Shown here: positions 1 to 64,000 of the stretch, piece after piece | Layout of the letters: every line of letters starts with the position of its first letter | How positions within the stretch are numbered: the first letter of the stretch is position 1 | Assembly (NCBI GenBank): GCA_016934635.1 | Contig: JAFGSK010000072.1 | Coordinates: forward strand, 1-64,000 | DNA: 64,000 nucleotides | Source of the DNA: Caldifarciminota bacterium | Lineage (GTDB): Bacteria > Hydrothermota > Tepidihabitantia > B3-TA06 | Direction: 5' to 3' | Program-made: the position numbers and the translations under genes | The notes under the pieces: generated by a model | The model's input: the letters and a program-made list of their open reading frames with translations, nothing else | Databases searched by the model: none | Told to the model about the DNA's origin: nothing

Positions 1-66
1 GAACCAGCGATTCATTTGGTTAGAGTGCGGACGCTTGCGGCGATTCCGAAGGAAACGCCATCATAA
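1..66 (+). CDS. possible C-terminal tail of an upstream gene (partial)
   Basis: Frame 1 is open from the first base to a TAA at 64-66 and encodes 21 residues ending in KETPS. It could be the tail of the gene upstream of rpiB. It is too short to recognise and another frame is also open here, so this is only a possibility. Confidence 0.25.
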   Translation, partial: EPAIHLVRVRTLAAIPKETPS

Positions 67-150
67 TCCGCGTGTCGGGGGTTCGACATATGATGCAAAG
101 CACTGTACTCCACACGCCATTTTGAAAATTAAGGAGAAGGAGCAGGTTGA

Positions 151-597
151 ATGAATATCGCCATCGGCTCCGATCATCGGGGTTTCGTAATTAAAAATTT
201 TCTCAAGAAGTGGCTTCACGAAAGTGGTCATAAAGTAGTGGACGTCGGGACGGACGATCCTGGAAGCGCGGATTATACCGACTATGCTCTTGAGGTTGGA
301 AAGCTTGTAGCTCTGGAGAAAACCGGGTTAGGCATACTAATCTGCGGCACCGGAATAGGGATGTCCATGGCGGCCAACAAGGTTAAGGGAGTAAGGGCAG
401 CGCGAGTGTGTACCGTAAAAGACGTTGAAATGACTAAAAGGCACAACAACGCCAACGTATTGTGTTTCGGCGCTGATACCGGTGTAGATGAGGGCCTGGC
501 CAAGGCTATGGTTACCGCATGGATGGAAGCTGAGTTTGAAGGCGGACGTCATCAGCGTAGGGTTGCAAAGATCTCTAAGTTTGAGGATGAAAGGTGA
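151..597 (+). CDS. rpiB: ribose-5-phosphate isomerase B (RpiB/LacAB family)
   Basis: This 148-residue cytoplasmic protein matches the RpiB/LacA/LacB sugar-phosphate isomerase family over its full usual length. RpiB interconverts ribose 5-phosphate and ribulose 5-phosphate in the non-oxidative pentose phosphate pathway. Visible family features are the N-terminal SDHRG loop (Asp8, His9), the catalytic cysteine Cys65 in CGTGIG and His98 in RHNNANVL, all at the positions expected for RpiB. A good Shine-Dalgarno (AAGGAG) lies upstream of the ATG. A small ORF and the MoxR gene follow on the same strand. Activity on allose 6-phosphate cannot be excluded from sequence. Confidence 0.93.
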   Translation: MNIAIGSDHRGFVIKNFLKKWLHESGHKVVDVGTDDPGSADYTDYALEVGKLVALEKTGLGILICGTGIGMSMAANKVKGVRAARVCTVKDVEMTKRHNNANVLCFGADTGVDEGLAKAMVTAWMEAEFEGGRHQRRVAKISKFEDER

Positions 598-618
598 TTT
601 GGAAATGAGGGGGATTTA

Positions 619-792
619 ATGAGCCGGGGACGAATTCGCTCAACAAGCAATACGAGTCAAATACTAGGATATGAGGATAAACCCGTAATAGAATCTCAGT
701 CGTTTCTCCAAGTTACATCAATGCGTAATCAGTCATTAAAACCCGATGTGCATAACTTTCAGAAATCGGTGGAAAACATCGTAACACCTTAA
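619..792 (+). CDS. small ORF, 57 codons, unknown
   Basis: An ATG at 619 follows a purine-rich GAGGGGGA ribosome site and opens a clean 57-codon frame. It ends with a TAA at 790-792 that abuts the AAGGAG of the next gene. The product is polar (starts MSRGRIRSTS, ends NIVTP) with no signal peptide or membrane segment. I do not recognise it. The placement between rpiB and moxR, with RBS and stop-to-RBS coupling, argues for a real gene, but the length does not rule out chance. Confidence 0.4.
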   Translation: MSRGRIRSTSNTSQILGYEDKPVIESQSFLQVTSMRNQSLKPDVHNFQKSVENIVTP

Positions 793-802
793 GGAGCGTA
801 AC

Positions 803-1828
803 TTGAATAAATCCCGAGAAGAAAAGAAGGTGAATTTATCCACATCTAAAAGCTCAGACGGCACGCTCTTGCGTCGGTTACGGGAAGCAAGGGAAAAGTT
901 GGAAAAAGAGATGGGGAAAGTTATCGTTGGGCAGAGAGAGGTTATCGAAAAGATTCTTATCTCCCTGCTTTGCGAGGGGCACAGCCTTTTGATCGGGGTT
1001 CCTGGTTTGGCGAAGACCCTGATGGTAAACACCCTGTCTCAGGTGCTGGGTTTGAAATTCAATCGAGTCCAGTTTACGCCTGACCTGATGCCTGCTGACA
1101 TCACAGGAACCGAGATTCTTGAGGAAGACAAACGTTCAGGGAAACGGGTAATGAAATTCCTCAAAGGGCCTGTCTTTGCAAACATCATCCTGGCCGATGA
1201 GATCAATAGGACACCTCCCAAGACCCAGGCCGCTCTGCTCCAGGCGATGCAGGAGCGCAAGGTGACTGTTGGCGGAATAACGTACGAGCTTGATTTACCC
1301 TTTACCGTTCTGGCAACCCAGAACCCGATCGAGCAGGAAGGGACATATCCTTTACCTGAAGCCCAGCTGGACCGTTTCATGTTTTCGATTCCAGTGGACT
1401 ACCCGTCTCCCGGGGAGGAGGAGGAGATAGTGAAGGAAACAACCTCGGCTTACCTGCCGGAATTGAATCAGGTGGTATCCGGCAATGAGATACTTGAGTT
1501 TCAGATGCTTCTGCGTCGCGTGCCCGTATCCGACGCACTGATAAAACAGGCCGTCGGCCTGGTTGCCAAGACCAGGCCCAACAAAGGCAACAAGCTCGAT
1601 TACGTTAATACCTATGTTAGCTGGGGTGCAGGACCAAGGGCCTCGCAGTATCTGATACTGGGTTCAAAGGCTAGGGCCATCCTGAGGGGAGAGTTGACCC
1701 CAGGTAAAGAGGACCTTAAGTCAATGGCACATCCTGTACTTCGCCACCGTATCGTTACCTCGTTTGCTGCCGAGGCTGAGGGTGTGTCAACCGACGACCT
1801 CGTTGACAGATTACTTGCCGAAAAGTAA
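803..1828 (+). CDS. MoxR-family AAA+ ATPase
   Basis: This is a 341-residue AAA+ ATPase of the MoxR family, which usually acts as a chaperone-like ATPase for assembling metalloenzymes or envelope complexes with VWA or DUF58 partners. Seen here are Walker A GVPGLAKT (65-72), Walker B with Asp132-Glu133 (ADEINR), the pore region with QAAL, and a sensor-1 TQNP (172-175), followed by the AAA lid. The start is TTG at 803, 6 nt after AAGGAG; an N-terminal charged extension of about 35 residues precedes the family core. The usual DUF58/VWA partner is not downstream; the next gene is on the opposite strand. Confidence 0.9.
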   Translation: MNKSREEKKVNLSTSKSSDGTLLRRLREAREKLEKEMGKVIVGQREVIEKILISLLCEGHSLLIGVPGLAKTLMVNTLSQVLGLKFNRVQFTPDLMPADITGTEILEEDKRSGKRVMKFLKGPVFANIILADEINRTPPKTQAALLQAMQERKVTVGGITYELDLPFTVLATQNPIEQEGTYPLPEAQLDRFMFSIPVDYPSPGEEEEIVKETTSAYLPELNQVVSGNEILEFQMLLRRVPVSDALIKQAVGLVAKTRPNKGNKLDYVNTYVSWGAGPRASQYLILGSKARAILRGELTPGKEDLKSMAHPVLRHRIVTSFAAEAEGVSTDDLVDRLLAEK

Positions 1829-1946
1829 CGAGGTTACATCCTGCGTTCGTCCGCCGCACCGGGCGACTGTTTTCCTTCGCCGACCCAGGTGGCTAGTTGC
1901 CTACCCAAGCTGAAAACGTCGGCAGATGATTAGATCTCAAAATTCC

Positions 1947-3056
1947 TTAAGGGGTGACAGTGATGCCAATCGTCTGACCTGAGGCTATCACCTTAAGTGC
2001 CTTGGGGTAAACAAGACCGACACTAGAATCAGGAACGATGAAGTAGAGCCCTGGAGAACACTGGCAGGATAAGATCCCCGATCGATATTGCGTTCTTAAC
2101 TCGTGTACGATCCGATTTGAAGGATCTTTAACTCTTGCATTTAACCCACCAGGCCAATCCTTGTAGTGTATTTCGATTTCGTATTGATTCCTTGTAGGGT
2201 GTGCTTCCCAGGTTGGCAGTTGTCTGGTGGATGGTGCACATTTTTCCAACGCCTCTGCTTTCCTTTTGGTGGCTTCATCCAATCTCTTCTCTGCTTCCTT
2301 CATTCTTTCAGTTTTCCAGGGGTGCGTGCGAAGTGGTACATCCTGCCATGCATCAATCGCTTCCATCCAGGCCTTTTCAACCTTTTCCCAGTATTCGGCT
2401 TCTCTTTTAGGATCTATAATTATCGTAATCATCGTTTCATCATGCCTGGCTTCGTTTTCAAACTTATGAGCCACGGCTTCAAGAGCATCGAAAGCGGGAT
2501 TACTTTTATCTTCTTCGATGTTTAGAATCAAGATAGGAGTAAACAATCCGTTATCGTATAGTTCATCTTGATTCTCCATTACAGCCATGTGTGAGAAATT
2601 ATCGTCAACGTCCTCCTGCATATTGCTCCTTAACTCGTTAGGCCAGTACAATGCTTCGACGGCTATGGCAATTCCGGCGGCCTCCATAACTTCGTGCCAA
2701 ATGGCCATTCTCAAGTAAGCAAAATCATGACGGTTTGCTATCTCGTCACTTCTGTATTTTTTCTTTATTTGAAACTCCCCGGAAAAAATTACATTCATTG
2801 GACCTGCAATTGAGTTGCACGTGTTGCATTTGAACTCACCCTTTTTAATATCCAAAATTCTTCCACCAAAGTCAAGAATTGCAGCTCCACCTCTTGGAAG
2901 GCCTTCATATTTCGAGTGGTTTTCTTCGCCTTTCTTCGGAGGGAACATGAGAAAATCAACTACTTCGCCTTGTACATTAACATACTTTGAATACGCCTTG
3001 AAAGTCATGTTTAAACCATAATGCTGCAACAATGCAAAGGCCTGCGGAAAGCTCAA
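1947..3056 (-). CDS. HExxE-family protein, long form (lineage-specific)
   Basis: This is a 369-residue protein of unknown function and a paralogue of the 5889-7184 product. Both share an N-terminal helix (QAFALLQHYG here), a central block IWHEVMEAAGI (His121, Glu122, Glu125) and a C-terminal beta region like FlgD/Por sorting domains (SPGLYF). It has a Cys77-x-x-Cys80 pair. No signal peptide is visible, so it is probably cytoplasmic. The TTG start at 3056 is chosen because the paralogue aligns from there; there is no strong RBS, and the upstream gene's TAA lies in the same frame five codons earlier. A role in metal binding or proteolysis is only a guess from HExxE. Confidence 0.7.
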   Translation of the reverse strand: MSFPQAFALLQHYGLNMTFKAYSKYVNVQGEVVDFLMFPPKKGEENHSKYEGLPRGGAAILDFGGRILDIKKGEFKCNTCNSIAGPMNVIFSGEFQIKKKYRSDEIANRHDFAYLRMAIWHEVMEAAGIAIAVEALYWPNELRSNMQEDVDDNFSHMAVMENQDELYDNGLFTPILILNIEEDKSNPAFDALEAVAHKFENEARHDETMITIIIDPKREAEYWEKVEKAWMEAIDAWQDVPLRTHPWKTERMKEAEKRLDEATKRKAEALEKCAPSTRQLPTWEAHPTRNQYEIEIHYKDWPGGLNARVKDPSNRIVHELRTQYRSGILSCQCSPGLYFIVPDSSVGLVYPKALKVIASGQTIGITVTP

Positions 3057-3071
3057 CCCGTAAGAAACCGT

Positions 3072-3365
3072 TTACTCTCTTCTTCCATCATCAAGTATCC
3101 TCTCATTAAGATCGATGAATTTAACTCGTGACTGAAGATCGGCAAGCTTGCCGTGGTCTTTTTCCAGTTTCTTAATTTCGGATACAAGACCAGGTGTTCT
3201 AATTATTCGAATCGGATTCCTTGCTTTATCGAGAAAGGTGAATTCAAACACCCTGTTCCATTTCTTCATTATCTCTACCTGGTCATTAATGCCTGCTGTC
3301 AAATCGTTAACTTCTGATTCTGGAACCGGGCCTACATACCCAGAGTTCTTCCTTCCAGGATCCAT
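3072..3365 (-). CDS. hypothetical protein, 97 aa
   Basis: This is a small soluble, charged protein of unknown function, with a helical C-terminal half (IKKLEKDHGKLADL). It starts at ATG 3365 after GGGAGG and has a promoter (TTGACT-16-GATAAT) just upstream. Its TAA is followed by the HExxE gene in the same reading frame with only five codons between. The two are either an operon pair or one gene split by a nonsense codon. The paralogue at 5889 has no equivalent of this segment at its N-terminus, which favours two genes. Confidence 0.55.
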   Translation of the reverse strand: MDPGRKNSGYVGPVPESEVNDLTAGINDQVEIMKKWNRVFEFTFLDKARNPIRIIRTPGLVSEIKKLEKDHGKLADLQSRVKFIDLNERILDDGRRE

Positions 3366-3389
3366 AATACCTCCCTTATAGCTGTATCA

Positions 3390-3417
3390 ATTATCGCTGT
3401 AAACCTGACGAAGTCAA
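3390..3417 (-). promoter_or_regulatory. sigma70-type promoter for 3365 operon
   Basis: Minus-strand TTGACT (3412-3417), 16-bp spacer, GATAAT (3390-3395), 24 nt before the ATG of the 97-residue gene. Confidence 0.6.
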
Positions 3418-3431
3418 GAGAAGATTGACGC

Positions 3432-4157
3432 TTAGAGTGGGGGTAGTGGAAAAGAATCAATAGATCGGAGTTTTGGGAAATGGGTTGAATCGAATCCGAC
3501 GAAAGGGATAGGATATAAGCTGACGAGGTATCTTAGATCTTTTAACCTCCAAAGATGTTTAACACCCGAGTAAGAAATCGAATCCCAACGAGCCTTTACT
3601 TCCAGGACTCTGATATTATTATACCTTGACATTTTTTCAAAAGCCTCTTCGGTTACACGGTTACACGTCACGTAAATACGAAGATGCGAAGGGATGGAAT
3701 CAAGTTTTTTAAAATCTTCTACGGAATCAATCCTTACACTAACACCTATCAGATTTGGCAGATACATTAAAGACTCAAGGTTGTATTTTTCTGGAGGAGG
3801 AGAAGAACCCAGATCGTAGACGACAGTCAGTATCTTTTTACAATCCTGGACGTTCCAAAGCATATCAATAATCGATCCTGTAACTGTTCCGTTAACCTCT
3901 AACAAATGATAAGGGTGTTCTTCGACATATTTTTTAAATCCGTGGAAATAACAACCTCTGTAGTCTATTGAATCCTCTCCTTGCCACGGGTAGTAGAACA
4001 TGCCAAGCTCAATCACGTCCTCGTTGACCTCCCAGCCTGTGACGTCAACCTCACGCTCGAATTCGCCGTTGCGATAGATACGAAGAGTACGAGGTTCTTC
4101 TTTCTTACAGCTCAGTGCCGCAATGACAAGTATCGCAAATGTAATGTGTCTTTTCAT
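3432..4157 (-). CDS. LRR-like lipoprotein of the YPWQGED family
   Basis: This is an envelope lipoprotein of about 241 residues. The signal peptide MKRHITFAILVIAALSC has a lipobox ending ALS-Cys. The middle carries the motif YPWQGEDSIDY, shared with the broken gene at 24829 and, as YLWSGELEIDY, with the gene at 45110. The C-terminal half has degenerate leucine-rich repeats (LPNLIGVSV, NNIRVLEV, LKDLRYLV). The ATG at 4157 (or 4160, just before) follows GGGAG; the longer frame to 4205 would bury the signal peptide. No biochemical role is known; LRR lipoproteins usually mediate protein contacts at the cell surface or periplasm. Confidence 0.7.
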   Translation of the reverse strand: MKRHITFAILVIAALSCKKEEPRTLRIYRNGEFEREVDVTGWEVNEDVIELGMFYYPWQGEDSIDYRGCYFHGFKKYVEEHPYHLLEVNGTVTGSIIDMLWNVQDCKKILTVVYDLGSSPPPEKYNLESLMYLPNLIGVSVRIDSVEDFKKLDSIPSHLRIYVTCNRVTEEAFEKMSRYNNIRVLEVKARWDSISYSGVKHLWRLKDLRYLVSLYPIPFVGFDSTHFPKLRSIDSFPLPPL

Positions 4158-4261
4158 CATCTCACTCTCCCACTTGTTAATCATAAACATTCCTCTGACG
4201 TACACAATACAAACCTGACTACTCGCAACAAGGTCAGTTAGTTTACCTTCTCACCTAAACA

Positions 4262-4289
4262 ATTGTAGTCAAGATATAACGAGTGTCAA
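4262..4289 (-). promoter_or_regulatory. promoter for the LRR lipoprotein gene
   Basis: Minus-strand TTGACA (4284-4289), 16 bp, TACAAT (4262-4267), followed by TGTTTAGGTGA. The same -10 and downstream block occurs before 24829 and, as TACGAT, before 5817. Confidence 0.7.
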
Positions 4290-4306
4290 GAACTTGTTTG
4301 AAGGCT

Positions 4307-4777
4307 TTATTCAGAACCGAGAACGAAACGGAAGGCTGCCTTACCCTTGCGGACGTCGTTGGAAGTATTGAATCGCCACTTTTTCATTGTTTTCATTACA
4401 TCGGTATTTCACTTCTGATACCCGCTGCTTTTTGCAAGGGTCATCTCTGTTACAGAACCATCAGTACTGACTGAAAACCAGATTTCAACCACTACGTTGC
4501 TCAACCCTAACTCCCGGGCCCAGTCCGGGTACCGAGGAAGCGAGTACTGCAGCGTGTCTTGCTCGGAAAACTCACCTGACAGATAAACCCTGCACGCGCT
4601 GTCCCCGAACCAGTGTAAGTCCTTCCATCGGTCTTCTTCAACGCTTTCTCCAGGTTCATATCCGGTGATCTTCTCAAATGAGTATCGAGTTGTATCAACG
4701 ATCAGGCTTTCGCAGAAATCAAGCACGATCGTCGCTTTGGGTTGGCACGATGTCAGGAAGAGGCTTACCAAGAACAT
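4307..4777 (-). pseudogene. TonB_C-like lipoprotein, interrupted by in-frame TGA
   Basis: The frame starts MFLVSLFLTSC (short signal with lipobox TSC) and carries a TonB C-terminal-like module: LPRYPDWARELG, VEIWFSVSTDG, KSSGYQK. A TGA at 4411-4409 stops translation there. The same frame then continues to a TAA at 4307 with the rest of the domain (VMKTMKKWRF, AAFRFVLG). In the intact neighbour (4798-5817) the corresponding SSG...WRF segment has exactly the same spacing, with a sense codon where the TGA sits. It is therefore a nonsense-interrupted gene, a sequence error or a readthrough case. The start codon is uncertain because the signal peptide is unusually short. Confidence 0.75.
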
Positions 4778-4797
4778 ATCCAGAATGGACTCAACCC

Positions 4798-5817
4798 CTA
4801 AAAGAACCTGAACGTAACAGTTGCCGCCCGCCTTCCCTGATAGGGTAAGGCCTTACAGAACATCCAAGCGTGAAGGGCCTCCATAATTGAGCGATCGAGA
4901 ACTGTACTACCACTTGAGGTTACAATATGCGTTCCAGGAAGGATGTCGCCGTTTTCGTTAACGGAAAATCTTACCGACACCACAGGAGCCCCATTGTTTA
5001 TTTTGTACAAATCAGGGGAAAGAGACAGAACAGCATGCCGTATGTCTTCTGGGGAAAGCTCACCAGTGATTGAAAATATAATAAACCAAACAGGTTCACT
5101 CCCCGACTGCAATGTATCTTCAGATTTTATCGGTCTCAACTCATTTCCGTCAATCGTGTAGTACACCACTTGTTTTCTGAAGATCTCCGATCCGGGGTTC
5201 CTGAATATGATAAAGCCCTTGCGATTCCCCTTATTTGAGTCTGCCTTCTTGAATCTCCAATTCGTGAGTGTTTGAACAACTGTTGAGTCGTAAGTCGTCG
5301 ATCCGGAGCTTCGGGAGATAACGAGATTGGACTCTACAACTCCTTCGGGATTCACAAGGAATTTTAAAGACAAGTACGAATCAGAGTTCTCCGCTTCTCT
5401 CCATGAATCTGGATAGGCAGGAAGTTTCGCAGTTAAGATATCTTTTGCTTGAAGTTCCCCTGCCAACAGAAACTCAAGGATTGTATCGTCAGCCGAAGGT
5501 GTATCTGATTCCAAGGATCTAACCACTGCTTCATCCTTGATGGTATAAGCTTCGTAGGTGAATTCAGGCTTCCGGTTAAAAGGAAGGCTTGGATCTGCAT
5601 AAGCCTGATAGACTTCATATCCTCCGGGAAGGTGACTTTCATTCAGCACAGAATCAACCCAGCACTCCAGATTACCATACTTCAAGAAGGTTGAATCCTT
5701 GGAATCTTTCTCATTTGTCGAATCTTCGTTCCCTTGATGATGATCCGGTAATTTCCCATAGTTAGCGGAAACAGCTAAAAGGATTGTCAGCAGGGCTGAC
5801 TTAAGTATTCTTTCCAT
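4798..5817 (-). CDS. exported protein with two TonB_C-like domains
   Basis: This is a 339-residue exported protein. An N-terminal signal peptide (ILKSALLTILLAVSANYG) is followed by an acidic linker and two modules resembling the TonB C-terminal fold. Each module has the pattern short beta-rich stretch, SSG, then W-R/M-F. The first ends near RSSGSTTYDSTVV...NWRF, the second near SSGSTVLDRSIM...AWMF. No TM/proline-rich energy-transducer region is present, so it is not a classical TonB. Similar isolated domains act in envelope protein interactions. The ATG at 5817 follows GAGGT; GTG 5823 is also in frame. It lies 20 nt upstream of the interrupted paralogue in the same unit. Confidence 0.7.
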   Translation of the reverse strand: MERILKSALLTILLAVSANYGKLPDHHQGNEDSTNEKDSKDSTFLKYGNLECWVDSVLNESHLPGGYEVYQAYADPSLPFNRKPEFTYEAYTIKDEAVVRSLESDTPSADDTILEFLLAGELQAKDILTAKLPAYPDSWREAENSDSYLSLKFLVNPEGVVESNLVISRSSGSTTYDSTVVQTLTNWRFKKADSNKGNRKGFIIFRNPGSEIFRKQVVYYTIDGNELRPIKSEDTLQSGSEPVWFIIFSITGELSPEDIRHAVLSLSPDLYKINNGAPVVSVRFSVNENGDILPGTHIVTSSGSTVLDRSIMEALHAWMFCKALPYQGRRAATVTFRFF

Positions 5818-5838
5818 ACTCACGACCTCACGTAAACA

Positions 5839-5866
5839 ATCGTAACTAAAGATAGGTAAATGTCAA
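5839..5866 (-). promoter_or_regulatory. promoter for the 5817 gene
   Basis: Minus-strand TTGACA (5861-5866), 16 bp, TACGAT (5839-5844), then TGTTTACGTGAGG, which supplies both the start of the transcript and the GAGGT ribosome site. Confidence 0.7.
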
Positions 5867-5888
5867 GTCTTGACTGTTGGACCAACTT

Positions 5889-7184
5889 CTACTTCGTAAT
5901 TCGAAACTCCTTCACATTAGGTTCCAGGTTTCTGTCCCTGGAATCGATAAGTTTTGCGAAATATAGCCCTGCAGGCTTGCCCTTTCCCCAGTCTATCTGG
6001 TTGTTTCCCGAGGCACCCTCGATTGAAGAGACGGTATTATTTCCGGAATCGTAAACCTTTGCCGAAAAACAGTGCGGCCAGTTCCGATACTTGATTGTAA
6101 TCCATGAACCGTGCTGAATGATTTCCCAGTCCCGATTCGGCTGCGAGGACGCCTTCTTGCTTCGGGCTGAAGCCTCTTCGGCATTTCGGTTGCATTCTGT
6201 TACTCTTTGTTCCCAGAATGGAGCTTTAGGAAAAGCAAGGCCGAATTCTTCCTTTTCCAGTATCTGGACAGCCTCAACCGGCATAGCTCTTTCCCACCAA
6301 TAAGCCGCTTGCCTCCAATAGTCGGCCGCTTCGTTCCAGCGGCGGGCGGCTTCCTGCCATACCACTTCCCTTTCAGAGATCAGGGCGTGTTCTTCGTAGC
6401 CTTTGGCAGCGTCTTCCGCTTTCCTCGCCCTTTTTGCCATCTCGTTGAACGGTGGGTCGCCCGGCCAGAAACTGAAATTACCTGCCTTAAGATGTTGCCA
6501 CTGCTGATCGTGAACCTGTTCGTCAATGTAGTTCTCTCCGTAAGTTTTGAACTGGATGATCTCAAATTCTCTAAGTAGTCCATGCTCTAAGACCTGTATC
6601 TGGATGCCTGCAGCTTCCATTAGCTCATGCCAGATAGAGCTTCGCATAACGGCAAGGTCAAGGGGATTGCTTTCCATATACCTATTTTTGTTGCTCGGAT
6701 CGTAAACCTCGTGGTCACCAGGTATGATTATGTTGATACTTCCAGGTCTACAGTAAACTCCATCACTGACCGTTAGAGGCAGGTCAGCTTCTGCTCCGTG
6801 CCAAGAGCGTTTAATCAACGGTGGCTTGTGTGCTTCATTTTTCTTTCTATAGAAGGTATCACCTTTCTCTTTCTCTTCTGGGAAAATGGACTGGTAGCTT
6901 ATTTCCTTTTTGTACTTTGAGTCATCGGACTTGAGTTTAACTTTTGTATCACTTGAACTAATGATCCTCCAGGCAAATTTGGGATCTAATTTGTACGGGA
7001 TATAGGGTTTTTTCTTTTCCTCATCCACCCAAACTTTGCCTTCTTTAATTAATTTCTTCGTCTTTTCGCTCATTAAAGAGTCAGGATCGTCAATGTTAAT
7101 GTGAATCTTTAATTCTACTGACGGCCCATATTTTAGCAGTAAATCCAACTGCGCCTGAACCGCTCTGTTTGTTAACTTAGCCAT
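5889..7184 (-). CDS. HExxE-family protein with FlgD/Por-like C-terminal domain
   Basis: This is a 431-residue protein and a paralogue of the 1947-3056 product. The conserved helix is IWHELMEAAGIQIQV (His186, Glu187, Glu190). Residues about 240-330 are Ala/Glu/Trp-rich and helical (ARRWNEAADYWRQAAYWWERA). The last 70 residues resemble FlgD-Ig or Por sorting domains (AKVYDSGNN, WGKGKPAGLYFAKL, KEFRITK). There is no signal peptide, which argues against export by a type IX route despite that tail. The promoter leaves only 6 nt before the ATG, so the mRNA is probably leaderless and the start MAKLTNRA is well defined. The function is unknown. Confidence 0.75.
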   Translation of the reverse strand: MAKLTNRAVQAQLDLLLKYGPSVELKIHINIDDPDSLMSEKTKKLIKEGKVWVDEEKKKPYIPYKLDPKFAWRIISSSDTKVKLKSDDSKYKKEISYQSIFPEEKEKGDTFYRKKNEAHKPPLIKRSWHGAEADLPLTVSDGVYCRPGSINIIIPGDHEVYDPSNKNRYMESNPLDLAVMRSSIWHELMEAAGIQIQVLEHGLLREFEIIQFKTYGENYIDEQVHDQQWQHLKAGNFSFWPGDPPFNEMAKRARKAEDAAKGYEEHALISEREVVWQEAARRWNEAADYWRQAAYWWERAMPVEAVQILEKEEFGLAFPKAPFWEQRVTECNRNAEEASARSKKASSQPNRDWEIIQHGSWITIKYRNWPHCFSAKVYDSGNNTVSSIEGASGNNQIDWGKGKPAGLYFAKLIDSRDRNLEPNVKEFRITK

Positions 7185-7190
7185 GTATTA

Positions 7191-7218
7191 AGAATAGCAC
7201 GGATACTGACGGACGCAA
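7191..7218 (-). promoter_or_regulatory. leaderless promoter for 7184
   Basis: Minus-strand TTGCGT (7213-7218), 16 bp, TATTCT (7191-7196), then 6 nt to the ATG at 7184. There is no Shine-Dalgarno. Confidence 0.55.
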
Positions 7219-7254
7219 TTGAAAGCTGACTATTCGGCCTCGATTAGAATTATC

Positions 7255-7800
7255 TCAATTCAGGAAAAAGAAAACTTGTATATCTGCCATACCGTCTCCA
7301 CTGCTTCCATCATCTGAGCTGTCTTTTCCCTCGAATCTCCAATGTGAGATAGTAGACAAGGTCATTGAATCCCACTCCCTATTTCCGGTTCCTTCATATA
7401 TGTAACAGCGACTTGTATCCAATAATCCCTTTTCATCAAGCCAGAATGTAAACTGTATTTCTTTGCAATCGTCTTCCGTTGTCTTGAAACTTTCGTGGAA
7501 AAGAAGGGGATAATTCTTTATATCTTCAGGCCGTGGTGATTTTAGGAAAGTCACTGCCAATTCAATATTGGGATATTGCGCTATAAATGTATCTACGGTG
7601 TCTGCGCTGTAAAGTTCCCCGTCCATTATATAATAGATATCGGCGTAAATTATTGGCCCCATTACCGAATCAAGGTCGTATAGTTTTGAATCGGAAGGTT
7701 CACTATGTCCATACTGGATATCTTTAGGTTTACACGAAAGCCCGAGGGATGCAACCCAGATGAGAAGTACTAATGATTGTCGAATTTTGAGCCACTGCAT
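7255..7800 (-). CDS. TonB_C-like lipoprotein
   Basis: This is a 181-residue lipoprotein. The signal peptide MQWLKIRQSLVLLIWVASLGLSC ends in lipobox GLS-Cys. The mature part shares the GELYSADTV...YPN module with the two TonB_C-like proteins at 4307-5817, and it ends with a shortened SHWRF...ADIQVFFFL strand pattern like the TonB C-terminal fold. The start at ATG 7800 lies 7 nt after a consensus promoter, so the message should be leaderless; an in-frame TTG at 7818 falls within the promoter and is rejected. It belongs to a local set of related envelope proteins of unknown function. Confidence 0.7.
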   Translation of the reverse strand: MQWLKIRQSLVLLIWVASLGLSCKPKDIQYGHSEPSDSKLYDLDSVMGPIIYADIYYIMDGELYSADTVDTFIAQYPNIELAVTFLKSPRPEDIKNYPLLFHESFKTTEDDCKEIQFTFWLDEKGLLDTSRCYIYEGTGNREWDSMTLSTISHWRFEGKDSSDDGSSGDGMADIQVFFFLN

Positions 7801-7807
7801 GTAATCA

Positions 7808-7835
7808 ATTGTAGGCAAGGGTAGGGTTTTGTCAA
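7808..7835 (-). promoter_or_regulatory. leaderless promoter for 7800
   Basis: Minus-strand TTGACA (7830-7835), 16 bp, TACAAT (7808-7813), 7 nt to the ATG. Confidence 0.75.
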
Positions 7836-7988
7836 GTTTGGTTAGCCTCAGGTCCTTCTCTCTTGACCATCTCTACCTGCTGCCACAAGGCTTTTTCACT
7901 GAGTTTTCCCATGTATAAAATGTATGGGGTCTGGTGAAGGTGTCAATAGAAAATTGACGAAGAACGCGGTAGTTTCTCTAATAAAGAA

Positions 7989-9071
7989 CTACTTTTCCTC
8001 AAGCGCCGCTTTCTTTTGTTCAAGTTCAGCCAGTATATCCTTAACGTCCCAGGTCTTAAGGGTCATGTCGTCGCCGCCTGTGTAGAGGTATGAACCGTCC
8101 GCTGAAAAGCTCACTGTACGGATTGCTCCTGCGTGTCCTGTGAATCTGCCCACCTCCAGGAGATTGACACTGAATATACCACCGGCATGCCAGCCTTTCT
8201 TTGTAGGTTCCTGGGGTTCTTCGTATCGACGTAGGAAAACGATCTGTCCTGCCTGATCGACCGCCGCTATCAATGACCCGTCAGGTGAGAACGAGATGTC
8301 CCGCACCCGGTCCAGATCACTCTGATACCAGCCTACCGAGGTTAGGGAGTCGTTACCTGGGGTCTTCCATACCCTCCATACCTTGACCAGTTGATCTACA
8401 CCCCCGGTAGCGCAGTACTGTCCGTCTGGTGAGAAGGCGATGGCGGAAAGCGAACCGTACATCTGCTTCATTCGGGAAGAGGAGTCACCGCCCTCCACAT
8501 TGGTGATGTAAAGGAAACTGTCCGAAGCAATACTGTACATGAGGTGACTTCCGGGTCTGAATTTGACTCCGGTGACGACACCCTTGTGTTCCTCGAACTT
8601 GGCGTGGCGATGGCGTTTTTCAAGATCCCAGATCTGTATCGCACCTTCGCCATAGCCCACGGCCAGGAACGCACCGTCTGTTGAAAAATCAAGAGTCATG
8701 GCAGGTCCGCTGAGCATGTAGACGGAATCTATCAGCTTACCGGTGCTCAATTCGTTCACTGTAAAGATCTTGTCAGCGCTGGCAATAGCTAATAATTTTC
8801 CATCCGCTGATACGGCGACTTCGTTTATGATGTGGCTGTGTCTGTGTAACTCGCGTACCAGATTGTGATCATCAGGATTCCATATCATTACAACACTGTC
8901 CGAGAATCCCAGGACAATCTCAGTGCTTCCTGGAATGGTTGCAAGGGTGGTTACTCGTGTCTGGAAGGAATCAATAGCAACCGGAGATCCTTCGTAGACG
9001 AGATGTACTGGTTTACGCCCACATCCCAGAAATGCCAGCCCCAAAACGAGCCATAGGACTTTTTTTCTCAT
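7989..9071 (-). CDS. WD40-repeat lipoprotein
   Basis: This is a 360-residue lipoprotein with signal MRKKVLWLVLGLAFLGC. It is followed by WD40-like blades: HSHIINEVAVSADGKLLAIAS, HKGVVTGVKFRPGS, SLSAIAFSPDGQYCATGG, VRDISFSPDGSLIAA and GAIRTVSFSADGSYLYTGG...LKTWD. It most likely forms a seven-bladed propeller on the outside of a membrane. It lies 12 nt downstream of lptG, with GGAGG before its ATG, so it is cotranscribed with the LPS export genes. Whether it helps LPS export is unknown. Confidence 0.85.
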   Translation of the reverse strand: MRKKVLWLVLGLAFLGCGRKPVHLVYEGSPVAIDSFQTRVTTLATIPGSTEIVLGFSDSVVMIWNPDDHNLVRELHRHSHIINEVAVSADGKLLAIASADKIFTVNELSTGKLIDSVYMLSGPAMTLDFSTDGAFLAVGYGEGAIQIWDLEKRHRHAKFEEHKGVVTGVKFRPGSHLMYSIASDSFLYITNVEGGDSSSRMKQMYGSLSAIAFSPDGQYCATGGVDQLVKVWRVWKTPGNDSLTSVGWYQSDLDRVRDISFSPDGSLIAAVDQAGQIVFLRRYEEPQEPTKKGWHAGGIFSVNLLEVGRFTGHAGAIRTVSFSADGSYLYTGGDDMTLKTWDVKDILAELEQKKAALEEK

Positions 9072-9083
9072 GTTTTGCCTCCG

Positions 9084-10166
9084 TCAACTTTTTACTTTAA
9101 CTATCAAAGCTATCAATGCACCGGTGAACAGGAAGTTGGGGAGCCAGGCTGCAAGCCAAGGCGGTAGTGCGCCTGCGTACCCGAAGGCTCGTGATGCCTG
9201 AAGGGCACCCCAAAAAAGAAAACTCAAAAGAAGCCCCAATCCTATCCCCAGGGTGATGTTACCTTTGCGTAGGAGAGAAGCCGCGCCCAGTGCTATCATC
9301 GTAACTATTATCACAATCACCGGAGATGAGAACCGGAAGTGATACTCAACAAGTTCTTCAGTTACGTTGCTACCCGCGAGTTCCATCCGGCGGATGTATC
9401 TTCTCAACTCCCCAATTTGCATCTCGGCGATCTCCTTGGAACGTACACCTAGCTCTTGCGGGGTTTCATGAATCTCCTCCATTACCCGTCTATTATCTCT
9501 CGTGAATTCAACGTCTGGTTTTGAAAAATCGTGAATCTCTACACCTTCACCCATCCATTCTCCGTCAAGTGTATAGCGTGCAAACGGAACCTTGATGGTT
9601 CGATTTATCTCATGTTCCTCACCAAGCTCCCATATCATCCAATCCCTGGCCGTACTGTCACTTATCCGTAGCTGTCGAATGAAGTAGATCCGCCCTTTCT
9701 CAGAAATATAATAAATCCTGCTTCGTACCCTGTCGCTTGAGGCTTTACGTCCTTCAATAACCTCTGTTTTATGATTTACGAACTTCGTTCTCGCTAGGGT
9801 GGAGACGTATTCTACCTCAAAAAAAGAAAGTGCGGCAACTGTCACAGATACGGTAAAGAATACAGCAAAGATTCGATATATGTTTACCCCCGAGGCCAGG
9901 AGGGGTATGAGTTCATTTGAGCGGATCAGTCGTCCCATTACCAGAAACACCCCTAGGGCAAAACCAACCGGCAGCAGCAACCCCATGGTGGCAGGAAGAT
10001 CGTACCAGTAGTAAAGAAGGATTTGAAAAAACTTGGCGTTGTCGTTGAGAAAATAATTCATCTTTTCAATGAGGTTGATTAGATCGTATATGATGATTAC
10101 CGTAAGAAGCCCCAATAGTGAAAAGCCGATAAATCCAATAACAAGGAATCTATCAAAGCGTTTCAT
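9084..10166 (-). CDS. lptG: LPS export permease LptG (YjgP/YjgQ family)
   Basis: This 360-residue inner-membrane protein belongs to the LptF/LptG family, which with LptB2 drives lipopolysaccharide from the inner membrane to the outer membrane. It has three N-terminal membrane segments (with FLVMGRLIRSNELIPLLASG, the coupling helix region), a periplasmic beta-jellyroll (about 130-260) and three C-terminal membrane segments. The ATG overlaps the end of the upstream lptF by four bases (ATGA). It is the second gene of the pair; which of the two paralogues is F and which is G is assigned by order only. Confidence 0.9.
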   Translation of the reverse strand: MKRFDRFLVIGFIGFSLLGLLTVIIIYDLINLIEKMNYFLNDNAKFFQILLYYWYDLPATMGLLLPVGFALGVFLVMGRLIRSNELIPLLASGVNIYRIFAVFFTVSVTVAALSFFEVEYVSTLARTKFVNHKTEVIEGRKASSDRVRSRIYYISEKGRIYFIRQLRISDSTARDWMIWELGEEHEINRTIKVPFARYTLDGEWMGEGVEIHDFSKPDVEFTRDNRRVMEEIHETPQELGVRSKEIAEMQIGELRRYIRRMELAGSNVTEELVEYHFRFSSPVIVIIVTMIALGAASLLRKGNITLGIGLGLLLSFLFWGALQASRAFGYAGALPPWLAAWLPNFLFTGALIALIVKVKS

Positions 10167-11368
10167 CGCCGCAACTTCCTCAAAAGCAACGAGCTTTCGA
10201 AAAAAACCTCGGCGAAAACCTCGATCGTGAACGGCAGGAAAACGAGATTAGGCAGCCACATTGCCAATTCTACTCCTATCTTGCCTGACTTGGCAAACTT
10301 CTCTCCTCCGATTACCATGATGTAGTAGAAGGCAAAGAAAACAAGTGAAAGAACGATTGCCAGCCCGATTTCTCCCCGACGCAGCTTCCCACCCAGGGCG
10401 GCGCCAAAACATACAAAAAGTATCCCGGCTACAGCCATGGCGATGGCCTTGTGTATCTCGACTTTAAAATTTGCGATGAGATTCTCTTGAGACTGGATTC
10501 GACGTTCCGTCTCCTTTCGCTTCACTTCGTCTAACCCATGGCTGGATAATTCTTGTCGATATCCATCCAGTAACTCCTTGTTTACGCGAATGTCTTCAAG
10601 GAGCATTGGAAGTGTCCTTTCACGCTCTGATCGATAGGAGCGTTCCCGTCGTATTAACTCAGTATTAATTTCAAGATTAATAATCTGAGTATCCGACATA
10701 ATCCGACGATAACTGCCTCCTACCTGTTGGTGGGTTTCACTGTCATACAAGATCATCTGCATGTAACGCTCGTCCGGTGTAATCTCTATCTTACCTACCG
10801 GTGCCGTAATGATCGAAGGCACCCGCGGATCATCTTCCGTGATCATTATGTCATAGATCAATGATTTGCGTTCATTCTTGTCGCCTATATATATGGTGTA
10901 GCCTCGAAAGTCTGTATTGAATCGACCTGGTTCGAGCCTGACCGTGGGTTTCTTGGTTGCTACGTCCGACATCATGGCTCGGCGACGGTGATTCGCCTCG
11001 GGTACGACATAGAGATTGAATCCTATCATGAGGACGGAAAAAAGGATGGTTACGTAGAGGATAGGCTGGAACACAGAAAACAACCGCACCCCTCCGGAGC
11101 GTAAGGCAACGATTTCGTTATCCTGGGCAAGCCTGCCGAAAGCCATCATGGCTCCGGCCATCGCCGCTAATGGAACAGACATGGCCATTACAAACGGCAA
11201 TACGTAAAGCAGGGTTTCTGCCACATGCTTGAGTGCAACCCCCTTGGAGATGAGGAGGTTGAATAAAAGAAAAAGCTGATCCATGAGGAAGATACCGGTA
11301 AGCACTGCCCAGGAAAGCGCCAGGAGTGCAAGATACCTGCCTACCAGATAGCGAGAATATCGCCGCAT
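10163..11368 (-). CDS. lptF: LPS export permease LptF (YjgP/YjgQ family)
   Basis: This is a 401-residue partner of the next gene. The typical topology is present: membrane segments near 15-35, 55-80 and 100-120, a periplasmic domain, then three more at the C-terminus. The cytoplasmic loop MMAFGRLAQDNEIVALRSGG is the family's hallmark coupling-helix region. A coiled stretch around residues 235-290 is longer than in lptG. The ATG at 11368 lies 5 nt after a -10, so translation is probably leaderless. The promoter is divergent from that of the polysaccharide cluster. Confidence 0.9.
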   Translation of the reverse strand: MRRYSRYLVGRYLALLALSWAVLTGIFLMDQLFLLFNLLISKGVALKHVAETLLYVLPFVMAMSVPLAAMAGAMMAFGRLAQDNEIVALRSGGVRLFSVFQPILYVTILFSVLMIGFNLYVVPEANHRRRAMMSDVATKKPTVRLEPGRFNTDFRGYTIYIGDKNERKSLIYDIMITEDDPRVPSIITAPVGKIEITPDERYMQMILYDSETHQQVGGSYRRIMSDTQIINLEINTELIRRERSYRSERERTLPMLLEDIRVNKELLDGYRQELSSHGLDEVKRKETERRIQSQENLIANFKVEIHKAIAMAVAGILFVCFGAALGGKLRRGEIGLAIVLSLVFFAFYYIMVIGGEKFAKSGKIGVELAMWLPNLVFLPFTIEVFAEVFFESSLLLRKLRR

Positions 11369-11373
11369 GATTA

Positions 11374-11402
11374 ATAATATTCAGTTTATACGGTTATGTC
11401 AA
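11374..11402 (-). promoter_or_regulatory. leaderless promoter for lptF-lptG-WD40
   Basis: Minus-strand TTGACA (11397-11402), 17 bp, TATTAT (11374-11379), 5 nt to the ATG. Its -35 is paired back-to-back with the -35 of the divergent promoter. Confidence 0.75.
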
Positions 11403-11409
11403 CGCGCCG

Positions 11410-11437
11410 TTGACATGATTGAAAAACTCACTACCAT
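11410..11437 (+). promoter_or_regulatory. leaderless promoter for the polysaccharide cluster
   Basis: TTGACA (11410-11415), 16 bp, TACCAT (11432-11437), 6 nt to the GTG at 11444. The two divergent -35 boxes form an 8-bp inverted repeat (TGTCAACG / CGTTGACA) with a 3-nt centre. Confidence 0.75.
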
Positions 11438-11443
11438 TCAGTT

Positions 11444-12712
11444 GTGCGAAAGAGAATCCTTGTGTTGGCTGCACCATTTCCCCAATTTTATCTTACTGGT
11501 TTCCGAGATTGGTTACTTGAGGGGAAATCCCCTAGTGGTATGCCAGCGGTTGTAAATTTTCTGAAAGAGACATCCAAGTGCGGATACGATGTTCATATTA
11601 CCCTCCCAATTTTCGGAACCAAAACCAAGTGCAAAGCTTTTATGCGTGAAGATCATATAATTGTGCATCCTTATCGATTACCCTCTCTTCTCTTACCACT
11701 GATTTATATACTTCGAAAAAAAGGGCATTTTTTGCTTAATTATATCTTTGTATTACTGACGCTCATTCTCTCTTTTGAATTCCATAGAAAGTTGATTTTC
11801 CGATTGTATCCTCATTTTATCTATCAGATGGGGTATAATATGTTTTTGGGCAATTTTTTACATAAATTGACAAACTATCCTCTCGTTTATCGGCTTTTCG
11901 GAACAGTTATTTGGGAGAGAATGGGGCGATCAATAAGGAAATTGAGTCCATGGCAAAAGATACGTTGTTTTTCTGAATTCTACATTTACCGTCACCCTGG
12001 TAGTCTGATTGTTATGAGTAATGATGGAACCCGAGGAGACAAGGTAATGGAGTTTTTTGGTGTACCAAAGTCCAAGATCCTTTTCCTGTTAAATGGAATA
12101 GATATAGAAACAAATTCATCCTCCATAGATATTCGAAAAGGAACCTCACAGGAGGCCTTTTTGGCGGTAGCAATGGCCAGACTGGTAGGGTGGAAGGGTA
12201 TTGACCGTATTTTACGAGCGTTGCCTGAAAGCGTAAAACTTGTTCCGGAATTAAATCTTGTTGTAATCGGGGATGGTTCTCAACGCAAGTTGCTTGAGAG
12301 GTTGACAGTGTCGCTTGGAATTTCAAACATAGTCCGATTCTTAGGATCCATACCCCACAACAAGATTATCGATACTTTGAAGCAAGGGGATTTATTCATA
12401 TCAACTCAGTATTTCTCAAATCTCTCCAATTGTTTATTTGAAGCTATTCTTGCAGGACTTCCGATTATTTCGTTGGCGGACGGTTCATTGGTAGGTTTTC
12501 TTGAGAATGGTGTGAACTCGATTCTTCTAGATCCTCAAAATATTAAGAGGGATTTGCCGCAAGCTATCGAGAAGATAGCCAGAGACCGTGCTTTCTACCG
12601 TCGCTTAAAAAAAGGAATAATTGAGAAAAGTAATGAGATATGGACATGGCAGGAACGGATCGCTTTCGAGTTGAAAACAATTGAGAACATTATAAGCAAG
12701 CGTAGAACGTGA
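11444..12712 (+). CDS. glycosyltransferase family 4 (GT-B)
   Basis: This is a 422-residue GT-B glycosyltransferase. The C-terminal nucleotide-sugar domain is clear: VAMARLVGWKGIDRILRAL, LVVIGDGSQRKLLERL, IVRFLGSIPHNKI, and the acceptor-proximal block NCLFEAILAGLPIISL, equivalent to the EPxxxE region. The N-terminal domain is more divergent. The GTG start at 11444 lies 6 nt after the -10 and predicts MRKRILVLAAPFPQF, a normal beta-strand start for this fold. It is the first gene of the surface polysaccharide cluster and overlaps the next gene (GTGA). The region is visibly more AT-rich than the flanking lpt genes, which suggests transfer. Confidence 0.85.
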   Translation: MRKRILVLAAPFPQFYLTGFRDWLLEGKSPSGMPAVVNFLKETSKCGYDVHITLPIFGTKTKCKAFMREDHIIVHPYRLPSLLLPLIYILRKKGHFLLNYIFVLLTLILSFEFHRKLIFRLYPHFIYQMGYNMFLGNFLHKLTNYPLVYRLFGTVIWERMGRSIRKLSPWQKIRCFSEFYIYRHPGSLIVMSNDGTRGDKVMEFFGVPKSKILFLLNGIDIETNSSSIDIRKGTSQEAFLAVAMARLVGWKGIDRILRALPESVKLVPELNLVVIGDGSQRKLLERLTVSLGISNIVRFLGSIPHNKIIDTLKQGDLFISTQYFSNLSNCLFEAILAGLPIISLADGSLVGFLENGVNSILLDPQNIKRDLPQAIEKIARDRAFYRRLKKGIIEKSNEIWTWQERIAFELKTIENIISKRRT

Positions 12713-13776
12713 AGATCATATCGGTTGTCGGTGCACGTCCGCAGTTCATTAAAGCGGCTATGCTTTCAATGACTCTTGCCAAACACCCTGAGATAACTCA
12801 CCTGCATCTTGATACCGGTCAGCATTACAGTCCTGAGATGGCCGAACTGTTTTTCGAGGAACTTGACTATCGTCCGGATTTCGATTTGAAGGTGGGGTCA
12901 GGTACGCATGGCTGCCAGACCGGTAAGGCGATGATGGGAATTGAGGAAATCCTTCTTAAAGAAACCCCTCATCTGGTAATCGTCTACGGGGATACTAATG
13001 CCACGTTGGCTGGAGCGCTTTCAGCGGTTAAGCTGCACATTCCGGTCGCGCACGTCGAAGCAGGGCTGCGCAGTTTCAATCGTCGAATGCCTGAGGAGAT
13101 AAACCGGATCGTTACCGATTCAGTCTCGGACCTTTTATTTTGTCCTACCCCTACCGCAGTGACCAATCTCAAGAATGAAGGAAGAAAAGAGGGGGTAATA
13201 CACACCGGAGACATACTGCTCGATACACTCCAGTACTTCCTGCCAAAAGCCCGTGAGCGATCTGATGTCCTCAATCGACTCAAAATCAATAATGAAAGCT
13301 TCTGGCTTTTAACCATGCATCGACCCCATAATGTGGACGAAGTGGGGAAGCTAAAAAGAGTTCTTACTGCATTAGGTAGTCAAGATCACCCCCGAATCAT
13401 ATTTCCTTGCCACCCTCGTACTACTGCAACCATCAAGAATATCCCCGATAAGGCACTTGACCATATAGAAATAATACTCCCAGTTTCTTATCTTGATTTT
13501 CTTATTCTTGAGAATAATGCCGAGTTAATACTTACCGATTCGGGTGGAGTACAGCGTGAGGCTTATTTCCTGGCTCGTCCGTGTCTGACACTCCGCGAAG
13601 AAACGGAGTGGCCGGAGACATTGGAGAATGGGTGGAATCGATTGGTAGGGACAGATCCCGAGCAAATAACAGAAGGTGTTAGACAAAAGAAGTCGCCAAT
13701 GATTGAACCTGACCTTACACTCTTTGGCGATGGTTATGCGCAGGAAAAAATACTTCAAGCATTACTTAGCCTCTGA
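12709..13776 (+). CDS. wecB: UDP-N-acetylglucosamine 2-epimerase (non-hydrolysing)
   Basis: This 355-residue enzyme converts UDP-GlcNAc to UDP-ManNAc, a precursor for surface polysaccharides. Family signatures are VVGARPQFIKAA at the N-terminus, LDTGQHYSPEM, VYGDTNATLAGALSA, HVEAGLRSFNRRMPEEINR, TMHRPHNVD and LTDSGGVQREAYFL. The GTG start overlaps the stop of the preceding glycosyltransferase and its own stop overlaps the flippase start, which indicates tight coupling. Confidence 0.93.
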   Translation: MKIISVVGARPQFIKAAMLSMTLAKHPEITHLHLDTGQHYSPEMAELFFEELDYRPDFDLKVGSGTHGCQTGKAMMGIEEILLKETPHLVIVYGDTNATLAGALSAVKLHIPVAHVEAGLRSFNRRMPEEINRIVTDSVSDLLFCPTPTAVTNLKNEGRKEGVIHTGDILLDTLQYFLPKARERSDVLNRLKINNESFWLLTMHRPHNVDEVGKLKRVLTALGSQDHPRIIFPCHPRTTATIKNIPDKALDHIEIILPVSYLDFLILENNAELILTDSGGVQREAYFLARPCLTLREETEWPETLENGWNRLVGTDPEQITEGVRQKKSPMIEPDLTLFGDGYAQEKILQALLSL

Positions 13777-15323
13777 TGAAGTTAAGCGAGTTCAAGGGCC
13801 TTTCTAAAGATACTCTCGTTTATGGAATAGGTAACGCCAGCGATCGTATAATAAGATTTGTCTTACTACCATTATACTCTGCCTATCTCCCGATTGAGAG
13901 CTACGGGATTCGAAATCTGACCATCCCGCTTTACGAAGTTTTGAAGATCATTATTTTACTCTCAATCGAAGAGGCGGTCATAGCCGATTATTACAAAGCG
14001 AAAACCCTTGAGGAGCGCCGCAGTGTCATATCTACCGGTTTTACCTTTAGTGTGATTACTTCATTATTGATTGGCGGATTGACTTATATCTTTGCAGCAC
14101 CTTTAGCTCAACTCATGGGTATCAGTATCCCCGATGCCCCTGCTATTCTACGTTTGTTCGCTGTGCTTACGGCATTATCTCCGCCGAGTTTCGTTTTCCT
14201 TTCATTCCTGCGCTGCGAAAAACGAGCAGGCATTTATACCGTGTTCAGCGTTACGAAATCCCTCATTAAAGTAGGATTGATGGTCGTTTTCCTTATGATC
14301 TTGAAAAGGGGGCTTATCGGGACCTACGAAGTTGACGCTATCCTGACCATAGTGTTTTTTGTACCCGTTATAATCATCATCTATGTCTATTCGAGGGGAA
14401 TTCAATTCTCATTTAAGAAGATGAAAAGCATGTTTAAATACGCATTACCCTTGGTTCCCAACAGGGCTTTTTTGTGGATACATAACATGCTTGACAGATG
14501 GCTCATAAAGCCGGTTTTAGGCGAGGCTGGCGTAGGGGTTTATGGTTTTGTAGTAAATTTTTCAAATCTTGTTTCATTTTTGCTGGTGGCGACTGTTAAT
14601 CTCGCGTGGCTACCCTACGCGTTTTCGATCAGAGAGAGACCTGATTTCCCAAAGACAATTTCACGTATTCTTACCTATGTTCTTTTAATAGGAGGCTGGT
14701 CTTTGCTTGTTTTGGGAGGATCAGCCAGGGAACTTGTTCAGTTGATCGCCAAGAAACCGGAATACTGGGAGGGTTATTTTTTAGCCCCTATTCTCGTCTT
14801 GGGTGTGTGTCTTTACGGGGCATACGTAATTATCTCAACACCTTGTCACACTGAAAGGAAAACCGGGGCATTTATGTCAACTTCATTGGTTGGAGCAGCA
14901 GTTATTGTGTTAATCAATGTGATATTCTTGCCAAGGATAGGGATTTTTGCGTCGGCACTGGCTTCGTTTTTTTCCTACCTTGTTATGTTTGTGATGATGT
15001 TTTTCCTTAGCCGTCGGTTGATGAAAATTCCGCATGAAATAAAACGCATTATAATTATAGGATTGACAAGTGTAGTAATAACCGGAGCTTGTTTTCTTTG
15101 GCATCCGTTTTACCCACCAGTTGAAATATCAGCTTTTACTGTAACTCCGGCATATTTCTATTGGCATCCTCTGGCTCCTCTTTTAGGTTTTTTACTTAAA
15201 TTATCCAGTGCCACAATTGCGTATTTCCTAACCCTAGCGATCTTGGGTTTTTTATGTCCGGAGGAAGTAAGTGTAATTAAAAGATTCCTTCTAAAGAAAA
15301 AAGAAAGTAGAAATACTCAGTAA
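13776..15323 (+). CDS. Wzx-type polysaccharide flippase (MATE/MOP superfamily)
   Basis: This is a 515-residue integral membrane protein with about 14 predicted helices. It has the hallmark start DTLVYGIGNASDRIIRFVLLPLYSAYL of polysaccharide transporters. It would flip lipid-linked repeat units across the inner membrane. A central segment (ALPLVPNRAFLWIHNMLDRWLIK) matches the family's second bundle. It overlaps wecB by one base pair set (TGATG). No Wzy-like polymerase is recognisable in the cluster. Confidence 0.88.
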   Translation: MKLSEFKGLSKDTLVYGIGNASDRIIRFVLLPLYSAYLPIESYGIRNLTIPLYEVLKIIILLSIEEAVIADYYKAKTLEERRSVISTGFTFSVITSLLIGGLTYIFAAPLAQLMGISIPDAPAILRLFAVLTALSPPSFVFLSFLRCEKRAGIYTVFSVTKSLIKVGLMVVFLMILKRGLIGTYEVDAILTIVFFVPVIIIIYVYSRGIQFSFKKMKSMFKYALPLVPNRAFLWIHNMLDRWLIKPVLGEAGVGVYGFVVNFSNLVSFLLVATVNLAWLPYAFSIRERPDFPKTISRILTYVLLIGGWSLLVLGGSARELVQLIAKKPEYWEGYFLAPILVLGVCLYGAYVIISTPCHTERKTGAFMSTSLVGAAVIVLINVIFLPRIGIFASALASFFSYLVMFVMMFFLSRRLMKIPHEIKRIIIIGLTSVVITGACFLWHPFYPPVEISAFTVTPAYFYWHPLAPLLGFLLKLSSATIAYFLTLAILGFLCPEEVSVIKRFLLKKKESRNTQ

Positions 15324-15341
15324 TCACAAGGAGGATAGAAG

Positions 15342-16295
15342 ATGACAATATCGCTCATTATCTGCACCAAAGATAGACCCATACAACTGAAAGGTTGTTT
15401 GGAAACAGTCTTTGCTCAGACAGTACTTCCCAATGAGATTATTATCGTTGACGCTTCCAACAATGACCTTACTCGAGAGTTGATTGAAGCTCTTAAGAAA
15501 GAAACATCTGCGCCTATTTTACGTTATGTTCATACACCACCTAGTACTGCCATGCAACGTAATGTGGGTATGAGTTACGTAAAAACAGATATTTTCGGAT
15601 TTATTGATGATGATATTGAAATGGACGTTAATACTTTAAAAAAAATAAGAGACGTTTTCATGGATGCTAAAAGAAAACCAGTAGGAGGCGTTGCGACTCG
15701 AATAATAGATTATATGCACTCAAAACGTACTCAGTGGTCTATCTCCACTTTATACAAACGTATCTTTTTGTTAAGTCACGGTTTTGATACACGTATCAGG
15801 ATTTTACGTTCAGGATTCGTAAGCTTTCCTTATAGATGTAAAGATCTAATTACTATTCTAGATGTCGATACTTTCCCTACCACATGTTGTTTTTTTACTC
15901 GTGAAATCGCGAAGCATTATAGATTTTACGAAGGTTTTTGTGGATACTCATTCATGGAGGATGTTGAATTTACGTACCGTGTATCTCGAGATCATCGATT
16001 ACTGTATGTCCCAAATGCTCATGTGTTACATTTACAAGCTCCAGAAGGTCGATCAAGTTATTTTGCGTTGTACAAACAAGTTGTTGAGAATCATCATTAC
16101 TTCTTTACGGAAGCAGTCAGACAGGACTTTATTAATAAACTTGCTTTCTATTGGTCTCACGTGGGATTGTTAATTTCCGCGTTATTAAAAAAACCAAAGT
16201 GGGGAAGAAATGGTTCAGTTTCTGGTTTTTTTGCCGGTTTTCAATCGATACTAAGACGTCAGCGACAGTTGCTTTCTGTAAATAAAACCGAATAA
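15342..16295 (+). CDS. glycosyltransferase family 2 (GT-A)
   Basis: This is a 317-residue GT-A transferase: SLIICTKDRPIQLKGCLETV opens the nucleotide-binding fold, EIIIVDASNND follows, and the DxD motif is in FIDDDIEMD. A later block (FMEDVEFTYRVSR) corresponds to the ED acceptor motif. An RBS (AGGAGG) lies 7 nt before the ATG. It is the last plus-strand gene of the polysaccharide cluster and is strongly AT-rich. Confidence 0.88.
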   Translation: MTISLIICTKDRPIQLKGCLETVFAQTVLPNEIIIVDASNNDLTRELIEALKKETSAPILRYVHTPPSTAMQRNVGMSYVKTDIFGFIDDDIEMDVNTLKKIRDVFMDAKRKPVGGVATRIIDYMHSKRTQWSISTLYKRIFLLSHGFDTRIRILRSGFVSFPYRCKDLITILDVDTFPTTCCFFTREIAKHYRFYEGFCGYSFMEDVEFTYRVSRDHRLLYVPNAHVLHLQAPEGRSSYFALYKQVVENHHYFFTEAVRQDFINKLAFYWSHVGLLISALLKKPKWGRNGSVSGFFAGFQSILRRQRQLLSVNKTE

Positions 16296-16589
16296 AGCTC
16301 CGATTAGTTATTCAGTAATACTCTCAAAGCTTAATTGAGACAACTCAGCTTATGTTTCGATCATCAAATATGATCCAAGTATGTTATTATGGATTGAATT
16401 TTGACGATCCGTTCCTTCGACGTTATTAGTACTGACGATTACCCTAACTGGTCTTTCAGTGTTATCTCTGAGGTGCAGGTATAGTATTTTATAGTCCCAT
16501 AACCTCTTTCTGGATTCCGACTAAATCGGTGAGCATCAGTATATGTAAGTAATACGTACTGGCTAAAAGCGGTAGTCTCGAAAGTTATC
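16296..16589. other. intergenic, nothing recognised
   Basis: This is AT-rich sequence between two convergent polysaccharide genes. No ORF with an RBS, no strong hairpin and no promoter was recognised. Confidence 0.4.
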
Positions 16590-17357
16590 TCATCTTAAGT
16601 CTGTACTCTCTTTAGCCAACCTATAGAGTCGTGGAATGCGAATAAGAGTTTTGGCTACTATTAATACACCTATGCCTATATAATAGAAAATTGTCACCCC
16701 CCAAGGATGTAATAAACCTGGGAAGAACAGATCAAATCCGAGGGTTAAGATCAATACAGAATAAACAGAGTCAGAACGAGAGAAAAAACCTATTATTTTA
16801 AAAAAGGTATTTTTAAATCTCCCTTCTGTTCTGACCTTTTTAAACAAGATGTTCTTTTTGGCTCCATATAGTAGGTAAAGAGTCGCAATTGAGGTTCTGT
16901 GGAAGAGTTGGAATATAGTCACCATGAGCATCACGTAAAGTATGAAATTCTGTTCGGTTCTGAAGTAAAGCCCTATCCCTGTTCCTACGTAAAGAGCGGT
17001 TTCTGTGACGTAGTGGCACAGAAGATCTAGAGGCTCCCCTAAGGGAGAAAATGTGCGTGTAATTTTTGCTAGCTCCCCATCAACGCAATCAAGCAAATAT
17101 AGTAGCTGAAAACAAAATGGACCCAGGAAAGCCATAAGTGAAGATTTCATCGATAGAAGTACACCGCCTGCTATCCCGAATACAAACATCGACCATGTGA
17201 CCATATTTGGGGTTACAAGTGTACGAGCCAAAACCCATGTTACGAAGGGAGAAACTCTTCGATACAAATACCACGCCATGATTGATTCTTGATCTTTGGG
17301 TTTTTGAGCTTCGGTTCGGATTTCTTTTAAGGTCACCTGTTGGCGTTTGTGTTTCAC
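16590..17357 (-). CDS. CDP-alcohol phosphatidyltransferase family protein
   Basis: This is a 255-residue membrane protein with about six helices and the CDP-alcohol phosphotransferase signature DCVDGELAKITRTFSPLGEP followed by LDLLCH. Two positions deviate from the textbook motif DGxxAR...GxxxDxxxD: Arg is Lys and the last Asp is His. The His variant also occurs in some polysaccharide- or inositol-linked members, so activity is not excluded. Its substrate is unknown. The GTG start at 17357 overlaps the stop of a short leaderless ORF. It is convergent with the GT2 gene and closes the polysaccharide region. Confidence 0.8.
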   Translation of the reverse strand: MKHKRQQVTLKEIRTEAQKPKDQESIMAWYLYRRVSPFVTWVLARTLVTPNMVTWSMFVFGIAGGVLLSMKSSLMAFLGPFCFQLLYLLDCVDGELAKITRTFSPLGEPLDLLCHYVTETALYVGTGIGLYFRTEQNFILYVMLMVTIFQLFHRTSIATLYLLYGAKKNILFKKVRTEGRFKNTFFKIIGFFSRSDSVYSVLILTLGFDLFFPGLLHPWGVTIFYYIGIGVLIVAKTLIRIPRLYRLAKESTDLR

Positions 17358-17389
17358 CTTTTTTTCTTAGCGTCAATAGTTTGAACCAT
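17354..17389 (-). CDS. putative 11-codon leader ORF
   Basis: An ATG lies 6 nt after the -10 and opens MVQTIDAKKKR. Its TGA overlaps the GTG of the CDP-alcohol phosphotransferase (GTGA). The main gene lacks a well-spaced RBS, so translational coupling is plausible. It is very short, so this is tentative. Confidence 0.35.
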   Translation of the reverse strand: MVQTIDAKKKR

Positions 17390-17395
17390 TAGAGG

Positions 17396-17423
17396 AGTTT
17401 AGGAAATATGAAAGCCTTGTCAA
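17396..17423 (-). promoter_or_regulatory. promoter for 17357
   Basis: Minus-strand TTGACA (17418-17423), 16 bp, TAAACT (17396-17401). Confidence 0.65.
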
Positions 17424-17511
17424 GCAGAGTTAGGGAGAGAAATGGATAACTTGTGATCTTAAGCAAGGCGTTATGGTTGAAACGAATACCCAGATTAATC
17501 TCAATTCAAGC

Positions 17512-17539
17512 TTGACATATTTCTAAATTTTCCTATTAT
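17512..17539 (+). promoter_or_regulatory. promoter for 17568
   Basis: TTGACA (17512-17517), 16 bp, TATTAT (17534-17539). An RBS (GGGGGAGC) follows before the ATG. Confidence 0.75.
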
Positions 17540-17567
17540 AACCTATAACCTTATGAAAGGGGGAGCA

Positions 17568-17972
17568 ATGATTAGAAGAGCGCTCAAAGGAGGAACGGCG
17601 TTTATCATGTGTGTCATTTTAGGGTCAGGGTGTCTTTCCTCTGATTTGACCCTGAAAACGAGCGGCAACTTCAACGGCGCTTACATCAGTGTAGAAGGAA
17701 CCTACAGCGGACCGTTACTTTTTCATTTCACTCAGGAAGACGAGTTAATTGAAGTAGAGGGTGAGATTACTGTCGAAAAGGAAGTCATAGATTTCGAGGG
17801 CTCAGGCACATTAACGAAGAATCCATCCGAACTGGACCTCGATGTAACGGGTACAGATTTTACCATGCATATATGGGGAAAGCTTGAGAATGGTCATCTT
17901 GCGGGTAATTACACCTTTATTTCGTCCAGATGGGGCAACCATTCGGGCAGTGTCGATTTAGATCAGTCCTAG
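17568..17972 (+). CDS. small lipoprotein, beta-rich
   Basis: This is a 134-residue predicted lipoprotein: MIRRALKGGTAFIMCVILGSGC gives a lipobox GSG-Cys. The mature part is a short beta-rich domain of alternating Gly/polar strands (GNFNGAYISVEGTYSG, GKLENGHLAGNYTF), of the kind found in lipocalin-like or DUF-type small envelope proteins. ATG 17568 is preferred over 17553 because a purine-rich RBS sits in front of it. The function is not recognised. Confidence 0.65.
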   Translation: MIRRALKGGTAFIMCVILGSGCLSSDLTLKTSGNFNGAYISVEGTYSGPLLFHFTQEDELIEVEGEITVEKEVIDFEGSGTLTKNPSELDLDVTGTDFTMHIWGKLENGHLAGNYTFISSRWGNHSGSVDLDQS

Positions 17973-18048
17973 GTTTTGTACCTAAGTTGCACGGGTGTGG
18001 AAAGGGATTAGTACGAGCGAATAGACTTCGCAAAAGATTTCCTCAATA

Positions 18049-18076
18049 TTGCCATGTCTTGTTTCATGTGTAGACT
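18049..18076 (+). promoter_or_regulatory. promoter for the SDR gene
   Basis: TTGCCA (18049-18054), 16 bp, TAGACT (18071-18076), then GGAGA before ATG 18098. Confidence 0.5.
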
Positions 18077-18097
18077 CAATAGAAATGGAGAACTGCG

Positions 18098-18910
18098 ATG
18101 AGTAGCAAATCACCTGAAGCCAGACCGATTGCTTTTATTACCGGTGCTTCGAGCGGAATCGGTGCCGCCTACGCGCGCAAATTTGCCCAGTTGGGTTACG
18201 ATCTAATCCTAACCGGACGCAGGGAGAAGCTGCTTGAGACCCTTTGCGCTTCACTTGAGCAAAGGTTCGGTATTCGTGCAGGCTACATCCTTGCCGAGTT
18301 TGCCGATCCGGATCAGTTGAATGACATGGTCGATACGATCAAGCGAACGCCCAATCTTCGCTTACTCGTAAATAACGCCGGCTACACGCGGCTTGAGTTT
18401 TTTCACGAAGACGACATCGACGCACAGGTGGATATGATACGCGTGCATTGTGAGGCGGCAGTACGCATTACACACGCAGCGATTCCGATACTCGCAAAAC
18501 ATCGATGGGCTGCAATCATTAATGTTTCTTCTATCGCTGCTTTTACGATCGGCGCACGTAATCTTATGTACGATGCCACGAAGGGGTTTCTATTGAATCT
18601 CTCGGAGTCGCTTCACATTTTACTTAAGAACACGAACATTTGTGTCCAGGCGGTTTGTCCGGGTTTTACACGAACCGACTTTCATGCCAAGCTGGGTATG
18701 AACGACGATCACGAGATTTTTAAAAAACACAGGTTCATGAGCCCAGAAGAGGTGGTTGATAAATCCTTAAGATGCCTTGAGCAAGACAAGGTAGTATGTA
18801 TCCCTGGTTGGCGTAACAGTTTGATTGCCTTCGTATCTCGATTTACGCCTCGCAGGATTTTATATCGGTTTTACTTGCGAAGGAGAGGTTGGAGAAGAGT
18901 CAAGAATTAA
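18098..18910 (+). CDS. short-chain dehydrogenase/reductase
   Basis: This is a 270-residue classical SDR. The NAD(P)-binding loop is TGASSGIGAAYARKF, the NNAG motif is LLVNNAGYT, the catalytic Ser is in NVSSIAAF and the Tyr-Lys pair in YDATKGF. The basic residue in TGRREK after strand 2 suggests NADPH preference. Its substrate cannot be told from sequence; the C-terminal tail (RFYLRRRGWRR) is unusually basic and may touch membrane. It stands alone between lipoprotein genes. Confidence 0.9.
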   Translation: MSSKSPEARPIAFITGASSGIGAAYARKFAQLGYDLILTGRREKLLETLCASLEQRFGIRAGYILAEFADPDQLNDMVDTIKRTPNLRLLVNNAGYTRLEFFHEDDIDAQVDMIRVHCEAAVRITHAAIPILAKHRWAAIINVSSIAAFTIGARNLMYDATKGFLLNLSESLHILLKNTNICVQAVCPGFTRTDFHAKLGMNDDHEIFKKHRFMSPEEVVDKSLRCLEQDKVVCIPGWRNSLIAFVSRFTPRRILYRFYLRRRGWRRVKN

Positions 18911-19050
18911 AAAAAGCCATGAACGAATCTTGCTTGCGCTATTGTTCCAGAAACCCTGGTGGAAAGTTTAGGGAGTTCCTGAGTCCTGAGGTTGACTCGA
19001 GATTAAATCGAACGCTTTTCTTATGTTTTCAAAAAAATGAATCAAAGGGC

Positions 19051-19078
19051 TTGACAGGAGTCGATTTTTGATTAGGGT
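19051..19078 (+). promoter_or_regulatory. promoter for the paired acidic lipoproteins
   Basis: TTGACA (19051-19056), 16 bp, TAGGGT (19073-19078); the -10 is weak. Confidence 0.5.
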
Positions 19079-19135
19079 TAAAACTGACATCGGGATAAAC
19101 CGGATGTCAGGAAGACTTCAGCCTAAGGAGGCACA

Positions 19136-19366
19136 ATGGCTAAAAGATACCTGAGCTTGTTCTTGCTGGCGGTGGTAGCTGTTGCGATGCTGCCCGGATG
19201 CGGTAAGAAAATGGCAGAAGAAATGGAGAAGACGCTCGAGGAGGATCTCCTTGAGGCCTTAGAAGAGGCAGTAGATACCTTGGAAGGAGCAATTGAAGAG
19301 GTATCTGACAGCTTAGGAGAAGCAGTCGAGGAGGTGGAAGAAGCGCTACCAGGCGGAGGTAAGTGA
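19136..19366 (+). CDS. small acidic helical lipoprotein (first of a tandem pair)
   Basis: This is a 76-residue predicted lipoprotein. The signal MAKRYLSLFLLAVVAVAMLPGC leads to a Glu-rich amphipathic helix (EEMEKTLEEDLLEALEEAVD) and ends in PGGGK. It is a close paralogue of the next gene, including the ribosome site AAGGAGGCAC. Small helical lipoproteins of this kind can bind peptidoglycan or coat the periplasm, but no specific role is known here. Confidence 0.7.
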   Translation: MAKRYLSLFLLAVVAVAMLPGCGKKMAEEMEKTLEEDLLEALEEAVDTLEGAIEEVSDSLGEAVEEVEEALPGGGK

Positions 19367-19491
19367 GGCAGTGAGGACTGCCTGCCCCTGGTCTTGAATA
19401 ATTTTCACAAAAAGAAGGTGCCTGCTCCTGAGTGGATACTAAAGTGTATATTGATAAAGGCACCAAGATTACTTAAGCCAAAGGAGGCACG

Positions 19492-19758
19492 ATGGCTAAA
19501 AAAATCCTTAGCTTTTTCCTGCTTGGCGTAGTTGCGATAGCTTTACTACCCAGCTGCGGTAAGAAGATGGCAGAAGCGCTCGAGGAAGAGATGCTTGAGA
19601 CAATGGAGGAAATGGCCGATAGCCTAGAAGGTGCGGTGGAAGAAGTCGCCGACAGTCTGGGCGAAGCGGCCGAAGACGTAGAAGAAGCCGTTGAAGAAGT
19701 CACACCGCCCAAAACCGGTGGCGGAGGAGGCGGAGCCAAACCGCCGACAACCAAGTAG
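19492..19758 (+). CDS. small acidic helical lipoprotein (second of a tandem pair)
   Basis: This 88-residue paralogue of the gene 125 nt upstream has the same signal layout (ending LPSC), the same GKKMAE start of the mature part and a repeated pattern (DSLEGAVEEVADSLGEAAED). A glycine-rich, proline-ending tail replaces the shorter one. An 11-bp hairpin follows 25 nt after the stop and probably terminates the pair. Confidence 0.7.
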   Translation: MAKKILSFFLLGVVAIALLPSCGKKMAEALEEEMLETMEEMADSLEGAVEEVADSLGEAAEDVEEAVEEVTPPKTGGGGGGAKPPTTK

Positions 19759-19782
19759 CCTTCAGTCTGTAAATTAAAAACC

Positions 19783-19814
19783 ATACTCCCCGGTTGACAC
19801 AAGCCGGGGAGTAT
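19783..19814 (+). terminator. intrinsic-terminator-like hairpin
   Basis: ATACTCCCCGG (19783-19793) pairs perfectly with CCGGGGAGTAT (19804-19814) over 11 bp, with a 10-nt loop, followed by TTCTTTAAAA. The T-run is short. Confidence 0.65.
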
Positions 19815-20212
19815 TTCTTTAAAACAGGAGGAAAGAAGCCCAGGGGAGCTTACCAGACTTGGAGGATAGGCTTGTGAGTTTGGTATCAGGATAAATCACG
19901 ATCGGTGAAAGTAATTTTGTAGGAAACGGGAGGCAGACTGGGTCGATGTCCCTATTTTCCGTAGATTGAGTTCGTAGCAAGCGTAGGCAGGTTAACGCAG
20001 ATTTGAATTTACCGCTAATACAATCAAGTCGTATGTGATTGTAGGTTATAAGCATAACTGAACATTACCTGTCTGTGAGTAGTAAGTAAAAAAACCTCGG
20101 ATCAATTTTTTTTTGTACAAACCCTATGCCTTACCACTAGGGAACTTGAGTACCTTAGGGAGATTTCAATCACTTCCAAAAATGCTAAATGCAACGTATC
20201 TGTGGTTTCCGC
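19815..20212. other. intergenic, no gene supported
   Basis: Nearly 400 bases lie between the terminator and the PorX promoter. Only short frames without ribosome sites are present, with no repeat or RNA recognised. Confidence 0.4.
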
Positions 20213-20240
20213 TTGACACTTGCTAAATCCACCGTATGCT
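20213..20240 (+). promoter_or_regulatory. leaderless promoter for the PorX-like gene
   Basis: TTGACA (20213-20218), 16 bp, TATGCT (20235-20240), 5 nt to ATG 20246. It lies inside the longer open frame, which shows that the upstream start at 20189 is false. Confidence 0.75.
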
Positions 20241-20245
20241 TGTGG

Positions 20246-21760
20246 ATGCGTATTCTTTGGATAGACGATGAGATAGAGCTCCTGAAGCCTCATATTTACA
20301 GCTTAAAGGAGCGAGGCTACCAGGTCGATACGGCAAACAACGGTCCGGACGGCTTGGAACTCGTAAAAAAACGTGATTACGATCTGGTACTTTTAGACGA
20401 AATCATGCCAGGGATGGACGGCATCGAGACCTTGACTGAGATCCGTGCCGAGAGTGAGGATGTTTTGGTGGCCATTGTTACCAAGAGTGAGGAAGAGGAA
20501 CTGGTTGACTCCGCATTCGGCAAGCTGGCCGACGACTTTATCATCAAACCCATTACACCAACACAGTTGGGTTCGGCTATCAAGCGTCTGCTTGAGCGCA
20601 AGAAGCTTGTTCGTGATAATCTGAGCCGTGAGTACAGCCAGGAGCTGATGCGTTCAGGGATTCCTTCCGATTGGAACGGTTGGGTTCAAGCCTATCGTCA
20701 GGACGTGCGCTGGGAGCTTCGGTTCAAGCGTTTCGGTGACGAGGGTCTGAGGGTTTTAGGCGATGAACGCAGGGAGGAAATGAGGCGTGAATTCAGTCAC
20801 TTCATAGAAGAAAACTATCCCGTATGGTTGAAGCAAAGTTCAGGTCCAGCCCTTTCTCCCGATGTTCTTCCAAGATATGTTTTTCCTATCCTGGGTGAGA
20901 AGAAGGAAGTCGTGTTTTTGTTATTCGATTCCATGCGGCTCGATCAGTTCCTGGTGATTCTGCCATTCTTCAAGGAATTCTTCGATACTCAGGTAGAGCA
21001 TTATTGTGCAATTCTTCCGACAGCTACTCCCTACGCACGCAACGCTATCTTTGCAGGTCTTTTCCCTCAGGAGATAGCTGAACACTATCCCCGATACTGG
21101 GTTTGGGATCAACAGGGGCAGAATCGCTACGAGCAAGAGCTTCTGATAGAACAGCTAAGACGCAGGAACGTCAAAGCCAATGCGCTTTACCTAAAGACCA
21201 AACGAGTACAGGATGCGGAACGTGATTTAGAGAAACTTATCTCCCGCGGCGAAGGACTACGGATATTCGTGATGAATTTCCTGGACGTTCTCATACATTC
21301 TGTGAAACCTCGTACCCTGCTTGAAGAAATAGCGCCCTCCGATTATGCATTGGTCGATGTAACCAGGGCCTGGTTTGCGAACTCCCCCTTTCCTCAGTTG
21401 ATCGAGACCCTGGCCGAGCGCGGAGTCACTGTAGTCCTCACATCAGATCACGGCTTCCTGCGGGTAAGGCAGCCGACTATAATCAAGGGGGGCAGGGAGA
21501 TATCCTTGAACCTACGATACAAGTACGGTCCCGCCCTCACTGTCAATAGCAAGGATGCAATTTCTCTGTCCGACCCAAGGTCCTACAAACTACCAAAGTT
21601 TCCGCGACAGGCTAATTTTGTGATAGCCAAGCGCGACTGCTACTTTATCTACCCGACAAAGCCAAAGGAGTACGAGGCACAGTACAAGAACACCCTTCAG
21701 CACGGAGGTATCTCCCCTGAGGAGATGATCATACCCTTTGGGATTTTTACTCCGCACTAG
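20246..21760 (+). CDS. porX: PorX-like response regulator with PglZ phosphatase domain
   Basis: This 504-residue protein has an N-terminal receiver domain (Asp7-Asp8, phospho-acceptor Asp51 in LLDEIMPGMDG, Lys in FIIKP). A helical linker follows, then a PglZ/alkaline-phosphatase-like domain with metal and catalytic blocks FLLFDSMRLDQF, PTATPYARNAIFAGLFP and LTSDHGFL. This architecture is that of PorX, which regulates the type IX secretion system in Bacteroidetes and has nucleotide or phosphodiesterase activity. The start MRILWIDDE is fixed by the leaderless promoter and the fold. No PorY kinase or Por/Gld genes are in the window, so the link to type IX secretion is inference. Confidence 0.88.
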   Translation: MRILWIDDEIELLKPHIYSLKERGYQVDTANNGPDGLELVKKRDYDLVLLDEIMPGMDGIETLTEIRAESEDVLVAIVTKSEEEELVDSAFGKLADDFIIKPITPTQLGSAIKRLLERKKLVRDNLSREYSQELMRSGIPSDWNGWVQAYRQDVRWELRFKRFGDEGLRVLGDERREEMRREFSHFIEENYPVWLKQSSGPALSPDVLPRYVFPILGEKKEVVFLLFDSMRLDQFLVILPFFKEFFDTQVEHYCAILPTATPYARNAIFAGLFPQEIAEHYPRYWVWDQQGQNRYEQELLIEQLRRRNVKANALYLKTKRVQDAERDLEKLISRGEGLRIFVMNFLDVLIHSVKPRTLLEEIAPSDYALVDVTRAWFANSPFPQLIETLAERGVTVVLTSDHGFLRVRQPTIIKGGREISLNLRYKYGPALTVNSKDAISLSDPRSYKLPKFPRQANFVIAKRDCYFIYPTKPKEYEAQYKNTLQHGGISPEEMIIPFGIFTPH

Positions 21761-21940
21761 GAAGTAGGAAGTGTTCGATAAATCAGGGATACTCTTCAGA
21801 CGCAACCCTCTAGATGCTGCGCATCGTCGGGAAGGAGTTTTGAGCCTCTTAGAGACGACTCTAATACTAATTCCTGATACCAGCAGTTCCCGGTTCATAA
21901 CGTATGATCGAGGTTGGTTTAAACCCAGGGATGTAAGATA

Positions 21941-23014
21941 ATGCCAAGGATCGCGATCCGGTCTTTAAAGGATTACACCATAAAGGTATTCGAGAAACTC
22001 GGGATGCTGTGCGAGAACGCGGAGATTACTACAGATGTGCTTTTAGCATCCGACCGCAGGGGCATCGCATCTCACGGCGTAGCCCGCCTCGCTCGTTACG
22101 TTAACGGTATCCGCTCAGGAATCATGAAGGCAGAAGCAGAACCAACAATCGTCAAGGAAACGCCTACTACGCTGTTGGTGGACGGCAACGCAGGAATGGG
22201 CCAGGTAATATCGGTGAAAATCATGCGCAGGGTGATAGAAAAAGCCAAGACCAACGGGATGGCTGCGGCCGTAATACGCAACTCAAATCACTACGGGATA
22301 GCCGGGTACTGCGCGATGATAGCGCTGGAACACGACCTCATCGGCTTCTCCTCAACCAACTCCGCCCCGCTGGTCGTTCCGACCTTTGGCAAGGATGCAA
22401 TCCTTGGAACCAACCCGATAGCCGTCGCCGTACCCGCAGATAAAGAGCGACCTTTCATCTTGGATATGGCCACCTCGACGGTGCCTCGCGGGAAGCTCGA
22501 GGTTTACGAAAGGCTGAATAAAGAAACGCCTCCAACCTGGGCTACCGACGAGAAAGGCAGCCCGGCTACTGATCCGGGGCGCGTACTCAAAAACCTTCTG
22601 GAACGCGCAGGCGGTGGGCTGCTACCCCTGGGAGGCGCCGGTGAGGATGGAAGAGGTTACAAGGGCTTTGACCTTGCCGCGGTCGTAGAGATACTATCCG
22701 GCGGGCTGGGCCTTGCGTCGATGGGGCCCCAGGTCTACGGGAAGAAAGGTCAGCCGCCCGACGTGTCTCACTTCCTTGCAGCAATCGATCCCGCAGCGTT
22801 CTGTGACATAGATGAATTCAAGAGAAGGATGGATTCGTTCATCCGGATGCTCAAACAGACCCCGAGGGCTGAAGGGGCACAACGCATCTGGGTGGCAGGC
22901 GAGAAGGAGTGGGAAGCTCAAGACCGCAACAAGGAGGAAGTTGACATAGACGAGCCAACCCTTGCCATGCTTGCCGAGATAGGAGAGGAACTGGGTATCG
23001 AAGTGGCGTTTTAG
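21941..23014 (+). CDS. Ldh2/malate dehydrogenase family oxidoreductase
   Basis: This is a 357-residue NAD(P)-dependent 2-oxoacid reductase of the malate/L-lactate/ureidoglycolate dehydrogenase (Ldh2) fold, unrelated to the Rossmann LDH. Seen are the early SDRRGIASHGVARLARYV with the catalytic His, VRNSNHYGIAGYCAM-like block (here AVIRNSNHYGIAGYC), TNPIAVAVPAD, DMATSTVPRGK and GYKGFDLAAVVEILSGGL. Substrate choice among malate, lactate, sulfolactate and related acids cannot be decided. A ribosome site is weak. A broken beta-propeller gene follows 29 nt downstream in the same direction. Confidence 0.88.
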   Translation: MPRIAIRSLKDYTIKVFEKLGMLCENAEITTDVLLASDRRGIASHGVARLARYVNGIRSGIMKAEAEPTIVKETPTTLLVDGNAGMGQVISVKIMRRVIEKAKTNGMAAAVIRNSNHYGIAGYCAMIALEHDLIGFSSTNSAPLVVPTFGKDAILGTNPIAVAVPADKERPFILDMATSTVPRGKLEVYERLNKETPPTWATDEKGSPATDPGRVLKNLLERAGGGLLPLGGAGEDGRGYKGFDLAAVVEILSGGLGLASMGPQVYGKKGQPPDVSHFLAAIDPAAFCDIDEFKRRMDSFIRMLKQTPRAEGAQRIWVAGEKEWEAQDRNKEEVDIDEPTLAMLAEIGEELGIEVAF

Positions 23015-23043
23015 AGGGATTAGAAGAAATAAAAGGAGGAGTA

Positions 23044-23910
23044 ATGAAAAGGTTTGTTGTAGTGATTGCTTTGGGGTGCGTGCTGCTCTTAACGTGAAAT
23101 CCGGCCATCGACGGCGATTTAACGATGCCGGTTGATCGTTTAGACCACGAATCCTGGTTCACTCATTCGCCGTGCTGGTCTAATCATGGTTTAAAAGTGT
23201 ATTACCTTTCTCAAGGAAATGATGATTCGTACTCAGATGTTATTCAAATCTGGAGTATTGATCTTTCGAGTATGACGCCAAAGAAGATGATAGATAATAG
23301 CGAGGATTTCTTATGGATGGATGTTTCACACGAGAGAGAAATATGTGTAGTCTATTCACTCGATAATAATGATGAGTTGTGGCTGTTCGATCTCGAAGAT
23401 TCAGCCTCTCTAGGAGAGATAAAAACAAGCGAACACCAACCCAAATTCTCATCGGTATCAGATAGCATAGTATACTTCGGAGGAGGAAATGGTATCGGAA
23501 AATATAATCTGGCGGATTCTTCAGTTGAGAAGATACTTAGCGCAGAGTCAGGTTATATTCACGATTTCGCACCGGGACCGGGAGATACCCTCTTCGCGAT
23601 TGGAGACACTATCTACAATATCAATACCGGAGAAGTCATTCCCATAGATATTCCGAGCGATGAGATTAACAGAATCAACTGGAACCCGGCTAATCCCCAG
23701 GAAGTCGTCATAGCTACGCACGCCGAAGGGGGACTTCTTCTATTCAATCTGGAGGAGGGGATATAAAAGCGACTTGATATACGTACTACAGGGACACGCT
23801 CAGTGTCAGATGCCAGGTTTTCACCAGATGGTAAGAGGATTGTATTTTCCGTGGTGTGCGCTGGCGCTCTTGCGATAGATGAAATCTGGATGTTTGAGTT
23901 TGCTGAGTAG
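23044..23910 (+). pseudogene. beta-propeller lipoprotein interrupted by two in-frame stops
   Basis: A strong RBS (AAAGGAGGAG) and ATG at 23044 open a signal peptide, MKRFVVVIALGCVLLLT. A TGA then sits exactly where the lipobox cysteine is expected (codon 18, 23095-23097). The same frame continues through a TolB/WD40-like propeller (CWSNHGLKVYYLS, NPANPQEVVIATHA) to a TAA at codon 241 (23764-23766). It then goes on to a typical PD40 strand (DARFSPDGKRIVFS) and a TAG at 23910. Two stops without any frameshift suggest recent nonsense mutations, sequence error or readthrough. It is the second gene after the Ldh2-type dehydrogenase. Confidence 0.75.
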
Positions 23911-23916
23911 GTGAGA

Positions 23917-24735
23917 TCAGCCTGTTTTCTTCCTCGACCGGCAGCTCATCCACAGCACCACGGCCACTATACCTGCCAGGGCCAGGGTGCCGATGAGGGT
24001 GGAGCCTGGATACTCTACGTGATGAGCAGGGCCTCCGGGCATGAGTTCGCCGATAACTGTCGTGATCAACACAAGCAGGAAAGAGGTTGCAAGATTTCTT
24101 GTGAATCTGGCAAGTCCTGCAAGGAATACCCCTATCGTCAGGAACCAGTAGAATCGGCTTGACCAGTAATAGGTCAGGGAAAGATAGGCAGCCGGGGTGT
24201 TAGGATCAGTGCCCCATAAGAACAACGGCGAGAGCGCATAGAGTAGGCCTGAGACAAGGATTGCAGGTAACGTTCCGAAAGATTGCTCGAACCTTGCCGC
24301 AACCCAACCCCGGTAAAACAACTCCACCGCGGCAACGTGAAAGATCACCCGAACCAGGTATGCCGACATCTCAAAGAATTCAGGCAAGGATGGAGGATTT
24401 CCTGAGAAGAACGCGGTAACCAGGGTTATACCCCCGATTATTATTCCTAACCCCCCTCCCACGATCAGCCCCAGCCACAGGCGTTTGCGGCTCACCCCGA
24501 GAAAGGCAAGACTTTCTTTTTCCACCCGGTAGCAGAAGAGGATGGGGACAACGAGATAGACGAGATCGGCAATAGGGTTGAGCCACTCCAAAAGGGAAGG
24601 TGCGGCAGTACCTCCAAGCCGGGCCAGCTGTAAAATACCTCCGACTGCAAGCCAGCAAACGATCGGTGCAAGGTTTCCCCAGCGTGGATTCCATTTGAAA
24701 GCCTGAAAGGTGGATTGGGGGGGGTGTTCAATCAT
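23917..24735 (-). CDS. CPBP-like intramembrane protein, degenerate active site
   Basis: This 272-residue multi-pass membrane protein resembles the CPBP (CAAX protease and bacteriocin-processing) family. The key helix is VIFHVAAVELFYRGWVAARFEQSFG, where the family has EExxxR; here the first Glu is Val (VELFYRG). The second motif region (LLYALSPLFLWG) lacks the expected FxxxH histidine. It may be a non-catalytic relative. The start at ATG 24735 lies 5 nt after a -10 (leaderless). It is convergent with the broken propeller gene. Confidence 0.7.
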   Translation of the reverse strand: MIEHPPQSTFQAFKWNPRWGNLAPIVCWLAVGGILQLARLGGTAAPSLLEWLNPIADLVYLVVPILFCYRVEKESLAFLGVSRKRLWLGLIVGGGLGIIIGGITLVTAFFSGNPPSLPEFFEMSAYLVRVIFHVAAVELFYRGWVAARFEQSFGTLPAILVSGLLYALSPLFLWGTDPNTPAAYLSLTYYWSSRFYWFLTIGVFLAGLARFTRNLATSFLLVLITTVIGELMPGGPAHHVEYPGSTLIGTLALAGIVAVVLWMSCRSRKKTG

Positions 24736-24740
24736 CGGGT

Positions 24741-24768
24741 ATTCTCTTCAGACTCGGCTCAAAGTCAA
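24741..24768 (-). promoter_or_regulatory. leaderless promoter for 24735
   Basis: Minus-strand TTGACT (24763-24768), 16 bp, GAGAAT (24741-24746), 5 nt to the ATG. Confidence 0.55.
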
Positions 24769-24793
24769 GCAGATACGATACATGGTTAAGGGG

Positions 24794-24821
24794 TTGACAA
24801 GCGCAAATTCTTTTCTACAAT
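24794..24821 (+). promoter_or_regulatory. leaderless promoter for the LRR gene at 24829
   Basis: TTGACA (24794-24799), 16 bp, TACAAT (24816-24821), then TGTTTAC and the GTG start. The -10 and following block match the promoters before 4157 and 5817. Confidence 0.75.
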
Positions 24822-24828
24822 TGTTTAC

Positions 24829-26078
24829 GTGGGAATTGAAGCGATTAATAAAAGCTTGATTAAACAAGTTGCATTGTTAATCTTCGCATCGGCTCTTGCA
24901 TTTGGGCTATCCTGCAAGAAAGAGCTGGCTTTACCCGAAAAGGAACCCGAGTACCAAGAGCTTGTGCTCATAGGGGAGGAGGTCCCCGGCATCTGGAAGG
25001 AATACGGAAGTAGCAGGTGCTCAATCACAAAGATTGACGTTACCGATTGGGAGGAGGGCAGGGATGCGGTTCCCTTTATGTCCTGCTCAGTAGGTGATGT
25101 AGATATGGTCTGCTATCCATGGCAAGGGGAGGATACAATCATCTATTCCTTTGACGGAGACAGCTTGTGGATCAATCAGAAACTTGTCGGCCTTTACATC
25201 TCAACTCCCGAGGACCTTAAATCGTACGATCCTGGAGGCATCGTTTGCATAGGTGACTCCTGGGCGTTTAACCTCAGGCGTTATCTCAGGCATTTTTCTC
25301 AGGCAAGGACTGCAGGGATATACTACTCCTATTATATGAAGTCAGGGATTTGGTTTTACATATGGATGCTTGGAATCAGGAAGGTTCCCAAAGACGTAGA
25401 TATGTACGTCTTTTTTACGTTAATGGATAGAATTGATCTGCGGGTTCTATCCCGTGTAAGGAATATAAGATGGCTTTTGGCCAGTACCTCTGAACCGTGC
25501 AGGTTTCCGAGAGGTTTCAGGGGCTTGAGAAGGCTTGCCCTTGCCGTTCACCCGGAGTCAGACCTCAGGAACCTGGCTCGACTGGATAAACAAACTACCT
25601 TCAGGTATGGGGTTCAGGCATTACGGTCGAACAACTCCAATACATTAAAGAGATAGACAGCTTAAAAATCCTCAACCTGTCTTGCATAGAGGTTGAGGAC
25701 TCAGTCTATGCACATCTTACCGAGCTTCCATTGCGTACGTTAATCATCGATAATACTGAAGTAACCGATGCTGGTTATGCTTATCTTGCCGGTTTTAGAA
25801 GTCTCGAAGCTCTTATCCTTAACGGAATAAAGGTTACGGATGATGACTTGAAGTACGTGAGTCAAATCTCAAGCCTCAGGCGTCTTCGCGTGGATGGTCC
25901 CGGGATTACGGATGAAGGTTTGCGTTGTCTTGAGGCGTTAAAGGACCTCAGGCTTCTCGAGATCGCCTCCGACAGTATAACCGAGGAAGGTATAAGAAGG
26001 TTCAGCGAGGCCTTACCTGAATGCCGTGTCGAAGTGATAGAGGGTCTGATTTCTCGTGAACCGTCAGGCTTCTATTGA
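24829..26078 (+). pseudogene. LRR lipoprotein of the YPWQGED family, -1 frameshift
   Basis: GTG 24829 opens a lipoprotein (signal ending FGLSC) with the family motif YPWQGEDTIIY and a ring of degenerate LRRs. The first frame ends at 25656. A second frame, one base back, carries the continuation: from about 25610 it reads GSGITVEQLQYIKEIDSLK and then regular repeats (NTEVTDAGYAYLAGFRSLEA, PGITDEGLRCLEALKDL) to LPECRVEV and a TGA at 26078. The related gene at 45110 ends in the same way (RLPECTI). The shift lies at or near a GGGG run (25609-25612), consistent with loss of one G, a sequence error or -1 slippage. Confidence 0.75.
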
Positions 26079-26102
26079 CAACGTCAGCAGGCCGGGGAAA
26101 CT
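26075..26102 (+). promoter_or_regulatory. possible promoter for 26134
   Basis: TTGACA (26075-26080) overlaps the stop of the preceding gene; 16 bp, GAAACT (26097-26102). Confidence 0.45.
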
Positions 26103-26133
26103 TAAGTAAAACAAGATCAGGAAGGGAGTCATT

Positions 26134-26367
26134 ATGCCGCTTACTCAGACTGAGTTGGACAAGCAGGTTGTGTTGACCAGATGCATAGACAGGGAGGCAA
26201 GTTATCAATTGAGGGAAGTCGGTAATGGGCGATTCAAGATTGACGAGGAGTATTGCACGAGGCTTTCCAATCTGGGAGTTGTCACCCGAACAGGGCGGAT
26301 CTACCTTGCCGATCCTGATCAGGCGTTGAGGGTGCTGGATATCTTGGGAACGAGGATGTATTTTTAA
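26134..26367 (+). CDS. hypothetical protein, 77 aa
   Basis: This is a small soluble protein of unknown function with a GAAGGGAG ribosome site. Its C-terminal half (YCTRLSNLGVVTRTGRIYLADPDQALRVLDI) looks like a compact helix-strand unit. The reading frame continues for 53 further sense codons beyond the TAA before a TGA at 26529. This may be chance or a nonsense-split longer gene. Confidence 0.5.
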   Translation: MPLTQTELDKQVVLTRCIDREASYQLREVGNGRFKIDEEYCTRLSNLGVVTRTGRIYLADPDQALRVLDILGTRMYF

Positions 26368-26544
26368 ATTGATAGTGAAGTTAAGGATGAAGAAGGAGCG
26401 AAATCGAAAGATATCGAGCGTGGTGGAATTCCTAAGAAGACGGTGAACGTTCGCGTATCAAACAAGCTGAGCATTGAAACAAAAACCAAACTTATCATAT
26501 TAATGGAGAAGGTGGTTATTACCAAATGAGTCCGAATTTCAATC

Positions 26545-26578
26545 AAAAAAAAGTAGGGGCCGCGTTCACGCGGCCCCT
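26545..26578 (-). terminator. rho-independent terminator
   Basis: A perfect 10-bp GC-rich stem (AGGGGCCGCG, TTCA loop, CGCGGCCCCT; 26555-26578) is followed on the minus strand by eight T (26545-26552). It terminates the small lipoprotein gene and resembles other GTAGGGGC palindromes in the window. Confidence 0.85.
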
Positions 26579-26623
26579 CCCGAGTTTCGTTATTTATTTC
26601 AAAAAGCTCTGTTGGACTCTCTT

Positions 26624-26821
26624 CTATTGAGTTGTTTCTTCCGGTGCCTCTGGGGCATCCTCGGCAGGCATTGAATCCATTGCCGCGGAATCTATGACCT
26701 CTTCCGGAGTCTCAATAGTAGTGGTGTCCTCATCAGGAGGAGTCTCTACGGGCTTTTTGCACGCGATTGCCCCAAAGCCGACTAATGCCACGCAAAGGGC
26801 TATAGCGAGTAGCTTCTTCAT
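26624..26821 (-). CDS. small acidic lipoprotein, 65 aa
   Basis: This is a 65-residue predicted lipoprotein: MKKLLAIALCVALVGFGAIAC gives lipobox AIA-Cys. The rest is an extended acidic Pro/Thr/Glu-rich tail (ETPPDEDTTTIETPEE). It has its own consensus promoter, an AAAGGAG ribosome site and a strong terminator, so it is probably well expressed. A structural surface role is a guess. Confidence 0.75.
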   Translation of the reverse strand: MKKLLAIALCVALVGFGAIACKKPVETPPDEDTTTIETPEEVIDSAAMDSMPAEDAPEAPEETTQ

Positions 26822-26862
26822 TGTTTCTCCTTTCTCTGGTCCACTATTGGACTCAATTGCCT

Positions 26863-26890
26863 ATTATATATAATCTCCAGGGACTGTCAA
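26863..26890 (-). promoter_or_regulatory. consensus promoter for the 26821 lipoprotein
   Basis: Minus-strand TTGACA (26885-26890), 16 bp, TATAAT (26863-26868): perfect -35 and -10 boxes. Confidence 0.8.
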
Positions 26891-27004
26891 GTTGATTGGG
26901 GCCTCTTTTTTTGATAAGTTACAGGTAAAATGTTGATTATAATCATTCTACCCTTGAGAAGTCTGTTCCCGAACCAACAAGAAGGTCGTCTAAGCTGGAT
27001 AAGT

Positions 27005-27817
27005 CTAGAAAAAGTCGTGCAGACCTTTATTGGTACCCAGGAAGGTAAAGACCATCAATGCAAAGCCTGCGATTACGAGCCAAGGGAAGCCCTTACGACC
27101 TTGCCCTTTACCGTGTCGAAGCAGCAGCGCCAGGAGAAAAATAACCCACGTAACTAGTGAGAAAGTAAACTTAAGATCGGGAATCCACCATTGGCCCCAA
27201 GCCAATCTTGAGTAGGCTGAACCAAGACCCAGGGATACGGTGAATAAAATCATACCCGGCCAGAGATAGAACTCGGCTAAAGAGCGGCGTTTTGCCTTTA
27301 ACTCGACCTCGGTGCCCAGCGAGGTGATGGCTGCGAAAAATCCCATGGTAAAACAACCGTAGGCGAGAAAGGCGGGAATCACGTGCAAGACAAAATAGAT
27401 TGAGTTTAAGACCGGGGGCAAATATCGCGGTGCGGTGAGTGTGTGAGGCGCAAAGATTCGCAGCATGAATGCAGAGAATATTACGACCCAGGATGCGAAT
27501 GCTGCACCACGACCAAATCCGAAAGCCCCGTTACGCCAAAAAGAAGCCAGAAAGACAAAGGTTATGGAAACCGAAAGGAAGATCAGAGATTCATAGACGC
27601 CCGTGAAGGGCGCCCTGCCCGTGCTGACGACACGAATGTACAGGAGGAAGAGATGCGCCAGAAAAGCCAAAAGGTGCAAGGCGAAGCCCACGAGCTTCAA
27701 CTTCTGTTTGAATTTAACCTTCGGCGGGCAGTAAAACAGGATTGCCAGACCGTAGAATGTGCACAGGATGGTCAAGAGAAGCTTTTCAAGATTGTAGGCG
27801 GTTAAAGGGGAAATCAT
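27005..27817 (-). CDS. ccsA: CcsA-like cytochrome c biogenesis protein
   Basis: This 270-residue integral membrane protein resembles CcsA/ResC of system II cytochrome c maturation, which with ResB/Ccs1 exports haem and attaches it to apocytochromes. About eight helices are visible. The tryptophan-rich stretch WGQWWIPDLKFTFSLVTW aligns with the WWD domain (usually WGxYWxWDPKE), though the acidic WDPKE part is weakened. His residues in HLLAFLAHL and LHVIPAFLAYG fit haem ligands. The start ATG 27817 overlaps the stop of the ResB-like gene (ATGA); the longer frame to 27928 is rejected. Confidence 0.8.
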   Translation of the reverse strand: MISPLTAYNLEKLLLTILCTFYGLAILFYCPPKVKFKQKLKLVGFALHLLAFLAHLFLLYIRVVSTGRAPFTGVYESLIFLSVSITFVFLASFWRNGAFGFGRGAAFASWVVIFSAFMLRIFAPHTLTAPRYLPPVLNSIYFVLHVIPAFLAYGCFTMGFFAAITSLGTEVELKAKRRSLAEFYLWPGMILFTVSLGLGSAYSRLAWGQWWIPDLKFTFSLVTWVIFLLALLLRHGKGQGRKGFPWLVIAGFALMVFTFLGTNKGLHDFF

Positions 27818-28839
27818 TCTTTTTCTCCAAATCTTTTCCTGATTCTTACCGCGAATCCGGCGACCAGACCGACGAGAAGCGCAGCGCATCCCACTGCCGC
27901 CAATTTCCAACTCTCGTCCTGCACGCATAATAGGGTAACCGTTTGCCTCATTCGCACGTAGGGGAAATAGATGGTGTGTCCTTCAACGATTATGGAGTCC
28001 GGAGCCCTCATGACCTCAGACGCAAGGAGCTTGCCTGGAAGAAGAACATTGAGTTTGACCTCGGGGATATCTTCCAGGTGGGATTTATCTATGCGAAAGT
28101 AGTCGAAGGAAAAAACGAATGGGAGTAGTACGTCGGGTTCCATGATCTTTGTCGTTACCGGTGGGAATTCGTAAGGGATGGTATAGCCCCCCGGGTACTT
28201 TACATCGAAATGGAGGTAGAAGGAATCCGGATTCACCCCGTGGGAGAGGTAGTAGTAACGTTTCTTACCGTTACGCAAAGGGTTGTTTACCCTGATCTCG
28301 ACCGTATCCCATTCGAATTGACCTTCAACCGATGTAACCAGTATTGTCTGGTAGTCGTTTATCGCTTTCCCTTTTGAGTCCGGGTATATGAGTTCCTGGA
28401 AAAAAACCAGCTCAAGCGAATCGTCATCCAATGGAGATAGACCCCTTCCTCCTTCGGTAAGGGTTACGGTATCCTCTCTTGCAAAGAAGTGATGCCAGGC
28501 TGCAGCCGCGCATACGGTAAAGAGTCCTAGCAGAACCAGCGATCCGGCAGCGTAGCCCAGGATTCCGTGCCACTTGGGTCGTTTTATCCAGAAAGAGGCT
28601 TCCGCTACGCCCCAACCTGCTTGTCTGCGAGGTCCAATGATAATTCGCCTCAGAAGTACAAAAAGGAGGGCTGCCGCGGCCAAGCCCAGGGCGGAAAGCA
28701 GTAGCGGGGTTGCCACTTTTTCTTTGAGGAAACCAGAAATACCCAACAAGATTGTAACTACCAATGATGCGATAACGAAGATAACCAGTACGAAGTTCGG
28801 TTTGTTTTTCCTTATTGGTTTATCTTCTTGGCGCTTCAC
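27814..28839 (-). CDS. ResB-like cytochrome c biogenesis protein
   Basis: This is a 341-residue membrane protein with four helices (two near the N-terminus, one near 95-115, one at 310-330) around a periplasmic domain. The sequence VNNPLRNGKKRYYYLSHGV matches the conserved ResB block (NNPL...YRFYQSSY). It is paired with ccsA, as in system II. It is shorter than Bacillus ResB. The GTG start at 28839 lies 6 nt after the -10 and is probably leaderless. Confidence 0.78.
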   Translation of the reverse strand: MKRQEDKPIRKNKPNFVLVIFVIASLVVTILLGISGFLKEKVATPLLLSALGLAAAALLFVLLRRIIIGPRRQAGWGVAEASFWIKRPKWHGILGYAAGSLVLLGLFTVCAAAAWHHFFAREDTVTLTEGGRGLSPLDDDSLELVFFQELIYPDSKGKAINDYQTILVTSVEGQFEWDTVEIRVNNPLRNGKKRYYYLSHGVNPDSFYLHFDVKYPGGYTIPYEFPPVTTKIMEPDVLLPFVFSFDYFRIDKSHLEDIPEVKLNVLLPGKLLASEVMRAPDSIIVEGHTIYFPYVRMRQTVTLLCVQDESWKLAAVGCAALLVGLVAGFAVRIRKRFGEKE

Positions 28840-28845
28840 AATAGC

Positions 28846-28873
28846 ATTTAACTCACAAGACGGGGTTTGTCAA
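28846..28873 (-). promoter_or_regulatory. leaderless promoter for resB-ccsA
   Basis: Minus-strand TTGACA (28868-28873), 16 bp, TTAAAT (28846-28851), 6 nt to GTG 28839. Confidence 0.7.
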
Positions 28874-28947
28874 GGGAATTGAAACATAACAGGTCTACAA
28901 ACATTCGTGCATGGTCCCCAAACCGTCTGACTGTACAAGAGTCACAC

Positions 28948-29147
28948 GAGCTGCGGGAGTAGTGGCAGCGAGTGAAGACGACGCAGTTGTCTCCATAGAG
29001 CTTCGGGAGTAGTCGCAGCGAGTGAAGACGACCCAGTTGTCTCCATAGAGCTGCGGGAGTAGTGGCAGCGAGTGAAGACGACGCAGTTGTCTCCATAGAG
29101 CTGCGGGAGTGGTCGCAGCGAGTGAAGACGACGCAGTTGTCTCCGTG
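28948..29147. repeat. four tandem 50-bp direct repeats
   Basis: Four head-to-tail copies of a 50-bp unit start at 28948, 28998, 29048 and 29098, each opening GAGCTGCGGG (copy 2 GAGCTTCGGG). They differ at only a few positions (for example AGTGGCAGC versus AGTCGCAGC). There are no spacers, so it is not a CRISPR. It sits in the gap between the resB promoter and the TPR gene. Confidence 0.95.
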
Positions 29148-29154
29148 GAACATA

Positions 29155-29405
29155 AAGATACGGCTGACGGCCTACAGCTTGCAGCAATCGGTTACTGACT
29201 GACAGCTATTGGCATTCTTACATCCAACCCAAGGATGACATTAGTGTAATCATCTTACAATCTTTTACCGAAGGAGAGCGACCGAAGGGATCTCTAATCT
29301 TTGAATCTTATAATCTTGACCGGAATTCTCCGTGTGCCCCTGCGATGACGTCGGCTTCGGCCGTAAGCCGGCAGCCGTCAGCAGAGTGCGGTGAGCGGTC
29401 ATCGG
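29155..29405. repeat. long direct repeat, left copy
   Basis: It is similar over roughly 230 bases to 31570-31796 and flanks the TPR-MBL gene. Landmarks in order are a GCTGACGGCCTACAGC-like segment, the core GAAGGAGAGCGACCGAAGGG, AATCTT runs, and a GCCGTCAGC/GCGGTGAGCGGT tract just before the next TTGACA. Confidence 0.75.
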
Positions 29406-29407
29406 GC

Positions 29408-29435
29408 TTGACATTGCAAAGAACTTGGGTATACC
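29408..29435 (+). promoter_or_regulatory. promoter for the TPR-MBL gene
   Basis: TTGACA (29408-29413), 16 bp, TATACC (29430-29435); AAGGAG follows before ATG 29462. Confidence 0.7.
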
Positions 29436-29461
29436 TATTAGGACAAGTGCAAGGAGAGCAG

Positions 29462-31525
29462 ATGACCAAGAAGAAAAAGAAAGCAGGGGAAAAGAAGGAA
29501 GTGAGGAAGGTCTCGGTTTTCAAAAAGACGTCTGCCAGGACGCATGACGCAAAGGTTGATGCGGTCTTAGACGAGTTAAAACGTCTGTTAACCAAGGGAC
29601 ACCGAGCATACAGACGACATGAGGTCGGCGAGGCTAAAAGGCTTTTCAGTGAAGGAAAAGGGATAGCCGAGGAACAAGGTTGGGAGCGTGATACGGCAAT
29701 GTTCAATGCGGTGATGCTCATCATCGAGGCAAGATTTGATGAGGCTTCAAGGATACTTGAGTTTCTACTCGAAGAACCGTTACTTAATCTTCTTGGCTAT
29801 GCCTACTACTATCTGGGCATTGCCCGGAAAGGTATGGGAGAAGATGAAGCCGCAATCACCTCTTTCAGGGATTCATTCTGTGATCCTGACTACGACGCTG
29901 TGGGTGAAAGTTGGGAAAACATGGGGATCATCTTCTTTGAGAGGGGTGAGTACGATAAGGCGATCAGGTGTTTTGAGGAAGCCTTGGAGGTAACAAATTA
30001 CGACAATCCCGGTTTCTCCTGGTATCTGAAAGGAAATGCATATCTTGAAAAGAACGAATACGATGAGGCGCTCGCCTCTTACCAGAAGGCCCTGGATTCC
30101 GCCAATTACGATACACCGGGTGTGGCCTGGGACAGCATGGGTCTGGCTTACTTCAAGAAAGGTGAGTACGAGAAAGCGATAGATTACTACAGCAAGGCCC
30201 TGGCTACTCCAAATTACGAAACACCTGGTTACGCATGGTTCAACATGGGGATTGTTTATCAGCGCAAGGAACTCCTGGAGGATGCACTGGAGTACATGAT
30301 TAAGGCTCGTGACTGGTACAAGGATCATGAGTCTGCTAAGGTGGAACGAGTGGAATACTTTATAAGGGACATCAAACAACAGAAGGCTTTGAGAAGCAAG
30401 GGACTCAAGGAAGCAGCCGAGGAAGTCGGAAAGATTGCGAGTCTTCGCGTCACCGAGCCGGACGATCCACTGAACCTGATTATGGATATACTGGTGGAAA
30501 ACAGGAACAAGGTACCGAAATACGCGGCCAAAAGGGGCACCGGGTACCGCGATGTACTTGCCGTTCTTAAAGGATGGTCTTCGTTCATCCCGGTGGAGTT
30601 CTTTGTTGAACCTCGGGGATTCGGGAACCAGTTGAGTCAGGGCGGTGGATACTTCATCAAGGCCATGGACAAAGGGATAGTGATCGATCCTGGGGTGGAT
30701 TTCCTGGTGTATTTCACGAAGGAAGGATTTCATATAAAGGAAGTAAATCACGTGTTCGTTTCTCGTAACCACATGGAACATTCAGCCAACCTTACTGGGA
30801 TTGCAGATCTATACCACCAATGGCTTATCTACGATCCCAAGGCGGAAAAAAGTGCACCGATACAGTTCCATCTCAATCCCGGTACAAAGAGGGAGTACCT
30901 TGAAACCCTGAGCAGGATGGGGATTAGATCGGAGAATGTCCACAGGATCGCAGGTAGAAAGACGCCCTACGCCTTGAAAGACCTGGGCGCTTTCGATGTT
31001 TTCGGTACGACCTACGACCCCAAAGGGGCGTCCAAGTCCCTAGGTTTCGTCCTGAACGTTCGCCTGGAGAGCGGCGAGAAACGCCGGATCGGGTACACCT
31101 CAGATACAGATTTCTTCAAGGAACTGCCCGCAAGATTAAAGGACTCCGACATTATCCTCACTCATTTTTCAATAGCCGGACCTGAGGGATTCGAGGACTC
31201 AAAACCCAACAATAACCGCTTGAACTACCAGGGTCTGCGCAGGCTGATAGAAGGCACGAGGGCAAAGCTGTACGTTATCAGTAAATTCTGGGGTGCCAGG
31301 GGAGATTACCGTATAGAGTTCGTCGATAAGCTCCTGTATGATTTCAAGAAGCGTAAGCGAAACGTGAAGATTATTCCAGGCGACGTTGGCTGCCTAGTAA
31401 ATCTTTCGGATTTGACTATCCGGTGCTCGAACTGCGGGGCGTTCGTCCCGTACGAAGAGATCAAGATTACTAAGCCGGAGGGTGATTTCGGTCAACTGGC
31501 TTACCTGTGCGGTAAGTGCAGCTGA
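29462..31525 (+). CDS. TPR protein fused to a metallo-beta-lactamase-like domain
   Basis: This is a 687-residue protein. A Lys-rich start (MTKKKKKAGEKK) leads to at least five tetratricopeptide repeats (AWDSMGLAYFKKGEYEKAIDYYSKAL type) up to about residue 320. From about 380 a metallo-beta-lactamase-like fold appears: GGYFIKAMDKGIVIDPG, VFVSRNHMEHSANL where the usual HxHxDH is RNHMEH, then YTSDTDFF and ILTHFSI. The C-terminus has a CSNCG...CGKC zinc-ribbon-like pair. MBL-fold hydrolases act on RNA, nucleotides or thioesters, and the substrate is unknown. ATG 29462 has a proper RBS and a promoter in front, so the longer frame from 29345 is rejected. The gene is bracketed by direct repeats. Confidence 0.8.
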   Translation: MTKKKKKAGEKKEVRKVSVFKKTSARTHDAKVDAVLDELKRLLTKGHRAYRRHEVGEAKRLFSEGKGIAEEQGWERDTAMFNAVMLIIEARFDEASRILEFLLEEPLLNLLGYAYYYLGIARKGMGEDEAAITSFRDSFCDPDYDAVGESWENMGIIFFERGEYDKAIRCFEEALEVTNYDNPGFSWYLKGNAYLEKNEYDEALASYQKALDSANYDTPGVAWDSMGLAYFKKGEYEKAIDYYSKALATPNYETPGYAWFNMGIVYQRKELLEDALEYMIKARDWYKDHESAKVERVEYFIRDIKQQKALRSKGLKEAAEEVGKIASLRVTEPDDPLNLIMDILVENRNKVPKYAAKRGTGYRDVLAVLKGWSSFIPVEFFVEPRGFGNQLSQGGGYFIKAMDKGIVIDPGVDFLVYFTKEGFHIKEVNHVFVSRNHMEHSANLTGIADLYHQWLIYDPKAEKSAPIQFHLNPGTKREYLETLSRMGIRSENVHRIAGRKTPYALKDLGAFDVFGTTYDPKGASKSLGFVLNVRLESGEKRRIGYTSDTDFFKELPARLKDSDIILTHFSIAGPEGFEDSKPNNNRLNYQGLRRLIEGTRAKLYVISKFWGARGDYRIEFVDKLLYDFKKRKRNVKIIPGDVGCLVNLSDLTIRCSNCGAFVPYEEIKITKPEGDFGQLAYLCGKCS

Positions 31526-31569
31526 GACAACACTGGATATTGAAACCGGTCGTTCCAATGGTCCAAACG

Positions 31570-31796
31570 ACCTCATGGGCGAAAACCACGGAGAACACAG
31601 AGAAACGGCTTACGGCCGACAGCCTCGTGCTACCGGCTCGCTGACTGATAGCTTATAACAGTTGCACCACATCCAATCTTTTAACGAAGGAGAGCGACCG
31701 AAGGGATCTCTAATCTTGTTATCTTCTAGTCTTGGATCGGAAATCCTCCGTATGCACATTCAATGCCGTCAGCGGTAGGCGGCGAGCGGTAAGCCG
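31570..31796. repeat. long direct repeat, right copy
   Basis: This is the second copy of the 29155-29405 repeat, with the same order of landmarks (CGGCTTACGGCCGACAGC, GAAGGAGAGCGACCGAAGGG, GCCGTCAGCGGTAGGCGGCG) and again ending at a promoter. Divergence is moderate. Confidence 0.75.
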
Positions 31797-31824
31797 TTGA
31801 CAATCACCTTTCAGTCCATATCCT
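31797..31824 (+). promoter_or_regulatory. promoter for 31856
   Basis: TTGACA (31797-31802), 16 bp, TATCCT (31819-31824). An ATG 8 nt further (31833) opens an 11-codon ORF that overlaps the main GTG. Confidence 0.65.
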
Positions 31825-31855
31825 ACAATGTAATGGAATCCTCAAAGGTTCGTTC

Positions 31856-33151
31856 GTGCGTTTATTAGAGATCTTCAAACCCAAGGAGACCGCATCGCCC
31901 GAGCGTATAGTAGAATTTGCGGTGTTCTCGCTGGGTTCGGAAGCCGACCTTTATGCGCTTTCTACTCGCTTAGTCCAAAGCTTAGGTACCCCTGCATGGG
32001 AGCGGTTTGCAGGAAGACGTTCATTAGAGTTCGTTCTCGACGAAGGCCAGGTAGCAGACCAGATACCCTACAGACTAACGGCCAGGCTTTTCGAGGACGG
32101 CACAGGATTCGTAAGGCTTGACCTTAATCTCCTAAATCACAAGTTGGACCTCGAGGCGGGTATCCTGTGGCGGCGTCGTGAGTTTTCGTCCGCTTTAACA
32201 CGGTTCCTAGAAGCAGTTCTTGGTACAAATGACCCCGAAAAGATCAGACATGCCCCAGGCTCCGATGAGGGGTTGAGAAGATCAGGTATCCAACCCGAAC
32301 GCATAGGGGTCAGACTTGATTTCGGCTTCTCGAAGGGTTCAATACTCATAAAGATCGGCCCTCCGCCCAAAGACGACGGGATACTAAGGCTTTCCAAAGA
32401 GGTCAGTTACAAGGACGGTGTCTTCTTCCTCAAGTCCGCCGACGAAACCTTACTGCGCGAATTAGACAGGTGGTGTTTTCGAGAAGAGGCGTCTTCGTGG
32501 TTTTTTAAATCGTTGCGACGTTGGCTTGAGATAATAGACGATAGCTGCATTAACAAAAGCGCCATCTTCGGCTTTTCTCGGTTCCTGCGCAAGGTGAATC
32601 GGTTTATACTCAGGGAACGAAGGTTTATCTCCAAGAGACTCGACACAACTCAGCTGGAACATTACTCGGAGTTCGCCGCGCTTGCCTCGAACTTCGATAT
32701 AACGAGCAGGCGTCTATCCGAGATTCTCTTGATACGTAAGGAGGAAGCTACGACCAATACCCTTGACGCCTTGGAGAAGCTTTCGGCAAGAAAAGAGAGG
32801 CTGTTTGCCGCGCTGGTGGTACTTGTAGGGTTTGCTGGATTGCTATTCGGCGCCTTAATGCTGATCTTTCCCGCGAAACCATGGCTCTGGACCGTCGGAG
32901 CCTGCGGATTAGTCACTTTACCTTCCTTAGCTTACCTGCTCTGGACAAGGTTCAGGAGCATGCCGAAGAAAAGAAGGGAACCACATGATCTTCTACAAGA
33001 ATTCGAAAAACGGGAATCGATGTTGACGGAATCCATTAGTCAACTGGAGGGCGACGAAGGTGTACCTGAGCGGTTTCGCGAAGAGCTTCTCGACCGGTAT
33101 CGAAGCGAAAAGGTACGTCTGGAACATATGACAGAAAAGATAAGGAAATAA
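31856..33151 (+). CDS. membrane-anchored protein of unknown function, 431 aa
   Basis: This is a 431-residue protein that I do not recognise. The N-terminal 300 residues are soluble and mixed alpha/beta (RIVEFAVFSLGSEADLY, RLTARLFEDGTGFVRLDLNLL). Two adjacent membrane segments follow (LFAALVVLVGFAGLLFGALM and LWTVGACGLVTLPSLAYLLW), then a charged coiled-coil-like C-terminus (LLQEFEKRESMLTESISQLE). The GTG start has an AAAGG ribosome site. It comes directly after the TPR-MBL gene and its repeat but has its own promoter. Confidence 0.65.
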   Translation: MRLLEIFKPKETASPERIVEFAVFSLGSEADLYALSTRLVQSLGTPAWERFAGRRSLEFVLDEGQVADQIPYRLTARLFEDGTGFVRLDLNLLNHKLDLEAGILWRRREFSSALTRFLEAVLGTNDPEKIRHAPGSDEGLRRSGIQPERIGVRLDFGFSKGSILIKIGPPPKDDGILRLSKEVSYKDGVFFLKSADETLLRELDRWCFREEASSWFFKSLRRWLEIIDDSCINKSAIFGFSRFLRKVNRFILRERRFISKRLDTTQLEHYSEFAALASNFDITSRRLSEILLIRKEEATTNTLDALEKLSARKERLFAALVVLVGFAGLLFGALMLIFPAKPWLWTVGACGLVTLPSLAYLLWTRFRSMPKKRREPHDLLQEFEKRESMLTESISQLEGDEGVPERFREELLDRYRSEKVRLEHMTEKIRK

Positions 33152-33245
33152 CAAGCAACTTTCCCGCATCACCTAAAAACCTTTTTTGTTATGTAGCGAA
33201 ATTATTGATGGAAAGGTCATGCTCATCAATACTCAATCACTTAAC

Positions 33246-33273
33246 TTTACATTCAGGCTATCTTAGTTAAACT
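33246..33273 (+). promoter_or_regulatory. leaderless promoter for 33280
   Basis: TTTACA (33246-33251), 16 bp, TAAACT (33268-33273), 6 nt to ATG 33280. There is no ribosome site. Confidence 0.6.
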
Positions 33274-33279
33274 TCGACC

Positions 33280-34101
33280 ATGTCCAATTCGAAATTCACC
33301 GACCGCTGCGGGGTTCAGGTACTTGCAGGTTTCTCATCTATCAGCCAGGCCCTCAAGGAACTTGCGGAACGTGAAGTGAGGATTGTTGAGATAAATCTCA
33401 ACAATCCCTCATATCTGAATCAGCTCAACGATTCTAAGGTACGAGGTGTGATTGCCAGGATCACGAAAGATGAAGGGATTCGGTGGACGGCGCATCTGCC
33501 TGAGAACCTCGGATTCTTTGAGATCGACGAAGAGGTTTTCATGAGCTATCTCGAAAGGCAGTTGGATATACAGAAGAAGGCCCAAGAAGCAGGCTGTTCG
33601 GCCTTAACCGTACACATGGGTGCAGCGCCTCACTTCGCATGGTCCGGACAGCGCAGGCAAGGGGTAACGCTCTTCGACGAGTACTACCGGAAGGTACTGG
33701 CTGAACGCTTAAAACGGGCGCATGAATTATTAGCAAAAGGCCCTCATTTCTGCTTCGAGAACGTTGGCGGGTTCCATCTTGAATTCGTACGCGAGATTCT
33801 CGACAATGTCGGATGGGATGCATACAACATGGATATCGGTCACCTCAAGGTTGCCCACCGGCGTATCGCAGATGCAGAGTTCGAATTCTATACAAGGCAC
33901 GTTGAAGATATCCGTGTAGTTCACGTACACGACAACGACGGCGAGTGGGACCAGCATTTATCCGCCACCGACCCTGAAGCCCTTGAACCGTACTGGGGTT
34001 TAGCCCTTTCCTCAGACGCTTACTTGATTGTTGAGGTGAGACCTCTCGAAGCTGCACTCACCTCTTTAAAGGCTCTGACCGGAATCCAAAGGCACCTTTG
34101 A
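33280..34101 (+). CDS. sugar phosphate isomerase/epimerase-like TIM barrel
   Basis: This is a 273-residue AP-endonuclease-2/xylose-isomerase-like TIM barrel. Landmarks are EINLNNPSYL, RWTAHLPENLGF, LTVHMGAAPHF, FCFENVGGFHLEF, YNMDIGHLKVA and VVHVHDNDGEWDQHL, with Glu, Asp and His residues in the places that bind a divalent metal in the family. Substrates range from sugar epimers to inosose, so none can be named. The start is leaderless. The 3' end overlaps the convergent gene by 36 bases. Confidence 0.82.
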   Translation: MSNSKFTDRCGVQVLAGFSSISQALKELAEREVRIVEINLNNPSYLNQLNDSKVRGVIARITKDEGIRWTAHLPENLGFFEIDEEVFMSYLERQLDIQKKAQEAGCSALTVHMGAAPHFAWSGQRRQGVTLFDEYYRKVLAERLKRAHELLAKGPHFCFENVGGFHLEFVREILDNVGWDAYNMDIGHLKVAHRRIADAEFEFYTRHVEDIRVVHVHDNDGEWDQHLSATDPEALEPYWGLALSSDAYLIVEVRPLEAALTSLKALTGIQRHL

Positions 34102-34644
34102 TGAGATAAAATCGAGAACCTTTTTCCTCTTCTCTTTATCAGTAGGGAGTAAAAGCTGCACGCCACGGAAGTTATCCAGGAATTTCTTTCGAGTAGCAAA
34201 AGTGGAAAGCACTACACCTGAACGGGTCAGGAAGAAGCGACGGAACATCTTCCATGGCCGGTGGTCTTTGAAGTAGAACTTCTTGATTACTATCTCTTCA
34301 CGGTCCATGTGATAGCTTATGGGTATGAAATAGTTGTTGAACGAGCCGAAAAATAATAAAAAAGTCAAGAAACCAGCCAGGATCGAGGGCAAGATTCTCA
34401 AGCTGGAGTCGGATTTTGGCAAGAGATCGTACACGAAATACCCCACCATGAATACTACCCCTGCAAGAACGATTGCGATAATCGACGTTTTCCATGGGTG
34501 CTCAGGTGCAAGAAAAACCCGCCAGTCAATCTCTTTGGGAACCTTGGTAGGTGCAGGTTTTCTCGCTGGTTTCTTCTTCACCGCGCTGTTTTTTTTCTTT
34601 ATCTCAGTATTAAGAGTTTCTTTTCTAGATTCAGCGCTATTCAT
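34066..34644 (-). CDS. small membrane protein with Lys-rich N-terminus
   Basis: This is a 192-residue protein with a strongly basic N-terminus (EIKKKNSAVKKKPARKPAP), two membrane segments (IIAIVLAGVVFMVGYFVYDLL and ILAGFLTFLLFFGSF) and a soluble C-terminal domain (MDREEIVIKKFYFKDHRPWKMFRR). The C-terminal part resembles PH-like YdbS/DUF304 membrane proteins in layout, but I cannot confirm this. It lies immediately downstream of the tRNA on the same strand. Confidence 0.65.
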   Translation of the reverse strand: MNSAESRKETLNTEIKKKNSAVKKKPARKPAPTKVPKEIDWRVFLAPEHPWKTSIIAIVLAGVVFMVGYFVYDLLPKSDSSLRILPSILAGFLTFLLFFGSFNNYFIPISYHMDREEIVIKKFYFKDHRPWKMFRRFFLTRSGVVLSTFATRKKFLDNFRGVQLLLPTDKEKRKKVLDFISSKVPLDSGQSL

Positions 34645-34660
34645 ACCCTTGCATCAAAAA

Positions 34661-34733
34661 TGGGCCCGGTAGGACTTGAACCTACAACCAACTGATTATG
34701 AGTCAGCTGCTCTGCCAACTGAGCTACGGGCCC
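34661..34733 (-). tRNA. tRNA with anticodon CAT (Met elongator or Ile2)
   Basis: The 73-nt cloverleaf is complete. The acceptor stem GGGCCCG/CGGGCCC is perfect, the D arm is GCTC...GAGC and the T arm GTAGG-TTCAAGT-CCTAC. The anticodon stem-loop GCTGA-CTCATAA-TCAGT gives CAT. CCA is not encoded; ATTTTT follows. CAT together with elongator features means Met or lysidine-modified Ile2, which sequence alone does not separate. Confidence 0.95.
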
Positions 34734-34744
34734 GATCATCCCGG

Positions 34745-35167
34745 CTAATCCAGGAGTTTCAGATTTAACTCTTCCTTGTATTTCCGGACGAGTCTTGTTT
34801 TCACCGGTTGCACCGAGACCTCCACCGTTCCGGAAACGCGCGCCGAGTATAGGTGACCGCCGAAGGCCAGGAAGTTGGGACCTGAGAGTACTGCGTGGAT
34901 GTGTACCATTGGGTCTCCTGTCTCTTGATCCCAGGCCAAGTTCCCGGCGAGAGACGCTATTTCGTACTCACCTTCGAAGTCCTTATTGATATAGCTCTTC
35001 TTCACCGCATCGAAGTAACCGAGCCTGGGTTCCTCAACAGCACCCAGACCGGTCAACGCGGCACCGTCCGGCTTTCGCTCCGATGCCCACTTGAGAAGGG
35101 CTCCAATAACCTCTTCGCCGCGGTCGAACCGAAGAAGATAACGCTCGCCGTCCGAATACTCTTTCAC
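34745..35167 (-). CDS. PPC/DUF296 domain protein
   Basis: This 140-residue protein is a single PPC (DUF296) domain of the kind also found in plant AT-hook proteins. Matching pieces are the early GEEVIGALLKWA, ALTGLGAVEEPRLGYFD and the conserved HIHAVLSGPNFLAFGGHL with clustered histidines that can bind metal. Bacterial members are usually trimeric; a DNA-binding role is inferred for some. The tRNA gene starts 12 nt beyond its stop on the same strand, so the two may share a transcript. Confidence 0.88.
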   Translation of the reverse strand: MKEYSDGERYLLRFDRGEEVIGALLKWASERKPDGAALTGLGAVEEPRLGYFDAVKKSYINKDFEGEYEIASLAGNLAWDQETGDPMVHIHAVLSGPNFLAFGGHLYSARVSGTVEVSVQPVKTRLVRKYKEELNLKLLD

Positions 35168-35228
35168 TGGTCAATTTTAATCAAGATAAGAGGTTTGTAA
35201 AGGGCGGTTTTTTTTACACGCAGGGCAC

Positions 35229-35300
35229 GAAGGATTTCCGACCCAAGATTAGAAGATTACATGATTAGATCTCCCTTCGGTCGCTCTCCTTCGGTAACGC
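35229..35300. repeat. dispersed repeat, inverted copy of the 29259/31675 core
   Basis: The reverse complement contains ACCGAAGGAGAGCGACCGAA then GGGAGATCTAATC and TTGGGTCGGAAATCC, as in the cores at 29259 and 31675. This third copy lacks the flanking GCGGT tracts. Confidence 0.8.
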
Positions 35301-35478
35301 AGATTATATAAGGTCGTGTGGGCGACTCACGAGTCTCCCGATTGATTATCTGGGGATAGGAGAGGGCGATGCAGGCATCACTCCTACGGCCTTCTGTATT
35401 TTTTATCCCTGTGCCTCTGTGTTGTATCAAAAGGGAGTTGACCCGGCAACTATCTCCACGCGCACAGACTAAATCGCG

Positions 35479-35506
35479 TTGACATCTACTATCTGTGACC
35501 TATAAT
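35479..35506 (+). promoter_or_regulatory. leaderless consensus promoter for the 35515 operon
   Basis: TTGACA (35479-35484), 16 bp, TATAAT (35501-35506), 8 nt to ATG 35515. Confidence 0.8.
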
Positions 35507-35514
35507 CACCGTTA

Positions 35515-37905
35515 ATGCTTAGGAAATTAGTGGGGATACTTCTGGGGGTGTTGCTTTTTTCCTCTCTAACCGCCCAGGAGTTTTCGATTTTCTACTTGGC
35601 TTCCCCAAACGGGACGCTTACCTGGTGCCGCTGTCCTGAAGATCCCTACGGCGGTCTTCCGCGAAGAGCCTCCGCGATAAAAGAAGCGCAGACTAATGAA
35701 TCATCCTTGCTCATACTCGATGCAGGCGACCTGCTTGCCCCCTTTCCTTCAAGGCTCAAGGATTCCGTGTTCGTGGAGGCATACTCGAGAATACCTCTGG
35801 ATGCGGTTGCCTTCGGGGATCAGGAACTCATCGACGGCTACGATTTCTTCTCGCAAATGCTAAAGCCAAGAATCCCCTTGATCTCAGCGAACGCCTTTAA
35901 GGACGGGAAGAGGCTCTTGCCTGCCTACAAAGTGGTCCAAAAGGGAGGGGTGAGGATCGTGGTTACGTCCCTAATCACCCCTGAAGCCTTTATCTTCTAC
36001 GATCCTGAGGATTTGGGTGGTGTCGAAGCCTCAGATCCGGTACGCGAACTCGAAGCCCTGATGCCTGAGTTGCGCTCGAAGGGTGACGTGATAGTTCTTC
36101 TGTCCCACCTCGGTTTGGATACCGAACGAAAGATCGCGGCTCAGTTCCCGGATATAGACATAATAGTATCCGGACACATCCCGGGGCGTCTTGATACACC
36201 CGAGCAGGTAGGTTCAACCTTCATCCTCGGAGCAGGGCTAGACGCCAAGTACTTCGGTCTGGCCAGATTCAACCTTGAGGACGGCTCACTCGGGCTTTTA
36301 GACAACGAGATTACCGCGCTTTCAGATAGATACGAAGAAGAACCTTCGATACAGAGGATAGTTGCACCTTACATCGAGATGGATGACGGCCAGATCGACT
36401 CGGTCTTAGTTGATCCTGATACAGTAAGGGCTGAGCACAAGCCGGTTCTCGTCCACGCGTTCTACGCACCTGACTGTCCGCACTGCATGCGGATACTCAA
36501 GGTCTTCCTGCCCAGGTTAGCCGAGCGCTACCCCGGGCTTTTTGCGCTGGAGCCGCACAACATAGATGTCGCAGAGGAATACAACCTACTCGTCGAGTGG
36601 GAGAAGAGGTACGGTGTTGAAGAACAGGATATACCGGTGCTCTTCTTTGAAGGTAACGTACTGGGTGAGGAAGAGAATATAAAGCGTGATTTGGAAAAAC
36701 TTCTTTTAAGTGTACGTCCCCGATACTCGGCTCAGGATTCGTCGAGCCACGCAGGCGAGGAACTGGTTGTTGCGTTAGATACCTTGTTATCGACAGATAC
36801 CTCAGATACCTTGATAGGGGAAGGCGATGTGGAGGTCGTTTTCTTCGAGACGTTCGGGTGCGAAGAGTGCGACCGGGCACGCTACTGGCTGAAGGCCGTT
36901 TCCGCCGAAGATTCGAGCCTCGTGATTCGGGTCTTAGATGCAAACGACCCTTCCTCGAAGATCCTTCTGTCAGCGTTCGGGATAGTCTACGGCATCGACA
37001 AGAAGGAAGTCTTGATTACGCCCATCGTGTTCGTAGGCAAGGGGTATCTTACCAAAAAGGATGTTTCTTCCGAAAACATCAGCTGTCTCATTGGTGAACA
37101 TCGATTCGAGAAGATCCCCTGGGATGAGGTAGAGAAAGCAAAAGAGCAAGGTCACGAGGAGATAATCACCCAGTTCGAGACATTCGGAATCCTTCCTATT
37201 ATTGGCGCAGGCCTGCTTGACGGAATAAATCCGTGCGCGTTCGCGACCCTCATTTTTTTTATCACCTACCTGTCGGTACTGGGTGTAGAACGCAAGAGAG
37301 TAATATGGGTTGCAATTCCCTTTATCCTGTCGGTCTTTCTTACCTATCTGATTTTAGGCTTTGCAGCTTACCAGATCCTCGAATTCCTTGAGGTCATCCA
37401 GATCGTTTCACAGATTATCTTCGGCCTCACCGTTTTATTCCTTCTGTTCCTTGCCGGGATGACCTTCTACGATTACTCCCTGCTCAAACGAGGTAAGGCT
37501 GAGAAGATGACCCTAAAGCTGCCTGACCGTATACGCAAAGCTATGAACAAGATGATCCGAAAGCGGACCGCATTCGGCGGTTTCATCGTCGGTGCCGTCA
37601 TCACAGGCTTCCTGGTTTCCCTGTTCGAGCTTGTCTGTACTGGTCAGGTATACCTGCCTACCCTAGTGTATGTGGTCCAGACTACGGAGAAGTGGAGTAA
37701 GGCGTTAGTATATCTCGTGATATACAACATTGCATTCATCGTTCCCCTGGTTGTAGTGTTTATCCTTGTTCGCTTCGGCCTGACCGAAAAGCATTTACAG
37801 CATTTCCTTACCCGTAATGCCGCCTTGACAAAGATACTCACCGGCATACTATTTCTTGTGTTGGCTGGAGTAATGGCGTACTTGTTGATAAGAGGAGTCC
37901 TATGA
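35515..37905 (+). CDS. metallophosphoesterase-thioredoxin-DsbD-like fusion protein
   Basis: This is a 796-residue protein with at least four parts. After a signal peptide (KLVGILLGVLLFSSLTAQ), residues about 20-270 match a 5'-nucleotidase-like metallophosphoesterase (LILDAGDLL, VLLSHLGLDTERKIA, IIVSGHIPG), though the GNHE motif is altered to GDQE. Two thioredoxin-like domains follow, with CPHC (FYAPDCPHCM) and CEEC (TFGCEECDRA). From about 555 six or more helices form a DsbD/CcdA-like electron carrier with the two membrane cysteines in GINPCAF and ELVCTGQVYLP. It probably passes electrons from cytoplasmic thioredoxin to the periplasm. The stop overlaps mnmG (ATGA). Confidence 0.82.
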   Translation: MLRKLVGILLGVLLFSSLTAQEFSIFYLASPNGTLTWCRCPEDPYGGLPRRASAIKEAQTNESSLLILDAGDLLAPFPSRLKDSVFVEAYSRIPLDAVAFGDQELIDGYDFFSQMLKPRIPLISANAFKDGKRLLPAYKVVQKGGVRIVVTSLITPEAFIFYDPEDLGGVEASDPVRELEALMPELRSKGDVIVLLSHLGLDTERKIAAQFPDIDIIVSGHIPGRLDTPEQVGSTFILGAGLDAKYFGLARFNLEDGSLGLLDNEITALSDRYEEEPSIQRIVAPYIEMDDGQIDSVLVDPDTVRAEHKPVLVHAFYAPDCPHCMRILKVFLPRLAERYPGLFALEPHNIDVAEEYNLLVEWEKRYGVEEQDIPVLFFEGNVLGEEENIKRDLEKLLLSVRPRYSAQDSSSHAGEELVVALDTLLSTDTSDTLIGEGDVEVVFFETFGCEECDRARYWLKAVSAEDSSLVIRVLDANDPSSKILLSAFGIVYGIDKKEVLITPIVFVGKGYLTKKDVSSENISCLIGEHRFEKIPWDEVEKAKEQGHEEIITQFETFGILPIIGAGLLDGINPCAFATLIFFITYLSVLGVERKRVIWVAIPFILSVFLTYLILGFAAYQILEFLEVIQIVSQIIFGLTVLFLLFLAGMTFYDYSLLKRGKAEKMTLKLPDRIRKAMNKMIRKRTAFGGFIVGAVITGFLVSLFELVCTGQVYLPTLVYVVQTTEKWSKALVYLVIYNIAFIVPLVVVFILVRFGLTEKHLQHFLTRNAALTKILTGILFLVLAGVMAYLLIRGVL

Positions 37906-39782
37906 GCGGGCATTACGATGTGATAGTGGTGGGCGGAGGACATGCGGGAATTGAGGCATCTCACGCCGCTGCACGAATGGGGTGCAGGACCTTGCTCATA
38001 ACCTTAAGTGTCGAACGTATAGGGGAGATGTCATGTAATCCGGCTATCGGCGGCCTGGGCAAGAGCCAGCTAGTTCGCGAGATCGACGCCATCGGAGGGC
38101 TTCAGGGTCGTCTTGCAGACCGCTGCGGTATCCATTTCCGTCGCCTGAACCGCAGCAAAGGCCCAGCAGTCCAGTCCACACGTATCCAGTGCGATAAGGC
38201 GCTTTATCGTGAGTTCGCGAGAAGGGTACTAGAAGAAACCCCTGAACTGGCCATCTGGCAGGATACGGTTGAAGGCCTCTATACAGAGGGTGAACGGGTA
38301 GCCGGGGTTGATACCCGTATTGCCGGGCGTATACGCGGCAACACAGTCGTTTTGACTCCGGGAACCTTCCTTTCAGGATTACTGCACATCGGTTCGAGGA
38401 GCCTCGACGGCGGTCGCCTGGCAGATCCCTCCTCCCAGAGCCTTGCAAAGACCCTGCGAGTGCTGGGCTTCAAGCTCGGACGTTTCAAGACCGGCACACC
38501 GCCGCGTATCGACGGACGGACGATCAATTACGAGAGGATGGAACCTCAACCGGGCGAGGAACCGCCTCCTGGGATATCCTTCTTTACTAAAAGGAAGCTC
38601 CGTAACCAGGGAATGTGTTACCTTACCCACACGAACGCCACGGTTCACGAGATAGTCAGGGAGAACCTGGACCGTTCCCCGCTTTACTCGGGCAAAATAA
38701 CAGGGACCGGTGTCAGGTATTGCCCTTCCATTGAGGACAAGATAGTCAAATTCGCAGACAAGGATTCACACCGTGTATTCATCGAACCTGAAGGGCTTTC
38801 CACGCGTGAGGTCTACCCGAACGGGCTTTCTACCAGCTTGCCTTTGGACGCCCAGATCGAGATGATTCATGCCGTACCCGGACTCGAGAACGCGGAGTTT
38901 ACCCGGCCAGGTTATGCGGTAGAGCACGACTTCGTGCAGCCTACCCAGCTTTTTGCCTGGCTTGAGACCAAGACGGTGCGAGACCTTTTCCTTGCCGGAC
39001 AGATAAACGGTACAACCGGCTACGAGGAGGCGGCAGCCCAGGGATTGATTGCAGGAATAAACGCTGCGCGCAGGGTAAAAGGTATAGATCCATTCACCCT
39101 GGGCAGGGATTCTGCCTACATCGGTGTGTTGATCGACGACCTTGTAACCAAGGGAACCAACGAGCCTTACCGCATGTTCACCTCGAGGGTGGAGTATCGG
39201 CTGCTTTTGAGAGAAGACAACGCCCATGCCAGATTGTCAGGCATAGGCCATCGTATCGGTCTTCTTCGCTCGAAAGACTTTCACAAGGTGGAGGCGGTGG
39301 AGACTGCGTGTTCGGCAACCATAGACAGGTTATCGAGGATGCGGCCTGCGGCGGCGAAGACGAACCAGGTTCTCATGTCGCACGAGCTTGCGACAACTAC
39401 AGAGAAGCTCAGTCTTGCCGATCTCGTGCGAAGACCCCAGCTGAAACTCGATGACCTGGAAACCTTGGATAAGGCGTTGGGGGAACTGGCTCCAGTGGTA
39501 AAGGAAAGGGTTGAGATTGAGATTAAGTATTCGGGTTACATCACGAGAACACTTGAGGAGATTAAGAAATTTCACCGCATCGAGAAGGTTATGATACCTG
39601 AGGATATAGGTTTCAAGGAGATCCCCGGTCTTTCAAACGAGGTGATAGAAAAGCTTGAGACGATACGCCCGGCAACATTAGGTCAGGCATCACGTATCTC
39701 CGGAGTAACACCTGTCGCCCTTCTCGCTCTGTTCAGATATCTCAAAGGCAGTCATCCGGATGAAGCAAAACCTGTGGACTGA
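37902..39782 (+). CDS. mnmG: tRNA uridine 5-carboxymethylaminomethyl modification enzyme MnmG
   Basis: This 626-residue FAD enzyme (GidA) makes, with MnmE, the cmnm5 group at U34 of several tRNAs. Signatures are the N-terminal FAD loop VVGGGHAGIEASHAAARMG, EMSCNPAIGGLGKSQLVREIDAIGG, the GTGVRYCPSIEDKIVKFADK block, VYPNGLSTSLP, and AGQINGTTGYEEAAAQGLIAG. The C-terminal helical domain is complete (length normal). Its ATG overlaps the stop of the redox fusion gene and a QueG-like gene starts inside its end. Confidence 0.96.
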   Translation: MSGHYDVIVVGGGHAGIEASHAAARMGCRTLLITLSVERIGEMSCNPAIGGLGKSQLVREIDAIGGLQGRLADRCGIHFRRLNRSKGPAVQSTRIQCDKALYREFARRVLEETPELAIWQDTVEGLYTEGERVAGVDTRIAGRIRGNTVVLTPGTFLSGLLHIGSRSLDGGRLADPSSQSLAKTLRVLGFKLGRFKTGTPPRIDGRTINYERMEPQPGEEPPPGISFFTKRKLRNQGMCYLTHTNATVHEIVRENLDRSPLYSGKITGTGVRYCPSIEDKIVKFADKDSHRVFIEPEGLSTREVYPNGLSTSLPLDAQIEMIHAVPGLENAEFTRPGYAVEHDFVQPTQLFAWLETKTVRDLFLAGQINGTTGYEEAAAQGLIAGINAARRVKGIDPFTLGRDSAYIGVLIDDLVTKGTNEPYRMFTSRVEYRLLLREDNAHARLSGIGHRIGLLRSKDFHKVEAVETACSATIDRLSRMRPAAAKTNQVLMSHELATTTEKLSLADLVRRPQLKLDDLETLDKALGELAPVVKERVEIEIKYSGYITRTLEEIKKFHRIEKVMIPEDIGFKEIPGLSNEVIEKLETIRPATLGQASRISGVTPVALLALFRYLKGSHPDEAKPVD

Positions 39783-40443
39783 CCTTTCAGGGTTTGCAAA
39801 GAGCCAGGGCGCCGATCTGGTCGGGGCCGCAGAGGTGGGGAAGGTATATCGGGAACGGAACCTGATAGCCGAGGAACTAAAGAACCGACTCAAGTATGGC
39901 ATCGTCTGTGGCATACGGCTTTCAAGCGCGGTCCTTTCAGATATCTCCGATCAACCCACCAAAACCTACTACCACCACTATCGTACAGTCAACATGGCTC
40001 TTGATCAGTTGGCTCTCAAGATAACCGGGTTTCTCCAGGAGCGCTCGTTTTCCGCTTTCCCGGTTCCGGCCTCGCAGCTTATAGACTGGGAGAATCAGCT
40101 CGGGATGCTCTCTCACAAACACGTTGCAGTAGAGGCAGGCCTCGGATGGATCGGACGCAACAACCTTCTGGTAACCCCACAGTACGGTTCGCAAATAAGG
40201 CTCGTCACCGTACTCACCGACGCCCCTTTCGAGGTCGGCGCTCCTCTTAAAGAAGACTGCGGTTCGTGCCGAGCATGCCTGGATGTATGTCCTTGCAATG
40301 CTATCAAAGACGATCCTGCAGCCTTCGACCACAAGCGCTGCTACGCCCAGCTCGATAAGTTCGTACGCAGCCGTGTGGTAGGGCAGCATATCTGCGGGAT
40401 ATGCGTTAGGGTATGCAGTCCGGATCAGGTCACCAGGAGATAG
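39760..40443 (+). CDS. QueG-like 4Fe-4S protein
   Basis: This is a 227-residue protein related to epoxyqueuosine reductase QueG. It has the block AGLGWIGRNNLLVTPQYG and two ferredoxin-type clusters, CGSCRACLDVCPCNAI and CGICVRVCSP. It is shorter than QueG (no C-terminal HEAT repeats), and the catalytic region where QueG has VDxxPxxER reads IDWENQLGMLSHKHVAV, so it is likely a paralogous reductase rather than true QueG. The start overlaps the end of mnmG by 23 nt, hinting at a tRNA-linked role, but that is inference. Confidence 0.75.
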   Translation: MKQNLWTDLSGFAKSQGADLVGAAEVGKVYRERNLIAEELKNRLKYGIVCGIRLSSAVLSDISDQPTKTYYHHYRTVNMALDQLALKITGFLQERSFSAFPVPASQLIDWENQLGMLSHKHVAVEAGLGWIGRNNLLVTPQYGSQIRLVTVLTDAPFEVGAPLKEDCGSCRACLDVCPCNAIKDDPAAFDHKRCYAQLDKFVRSRVVGQHICGICVRVCSPDQVTRR

Positions 40444-40823
40444 TTTAACCGCAGATATCCATTGAGTCGTCGCAGGCACTTGCGATCTTTCGGCCCTCCG
40501 TGCAGTAAACGTGACCCACCAGGTCGCAAGCGTGGTCATTCAGACCGCAAGCGTGAACCTTCGGTTCCCAAGCGTTCCTTTAGCAAAAAACGAGCATTAA
40601 GACGTAGTTACCTCCAGATAACACGGCGCGGACAAGCAATGGAGGGTGTATTCTTCAACTCGCTGAAATATCCGAATGTAGGGGCGACGAATGCGTCGCC
40701 TTAAGGGTTTCTAAACGATAGAGGCCAAATCACCGCACTTCCGCCTGTGCCATCGGTTGCGGGGGACACCCTGGTGTTCGGACAGGCTTCGGAGGTAGGG
40801 TCGTATAGAAACTGGATCCAACC
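40444..40823. other. intergenic with GTAGGGGC hairpin and decayed coding trace
   Basis: This stretch holds a 7-bp hairpin with AATG loop (GGCGACG/CGTCGCC, 40683-40700). Just after it, on the minus strand, an 82-codon open frame (40701-40949, ending near AVIWPLSF) has no RBS and overlaps the plus-strand promoter of the symporter. The first 200 bases repeat CGCAAGCGT/ACCGCAAGCGTGA-like words. I see no gene I would defend. Confidence 0.5.
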
Positions 40824-40851
40824 TTGACAATCGCCTATATCTGAATAGATT
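40824..40851 (+). promoter_or_regulatory. promoter for the symporter pair
   Basis: TTGACA (40824-40829), 16 bp, TAGATT (40846-40851). A 100-nt leader follows with a small hairpin ACACCT/AGGTGT before GGAGG and ATG 40952. Confidence 0.6.
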
Positions 40852-40951
40852 ACATTTACCGGCATTGTTTGGCGTTTTCCAGCCGGCCAATCCAGGAAAA
40901 CCCCAGTAACACACCTCTCGTTAGGTGTAACTATTTTGGAGGTTTTCAAAG

Positions 40952-41176
40952 ATGATAAAAAAACGCATGATAAACAGTAAAGGTCTTACCAAAAAACTCG
41001 GTTGGCTTACCTCCTGGATGGTGCTCGTAATATTGAGCCTGGATTTCTTTAACTGGGACAGGTTACCCAGACTCCTGCTCGGTCTTCCCGGTTGGCTGTG
41101 GTGGGAGGTATTGTTGGTACTCCTTACGGCATTGGTCTTCGGTCTTCTTTCTCGTTTTGCCTGGGGCGAGGAATGA
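40952..41176 (+). CDS. small membrane protein, DUF3311-like symporter partner
   Basis: This is a 74-residue protein with two membrane segments (WLTSWMVLVILSLDFF and LWWEVLLVLLTALVFGLL) separated by NWDRLPRLLLGLPG. The layout (short, GLP between helices, directly before an SSS symporter) is that of DUF3311-type subunits that accompany solute:sodium symporters. An RBS TTGGAGG lies before the ATG. The stop overlaps the next start (ATGA). Confidence 0.75.
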   Translation: MIKKRMINSKGLTKKLGWLTSWMVLVILSLDFFNWDRLPRLLLGLPGWLWWEVLLVLLTALVFGLLSRFAWGEE

Positions 41177-42579
41177 ACTGGGTGATTCTTGCAGGTTACG
41201 TTGCAGTACTCGCGGCGCTTTCCATCCTCGCCCGAAAAAAAGCATCCAGCTCTCCGGAGGAGTTCTTCCTGGCAGGACGGTCCTTCGGCCCGGTTGTACT
41301 CTTTCTTACCCTTGCGGCAACCAACTTCTCGGCGTTCTTCTTCCTCGGCTTTGCCGGTGCAGCCTGGAAATACGGCTTTGGTCAGTACGCAATCATGGGA
41401 TTGGGCACCGCTTTAGTGCCGGTGTCTTTCTACTTCATCGGGCGAAAGGTCTGGAAGCTGGGCAAGGAAAAGGGCTACCTTACGGCTCCGGAGCTGATCG
41501 GCGGCGAATTGGGGAGTCCTTTTCTGCGGCGGCTGGTACTTGTCGTGATGGTGGTGTTTACCGTTCCTTACCTTTTGACCCAGGCTTTGGGTGCAGGGAT
41601 GATCCTGTCCAGCCTTGCAGGAATCGACCTGACCAGGATCGGTGCGATAGTAATTATCCTCCTCATCGGTGGGGTTGTAGTACTGGGGGGTATGCGCGGT
41701 TCTGCCTGGACCGATGTCCTTCAGGGCGGGTTGATGATTTTGGCTATGCTGGCTGCGGTGTTCTTCGTGGCAAAAGGCCTTGGCGGATTCCAGACAGCAT
41801 CTCAGAAGGCATATGCGGCATCACCCGCACTTTTCATGCGTCCCGGGCCTGATGGTTTCTTCACGCCCCAGAAGTGGTTCTCCTTCATAATCCTGTGGAG
41901 TTTCGTTAACCCTTTATTTCCCCAGCTCTTTACACGCTTCTATACCGCTAGGTCTTTGCGTTCTTTGAGGGTCTCAACGTGGCTGTACCCTTTGCTCGTG
42001 AGTTTCCTGTTTCTTGCCCCAGTGCTCATCGGGGTCTGGGCTAACGGAACACCCGTTGATCCTGGGAAGCCCGATATGATACTTCCTGCAATGGTAGCGG
42101 GATACGCTCCGGGCTGGGTTCACGCCCTGGTCATGACCGGTGCATTGGCCGCCCTCATGTCTACGGCCGATTCCCAGCTCCTGGCTCTTTCCACCATGCT
42201 TGCCCGTGACGCCGGAATCGACAGAAAACAAATGTTCTGGGGAAGAGTTCTAACTCTCGGCTTATGCCTTCTGGTCGTTATCCTTGTTCTTCTGGGCGTC
42301 GATGCCAAAGGCGGTATCTTCACTTTCCTTACACAGACAACCTTTGCCGGCCTTGTTGTCCTCACGCCTGCAACCGTAGCCGCGCTTTACTTCAAGAAAA
42401 TCCCAAAATGGGCTGCAATAGCTTCCATAATCGCAGGTGAGGCTTCAGTGGTAGGAATCTGGCTCGGGTGGCTGCCGACATTCGGCCTTGTCGACGGAAT
42501 CGTTGCATTGATTGTTGCGGTCATCGTTCTTACAGGAACGTGGTTATTTTACTTCCTTTTTTCTCGAAGGAAAAGATAA
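41173..42579 (+). CDS. sodium:solute symporter (SSS family)
   Basis: This is a 468-residue transporter with about 13 helices in the LeuT fold. Family markers are EEFFLAGRSFGPVVLFLTLAATNFS, GFAGAAWKYGF, the signature block MTGALAALMSTADSQLLALSTMLARD, and NPLFPQLFTRFY. The substrate is unknown; PanF-, proline- and acetate-type members share this form. ATG 41173 is chosen because it overlaps the stop of the small partner and starts the first helix; the longer frame to 41092 is in the partner's sequence. Confidence 0.9.
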   Translation: MNWVILAGYVAVLAALSILARKKASSSPEEFFLAGRSFGPVVLFLTLAATNFSAFFFLGFAGAAWKYGFGQYAIMGLGTALVPVSFYFIGRKVWKLGKEKGYLTAPELIGGELGSPFLRRLVLVVMVVFTVPYLLTQALGAGMILSSLAGIDLTRIGAIVIILLIGGVVVLGGMRGSAWTDVLQGGLMILAMLAAVFFVAKGLGGFQTASQKAYAASPALFMRPGPDGFFTPQKWFSFIILWSFVNPLFPQLFTRFYTARSLRSLRVSTWLYPLLVSFLFLAPVLIGVWANGTPVDPGKPDMILPAMVAGYAPGWVHALVMTGALAALMSTADSQLLALSTMLARDAGIDRKQMFWGRVLTLGLCLLVVILVLLGVDAKGGIFTFLTQTTFAGLVVLTPATVAALYFKKIPKWAAIASIIAGEASVVGIWLGWLPTFGLVDGIVALIVAVIVLTGTWLFYFLFSRRKR

Positions 42580-42648
42580 CCTCTCATTCACCGTTTGTCA
42601 CTTCCGGTTTCGGTGTAGCCGAAAACAGAAGTGAAAGAGTGCGGGGGG

Positions 42649-42676
42649 TTGACAGAAATTTAGAGCAGACTAAAAT
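42649..42676 (+). promoter_or_regulatory. promoter upstream of the 31-codon ORF
   Basis: TTGACA (42649-42654), 16 bp, TAAAAT (42671-42676), 9 nt before ATG 42686. Confidence 0.55.
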
Positions 42677-42685
42677 AACGGCTGT

Positions 42686-42781
42686 ATGTTAAATATCCAT
42701 GTCCCAGAGACAGGTTTGACGCAGAGATCAAGGGAGGCTCTGCTGAGGTCGGGCTTGACAAATCCTACTAAAACCCTATAA
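42686..42781 (+). CDS. possible 31-codon ORF before rseC
   Basis: A leaderless-looking ATG opens MLNIHVPETGLTQRSREALL and runs to TAA at 42779-42781, inside the next promoter's -10. It could be a small protein or a regulatory leader. It is short, so confidence is low. Confidence 0.28.
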   Translation: MLNIHVPETGLTQRSREALLRSGLTNPTKTL

Positions 42782-42782
42782 T
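42755..42782 (+). promoter_or_regulatory. consensus promoter for the rseC-nifS-iscU operon
   Basis: TTGACA (42755-42760), 16 bp, TATAAT (42777-42782). An ATG 6 nt later (42789) opens a 16-codon ORF overlapping rseC; rseC itself has GGAAGG. Confidence 0.75.
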
Positions 42783-42822
42783 TACTTGATGGCAGCTCAG
42801 TTAAACATCCGGAAGGTTCGTG

Positions 42823-43266
42823 ATGGCTCAGACAGGTGAATACGGGGAGGTCTTGAGTGTCGAAGGCCCATTAGTCAAGGTTAAGATGAAACAGCACGTA
42901 AGCTGCGCATCGTGCGCTCAGCACAGGATTTGTTTTCCTACTGGAAGATACAGGGTTCTAATCGCCCAGGCAGGTAAAGGGATCAATGAAGGCGATACCG
43001 TATTTGTCCTTTTTCGTTCAGGTCCGGCCATCATCTCATCCCTTTTGATCTTCGTGGGTTCTGTTGTAGTTCCTCTTACGGCATGGCTTGCAGCCGATCT
43101 CGCAGATGCCCCGAAGTGGGTTGCGTTCACCGCTGCAGGTGCAGCACTTATAGTATACTGGGCGTTCTTGTACCTCTTGAATCGCAGGTTAAAAAGGTCC
43201 GGATGGTTTTTACCGTGCGCCGTAAAGGGAACCGAACCTGTCGAAGAAAAGGAAAAAGAAAAGTGA
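42823..43266 (+). CDS. rseC: SoxR-reducing-system protein RseC family
   Basis: This is a 147-residue protein of the RseC/MucC family: an N-terminal soluble domain with the cysteine cluster CASCAQHRICFPTG, then two membrane helices (AIISSLLIFVGSVVVPLTAW and AFTAAGAALIVYWAFLYLL) and a charged tail. RseC proteins take part in Rnf-linked electron transfer to SoxR Fe-S clusters or in envelope stress control. Here no Rnf genes are adjacent; instead it heads an Fe-S/sulfur-type operon. GTGA couples it to the next gene. Confidence 0.85.
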   Translation: MAQTGEYGEVLSVEGPLVKVKMKQHVSCASCAQHRICFPTGRYRVLIAQAGKGINEGDTVFVLFRSGPAIISSLLIFVGSVVVPLTAWLAADLADAPKWVAFTAAGAALIVYWAFLYLLNRRLKRSGWFLPCAVKGTEPVEEKEKEK

Positions 43267-44435
43267 ACGAGATATATCTGGATAACGCGACCACGACCCG
43301 GCTCGATCCATGGGTGCTTGAAGAGATGAAGCCTTTATTCACAGAGGAATTTGCAGCGCCGACAGGTCACTTCGGGCACCAGGCTTCGCTGGATGCCAAG
43401 GATAGGCTTGAGCAAGCTCGTGTCACGGTTGCCGGTTCCATCAATGCAGAACCTGACGAGATTGTATTTACCTCAGGGGGTACCGAGGCAAACAACCTGG
43501 CTCTACAGGGTTTGATCAAGACAAGGAAGGAAAAGACCCATGTTGTTACCACAGCGATTGAGCAGGAGTCTGTCCTCAATACTTTGAAGGTTTTGGAAAA
43601 GGAAGGTAGGATTGAGTTTACACTTGTTGGCGTGGATCCAGACGGTCTCCTCAAGCTCGAGGAACTTACCTCGGCCTTGCGTTCAGATACCGTGCTTTGC
43701 TCGGTTCACCTGGTCAACCACGAGGTCGGGACGGTTCAGCCGATCGAAGAGGTAGGTAAGATTTGCGCGGATAGAAAGATACCTTTGCACGTCGATGCCA
43801 TTTCAGGCTGGGGGTACGTACCGTTTGACGTTAAGAAGATGAATGTAGCGCTGGCCTCGCTTACCGCACACAGGATTCACGGACCCAAGGGGGTCGGGAC
43901 TCTTTACCGGCGCAAAGACGTGAAGCTTGCACCCTTGATGTACGGAGGTTACAACGAATTTGAATTAAGGCCCGGGATGGAAAACCTGCCTGGTATCGTC
44001 GGGATGGCCAAGGCGATCTCGATGATCAAACCAGCCCACATCAAATACCTGGCCGGCCTAAGAAAGATGATGTGGGACGCAATAACCAAAGATATTCCTT
44101 GGGTTCATCTGAACGGCTCAAAAGAGAACGGTGCGCCTTATATCCTCAACGTAACCTTCGATTTCATCGAGGGTGAGTCTATCCTTCTGCATCTGGATAT
44201 GCAGGGGATTGCAGCAGCTACAGGCTCTGCCTGCTTTTCCAAGGCGCTTGAGGCTTCCTACGTACTCTTGGCAATGGGCAGGCCTCACGAACAGGCCCAC
44301 GGCTCGATGCGTTTCAGCTTTTCACGGTTCAATACCGAAACCGAGATTGAGAAGACCCTCGTGGTAATAAAAAAGGTGGTTACTGATTTGAGAAAACTTT
44401 CACCCCTCACCCCGGATAAGGCCAAGGAGGTATAG
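43263..44435 (+). CDS. NifS/IscS-like class V protein lacking the PLP lysine
   Basis: This is a 390-residue protein of the cysteine desulfurase fold: IYLDNATTTRLDP, FTSGGTEANNLALQG, LVNHEVGTVQP, HVDAISGWGY and the active-site cysteine loop GSACFSKALEASYVL (Cys324). The Schiff-base lysine position (HK in NifS/IscS) is Arg204 (TAHRIHGPKG). The His that stacks on PLP is Gln101 (AIEQESV) and the DATQ glutamine is replaced (DAIS). It therefore may not work as a desulfurase. GTG 43263 overlaps the rseC stop; the longer frame to 43083 lies inside rseC and is rejected. The next gene is its IscU-type partner. Confidence 0.85.
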   Translation: MNEIYLDNATTTRLDPWVLEEMKPLFTEEFAAPTGHFGHQASLDAKDRLEQARVTVAGSINAEPDEIVFTSGGTEANNLALQGLIKTRKEKTHVVTTAIEQESVLNTLKVLEKEGRIEFTLVGVDPDGLLKLEELTSALRSDTVLCSVHLVNHEVGTVQPIEEVGKICADRKIPLHVDAISGWGYVPFDVKKMNVALASLTAHRIHGPKGVGTLYRRKDVKLAPLMYGGYNEFELRPGMENLPGIVGMAKAISMIKPAHIKYLAGLRKMMWDAITKDIPWVHLNGSKENGAPYILNVTFDFIEGESILLHLDMQGIAAATGSACFSKALEASYVLLAMGRPHEQAHGSMRFSFSRFNTETEIEKTLVVIKKVVTDLRKLSPLTPDKAKEV

Positions 44436-45080
44436 ATGGGGCTTCCCTATTCCAAGAAAGTGATCGAACATTTCAAGCATCCCCGCAACGTAGGAGAGAT
44501 TACCGATGCGGACGCGACCGCCCTGGAAGGCAGCCCGGCATGCGGCGACATGCTCAAACTAACCATCAAGGTTGACGAGGAAACCCACGTTATTACCGAC
44601 ATTAAATTCGAGAGCTTCGGATGTGCCTCGAACATCGCTACAGGTTCTATACTTACCGAGATGGTAAAGGGGCGAACAATCGAGGAGGCTGAGAAGGTTA
44701 CCTGGAAGCAGGCAGCAGATGAACTGGACGGGTTGCCTCCGGTTAAGATGCACTGCGCGGTACTAGCGATCGATGCCTTGAAATCAGCCATCGAGCAGTG
44801 GAAAGAGAGGCACGGGTTGACCGAGAAGGAGCTGACCACGCCGGATAGGGTTCTGCGCAAGCTTCGTAATGTGCTCAATCCGTTGACCGGCGCTTCAATC
44901 GTTCGTATGCAGCTTCTGCAGGATTTCGACGTGAAGGACGGTGTAATTACCATCGACCTTGATCTTACAAGGGAGCACAAATTTGCAGCACACATAGAGG
45001 AGGAGATTCACGAAAAATTAGACCACTTGTGGGACGTGAAAGAAGTAAAAATCAACTTTGTAGGCAAACCTGATTCCTGA
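44436..45080 (+). CDS. IscU/NifU-type scaffold fused to MIP18-like domain
   Basis: This is a 214-residue Fe-S assembly protein. Residues 1-130 match IscU: YSKKVIEHFKHPRNVG, the cluster ligands in SPACGDM (Cys and Asp), FGCASNIA and KMHCAVLA (His-Cys). After a linker, about 135-210 match a MIP18/DUF59 (SufT-like) domain (VLRKLRNVLNPLTGASIVRM...VTIDLDLTREH) without its usual cysteine. IscU and MIP18 domains are normally separate proteins. All three cluster cysteines of IscU are kept, so it can carry clusters. RBS AAGGAGG; the start directly follows the NifS-like stop. Confidence 0.88.
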   Translation: MGLPYSKKVIEHFKHPRNVGEITDADATALEGSPACGDMLKLTIKVDEETHVITDIKFESFGCASNIATGSILTEMVKGRTIEEAEKVTWKQAADELDGLPPVKMHCAVLAIDALKSAIEQWKERHGLTEKELTTPDRVLRKLRNVLNPLTGASIVRMQLLQDFDVKDGVITIDLDLTREHKFAAHIEEEIHEKLDHLWDVKEVKINFVGKPDS

Positions 45081-45109
45081 TTCGTTGCTGAAATTCAACA
45101 GGAGGCTTT

Positions 45110-45943
45110 ATGTTTGAGGTGGTTGTACGAAGAAAAGGTCATATAGAATATATTGATGAATCCTGCTTGGGGGTGGAAGAAAGATACTTGGCTCTTGGCA
45201 GGTTCATGTACTTATGGTCCGGGGAATTGGAGATAGACTACCGGGTTGAGGAAGGATTACTGATCATAAACGACAAGTTAGCGGGTATTGATTTTATAGA
45301 GCGTAAGGATTTAGCTTCCATCGACTGCGGTCAAGTCGTTACCGTTTCCTGCAAGGCTTCAGAACCTTTCCAGGATCTCTCGGATTTTCCAGGACTGAAT
45401 GCGGTGAGAATTACCGGAGACCTGGATAGAGTCTATCCGTTTGTAGAGAACCTTCAGAGAATCAAGAACCTCAAGCTGCTGTGGCTAGACGGGAGCGGAC
45501 TAGACGACGCGGGTTTAAGATACATCGCCAAATGCAAATCTTTGAAGGTGTTGGGCCTGGTTAACGCCGGGATAACCGATAAAGTGCTTGCTAATCTTTC
45601 CAGATGCAGACAGTTGAGGGTGCTCGACCTCTCACGGGTGAAGACCGTGAAAGGCTTCGGATTGAAAGGCCTCAGGAAACTCGAGCTTCTCAAGCGACTC
45701 GTACTTTCTTCAAGTGGAATCAACGACTACAGCCTGCGGTATCTTGCGCCGTTGTATCGTGTCCAGGAATTGTTCCTGGATAATATAGAAATCACAGATC
45801 AAGGTGCTCTTATCCTTGGAGCCTACAAGAACCTGAGATATCTCGACTTGAGAGGAACTATCATCGATTCAGAGCAGTTGACAAGCCTAGTCGAAAGGCT
45901 GCCTGAATGCACGATAATAACTGACGATACTCGTGAGGCCTGA
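45110..45943 (+). CDS. cytoplasmic LRR protein of the YPWQGED family
   Basis: This is a 277-residue leucine-rich-repeat protein. Residues 1-90 form the family's N-terminal domain, here with YLWSGELEIDYRVEEG where relatives have YPWQGEDxIxY. From about 100, 24-residue repeats run to the end (SGLDDAGLRYIAKCKSLKVL, AGITDKVLANLSRCRQLRVL, SGINDYSLRYLAPLYRVQEL, IEITDQGALILGAYKNLRYL). Unlike its relatives at 3432 and 24829 it has no signal peptide. It sits inside the Fe-S operon (RBS CAGGAGG), where it may act as a protein-binding adaptor; that role is inference. Confidence 0.78.
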   Translation: MFEVVVRRKGHIEYIDESCLGVEERYLALGRFMYLWSGELEIDYRVEEGLLIINDKLAGIDFIERKDLASIDCGQVVTVSCKASEPFQDLSDFPGLNAVRITGDLDRVYPFVENLQRIKNLKLLWLDGSGLDDAGLRYIAKCKSLKVLGLVNAGITDKVLANLSRCRQLRVLDLSRVKTVKGFGLKGLRKLELLKRLVLSSSGINDYSLRYLAPLYRVQELFLDNIEITDQGALILGAYKNLRYLDLRGTIIDSEQLTSLVERLPECTIITDDTREA

Positions 45944-45947
45944 CCTG

Positions 45948-46940
45948 ATGCCCGAGCCGCGAATACTGCTTTTATTCTCAGGAGGGCTGGACAGTCTTCT
46001 GGTCGCGCGTGTTTTAATCGAGGCTGGTGCAAAGGTAGAAGCCCTGCATATCGTAACACCTTTTACCGGAAATATGCAAAGGCTTGCAGGTGAGCAATAC
46101 CTTACCAAGTGGGGGATTTCTTTAAGGCGTATCAGGATCGATGTCAATGAATTCCGCCCGCTTCTTGAGTCACCTCCTCACGGCTTCGGCAGGGCTTCAA
46201 ACCCCTGTATCGACTGTAAGATTCTATTCCTGAGAAAGGCCAGGGAAATCATGGAAGATGAGGGCTTTGATGCTGTAGCCTCAGGCGAGGTGCTTGGTGA
46301 GCGTCCCATGAGCCAGAATAGAGTGGCTCTGAATAAGATCGAACAAGAATCAGGATTACAGGGATACTTGTTGCGTCCTTTGTCTGCACGGCTTCTCGAA
46401 GAGACCGTAATAGAAGAGAAACGTCTGATTAAACGAGAAAAACTCTTGGCAATTGAGGGCCGAAGCCGAAAGCCTCAAATGGAACTTGCCAAGAGATGGG
46501 GTATAGAAGAGTATGCAACACCCAGCGGAGGCTGCCTTCTTACCGAGTCTCAGTACTGCCGCAAGCTCAAAGACCTCATGGTGCACGGCGAGGATACGGA
46601 AGAGTCAGTTGCGCTATTGAAGACAGGCAGGCACTTCCGTCATGATGAGGGGGCAAAGTGTATCGTTGGCCGTAACGAGGATGAAAACGCAGAACTTGGC
46701 AAACATACAGGAGACGATCGAATCTTCCTCGAGGTCAAGGGAATCGGCAGTCCCCTAGGTTTGCTTGTAGCTAAGGCGTCATCGTCTCGGATGATCGACT
46801 GGGCTGCAGGAATCCTAGCCCGTTACTCGGATGCAAAGAACGAAAAAAGAGTAAACGTAACCTGGTGGGGCAGGGGTGGCGAAGAGACCGTATCGGTAAT
46901 ACCCTTAACCGATTCCGAGATCAAGGGCTCGAGGATCTGA
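45948..46940 (+). CDS. PP-loop tRNA thiolation-like enzyme with NFACT-R-like tail
   Basis: This 330-residue protein has a PP-loop ATPase fold (LFSGGLDSLLVARVL) with cysteines in NPCIDCK and the motif YATPSGGCLLT, as in MnmA/ThiI-related tRNA sulfurtransferases. From about residue 230 a domain resembling the NFACT RNA-binding region (DUF814) follows (RHFRHDEGAKCIVGRNEDEN, FLEVKGIGSPLGLLVAK). It is probably a tRNA or RNA thiolase that takes sulfur from this operon, but the target base is unknown. ATG 45948 follows the LRR stop; an in-frame GTG at 45933 is an alternative. Confidence 0.75.
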   Translation: MPEPRILLLFSGGLDSLLVARVLIEAGAKVEALHIVTPFTGNMQRLAGEQYLTKWGISLRRIRIDVNEFRPLLESPPHGFGRASNPCIDCKILFLRKAREIMEDEGFDAVASGEVLGERPMSQNRVALNKIEQESGLQGYLLRPLSARLLEETVIEEKRLIKREKLLAIEGRSRKPQMELAKRWGIEEYATPSGGCLLTESQYCRKLKDLMVHGEDTEESVALLKTGRHFRHDEGAKCIVGRNEDENAELGKHTGDDRIFLEVKGIGSPLGLLVAKASSSRMIDWAAGILARYSDAKNEKRVNVTWWGRGGEETVSVIPLTDSEIKGSRI

Positions 46941-47154
46941 AGATATAGGGCTTGTATTCATGTTCTTATTCCTTCCAAATTCAGTTTTACCGTTAGCCTT
47001 ACTTTAATGTTGCCGCAGGCAGTGTCTTTTTTTCTAAGCACGCGGTTTTTCGATAAAAGGGAAGAAGGATTAGAAAAACTATCTTTCGACTGACCTCTAT
47101 ACTGAATCCCTTCTAGGGCTTCAGTAATTGCGAGGAAGGATGTTTCGAGGTGAA

Positions 47155-48675
47155 TTAGTCCAGATGTCCCACAACCTTCTCAACCGCATTCAGAATCTCA
47201 CCCGTCCGGATAACCTCGGCCATGCGGTTGTGGTCAGTGAACAGTGGACGGTCCTCATCCAGATGCTTAACATGGGAGCGGATAACCTCGTAGGCTGCTT
47301 TAGAGACAGGAGAAGACTCCGCATTTCGAAAATCGAACGCCTGGGCCGCTGCTATTAGCTCGATACCCAGTACGCCGTAGGCAAAATCTAAAATCTTGCT
47401 AGTCTTTATCGCCGTGGTCATCCCCATGGACACGAAGTCCTCCTGGTCCGCTGCGGCCGGGATGGAGCCGTTGGCCGCCGGATTGGTAAGTACCCGCTGT
47501 TCGTTCACGAGCTGGCAGCAAGTGTATTGGGAGATCATGAGTCCGGTAAACATGCCCCCGCCCTTGGTAAGAAACGCGGGGAGTCCCTGGGAAAGGGCCG
47601 GGTTCATCAGCCGGTTAAGGCGACGCTCTGAAAGCACGCACACCGTCGATATCGCCAATCCCAGGGCCTCCAGTGCGAACGCCAGGGGTGTACCCTGGAA
47701 GTTTGCACCGGTCAACACCTCCTCGGAATCCGGGAAGAATAAAGGGTTGTCGCCCACACCGTTGAGTTCTATTTCAAACATCCTGCGTGCATAGGCCCAG
47801 CTGTCCCTCGCCGCACCTGCAACCTGGGGTGCGGATCGCAGGGAGTATGCGTCCTGAACACGCTTCCCCGCTCGTTCCAGAAGCCTTGAATCCTTCACAA
47901 TCTTCCGCAGATTCGATGCGACCGCTATCGCTCCGGGATACCCCCTGGCCTGATGCAGCCTTTCGTCTAAACACTTTGTGTTTACGTTCAACGCCTCCAT
48001 GGTCATCGCACATGCGATGTCGTGGTGTTTTAACCAGCGTATCGCCTCGGGAAGCATCAGCGAACCCCATCCGGATATTACATTGGCCCCGTTAAGGATT
48101 GCCAGGCCGTCACGCGCCTCGTAGCTGATTACCGGTATTTGAGCTTTCCTCATGGCTTCGGCTCCGGGCAGGCGTTCATCCTTGTAAAACGCCTCGCCTT
48201 TGCCCATGAGTACGAGCCCTGCCTGGGCCATTGGGGCAAGATCCCCGCATGCACCCACCGATCCCCGTTTGCACATCACCGGGTTCACGCCTCGATTGAG
48301 CATGGCGGCTAGCGTCTCTACGATAACCGGTCTGCATCCGGAAAGCCCGTTGCATAGAACGTTAATGCGGGTGGCCAATGCGGCACGCGCCACCTCCTGG
48401 GGCAAGGGTTCCCCGAAGCCTGCGGCGTGCGCGTAGATGAAGTAGCGCTGAAACTCGCGGGTTTGCTCGGGCGTCAGTACCACCTCGGAGAAGTCGCCCA
48501 CGCCTGTCGTAACGCCGTACATCACCTCACCGGCCTCGATCTTGCGCTCGCACATGGCGCGGCAGCGCGCGATCCTGTCCCACGCTTCCTGGGCAATCTC
48601 TATACTCTCATTATGACGCGCGACGCGCTCAATATCCTCGACAGTCAAATTCTTTCCGGTAAAAGTGACAGCCAT
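47155..48675 (-). CDS. hutH: histidine/aromatic ammonia-lyase family (MIO enzyme), Cys in the MIO triad
   Basis: This is a 506-residue MIO-family lyase of full length. Known landmarks are YGVTTGVGDFS (catalytic Tyr), AHAAGFGEPL, GSVGACGDLAPMAQ and ADQEDFVSMG. Histidine ammonia-lyase makes urocanate, and an FTCD gene nearby (54759-56456) points to histidine breakdown. The MIO cofactor forms from Ala-Ser-Gly; here residues 142-144 are Ala-Cys-Gly. The position usually His after QED is Phe, so substrate preference (His, Phe or another) is open. It has its own promoter and AAGGAG; the neighbouring hut genes hutU/hutI are absent. Confidence 0.88.
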   Translation of the reverse strand: MAVTFTGKNLTVEDIERVARHNESIEIAQEAWDRIARCRAMCERKIEAGEVMYGVTTGVGDFSEVVLTPEQTREFQRYFIYAHAAGFGEPLPQEVARAALATRINVLCNGLSGCRPVIVETLAAMLNRGVNPVMCKRGSVGACGDLAPMAQAGLVLMGKGEAFYKDERLPGAEAMRKAQIPVISYEARDGLAILNGANVISGWGSLMLPEAIRWLKHHDIACAMTMEALNVNTKCLDERLHQARGYPGAIAVASNLRKIVKDSRLLERAGKRVQDAYSLRSAPQVAGAARDSWAYARRMFEIELNGVGDNPLFFPDSEEVLTGANFQGTPLAFALEALGLAISTVCVLSERRLNRLMNPALSQGLPAFLTKGGGMFTGLMISQYTCCQLVNEQRVLTNPAANGSIPAAADQEDFVSMGMTTAIKTSKILDFAYGVLGIELIAAAQAFDFRNAESSPVSKAAYEVIRSHVKHLDEDRPLFTDHNRMAEVIRTGEILNAVEKVVGHLD

Positions 48676-48715
48676 CGAACTCCTTTTGGGCTAAAGGGAT
48701 TTTCGTTTTCCGGAG

Positions 48716-48743
48716 AGCTTACCCGAAAGACAGGCAATGTCAA
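48716..48743 (-). promoter_or_regulatory. promoter for hutH
   Basis: Minus-strand TTGACA (48738-48743), 16 bp, TAAGCT (48716-48721). Confidence 0.65.
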
Positions 48744-48835
48744 GCGTGCGCAACGCTCCTCTTATCGGCAACAGAAAAGGTCGCGGGTGAATTCTTAGGC
48801 TTGAAGAATGAATGCCAGTCGTAAAGAACTAATCG

Positions 48836-48863
48836 TTGACTTCAGGATGTTTCTCCTTATCCT
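48836..48863 (+). promoter_or_regulatory. leaderless promoter for 48870-53618
   Basis: TTGACT (48836-48841), 16 bp, TATCCT (48858-48863), 6 nt to ATG 48870. The following five genes all overlap, so glyQ/glyS are probably expressed from here. Confidence 0.65.
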
Positions 48864-48869
48864 TATCCC

Positions 48870-49421
48870 ATGATTACGAGAGATGAAGCGTTCGAGCTCG
48901 TTGAAGAGAAGGTGTCCAACGTCAACCTTCGCAAGCACATGTGGTCGACAGAGGCGTGCCTTCGGGCACTCGCTTCCCGGTTCTCAGGTGATGCAGACCT
49001 CTGGGGTCTTGCAGGTCTGCTTCACGACGTTTCCTACGAGGACGCCGAATCTGCGGGCGACATGATGCTCCACGCGGAATGGGGTGCAAAGATCACAGAA
49101 GAGAAAGGATTGCCCAAAGAGGCGGTTCATGCAATCCGTGCACATGCAGGAGGCGTAGCGCTCGAATCCGATCTTGACAAGGTGCTTTTCGCTGTAGATC
49201 CGTTGACCGGACTTATAGTTGCTGCGGCTCTCATGCATCCGGACAAGCTCGCAGGTCTTCAGACCAAAAGCGTTCTCAAGCGGTTCAAGGACAAGCGTTT
49301 TGCAGCTGGAGCCGACCGGGACCAGATTCGCACCTGCTCGGAATTCGGGATGGAATTGGAAGAGTTCGTGTCAATTTGCCTTGAGGCAATGCGCGGTATA
49401 CGCGATGAGTTGGGTCTTTAG
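48870..49421 (+). CDS. HD-domain hydrolase
   Basis: This is a 183-residue HD protein. The metal-binding residues are visible as the early LRKHMWSTEACLRAL (His), GLLHDVSYED (HD pair), and the later IRAHAGG and LFAVDPLTGLIVA (Asp). This layout matches the predicted phosphohydrolases that act on nucleotides or RNA ends. It heads a six-gene unit ending in glyS. The start is leaderless. Confidence 0.85.
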   Translation: MITRDEAFELVEEKVSNVNLRKHMWSTEACLRALASRFSGDADLWGLAGLLHDVSYEDAESAGDMMLHAEWGAKITEEKGLPKEAVHAIRAHAGGVALESDLDKVLFAVDPLTGLIVAAALMHPDKLAGLQTKSVLKRFKDKRFAAGADRDQIRTCSEFGMELEEFVSICLEAMRGIRDELGL

Positions 49422-50043
49422 TATACTCGCCTATGCCGCACCTTTATTGTCCTGGGGTGATTCGTTGTATCTGGACCAGGCACGTTTAGGTTCGGTAAGC
49501 CGGGACGAAGGCAAGGTATCCTGGTGTCAGTGCATATTCACGGACATTACCGTCGCGGTGCTCGAAGATGAATCCGGATACTCCCTGGGCTTGCGGCCCG
49601 TACCTCTGGCTGAGCAGAGACCCATAGAGACTTTCCTGGAAGGAGCAGCCGTTCAGGAAAGACCCAATACAACTGCGCAGGGGACTTCAGGGTACTGGCT
49701 TCGTGGCCTGCTTTACGACGCTTCGCTTTACGCCGGTCCTTGGGATGAGATAGACGTGATTCTGGGCAGGCTTTCGCCCACTAATTACGTTAAGGTTACA
49801 GAGACTTCCTCGGGTGGAACCGAAGCCGTGTACGGTACCTTGTATCTAGGCTCAGCTCCTGCTTTCCGAAGTGAAGCGGGAACCTATCAACTCAGTGCGC
49901 CTTCCTTGACAGATGGGGCAAATGAACTCCTGTTAGATATATCAGGAAACGATACCACCGTTTTGGAGACCCAGGGCGTAAAAGGCATCCTGTACCTGCA
50001 GGCCGGATTTCCCCTTTTCTTTTTCTTTTTCGATTGCGGCTGA
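49405..50043 (+). CDS. exported paralogous protein (first of tandem pair)
   Basis: This is a 212-residue protein with signal peptide MSWVFSILAYAAPLLSWG and mature start DSLYLDQARLG. The mature part has beta-strand patterns and repeated landmarks shared with the next gene (GDSLYLD, YAGPWDEID, RLSPTNY, SFRSEAGTYQL-like FRSEAGTY). It starts inside the end of the HD gene (overlap 17 nt). The function is unknown. The frame is open further upstream (to 49219), but that part lies in the HD gene and is rejected. Confidence 0.72.
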   Translation: MSWVFSILAYAAPLLSWGDSLYLDQARLGSVSRDEGKVSWCQCIFTDITVAVLEDESGYSLGLRPVPLAEQRPIETFLEGAAVQERPNTTAQGTSGYWLRGLLYDASLYAGPWDEIDVILGRLSPTNYVKVTETSSGGTEAVYGTLYLGSAPAFRSEAGTYQLSAPSLTDGANELLLDISGNDTTVLETQGVKGILYLQAGFPLFFFFFDCG

Positions 50044-50681
50044 TGAGTTGGGTACTGGGCATAATCCTTTTTTCAGGTCCTATCTTTACCTGGGGAGACT
50101 CGCTTTACCTTGATTTGCCCAGATTGGGTAAGGTTGCTGATTTCTCATCAAACGGGCGCAGTTATCACTGGGTGTATAACGATGTGGTTATATACGAACT
50201 CAACAGCGAGTGGCGCTGGTGCATTGGTATAAAGCAGATACAGCCGGATATGCAATCGAAGATAGCCGAAATCACCGACAGTTTATACGTCGATTCTGTA
50301 GAGTCGGCGGAGCTTGAGGAATTGACGCGTTACTGGATCGACGAACATTTTTTCGAAACCCGGTACTATCAAGGACCGTGGAAGTCGATCGATAACCTGC
50401 TTTCGAGGCTTACGCCATCCTACACGTTTGACGTGAGGGACGAGCCGATGGGCACAGGGATGGTTGCGGTTCACGGCATGTTATGCGGCGAGGGCATGAG
50501 TTTTCGTTCTGTGTCGGGAACTTACGAGACACAAACGCCATCACTCTCAGCTGATGTTACAGAATACCTGGAGACCTTGGCTCAAAAGCGATCTGTATTG
50601 ATGGATGATCTCGATGTGGATGGCATCCTGTGTATAAAGGATAATGTCCCCATGCTTTTCTACGTTCTAGAGGGTAGTTGA
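50043..50681 (+). CDS. exported paralogous protein (second of tandem pair)
   Basis: This is a 212-residue paralogue of the preceding gene with signal peptide [18 protein letters not shown]. It shares [30 protein letters not shown] and [15 protein letters not shown]. Both ends overlap their neighbours (TGATG). Being embedded before glyQ suggests historic linkage rather than a translation role. The function is unknown. Confidence 0.72.
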
Positions 50682-51574
50682 TGGGCAACAAGTTTAGTTT
50701 CCAGGACATAATCCGCAGGCTGCAGGACTACTGGATTTCAAAAGGCTGTGTGCTTATGCAGCCCTACTCATCAGAGGTAGGGGCAGGGACATTCAATCCA
50801 GCCACTTTTCTTCGGGTACTCGACGAGCGGCCCTGGCGGTGCGTGTACGTTGAACCCTCGAAGCGTCCCCGTGACGGGCGTTACGGCGAGAATCCGTTGC
50901 GGGTTTACCAGCACTGGCAGCTTCAAGTGATCCTCAAGCCTGCTCCGGATAATGCACAGGAGCTTTATCTGGACAGCCTCAGATCGTTGGGAATACCTCT
51001 TGAGCGCCACGATGTTCGCTTTACCGAGGACGACTGGGAATCACCCACCCTGGGTGCGTGGGGTCTTGGTTGGCAGGTGGAGATGGACGGCATCGAGATA
51101 ACCCAGTTTACTTATTTCCAGCAGGTGGGCGGGCTCGATCTTCCCGTTATACCGGTAGAGTATACCTACGGTCTTGCGCGCATCGCCATGTTTCTTCAAG
51201 GAGTGGAAGCGATTCCTGACATCAAGTGGGGAGAGGTGGACGGTGAGGATTTGACTTGGGGCGACGTTTTCCTGCAAAACGAACGCGACTTCTCGGCCTA
51301 CTCGCTAAAGGAAGCGGACACGGGTTTCTTAAGACAGGCGTTCGAGCACTACGAGAAAGACTGTCTCCGGCTGGTGAAGAAAGGTTTGGTGATGCCCGCC
51401 TACGATGCGGTGATAAAGTGCTCGCATTACTTCAATCTACTCGACGCTCGCGGTGCGATTTCCGTAACCGAACGTGCCGCTACTATCCTGCGGGTGCGCA
51501 AGCTTGCGATGGCGGTAGCAAAGCTCTATCGGTTCGGGCCTGACGCCGATGAAGGAGGCGCGAAGGATGAGTGA
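50681..51574 (+). CDS. glyQ: glycyl-tRNA synthetase alpha subunit
   Basis: This is a 297-residue class II synthetase catalytic subunit. Family landmarks are [54 protein letters not shown] and LQVILKPAP (motif 2), with the motif 3 region following ([16 protein letters not shown]). It attaches glycine to tRNA-Gly with the beta subunit. The ATG overlaps the preceding stop. Normal length. Confidence 0.95.
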
Positions 51575-53618
51575 AACTCGCACCTTTCTACTTGAGATAG
51601 GCACCGAGGAGATTCCGGCGGCGTATTTGGAACCGGGAGTCGATGGACTATCCCTGGGGATTAAAGGTATCCTCAAATCGCAAGGTGTTGTGTTTGATGA
51701 AGTAAGGTCGTGTTTCACTCCGCGCCGTTTGACTCTTTTTATTTCGGAAGTTGCTGTTAGAAGCGAGGAGAAGCTAGGGGAACGTCAGGGTCCTCCGACC
51801 AAGGTCGCAAAAGATGACAAGGGTAGCTGGACGGTTCAGGCTAAGAGATTCGCAGAAAGCCAGGGAGTAGGAGAGTCAGACTTGTTCATCAAAGAAAATG
51901 ACAAGGGTAGCTACGTGGCTGTTAAGGTTAAAACCGGCGGTGAGGAGACCCGTAACATCTTCGTCCTGAGATTACCTGAGTTATTAGTTAAGATACCGTT
52001 TACCAGGAACATGAAGTGGCCTCAATCAAATAAAACAGACTTCGCTCGCCCTATTCGCTGGATTTGCTGTTTGTTTGGAGATGAGGTTGTGGAGTTCGAG
52101 TACGCGGGCCTTAAATCCTCAAATCTCTCCTATGGACACCGATTCGCACATCCGGAAGCTATCACTGTCAATAACCCTAAGGAGTACGTCGATAAGCTCC
52201 GGAAAGTCATGGTGATCGTTGATCCGGCAGAGCGCCGTAAGCTCATCGTTGCCGAATTAAGAAAATCGGCAAAGTCTCTCGGAGGCATCCTTGTTGAAGA
52301 CGGCGATCTAGTAGATGAAGTCACCAACCTCGTGGAATACCCGAACGTCCTTTGCTGCGATCTTGGCGGGTTCATGGATTTGCCGCGAGAGGTTCTTCAG
52401 ACCGCCTTGGCCAAACACCAGCGAGCGTTCGTAGTCGAGAAAGGCGGCAAGCTCGTCCCGCACTTCCTGGTGGTAACCAACTCACCGAAACTCGACCCCG
52501 ACCTTGCAAAACCATGGTTCGAACGGATGGCCATATCACGGCTCGAGGACGCCGACTTCTTCATCAAAGAGGATTTAGACAAGGGGCTTAAGCCCCTTAT
52601 CCGGGAAGAGGCGCGGGTGGAGTGGATAAAGGGCATCGGCACCCTGGCGGATAAGACTACATGGTTGACCGAGCTGGGTCTTTTTCTCGGTAAGGGTATC
52701 AAAGGTTTCGATACAAAGACCTGCGAGCGAGCCGCGCATCTGGCCAAGGCCGACCTCTTAACGAACCTCGTGCGCGAGAAGGAGTTCACTTCACTTCAAG
52801 GTATAGCAGGCGGTATATATTCCCAAAAGTTAGGCGAATCAGAGGCTATCTGCTCCGCAATTGCCGACCAGTACTCCGATACCCCTCGATCAGTTGAGGG
52901 AGCTGTACTCGGAATAGCAGACAGGTTCCTAAATATCTCCGCCACCTTCGTCGCGGGTAAGCCGCCCAAGGGTTCCTCCGACCCATTTGCCCTGCGCAGA
53001 CAGGCGACGGCAATCATGAAGATACTTACCGACCAGAGGATTCACATCACTATAACTTCGGCGGTTGAGAAGGTGCTGGGGTTGTTCGGGAAAGAAGAAA
53101 AGGGGCAGATTGCCGATTTCCTGCGCGATCGGGAAGTACTTTTCTTCAAGGATAAAGGCTTTTCATTTGATTGGGTTGATGCGGTTGCAGCCGTTGCCGC
53201 AGACGATCCTTACGATGCATACTTGCGCCTTTCCGCCTTTGCCGAACTTGACAAGGGCGAGGAGTTCAGGCTGGTTGCGGTCGGTCAGAAACGAGTGGCG
53301 AATATCACCACCCGTAACACACATACTTCACAACCGGATACATCCTTGTTTCAACAGCTTGAAGAGAAGGTTCTTTGGAGAGAGGCAGAGCGCATCAAGC
53401 CTGAAGTCCAGTCCGCAGTAAAATCTAAGAACTACAAGAGAGCTTTGGAATGTCTCTTGTCCATACGTCCGGCAATTGATAAGTTTTTTGATGAGGTTTT
53501 CGTTATGGTTGAGGATGAAAGGATCAGAGAAAATCGGCTAAATCTTCTCTCGTCAGTTAAAGAGGAATTCCTCAAGGTGGCCGATTTCTCGCAAATTCTG
53601 GTCGAGGGCGGTCCCTGA
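51567..53618 (+). CDS. glyS: glycyl-tRNA synthetase beta subunit
   Basis: This is a 683-residue tRNA-binding subunit partner of GlyQ: the start [19 protein letters not shown]-type core blocks ([48 protein letters not shown]), and a C-terminal helical domain ending in a DALR-like region. ATG 51567 has AAGGAGG 8 nt upstream inside glyQ and overlaps its stop (ATGAGTGA). It closes the operon. Confidence 0.95.
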
Positions 53619-53728
53619 ATCCGAATCATCCCTTTGAAAAAATCTGTTACGTAGCCGACACTCAACCCCCTTCACTCATATCACAGGCTACTCTTTAGCC
53701 TGATTACCCGCCTTTACGTAAGTTTATC

Positions 53729-54703
53729 CTAAATTCCGGTAGGTTGCTTCCAGGGACCGTTACGGTTGAAGAATTTGTTCTTGACCAGTGTATAGGCCTT
53801 AGTATCCTCTCCTTCAAAGGCGCGCAGCATTATGTTCTCACCCTTGGGCCAATCCGTGTCAACTTCCGAATAGGTCAACCACTTGCCGTCCGGGGATATG
53901 TGTGGGGAGTTGTAGGAATTTACATTGTCAATAAGTATGGTTTTGACATCTGAACCGTCCTCAGCATTCATAACATAGATACTGTTACGCCGTTTGTCGC
54001 CTGCATTTTCGGTATCCCCGCGGTTTGATGAGAATATTATACGTTGGGCATCAGGAGTCCACTTAGGAAACCGGCTGTTAGAGAACTGTACATCAGTCAA
54101 TTGCTTGGTTTCCTTGCTTTCTATGTAATAGACGAAGATCTGGTAAAAACCAGAAACGGATTTTGCGAAAGCGATTCTCGTACCGTCCGGTGACCAACTT
54201 AGATCGAGTTCGGATTCCGGGGTTTTGGTCAGGCGCTCTTCACTCCCGGTCGCCAAATCGATGAAGTAGATTTCCCGTTGAGGTCTGTCGTCTGGGTCTT
54301 TTGTCGGACGTTCAGAGGAGAAGGCTACGAACCTGCCGTTTGGACTGAAGGTCGGGTAACCGTCGAAGTAATCGTTGTTGGTCAACCTTGTTTCTTTCCT
54401 CTCGACGAAATCATAGATGTAGACTTCGTAGTCACGAGCTGCTTCACGGTTACTGGCGTACGCGATCATGTCTTCGGTAGACCAGTCTATCCAGACGTTT
54501 TCCACGTTGTTGCCGGATGTATTTGTGATTCTGACCGTATCTTTAGAGGGTAGTTTGAGTACAAAAATGTCATGGGCACCGTCGTTATCAACAGGAGATA
54601 TGAAGGCAATTTCACCGGTAAGGCCTTCTGGTAAACCTGGACCGCATCCTGCGATGAATGCCGTCATCACGATTAATAGTACAGGTGTAAGGATTCGTTT
54701 CAT
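53729..54703 (-). CDS. TolB-like propeller lipoprotein
   Basis: This is a 324-residue lipoprotein (signal MKRILTPVLLIVMTAFIAGC, lipobox IAG-Cys). Six propeller blades carry the PD40 pattern: FDGYPTFSPNGRFVAFSS, ELDLSWSPDGTRIAFAKS, SRFPKWTPDAQRIIFSSN, and SPHISPDGKWLTYSE. It resembles TolB but is membrane-anchored, a common form in this window. It has its own promoter with TATAGT and RBS GGAGG. Confidence 0.82.
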   Translation of the reverse strand: MKRILTPVLLIVMTAFIAGCGPGLPEGLTGEIAFISPVDNDGAHDIFVLKLPSKDTVRITNTSGNNVENVWIDWSTEDMIAYASNREAARDYEVYIYDFVERKETRLTNNDYFDGYPTFSPNGRFVAFSSERPTKDPDDRPQREIYFIDLATGSEERLTKTPESELDLSWSPDGTRIAFAKSVSGFYQIFVYYIESKETKQLTDVQFSNSRFPKWTPDAQRIIFSSNRGDTENAGDKRRNSIYVMNAEDGSDVKTILIDNVNSYNSPHISPDGKWLTYSEVDTDWPKGENIMLRAFEGEDTKAYTLVKNKFFNRNGPWKQPTGI

Positions 54704-54726
54704 CTCGCCTCCATTCTATTTTATTG

Positions 54727-54754
54727 ACTATATACCATACTTCGGGTTTGTCAA
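54727..54754 (-). promoter_or_regulatory. promoter for 54703
   Basis: Minus-strand TTGACA (54749-54754), 16 bp, TATAGT (54727-54732). Confidence 0.7.
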
Positions 54755-54758
54755 GTCC

Positions 54759-56456
54759 CTATTCAATTAACTGAAGTCCTTTTTCAAGGAAAGCATGTAC
54801 GGTGGCCGTAACTTCATCAACTGTTTGGTTGATCTTTTCAAGTAATTTGGTTGATTCCTTCAGAATTGCTTTAGCTTTCTTCTTATCGCTAAGACCGGGA
54901 ATGTTTATCATTACGTTATCAGCAGCGCCCTCGGCAGCGGCCCGGGCCTGCGCAGCCGCAGTTGATATGTCCGATATAGAATTCTTGTTTCCCTTTACCG
55001 CAGTTATCCTGGCAAGTTCGAGAACCTTCACCATATTTTTAACAACCGATAAAGGTACCTCGATCGCGTTCAAGGTTGCTATCTCCAGGGCTTCTGCTTT
55101 GGCAGCTTTCTCCTCGTCTGTCTTGGCCTTGATTCGGTTGGCTTCCATGAGAGTGTTGAATGCGTCTGTGTCGCGGTCAATAGTCCTTTTGAGTTCGTCC
55201 TTCAGCACCTGTGCTTCTATGGCTACCCTCTCCATCTCCTTCCATGCATCTTCGTAACCCTTTTTACCGTGTGTCAGATTAGCTACCATTGATACAAGGG
55301 CAGCCGCCTGCGCTCCTGAGACAGCAGCTGCAGACCCGCCTCCAGGGGCAGGCGAATCCGTTGACAACTCGTCGAAGTAATCGGCAAGCTTCATACCCTC
55401 CAGCCATCCTTCCTTTGCCACGAACGACTCGACTATCTTCTCTTCCGGTTTGAACTGGTATAGATCGTCCAGACCAAGGGAAAGCACCGCGATGTGGATC
55501 AACTCCGATTCAGGGACTCCGGTGGAGCGTCCCATCTTCGCAAGATAATATCTACCTGCATCGAGCATAGCCTGTTTTGGTATAAGTCCTACCAGTTCTG
55601 AGCCTGTAACCCTTGCACCTCGCTTCTCCGCTTGCTTTACACACTCGTCGAAAACCACATGGACGGGTGTAATCTTATAGTTCGTGAAGTTTATGGATAT
55701 CTGTGCACGTCCGTACTCTTCTATTACCCAACCCACGGCCTTGACGTGTTCGAACAAGCCGGGTTCCTTTAACGGCTTTCCGTTCTCGTCCCTGACGATA
55801 TCTCCATTCTCATCCCGCTTCGCGCGGCCCGAATCGCGGATGTCGAGCGCTATGTCGTGTGCTATCTTGCGATCGCGAGTATTCAAGTTGATGTTGTATG
55901 CTATCAAAAACTCCCTCGCACCCACAGCCACAGCTCCGGATTTGGCGTTGAACTCGGCCGGACCGAAATCCGGTTTCCAGTAATCTTTATCTTTTCCCTT
56001 GAACCTGTCCGCAAGACCTTCGTATTCCCCCTTGCGTGCATTGGCAAGGTTGCGGAAATCCGGCTTGGAGGCCGCTTCTTCGTATAAATATACGGGAATC
56101 CCCAATGCATCCCCGATCCTTGCCCCAACCCTCCGTGCTATCTCGGAACAGTCATCCATAGTTACACCTGACACCGGAACGAACGGACACACGTCGGCGG
56201 CTCCCATTCGCGGGTGCGCGCCTTTGTGAGTCCGCATGTCTATCACCTCGGCCGCCTTTTTTACAAGCTGGAACGCTGCCTCGGCAACGCCTTCAGGATC
56301 GCCGATGAAGGTAATAACCGTCCTGTTGGTCGCCTCACCCGGGTCCACGTCGAGGAGTTTTACTCCCTTAACCTTCTCGATTACTGAAGTAACTGCATCA
56401 ATCTTGGTCTTATCCCTTCCTTCAGAGATATTAGGAACGCATTCGACAATCTTCAT
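54759..56456 (-). CDS. ftcD: formimidoyltransferase-cyclodeaminase
   Basis: This is a 565-residue bifunctional folate enzyme. The N-terminal half (about 1-300) is glutamate formimidoyltransferase: VECVPNISEGRD, DVDPGEATNRTVITF, RTHKGAHPRMGAADVCPF and LGIPVYLYEEAA. The C-terminal part (about 340-560) is formimidoyl-THF cyclodeaminase: STDSPAPGGGSAAAVSGAQAAALVSMV. It ends histidine degradation by moving the formimino group to THF. A fused form is usual in animals and several bacteria. ATG 56456 has AAGGAGG; the longer frame to 56510 runs through the promoter. The hutH gene is 6 kb away. Confidence 0.93.
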   Translation of the reverse strand: MKIVECVPNISEGRDKTKIDAVTSVIEKVKGVKLLDVDPGEATNRTVITFIGDPEGVAEAAFQLVKKAAEVIDMRTHKGAHPRMGAADVCPFVPVSGVTMDDCSEIARRVGARIGDALGIPVYLYEEAASKPDFRNLANARKGEYEGLADRFKGKDKDYWKPDFGPAEFNAKSGAVAVGAREFLIAYNINLNTRDRKIAHDIALDIRDSGRAKRDENGDIVRDENGKPLKEPGLFEHVKAVGWVIEEYGRAQISINFTNYKITPVHVVFDECVKQAEKRGARVTGSELVGLIPKQAMLDAGRYYLAKMGRSTGVPESELIHIAVLSLGLDDLYQFKPEEKIVESFVAKEGWLEGMKLADYFDELSTDSPAPGGGSAAAVSGAQAAALVSMVANLTHGKKGYEDAWKEMERVAIEAQVLKDELKRTIDRDTDAFNTLMEANRIKAKTDEEKAAKAEALEIATLNAIEVPLSVVKNMVKVLELARITAVKGNKNSISDISTAAAQARAAAEGAADNVMINIPGLSDKKKAKAILKESTKLLEKINQTVDEVTATVHAFLEKGLQLIE

Positions 56457-56482
56457 CAAGCCTCCTTGGGGATTTTGAATTG

Positions 56483-56510
56483 ATTCTACTGAGGGGATTA
56501 ATGAAGTCAA
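56483..56510 (-). promoter_or_regulatory. promoter for ftcD
   Basis: Minus-strand TTGACT (56505-56510), 16 bp, TAGAAT (56483-56488). The leader ends with CCCCAAGGAGGCTTG, as does the PEBP gene's leader. Confidence 0.65.
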
Positions 56511-56817
56511 CCGAAAAGGAATGAAAAACCACAGATTTCACAGATTAACACAGATTGCGAGCATTTTTTGTTCCGGTAAGCTTCGAAATTAAATAGCTTA
56601 TCTCTATGGACCTATGTAGACATTCTATCTCGTTGAATCTTTGAATATTAATCAACATCCTCTCCTGGTGGGTGAAATCGCCAAGAAGCGACGTGTGAAG
56701 TGAAGTCAACCGGTTTAGCTATCCACACATGAGAACTCCTACAGTCGTTCTCGCAAGCGTCGCAGATTAGCGCGGATTCTTACCCCTTTCTCTCGACTCC
56801 TTCGGCGTAGTGCAGGT
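56511..56817. other. intergenic with CACAGATT words
   Basis: It holds a run of the word CACAGATT three times (56532-56555) and a weaker GCAGATTAGCGCGGATT set near 56763. Otherwise nothing is supported. Confidence 0.5.
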
Positions 56818-57393
56818 CTACTTCTTTGCGTAGTAGCCGAGGAGGGTTGCGGAGTCCAGAATATGCCCATCGATTGCCTTTAAGAGCCTCTTTTTGCTGA
56901 TCCTGGGATTAGCCACAAGCACCGTATCCAGTGCAAAGATAGTAAACCGGTAACGGTGCCTTCCACCGATTGGGCAAGGCCCCATATATCCGTTTTCATG
57001 CCTCCAGTTCTTGCCCTGGCAGGTCCCATCCTGTAGGACTTCTTGAACAGGTATAGCTTCAGGCAGTTCGCGGCAGTCTTCGGGGATATTGTAGACCACC
57101 CAATGGGTGATTATTATCCATTTGACGAGGTCTTCTGTGATTAAAGCAAAACTCGCCGTACCCTTGGGTGGATTTTCCCATCTCAAAGGTGGTGAAACCT
57201 CTTCACCTTGACAGGTATATTTGGCCGGTATGTCCCCTTCATTTTCAAAAGCAGGGCTGCGTAACTGAAAATCCATAACTTGAGACTCCTTGTCTTGAAC
57301 AGTGTTCCTATCCGTCCCCTCAGGGTTCTTTGAGTCGCAGGAAGATGCACAAATAATCAGGAAGATGCACAGTAATACCAATTGCGGTTTCAT
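56818..57393 (-). CDS. PEBP/YbhB-like lipoprotein
   Basis: This is a 191-residue lipoprotein (signal ends IICASSC) with a phosphatidylethanolamine-binding-protein fold: FENEGDIPAKYTCQGEEVSPPLRW, THWVVYNIPEDC and GYMGPCPIGGRHRYRFTIFALD. The ligand loop usually DPDAP reads EDLVKW, so the small-molecule site is probably altered. Function of bacterial PEBPs is mostly unknown. It shares leader wording with ftcD. Confidence 0.82.
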   Translation of the reverse strand: MKPQLVLLCIFLIICASSCDSKNPEGTDRNTVQDKESQVMDFQLRSPAFENEGDIPAKYTCQGEEVSPPLRWENPPKGTASFALITEDLVKWIIITHWVVYNIPEDCRELPEAIPVQEVLQDGTCQGKNWRHENGYMGPCPIGGRHRYRFTIFALDTVLVANPRISKKRLLKAIDGHILDSATLLGYYAKK

Positions 57394-57416
57394 CAAGCCT
57401 CCTTGGGGTTGGAGTC

Positions 57417-57444
57417 ATTCTATTGAGGAGGAGGGGGAAGTCAA
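57417..57444 (-). promoter_or_regulatory. promoter for the PEBP gene
   Basis: Minus-strand TTGACT (57439-57444), 16 bp, TAGAAT (57417-57422); the -10 and spacer resemble the ftcD promoter. Confidence 0.65.
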
Positions 57445-57472
57445 CAAGGATTGAATAAGACGAATAATGAAG

Positions 57473-57541
57473 GGGGCACGGTACTAAGTATTCCTTGATT
57501 TTCCTTATACTTACAGGGTATTCCGTGCCCCTAAGTGATTA
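57473..57541. repeat. large inverted repeat with GGGGCACGG ends
   Basis: GGGGCACGG (57473-57481) pairs with CCGTGCCCC (57533-57541); the inner 51 nt is partly self-complementary too (AGTATTCCTTG / CTTATACTT). It lies 11 nt beyond the stop of the 57552 gene on its downstream side, so it may act as a terminator. Confidence 0.7.
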
Positions 57542-57551
57542 CACCTTTTTT

Positions 57552-58217
57552 CTACTTACCTTTCTTTGTTGTCGGTCGTGGGTGAAATTCAGGATCGGTG
57601 GGGATAAGTTCTTCCTCAACTTCCACTTCTGTATATAGAGTAGGTTTTATTAAGGGGAATCCGGCAAACCAGGGATCAAGCGTGCCGAAGATTTCTACAT
57701 GGAATCTGGGTATCAGTTTTCTACTCACTGGATCACTGCCTTTTTGAAGAACCCTAATGTTCCTTATCTTGAACTCCTCTCCGGGATGCAATGTTTTTTG
57801 ACAACTGGTAAGCGGCGGTTTACACCTGACCATAGGAAAAACGTATATTTCCTCGTAGGTTTTAGTATTATCATTAGGAAGCTCGAAATCTATGCAAGGT
57901 GAAGGTGCACTGTAGAAGTGTATGAGATCGGTGTTCGAAACGAAAAACGAACATGAGTTGTGACCAGGATATCTTGGGTCAGGTGACAACCCTTTGAGGT
58001 GAAAGAAGATATCTTTGAAAGGCAATAGGTAGTTGTATAGGTTGTTGTTCTGTGTGTTGACGTTGTTAGTGTTAATATTGAATATGTAGTTGCCTTCAAT
58101 GGTAGGATGCGGCGAAGGCCCGTCTATCCACAAACCAATATTAGCCGCTATATACGACTTTACGCTATTGTGGATAGAATCGAGTGTAAGACCTTGTGTT
58201 TGTTGATCAGGAAACAT
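57552..58217 (-). CDS. hypothetical protein, 221 aa
   Basis: This is a protein of unknown function with no signal peptide. It is rich in Asn/Pro/Phe (NINTNNVNTQNNNLYNYLL) and contains several Cys (SCSFF, MVRCKPPLTSC). Motif-like parts are LKGLSPDPRYPGHN and FHVEIFGTLDPWFAGFP. The start ATG 58217 has AGGAGG; the longer frame to 58277 overlaps its own promoter. Order suggests membership in the lineage-specific gene set. Confidence 0.6.
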   Translation of the reverse strand: MFPDQQTQGLTLDSIHNSVKSYIAANIGLWIDGPSPHPTIEGNYIFNINTNNVNTQNNNLYNYLLPFKDIFFHLKGLSPDPRYPGHNSCSFFVSNTDLIHFYSAPSPCIDFELPNDNTKTYEEIYVFPMVRCKPPLTSCQKTLHPGEEFKIRNIRVLQKGSDPVSRKLIPRFHVEIFGTLDPWFAGFPLIKPTLYTEVEVEEELIPTDPEFHPRPTTKKGK

Positions 58218-58266
58218 CTTTACTCCTCCTATTTTAGCTGTTATTAAGAGAGACCTATCTGGTAAA

Positions 58267-58294
58267 AGTATAGCCAAGAAGTCTTATTTGTCAA
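58267..58294 (-). promoter_or_regulatory. promoter for 58217
   Basis: Minus-strand TTGACA (58289-58294), 16 bp, TATACT (58267-58272). Confidence 0.7.
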
Positions 58295-58913
58295 TATATG
58301 GATTAATTGTCCTTAAGTAATTTTGGAATGTAAAAAAATGACTTGCTTAGGTACGTGTATGTTTTCTGCTTTAGGATTGCTGATACCTCGCCACTCAAGG
58401 TAAATAAGACGTACTCAACCCAGTCGTCAGTAACCGTATCCTGGGGTATGCATTTGGGATAAGGCATCTAGTTAACAAGCCTGGAATGGATGGAGCAGAA
58501 GCATACAAGGTCATCATATTAAGACAGCGCGATTTTCACGGAAGGGTTCGTAGAACATGCACTCGGGCTGTTCTGGACAAATAAGAGTGTTTGTTCTACA
58601 AGCTTGTTCAAAACACAGAGCATTCAGTATTTGCCCTTCTTCTTTCCGACACCCTGAGAGGGTGTCCTCCGCCCTCGAAATGACAGCCATGGGTTTGGTA
58701 CAAGCCTAAGCACATACATCATTGGAAGCGACCATAAGCAAATTAAGAACGCACAGGGGTGTGATTCTCCAAATCGCGTGTGGCACAGGTTCTCCAACCT
58801 GTGCATTGAGCGTTTCGCCGTCAGCTGTCAGCGGAATGAACTATTAGTGTTGAGCTGTAAGCGGTATCAGCCTGAAAGCTGTTAGCGGTGAGCGGTAAGC
58901 GATGGGTAGGGTA
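58295..58913. other. intergenic with two hairpins and GCGGT words
   Basis: Two perfect hairpins occur: GACACCC/GGGTGTC (58648-58666, 5-nt loop) and GCACAGGTT/AACCTGTGC (58783-58804, CTCC loop). The last 100 bases carry the same GTCAGC, GCGGTGAGCGGTAAGC words seen in the 29-32 kb repeats. No coding gene is supported. Confidence 0.6.
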
Positions 58914-60461
58914 CTACTTCAAATCCTTGAGTCTTTGGGCTGCGTTCTTGCCGGTTTCGCCGTCAGGATCAAGGTCTGCCGCTGCCTTGAAACTGGAGCG
59001 TGCAAGCTTGATGTCTCCATGGCGATTCTCAGGTGATGTCTGGGAGCGCTGGAAATAGGCTAACCCCATGTTGAACCGGATATCGGCCAGGTAACCGTCC
59101 GGAACCTCATAATCTTCGAGGAAAGCGACAACCTTTTCGTAGTGCTTAATGGAGCGATCCCATTCCCCGTTAGCCAGGGAGGTGTAGGCAAGTCCAAGAT
59201 GGGCGCGGATTTCGGTGGCAGGGTCAGGATAATAGCGTAAAGATAGCCTGTAAAAACTGTCCGCATCGTCAACCCGTCGTTCACTCATGTATCGTTCGGC
59301 AATCTCGCAGTCAATCTTCGCAATTGCCAAAGGGTTGTAAGCGGAAAGGTCAATACTTTGCAGGCAAGATATGATGCTGTCGGCAGCCGGAATGAGTCTT
59401 GAGTGTTCCAGGAGCGAGGTTACCATGCCCGAGTGTGAAAGCACGCGCAAGGTGTCGCCCACCGGAAGCTGGCGGGAAAGCGCGGCGAATGAGGCCGCAG
59501 CCGAGTCGAACGCACCTTCACGAGCAAGAACTGAAGCAAGTAGGAGTTTTCCTTCCAATGCCCGGTGGGTATCCCGGGTACGGTCAAACAGTAAATCGAC
59601 CGCGACCTTTACCGAGTCAGTCATACTTCTCAACATCTGAAGGGAGGCATAACGGATCGCGGCATCATCCCAGAATGGAACATCAGGATAGGAATAAAGT
59701 ATCTTCTCTGAAGAGGCAAGCGCTGTCCAGCCGTCTGCACGGTGAGTGGCAGCTATCCCTGACCAGTACAGACTGTAAGGAATCAGACGCCCGAGCAGGG
59801 GAAGAAGATCGGGGTAATCTATCGGATACTCCTTGAGCACCACGTCGAAGTAGGCGCTGGATGTATCGTCGCACTCCGAGATCCCGGCTGCATAGTAACA
59901 AAGGCCCAGCCCGTGAAATGACAGCATCAGGCTCATCGGATCGTAGGTACGTTCGATCTGGCGCTCGAATAGGGAGCGGATTTCAACAAGAGAATCACGA
60001 TCGTTTATTCCCTGGAGTATCCAATATATCTTCAAGGTTTGAGCCACGTCAGTAAGTTGGTGATCTTCAGGAATCTTCGAGAGCATAGTCTCGGACCAGT
60101 CTCTGCGGTTGAGTCGGGCATAGGCCTCAGCTGCCAGTAAGTTTTGTTCGGATGTCCAGTCGGTTTCCAGCTCTCTCGAGATGTAAAATAAGGCCAGAAG
60201 TGCACGTGCAGGGTCCTCCCTGCGGTTGTAAAGCGCGGCAAGGATGGTTGCGGCCTCCATCCGTTCGTCATCGGCGTAAAGGGAATCCTCCACGAACCTT
60301 GTGAGTCCCCATTCAGGATCACCCTTCTTTAGAAGTGAATCCAGGAGCCGCTCCACGCGTTCAGGCTCCACAGAAGGGCGCATCTGGTAGGTCTGCCAGG
60401 CGCTCATGAGATTGGTTGCTGAAAGTCCAAGAAGCAGGAACACACTCCCGAACTTTCCCAA
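58914..60461 (-). CDS. exported TPR protein
   Basis: This is a 515-residue secreted or periplasmic protein with signal peptide MGKFGSVFLLLGLSATNLMSA and many tetratricopeptide-like helices (AATILAALYNRREDPARALLALFYIS; VDDADSFYRLSLRYYPDPATEIRAHLGLAYTSLANGEWDRSIKHYEKV). Start TTG 60461 follows AAAGGAG; the longer frame to 60497 overlaps the -10. It ends in a KNAAQRLKDLK helix typical of BamD/YbgF-like proteins. A scaffold role in the envelope is likely. Confidence 0.78.
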   Translation of the reverse strand: MGKFGSVFLLLGLSATNLMSAWQTYQMRPSVEPERVERLLDSLLKKGDPEWGLTRFVEDSLYADDERMEAATILAALYNRREDPARALLALFYISRELETDWTSEQNLLAAEAYARLNRRDWSETMLSKIPEDHQLTDVAQTLKIYWILQGINDRDSLVEIRSLFERQIERTYDPMSLMLSFHGLGLCYYAAGISECDDTSSAYFDVVLKEYPIDYPDLLPLLGRLIPYSLYWSGIAATHRADGWTALASSEKILYSYPDVPFWDDAAIRYASLQMLRSMTDSVKVAVDLLFDRTRDTHRALEGKLLLASVLAREGAFDSAAASFAALSRQLPVGDTLRVLSHSGMVTSLLEHSRLIPAADSIISCLQSIDLSAYNPLAIAKIDCEIAERYMSERRVDDADSFYRLSLRYYPDPATEIRAHLGLAYTSLANGEWDRSIKHYEKVVAFLEDYEVPDGYLADIRFNMGLAYFQRSQTSPENRHGDIKLARSSFKAAADLDPDGETGKNAAQRLKDLK

Positions 60462-60486
60462 AGAAAAAACTCCTTTCACCACTAGG

Positions 60487-60514
60487 ACTTTATTCAAACA
60501 TCCGGATTTGTCAA
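60487..60514 (-). promoter_or_regulatory. promoter for 60461
   Basis: Minus-strand TTGACA (60509-60514), 16 bp, TAAAGT (60487-60492). Confidence 0.65.
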
Positions 60515-60537
60515 GCGAACTTGGCTCGAATACATCG

Positions 60538-60604
60538 CGTCAATCTTATATTGCGTCCTTCAGGAAGGGGACTAAAATTAAGGGCAAACTTGAAAGGGGG
60601 AAAT
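60538..60604. repeat. duplicated leader, copy A
   Basis: It is nearly identical to 63020-63086: shared CGTCAATCTTATATTGCG, TCCTTCAGGAAGG and CTTGAAAGGGGG words in the same order, just before an HExxE gene. Confidence 0.85.
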
Positions 60605-61363
60605 ATGCCTAACGTTAACATCAACTTTGGTGTAACACTTTACGGCAAATACGTTAGAGAAACGCACATCGATCTGGCAAAGGGATGGCTTGAGAAACAA
60701 ACCTGGAGGAAGTATCAATATCTCGATTTTCCGTCAGGATGGGTGAAAGCTATTGGCCTTAAAAAGCCGATTATTGCCAACAAAACCGATGAAGGCGCTT
60801 GCACCACATTTACTGCAAATTGGGGATCAGAAACGGATAAAGCAAAATTGAAGGAATCCCAAGATCCGCCCTATTTTCCCAACTCCAGCTCATCAACTAT
60901 AACCTTTTCCAAGTGGCTGACTACACTGGCTATGGTTCGACAATTGTTCATGCACGAACAGATTGAGGTTTACAATCTGATTGCGTACGCGATGTTCGAC
61001 GAACCTGTAAGCAGATACGATGGGACACAACTAAGAGCTCACAATATGGCAAATGAGTTTACCTCGCAGTATCGATTTGAAACAGACAGCGAGAGGAGGA
61101 TCCGACAGGATAATATTGATTCCTGCAAGGATGATTTGCGCAGAATACTCAAAGTCTCCGCATTCATTAGCCTGGTTTCCCTGGGCTTTTGTGCAACTGT
61201 TCTTGCTGCGGTTTCTGGTATTTTATACGTAATCAACAGTCAGAATTATATACCTGGCTATTGCGAAGCTTACGTTCCTTACGGCTACGAAAACAAAGAC
61301 CTTTCATCCATCGCCTACATATTCGATCTTGCAAAGAGAGCGGGACTCAAGTTAAATCGGTAA
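60605..61363 (+). CDS. HExxE-family protein, short form
   Basis: This is a 252-residue protein related to 63157-63894. The signature helix is FMHEQIEVYNLI (His117, Glu118, Glu121). It also shares DNIDSCKDDLRRIL and YIPGYCEAYVP. A membrane segment (SLVSLGFCATVLAAVSGILYVI, about 185-208) is present here but not in its relative. ATG 60605 has a GAAAGGGGG site; the longer frame to 60416 is rejected. No function is known. Confidence 0.72.
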   Translation: MPNVNINFGVTLYGKYVRETHIDLAKGWLEKQTWRKYQYLDFPSGWVKAIGLKKPIIANKTDEGACTTFTANWGSETDKAKLKESQDPPYFPNSSSSTITFSKWLTTLAMVRQLFMHEQIEVYNLIAYAMFDEPVSRYDGTQLRAHNMANEFTSQYRFETDSERRIRQDNIDSCKDDLRRILKVSAFISLVSLGFCATVLAAVSGILYVINSQNYIPGYCEAYVPYGYENKDLSSIAYIFDLAKRAGLKLNR

Positions 61364-61370
61364 ACAGGGG

Positions 61371-61398
61371 TTGACAAGACCATTTATTTACTTATCAT
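61371..61398 (+). promoter_or_regulatory. leaderless promoter for 61407
   Basis: TTGACA (61371-61376), 16 bp, TATCAT (61393-61398), 8 nt to ATG 61407. Confidence 0.7.
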
Positions 61399-61406
61399 CA
61401 GATAAG

Positions 61407-62954
61407 ATGAGAAAGTGGTTCTGGCCTGGGGTGGCCTTGATGGCAAGCCTGGTCATGTTGTCAACCGGCTGCGACGAAAAGAAATTGCCTCTCGTGGTTT
61501 CTGTCCCTCTTCCGTCTGATTACTCCCCCTTAAGTGGAACCTCGAACTACTTCTATTTCATGCTTACCGATAGCCTTTTGTGTATAACGGAATATGTTCC
61601 CGATAACGACTCGATGGGAACAATAATACTCTCAAGGATACAACTGGAAGACCCGCATGAAGTCGATACCTTGATATACCTTGAAAAGCCTTTCCTGGAC
61701 GTATACTTGACCAAAAAGATAACGCCGCACGGCAATAAGTTGAGTACAAGTGATTGGTACAGCTACTGTTTCATTCCCCCCGAGCCGGGTTACGCACTTT
61801 ACCCGCTTCCTCTGGGCGATACGTCCGGTATGATTCATTTCGGTCACGTGGAGGCAAGCTACTGTGACACATTCAGTCGTCAAACCCTTGTTAGCGAACT
61901 CCATTCACAGGGCCAGCTTTTTTATTTAATCGACATGCACTCATCACATCCGCGCACCAAAGCCGCATTCGAAGGGTTGGTGCTCGATTTGCACTATCCT
62001 TATCTACTGCTCTATTCAGGATTCAGATATCTAGAATACGGAGTGATGATTCACCCGGACAACATGGATTTGAACATTGCGAGGTTCATTGTTGTGGATC
62101 TGCGAGACCTCAACTCAGCGCTGGATTTACCAGACGAGGGTGGAGAAGGCATGCTTACTCCGGACGGAAGATTCTTGTATATGGAGGGGGAACCTGTAGA
62201 AGACTGGGATGAAGAGAAATTACCTGCTATGTACCTGCATCAGATTCAAGAGTTTGACCTTGAAACGAGTGTAATAGAAAAAAAGACAATTCGAATTCCA
62301 TCCTCGTCCTTTGGTTCACACGAAAGTCATCCATTTTTTGGACCTGACAATCAGCTCCTTTACGCTGGTGAACGGATGGGATGGGGTGGATGGCCTGACA
62401 TGCCGTTTCAGACGCCTCCTGTAGCCAACTTCGAGGACTCCGTTTACGAAGCATCCTGGTTCCGCCAGCTTCTTAAAGATGAAAGGAGTTGGCTTGACTG
62501 GCAGCTCTCCCCGTGGGGGCGCTGGCTTGTACTCCATTTCTACAATCGCTCTGAGGCTTTTTTCCCCCAGTACTCTGTAATTACTCCCTCGGAAGCGCTA
62601 TTTGATCCTAATTTAATGGGTCAAGTAGATAATCTCCGCCGGTTCCCTCACGGTTGGTTAAGAAAGATACTTTATCATGCCAGTTTCGAATTCCTGCCTG
62701 AAGAGGAGTGGGTCATAATCAGGCATGAGCCAAAGACTTTCATATCGTTGTTGTTCCAGTGGTTGGGCATCGGCAGTACTCCTCATTTATACCACTGCGA
62801 AGAAAACTCCCGACCTGTTAATCTGGGTACTTTTTTTGAGCATTTTGAGCTTTTAACCTCTGAGATTTTCTTTTCCCCGAATGGATATTATATAGGCTAT
62901 GTAACCAAAGTCGCAGGTAAATACAAGCTGCAGGTGCGGGAGCTGCCTCGGTAG
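61407..62954 (+). CDS. propeller-like lipoprotein
   Basis: This is a 515-residue lipoprotein: MRKWFWPGVALMASLVMLSTGC with lipobox STG-Cys. The body shows spaced propeller strands of the PD40 type (MLTPDGRFLYMEGE, SPWGRWLVLHFYN, SPNGYYIGYVTK), so a beta-propeller is likely. No enzymatic motif was found. The start is set by the leaderless promoter; the longer frame begins at the -35. Confidence 0.7.
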   Translation: MRKWFWPGVALMASLVMLSTGCDEKKLPLVVSVPLPSDYSPLSGTSNYFYFMLTDSLLCITEYVPDNDSMGTIILSRIQLEDPHEVDTLIYLEKPFLDVYLTKKITPHGNKLSTSDWYSYCFIPPEPGYALYPLPLGDTSGMIHFGHVEASYCDTFSRQTLVSELHSQGQLFYLIDMHSSHPRTKAAFEGLVLDLHYPYLLLYSGFRYLEYGVMIHPDNMDLNIARFIVVDLRDLNSALDLPDEGGEGMLTPDGRFLYMEGEPVEDWDEEKLPAMYLHQIQEFDLETSVIEKKTIRIPSSSFGSHESHPFFGPDNQLLYAGERMGWGGWPDMPFQTPPVANFEDSVYEASWFRQLLKDERSWLDWQLSPWGRWLVLHFYNRSEAFFPQYSVITPSEALFDPNLMGQVDNLRRFPHGWLRKILYHASFEFLPEEEWVIIRHEPKTFISLLFQWLGIGSTPHLYHCEENSRPVNLGTFFEHFELLTSEIFFSPNGYYIGYVTKVAGKYKLQVRELPR

Positions 62955-63019
62955 AATTGAGCAGCAAAATGAATTATAGAGCCTAGGCATTTCTGCGGGT
63001 TTCCATCTCGTTTCCATCT

Positions 63020-63086
63020 CGTCAATCTTATATTGCGTCCTTCAGGAAGGGAACTAGAATCAATAGTAAACTTGAAAGGGGGAATT
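63020..63086. repeat. duplicated leader, copy B
   Basis: This is the second copy of the 60538-60604 leader. A TTG at 63088 opens 18 codons (MKKMIDAQ...) to a TAA at 63142-63144, in the same frame as the HExxE gene that begins at 63157. Confidence 0.85.
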
Positions 63087-63156
63087 TTTGAAAAAAATGA
63101 TTGATGCACAGACCAATACAGGAGCACAAAGAATACCTGGGTAAAGAGGGAATTCG

Positions 63157-63894
63157 ATGGATGGTCTTAGGACATACGGTGAGTGCACATTCCCAAGGCA
63201 TTACGATCAAGCATGGAGATGGGTTAATCAACAATCATGGAGGTCTTGTTATGCCAATGAACACAGGTTGGATTTAGAAGGCGGCTTGAAAGGCGTTTTA
63301 CAGTTCATTGGTTTGAGTGGGATTCGTCTGGTGGGTGATACTACAAATCAGTGGGCGTATAATACATTCAATGCAACCTATCCTCCGGGATCGAGATATC
63401 CACATACTCCGATAAGTGCGTCATCTAAGATATCTATTTCCAAATGGTGCACTTCAGTAGGCGTCTTGCGTGCGGCTATCCTCCACGAGATAGTAGAAGT
63501 ATATGCAGCCATCAGGTGTTACAAGAGAACTATATCTAACGCAAATGATCCAGGGCCTCATTATACGGCTTGTAGTTATTTGGAGAGGATTGAGTGCGAA
63601 AAAAAGGGCTCCGAAGATAAGATTAGGGACTCAAATGTCGAAAGCTGCTTGTCTGATTTAAGAGCCATCCTTTTTGTGATTGAGAAAGCTAAGGGCAAGA
63701 ATGACTCGCTGTACAGAAAGGTTGATACTTTACGTAACCACATAGCAATGTATTCGTATATTCCTGGATACTGTGAACCCTACATTAAGAGGGCATACAG
63801 AGATTCCCAGTATTCGTCATTCGCAAAGACCCTTAAGGATTGGGAGTCGAAGCTATGTATATACCCTTGTTACATTGATCGCCCAAAGAGTTAG
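63157..63894 (+). CDS. HExxE-family protein, short form
   Basis: This is a 245-residue relative of 60605-61363 with AAILHEIVEVYAAIR (His110, Glu111, Glu114), SNVESCLSDLRAIL and YIPGYCEPYI. There is no membrane segment in this copy. It has several Cys (YTACSYLERIECEKK). ATG 63157 has AGAGGG upstream. The frame is open back to a TAA at 63142, preceded by an 18-codon open stretch after the leader, so a longer ancestral start may have been lost. Confidence 0.7.
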   Translation: MDGLRTYGECTFPRHYDQAWRWVNQQSWRSCYANEHRLDLEGGLKGVLQFIGLSGIRLVGDTTNQWAYNTFNATYPPGSRYPHTPISASSKISISKWCTSVGVLRAAILHEIVEVYAAIRCYKRTISNANDPGPHYTACSYLERIECEKKGSEDKIRDSNVESCLSDLRAILFVIEKAKGKNDSLYRKVDTLRNHIAMYSYIPGYCEPYIKRAYRDSQYSSFAKTLKDWESKLCIYPCYIDRPKS

Positions 63895-63900
63895 TTTGAC

Positions 63901-63928
63901 TTGACAACACCCGTTTCCTAAGTAAAAT
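63901..63928 (+). promoter_or_regulatory. leaderless promoter for the last gene
   Basis: TTGACA (63901-63906), 16 bp, TAAAAT (63923-63928), 4 nt to ATG 63933. Confidence 0.7.
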
Positions 63929-63932
63929 AAAC

Positions 63933-64000
63933 ATGATGCACAGGATAAGAGGACTTTCCTTGGTTGCCCTTTTTATGCTTTCGGGATGTAATAAACAAGA
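63933..64000 (+). CDS. lipoprotein, 5' part only (window end)
   Basis: The frame opens MMHRIRGLSLVALFMLSGC then NKQ before the window stops. Signal and lipobox (LSG-Cys) are clear. ATG 63933 or 63936 is the start. The product is otherwise unknown. Confidence 0.7.
   Translation, partial: MMHRIRGLSLVALFMLSGCNKQ

Follow-up and report, generated by a model that had tools for sequence, protein, structure and literature searches.

The window, by which we mean the whole 64,000-nucleotide stretch of DNA analysed here, encodes a NifS/IscS-like protein in which the Schiff-base Lys, the PLP-stacking His, the O3'-binding Gln and a phosphate-binding Thr have all been replaced, while the mobile-loop cysteine is retained. 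From its sequence and by analogy with characterized relatives, this protein is probably a former cysteine desulfurase: a desulfurase-dead IscS that would now act as a Cys-bearing partner of IscU, as either a cluster ligand or a persulfide relay, with sulfur supplied from elsewhere. ISC-type systems are normally described with a cysteine desulfurase as the sulfur source. The residue losses, the selection acting on the gene, its clade, its partner and its neighbors are direct observations of this work; the inactivity of single-substitution variants of E. coli IscS (PMC9978102) and the A. fulgidus structure with a Cys ligand are results of others. The gene and the positions discussed below are as follows.

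43263..44435, + strand: NifS/IscS-like protein of the GSACFS clade with a degenerate PLP site (GTG start, 390 aa, no internal stops)
43563..43565, + strand: Gln101 (CAG), at the position of the PLP-stacking His
43803..43805, + strand: Ser181 (TCA), at the position of the O3'-binding Gln (DAxQ in canonical sequences)
43872..43874, + strand: Arg204 (AGG), at the position of the Schiff-base Lys (motif TAHRIHGPKG)
43977..43979, + strand: Met239 (ATG), at the position of the phosphate-binding Thr
44232..44234, + strand: Cys324 (TGC), the conserved mobile-loop cysteine (motif TGSACFSKAL)

A NifS/IscS fold with an altered PLP site

The class V aminotransferase fold is present (PF00266, 221.9 bits), and the protein aligns unambiguously and over its full length with solved NifS/IscS structures (E values down to 9e-89). 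An AlphaFold2 model (mean pLDDT of 87), which bears on the fold alone and is silent on whether PLP fits the pocket, gives TM scores of ~0.9 against the structures of IscS from E. coli (1p3w) and A. fulgidus (4eb5); the Cys loop (residues 323 to 329) is modeled with low confidence, as a mobile loop would be. The first-pass annotation had described an intact desulfurase core and Cys324 loop, with Arg204 and Gln101 in place of the Lys and His, and each of these points was confirmed. Met239 was missing from its list of altered residues. Its counterpart in E. coli IscS is Thr243, which reaches over from the opposite subunit to bind the phosphate of PLP. Three further PLP-site residues (Asn152, Asp178, and Thr74) are retained.

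The four substitutions are more than chance variation, since His, Gln, Lys, and Thr are invariant at these positions in all 23 canonical proteins of the comparison set and the scores of the window protein fall far short of the NCBIfam cutoffs for both NifS (407.6 bits against 530.75) and IscS (348.3 bits against 643.2). Among the features expected of an active desulfurase, the fold and the loop Cys were found, and the Lys, the stacking His, the O3' Gln, and scores above the NCBIfam cutoffs were not. Lys209 of the HGPKG motif was set aside as a substitute for the lost Lys because canonical enzymes have Lys209 as well. A pseudogene or frameshift was also weighed as an account of the gene and set aside.

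In E. coli IscS, the H104Q, Q183E, and K206A substitutions each abolish desulfurase activity, while R354K retains it (PMC9978102). The window protein is altered at all three essential positions, and its His-to-Gln change is identical to H104Q. Judging from these residues, it is very likely without desulfurase chemistry. Compared with E. coli IscS and NifS, it shares the fold, the active-site Cys loop, and the pairing with IscU but differs at all four of the PLP contacts listed above.

Conservation of Asp178, Asn152, and Thr74 suggests that some cofactor or ligand may still be bound. This conservation also speaks for a protein that remains a PLP enzyme, either holding PLP noncovalently or catalyzing another PLP reaction with Arg204, as do the PLP still partly held by the K206A variant of E. 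coli IscS (PMC9978102) and the PLP present in the structure of A. fulgidus IscS (PMC9769115). We nonetheless regard such an enzyme as quite unlikely: the four PLP contacts listed above have been lost jointly, which goes beyond the changes in A. fulgidus IscS, and the three inactive E. coli variants count against it as well.

The GSACFS clade

A phylum-wide search retrieved close orthologues (70 to 76% identity) from 7 other genomes of the window's family, all 7 of which carry the Lys; they include the same-genus sister G063, in which His101 is also present. Because the sister keeps the Lys, its loss in the window is a recent and independent event of the window's own lineage. Across the phylum, the loop pattern GSACFSxxLE(A/P)S was matched in 25 of 147 genomes, with no control matches. 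The Lys is present in 17 of these 25 members. Of the 8 that lack it, five have Arg (the window and four members of family f12), two have Thr (G003 and G126), and one has Leu (G015).

Further members were found on genome contigs from Methanosarcinaceae, a Heimdall archaeon, Anaerolineae, Dehalococcoidia, other Chloroflexi, and a deltaproteobacterial MAG; in every member added by this search, the Lys is replaced by Thr, Leu, or Val. The loop motif occurs in 81 of 186 Methanosarcinales genomes (no control matches). Among 40 Methanosarcinales copies, a set that includes a few genes counted twice with different flanks, Thr replaces the Lys and His replaces the Gln in all 40, and Asp replaces the His in all 39 that are readable at that position.

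When the tree was computed with the active-site columns removed and with Methanosarcinaceae represented by L041 and L044, these proteins formed a clade with support of 100/99. Its signature is the loop GSACFS (canonical, GSACTS), which is invariant in all 18 aligned members. Parsimony on this tree places three Lys changes in the clade (the window; G015; and f12 together with the Thr/Leu/Val branch). Two more, in A. fulgidus IscS and in a protein from Nitrospirae, bring the overall number to five. A quick tree that included the active-site columns gave four changes in the clade and six overall, and we accordingly report at least three Lys losses in the clade. The protein is not an isolated case: its Lys loss is one of several, and Lys-less forms of IscS had already been reported from A. 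fulgidus and, as IscS1, from M. acetivorans (PMC7585200). The clade is wider than reported in the searchable literature, and the window protein is a new bacterial member. Outside the clade, a NifS-like protein from Nitrospirae (L090 4722-5891) has Leu at the Lys position, Gly at the His position, and Asn at the Asp position; it represents a further independent Lys loss and adjoins a plain IscU.

Residue counts across 36 clade members indicate how the PLP site may have changed. The Gln is kept in a single member, so its absence from the DATQ motif of the window protein, although correctly noted, is not particular to that protein (35/36). The His is kept in 12 of the 17 Lys-bearing members versus 1 of the 19 Lys-less ones, and the equivalent of Thr243 in 13 of 17 versus 2 of 19. 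Since 16 of the 17 Lys-bearing members already lack the Gln, we infer a stepwise change of the PLP site in which the Gln was lost before the Lys. The equivalents of Asn155, Asp180, and Cys328 (Asn152, Asp178, and Cys324 in the window) are kept in 36/36. In a rank test, substitution at the PLP contacts did not differ significantly from that at other columns invariant in canonical proteins for the members with the Lys (P = 0.54), and the difference was weak for those without it (P = 0.02). Other canonical positions have changed in the clade too, and our case is therefore argued from specific residues and not from a general excess. With 17 of 36 members keeping the Lys, and 12 of those 17 also the His, the family as a whole may still include desulfurases.

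The protein is under purifying selection and is maintained, as pairwise NG86 estimates of dN/dS indicate. The value is ~0.09 for the window against its sister, which is approximate because dS is saturated; 0.08 to 0.10 for the Lys-to-Leu case, which is better calibrated; and 0.03 to 0.14 within Lys-less lineages. In the tree without active-site columns, the window branch is no longer than that of its sister. Several active-site losses could be expected of a decaying, functionless gene, but the intact open reading frame, the low dN/dS, the unexceptional branch length, and the retention of the clade across great distances make decay extremely unlikely.

The comparison with other genomes also bears on the codon itself. 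AGG differs from AAG by one base (43873), the assembly is a single metagenome-type assembly, and the Lys is found in G063 and six other family members, all of which would fit a consensus or assembly error with Lys (AAG) as the true codon at 43872. We consider such an error improbable. Gln101, Ser181, and Met239 are also noncanonical in the same protein, the Lys is absent from other clade genomes too, with concordance in multigenome families (f12 and Methanosarcinales), and Gln101 together with Ser181 would predict an inactive enzyme even if the Lys were present.

The IscU-DUF59 partner and the gene neighborhood

The genes flanking the NifS-like gene are as follows.

42820..43266, + strand: RseC/MucC-like gene, overlapping the NifS start by 4 bases; conserved upstream in family f1
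44436..45080, + strand: fusion of an IscU scaffold (PF01592) and a C-terminal DUF59/FeS_assembly_P domain (PF01883); ligands C36, D38, C63, and C107 kept
45110..45943, + strand: LRR protein; conserved downstream in the same genus only
45933..46940, + strand: PP-loop (ThiI/LarE-like) protein with an NFACT-R_2 domain; conserved downstream in the same genus only

The IscU start follows directly on the NifS stop. A tight operon with an IscU-type scaffold and a PP-loop protein had been described from the window, and the order RseC-like/NifS/IscU/LRR/PP-loop bears this out; the link to the PP-loop gene, however, is genus-level, and the constant partner is IscU-DUF59. The LRR and PP-loop genes follow the pair in G063 and were not found downstream in the other genera of the family, where some flanks are short; NifS-IscU is the sole pairing of the operon that is conserved clade-wide. 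A shared operon and a ThiI/LarE-like domain might otherwise suggest that sulfur is handed specifically to the PP-loop protein for tRNA or cofactor thiolation instead of Fe-S assembly. Given that linkage to the PP-loop gene is confined to one genus, whereas IscU is the partner throughout, we find this very unlikely.

The IscU-DUF59 fusion adjoins every clade member with a readable flank as well as 40/40 Methanosarcinales loci; its position is exceptional in L048, where it lies ~1.5 kb downstream, and in L045, where it is one gene further away. Among the other loci, it was found solely in L079 (Micrarchaeota) and L115 (Cloacimonadota). The cluster ligands C36, D38, C63, and C107 (window numbering) are kept in 26/26 partners. 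At L115 5001-6158, the fusion stands beside a divergent NifS-like gene that is interrupted at codon 9 by an in-frame TGA (YLDN*LTS) and whose product keeps the Lys and has replacements at the His, Gln, and Thr contacts. Elsewhere in the window, positions 35515-37905 encode a 796-aa protein with metallophosphatase-like, glutaredoxin-like, and DsbD-like membrane regions (weak Pfam matches below the cutoff).

The pair of IscS-like protein and IscU-DUF59 is inseparable across phyla, and degenerate enzymes can survive as binding partners. The protein could accordingly be a structural partner that stabilizes or gates IscU-DUF59, with Cys324 unused for sulfur or cluster chemistry. This is unlikely in our assessment, as Cys324 and the GSACFS loop are kept throughout while the PLP contacts vary, and a pure binder needs neither.

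Genes for two sulfur carriers, tusA (PF01206, with the CPxP Cys) and dsrE (PF13686, with a conserved Cys), adjoin the pair in 12 of the 13 tree rows of the Lys-less archaeal/Chloroflexota branch, the exception being G003. This adjacency spans Methanosarcinales, Chloroflexota, a Heimdall archaeon, and G126, and the two genes lie directly beside a Lys-less iscS-iscU.DUF59 pair at, for instance, L041 4271-4949, L297 9292-9967, and L162 5990-6649. A tusA gene alone stands beside the Lys-bearing genes of f16 and f29 and beside that of G015, an f16 member without the Lys; f26 has a TusA-like gene lacking CPxP near the pair. Overall, at least 20 of 36 clade rows have tusA, with two f26 rows under the match threshold. 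Neither gene was matched in the 64 kb of the window or found beside f12 or f28 genes, and neither occurs beside any of 73 canonical loci. The arrangement tusA-dsrE-iscS-iscU.DUF59 is undescribed in the searchable papers, a body of literature outside which most subscription papers fall.

Known relatives, proposed role, and sulfur supply

The closest described counterpart is the IscS1-IscU1 pair of M. acetivorans. According to Table 1 of PMC7585200, IscS1 (MA0808) is a 42.2-kDa protein with the motif 318-STGSACFS-325, and IscU1 (MA0807) is a 24.2-kDa protein. The Methanosarcina locus recovered here encodes products of 42.2 and 24.3 kDa, with the motif at position 318 and an IscU-DUF59 partner, and matches IscS1-IscU1 as far as that table describes the pair; the recovered copy of IscS1 is 44% identical to the window protein. 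PMC7585200 describes IscS1 as lacking the PLP lysine and suggests a function like that of A. fulgidus IscS; its passages on this protein give the missing residues without mention of the clade, of a fusion to DUF59, or of tusA and dsrE as neighbors. The M. acetivorans pair and the window pair share the GSACFS clade, the missing PLP residues, and a 24-kDa IscU partner. They differ in the residues at the Lys, His, and Gln positions, which are Thr, Asp, and His in IscS1 but Arg, Gln, and Ser in the window protein. They also differ in that tusA and dsrE lie upstream in M. acetivorans, while neither adjoins the window gene.

In A. fulgidus IscS, Asp takes the place of the Lys and there is no desulfurase activity (PMC7585200; PMC9769115); Cys321 of this protein ligates the [2Fe-2S] cluster on IscU in the IscS-IscU crystal structure (PMC9769115; Pagnier 2015, by its title). 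Structures are deposited as PDB entries 4EB5, 4EB7, and 4HVK, with the D199K mutant as 4R5F. Like the window protein, it has replaced the Lys and kept the IscU partner; it nevertheless branches among the canonical IscS proteins, still has the His, carries the loop GSACSS, and represents an independent loss. The minimal ISC system (MIS), consisting of IscS and IscU, is described with a cysteine desulfurase (PMC12192291). The window pair is likewise a two-gene IscS-IscU unit without carriers, but its desulfurase site is lost and its scaffold bears DUF59.

A role as persulfide carrier or scaffold partner had been proposed at the outset. Subject to five corrections, the core of this proposal stands: loss of desulfurase activity is very likely, and a Cys-bearing IscU partner is the best reading of the sequence. 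Under this reading, the protein would have given up PLP chemistry while retaining the NifS/IscS fold, the mobile-loop cysteine, and the IscU partner. Its homodimer would dock on the adjacent IscU-DUF59 scaffold, and Cys324 would either ligate the [2Fe-2S] cluster transiently while it forms, in the manner of Cys321 of A. fulgidus, or relay persulfide sulfur made by others. The sulfur might derive from free sulfide, from a SufS-type desulfurase, or, in the archaeal and Chloroflexota relatives, from TusA and DsrE.

Extended to the clade, a tentative proposal, possible but short of probable, is that GSACFS proteins belong to a distinct Fe-S/sulfur-delivery system with the full form tusA-dsrE-iscS*-iscU.DUF59, in which a PLP-free IscS fold passes sulfur from TusA/DsrE or sulfide to IscU; the window would then hold a recently converted bacterial member. 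If so, the usual direction of transfer from IscS to TusA would be reversed in this system. The clade could also be the missing sulfide-dependent route of M. acetivorans, which was found to manage without SufBC (PMC10500019) and does not require IscSU2 (PMC7585200). Because M. acetivorans is in the clade and genetic tools exist for it, cluster building that needs neither SufBC nor IscSU2 becomes directly testable. The clade would also naturally separate two roles of IscS, the making of sulfur and the lending of a Cys to the scaffold. As a caution, "NifS" annotations in uncultured bacteria and archaea may not denote desulfurases.

The genome of the window (3.33 Mb, 90.7% complete) contains an alternative source of sulfur. 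A search for another desulfurase identified a SufS-type candidate, C90:7684-9009, with the Lys, His, Gln, and Cys in place and conserved family-wide; CysK and a second IscU-like protein are also encoded. SufB gave no match in this genome, with positive controls, and was not found in 22 of the 25 clade genomes of the phylum, leaving the window's IscU as a main scaffold candidate. Sulfur could be supplied by SufS or by sulfide; in E. coli lacking IscS, clusters can be built on IscU from H2S under anaerobic conditions (PMC13015791). In G126 (94% complete), which has SufB and whose clade member (G126:C12:42804-43961) has Thr for the Lys, no further IscS- or SufS-type gene was found at the thresholds used, making this genome a good case for a sulfide-only supply.

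The second IscU-like protein (G000 contig 82, L166 5013-8900) is clustered with two NifX/NafY-like proteins, which we named by eye from the sequence and take to resemble the iron-molybdenum cofactor biosynthesis family. MRP-type ATPases with ferredoxin domains, also assigned by eye, lie in the same cluster. Directly 3' of the SufS-type gene, L001 2759-3157 encodes a Cys-containing protein of 132 aa that has no NCBIfam match and is possibly an unusual SufU/SufE-like partner.
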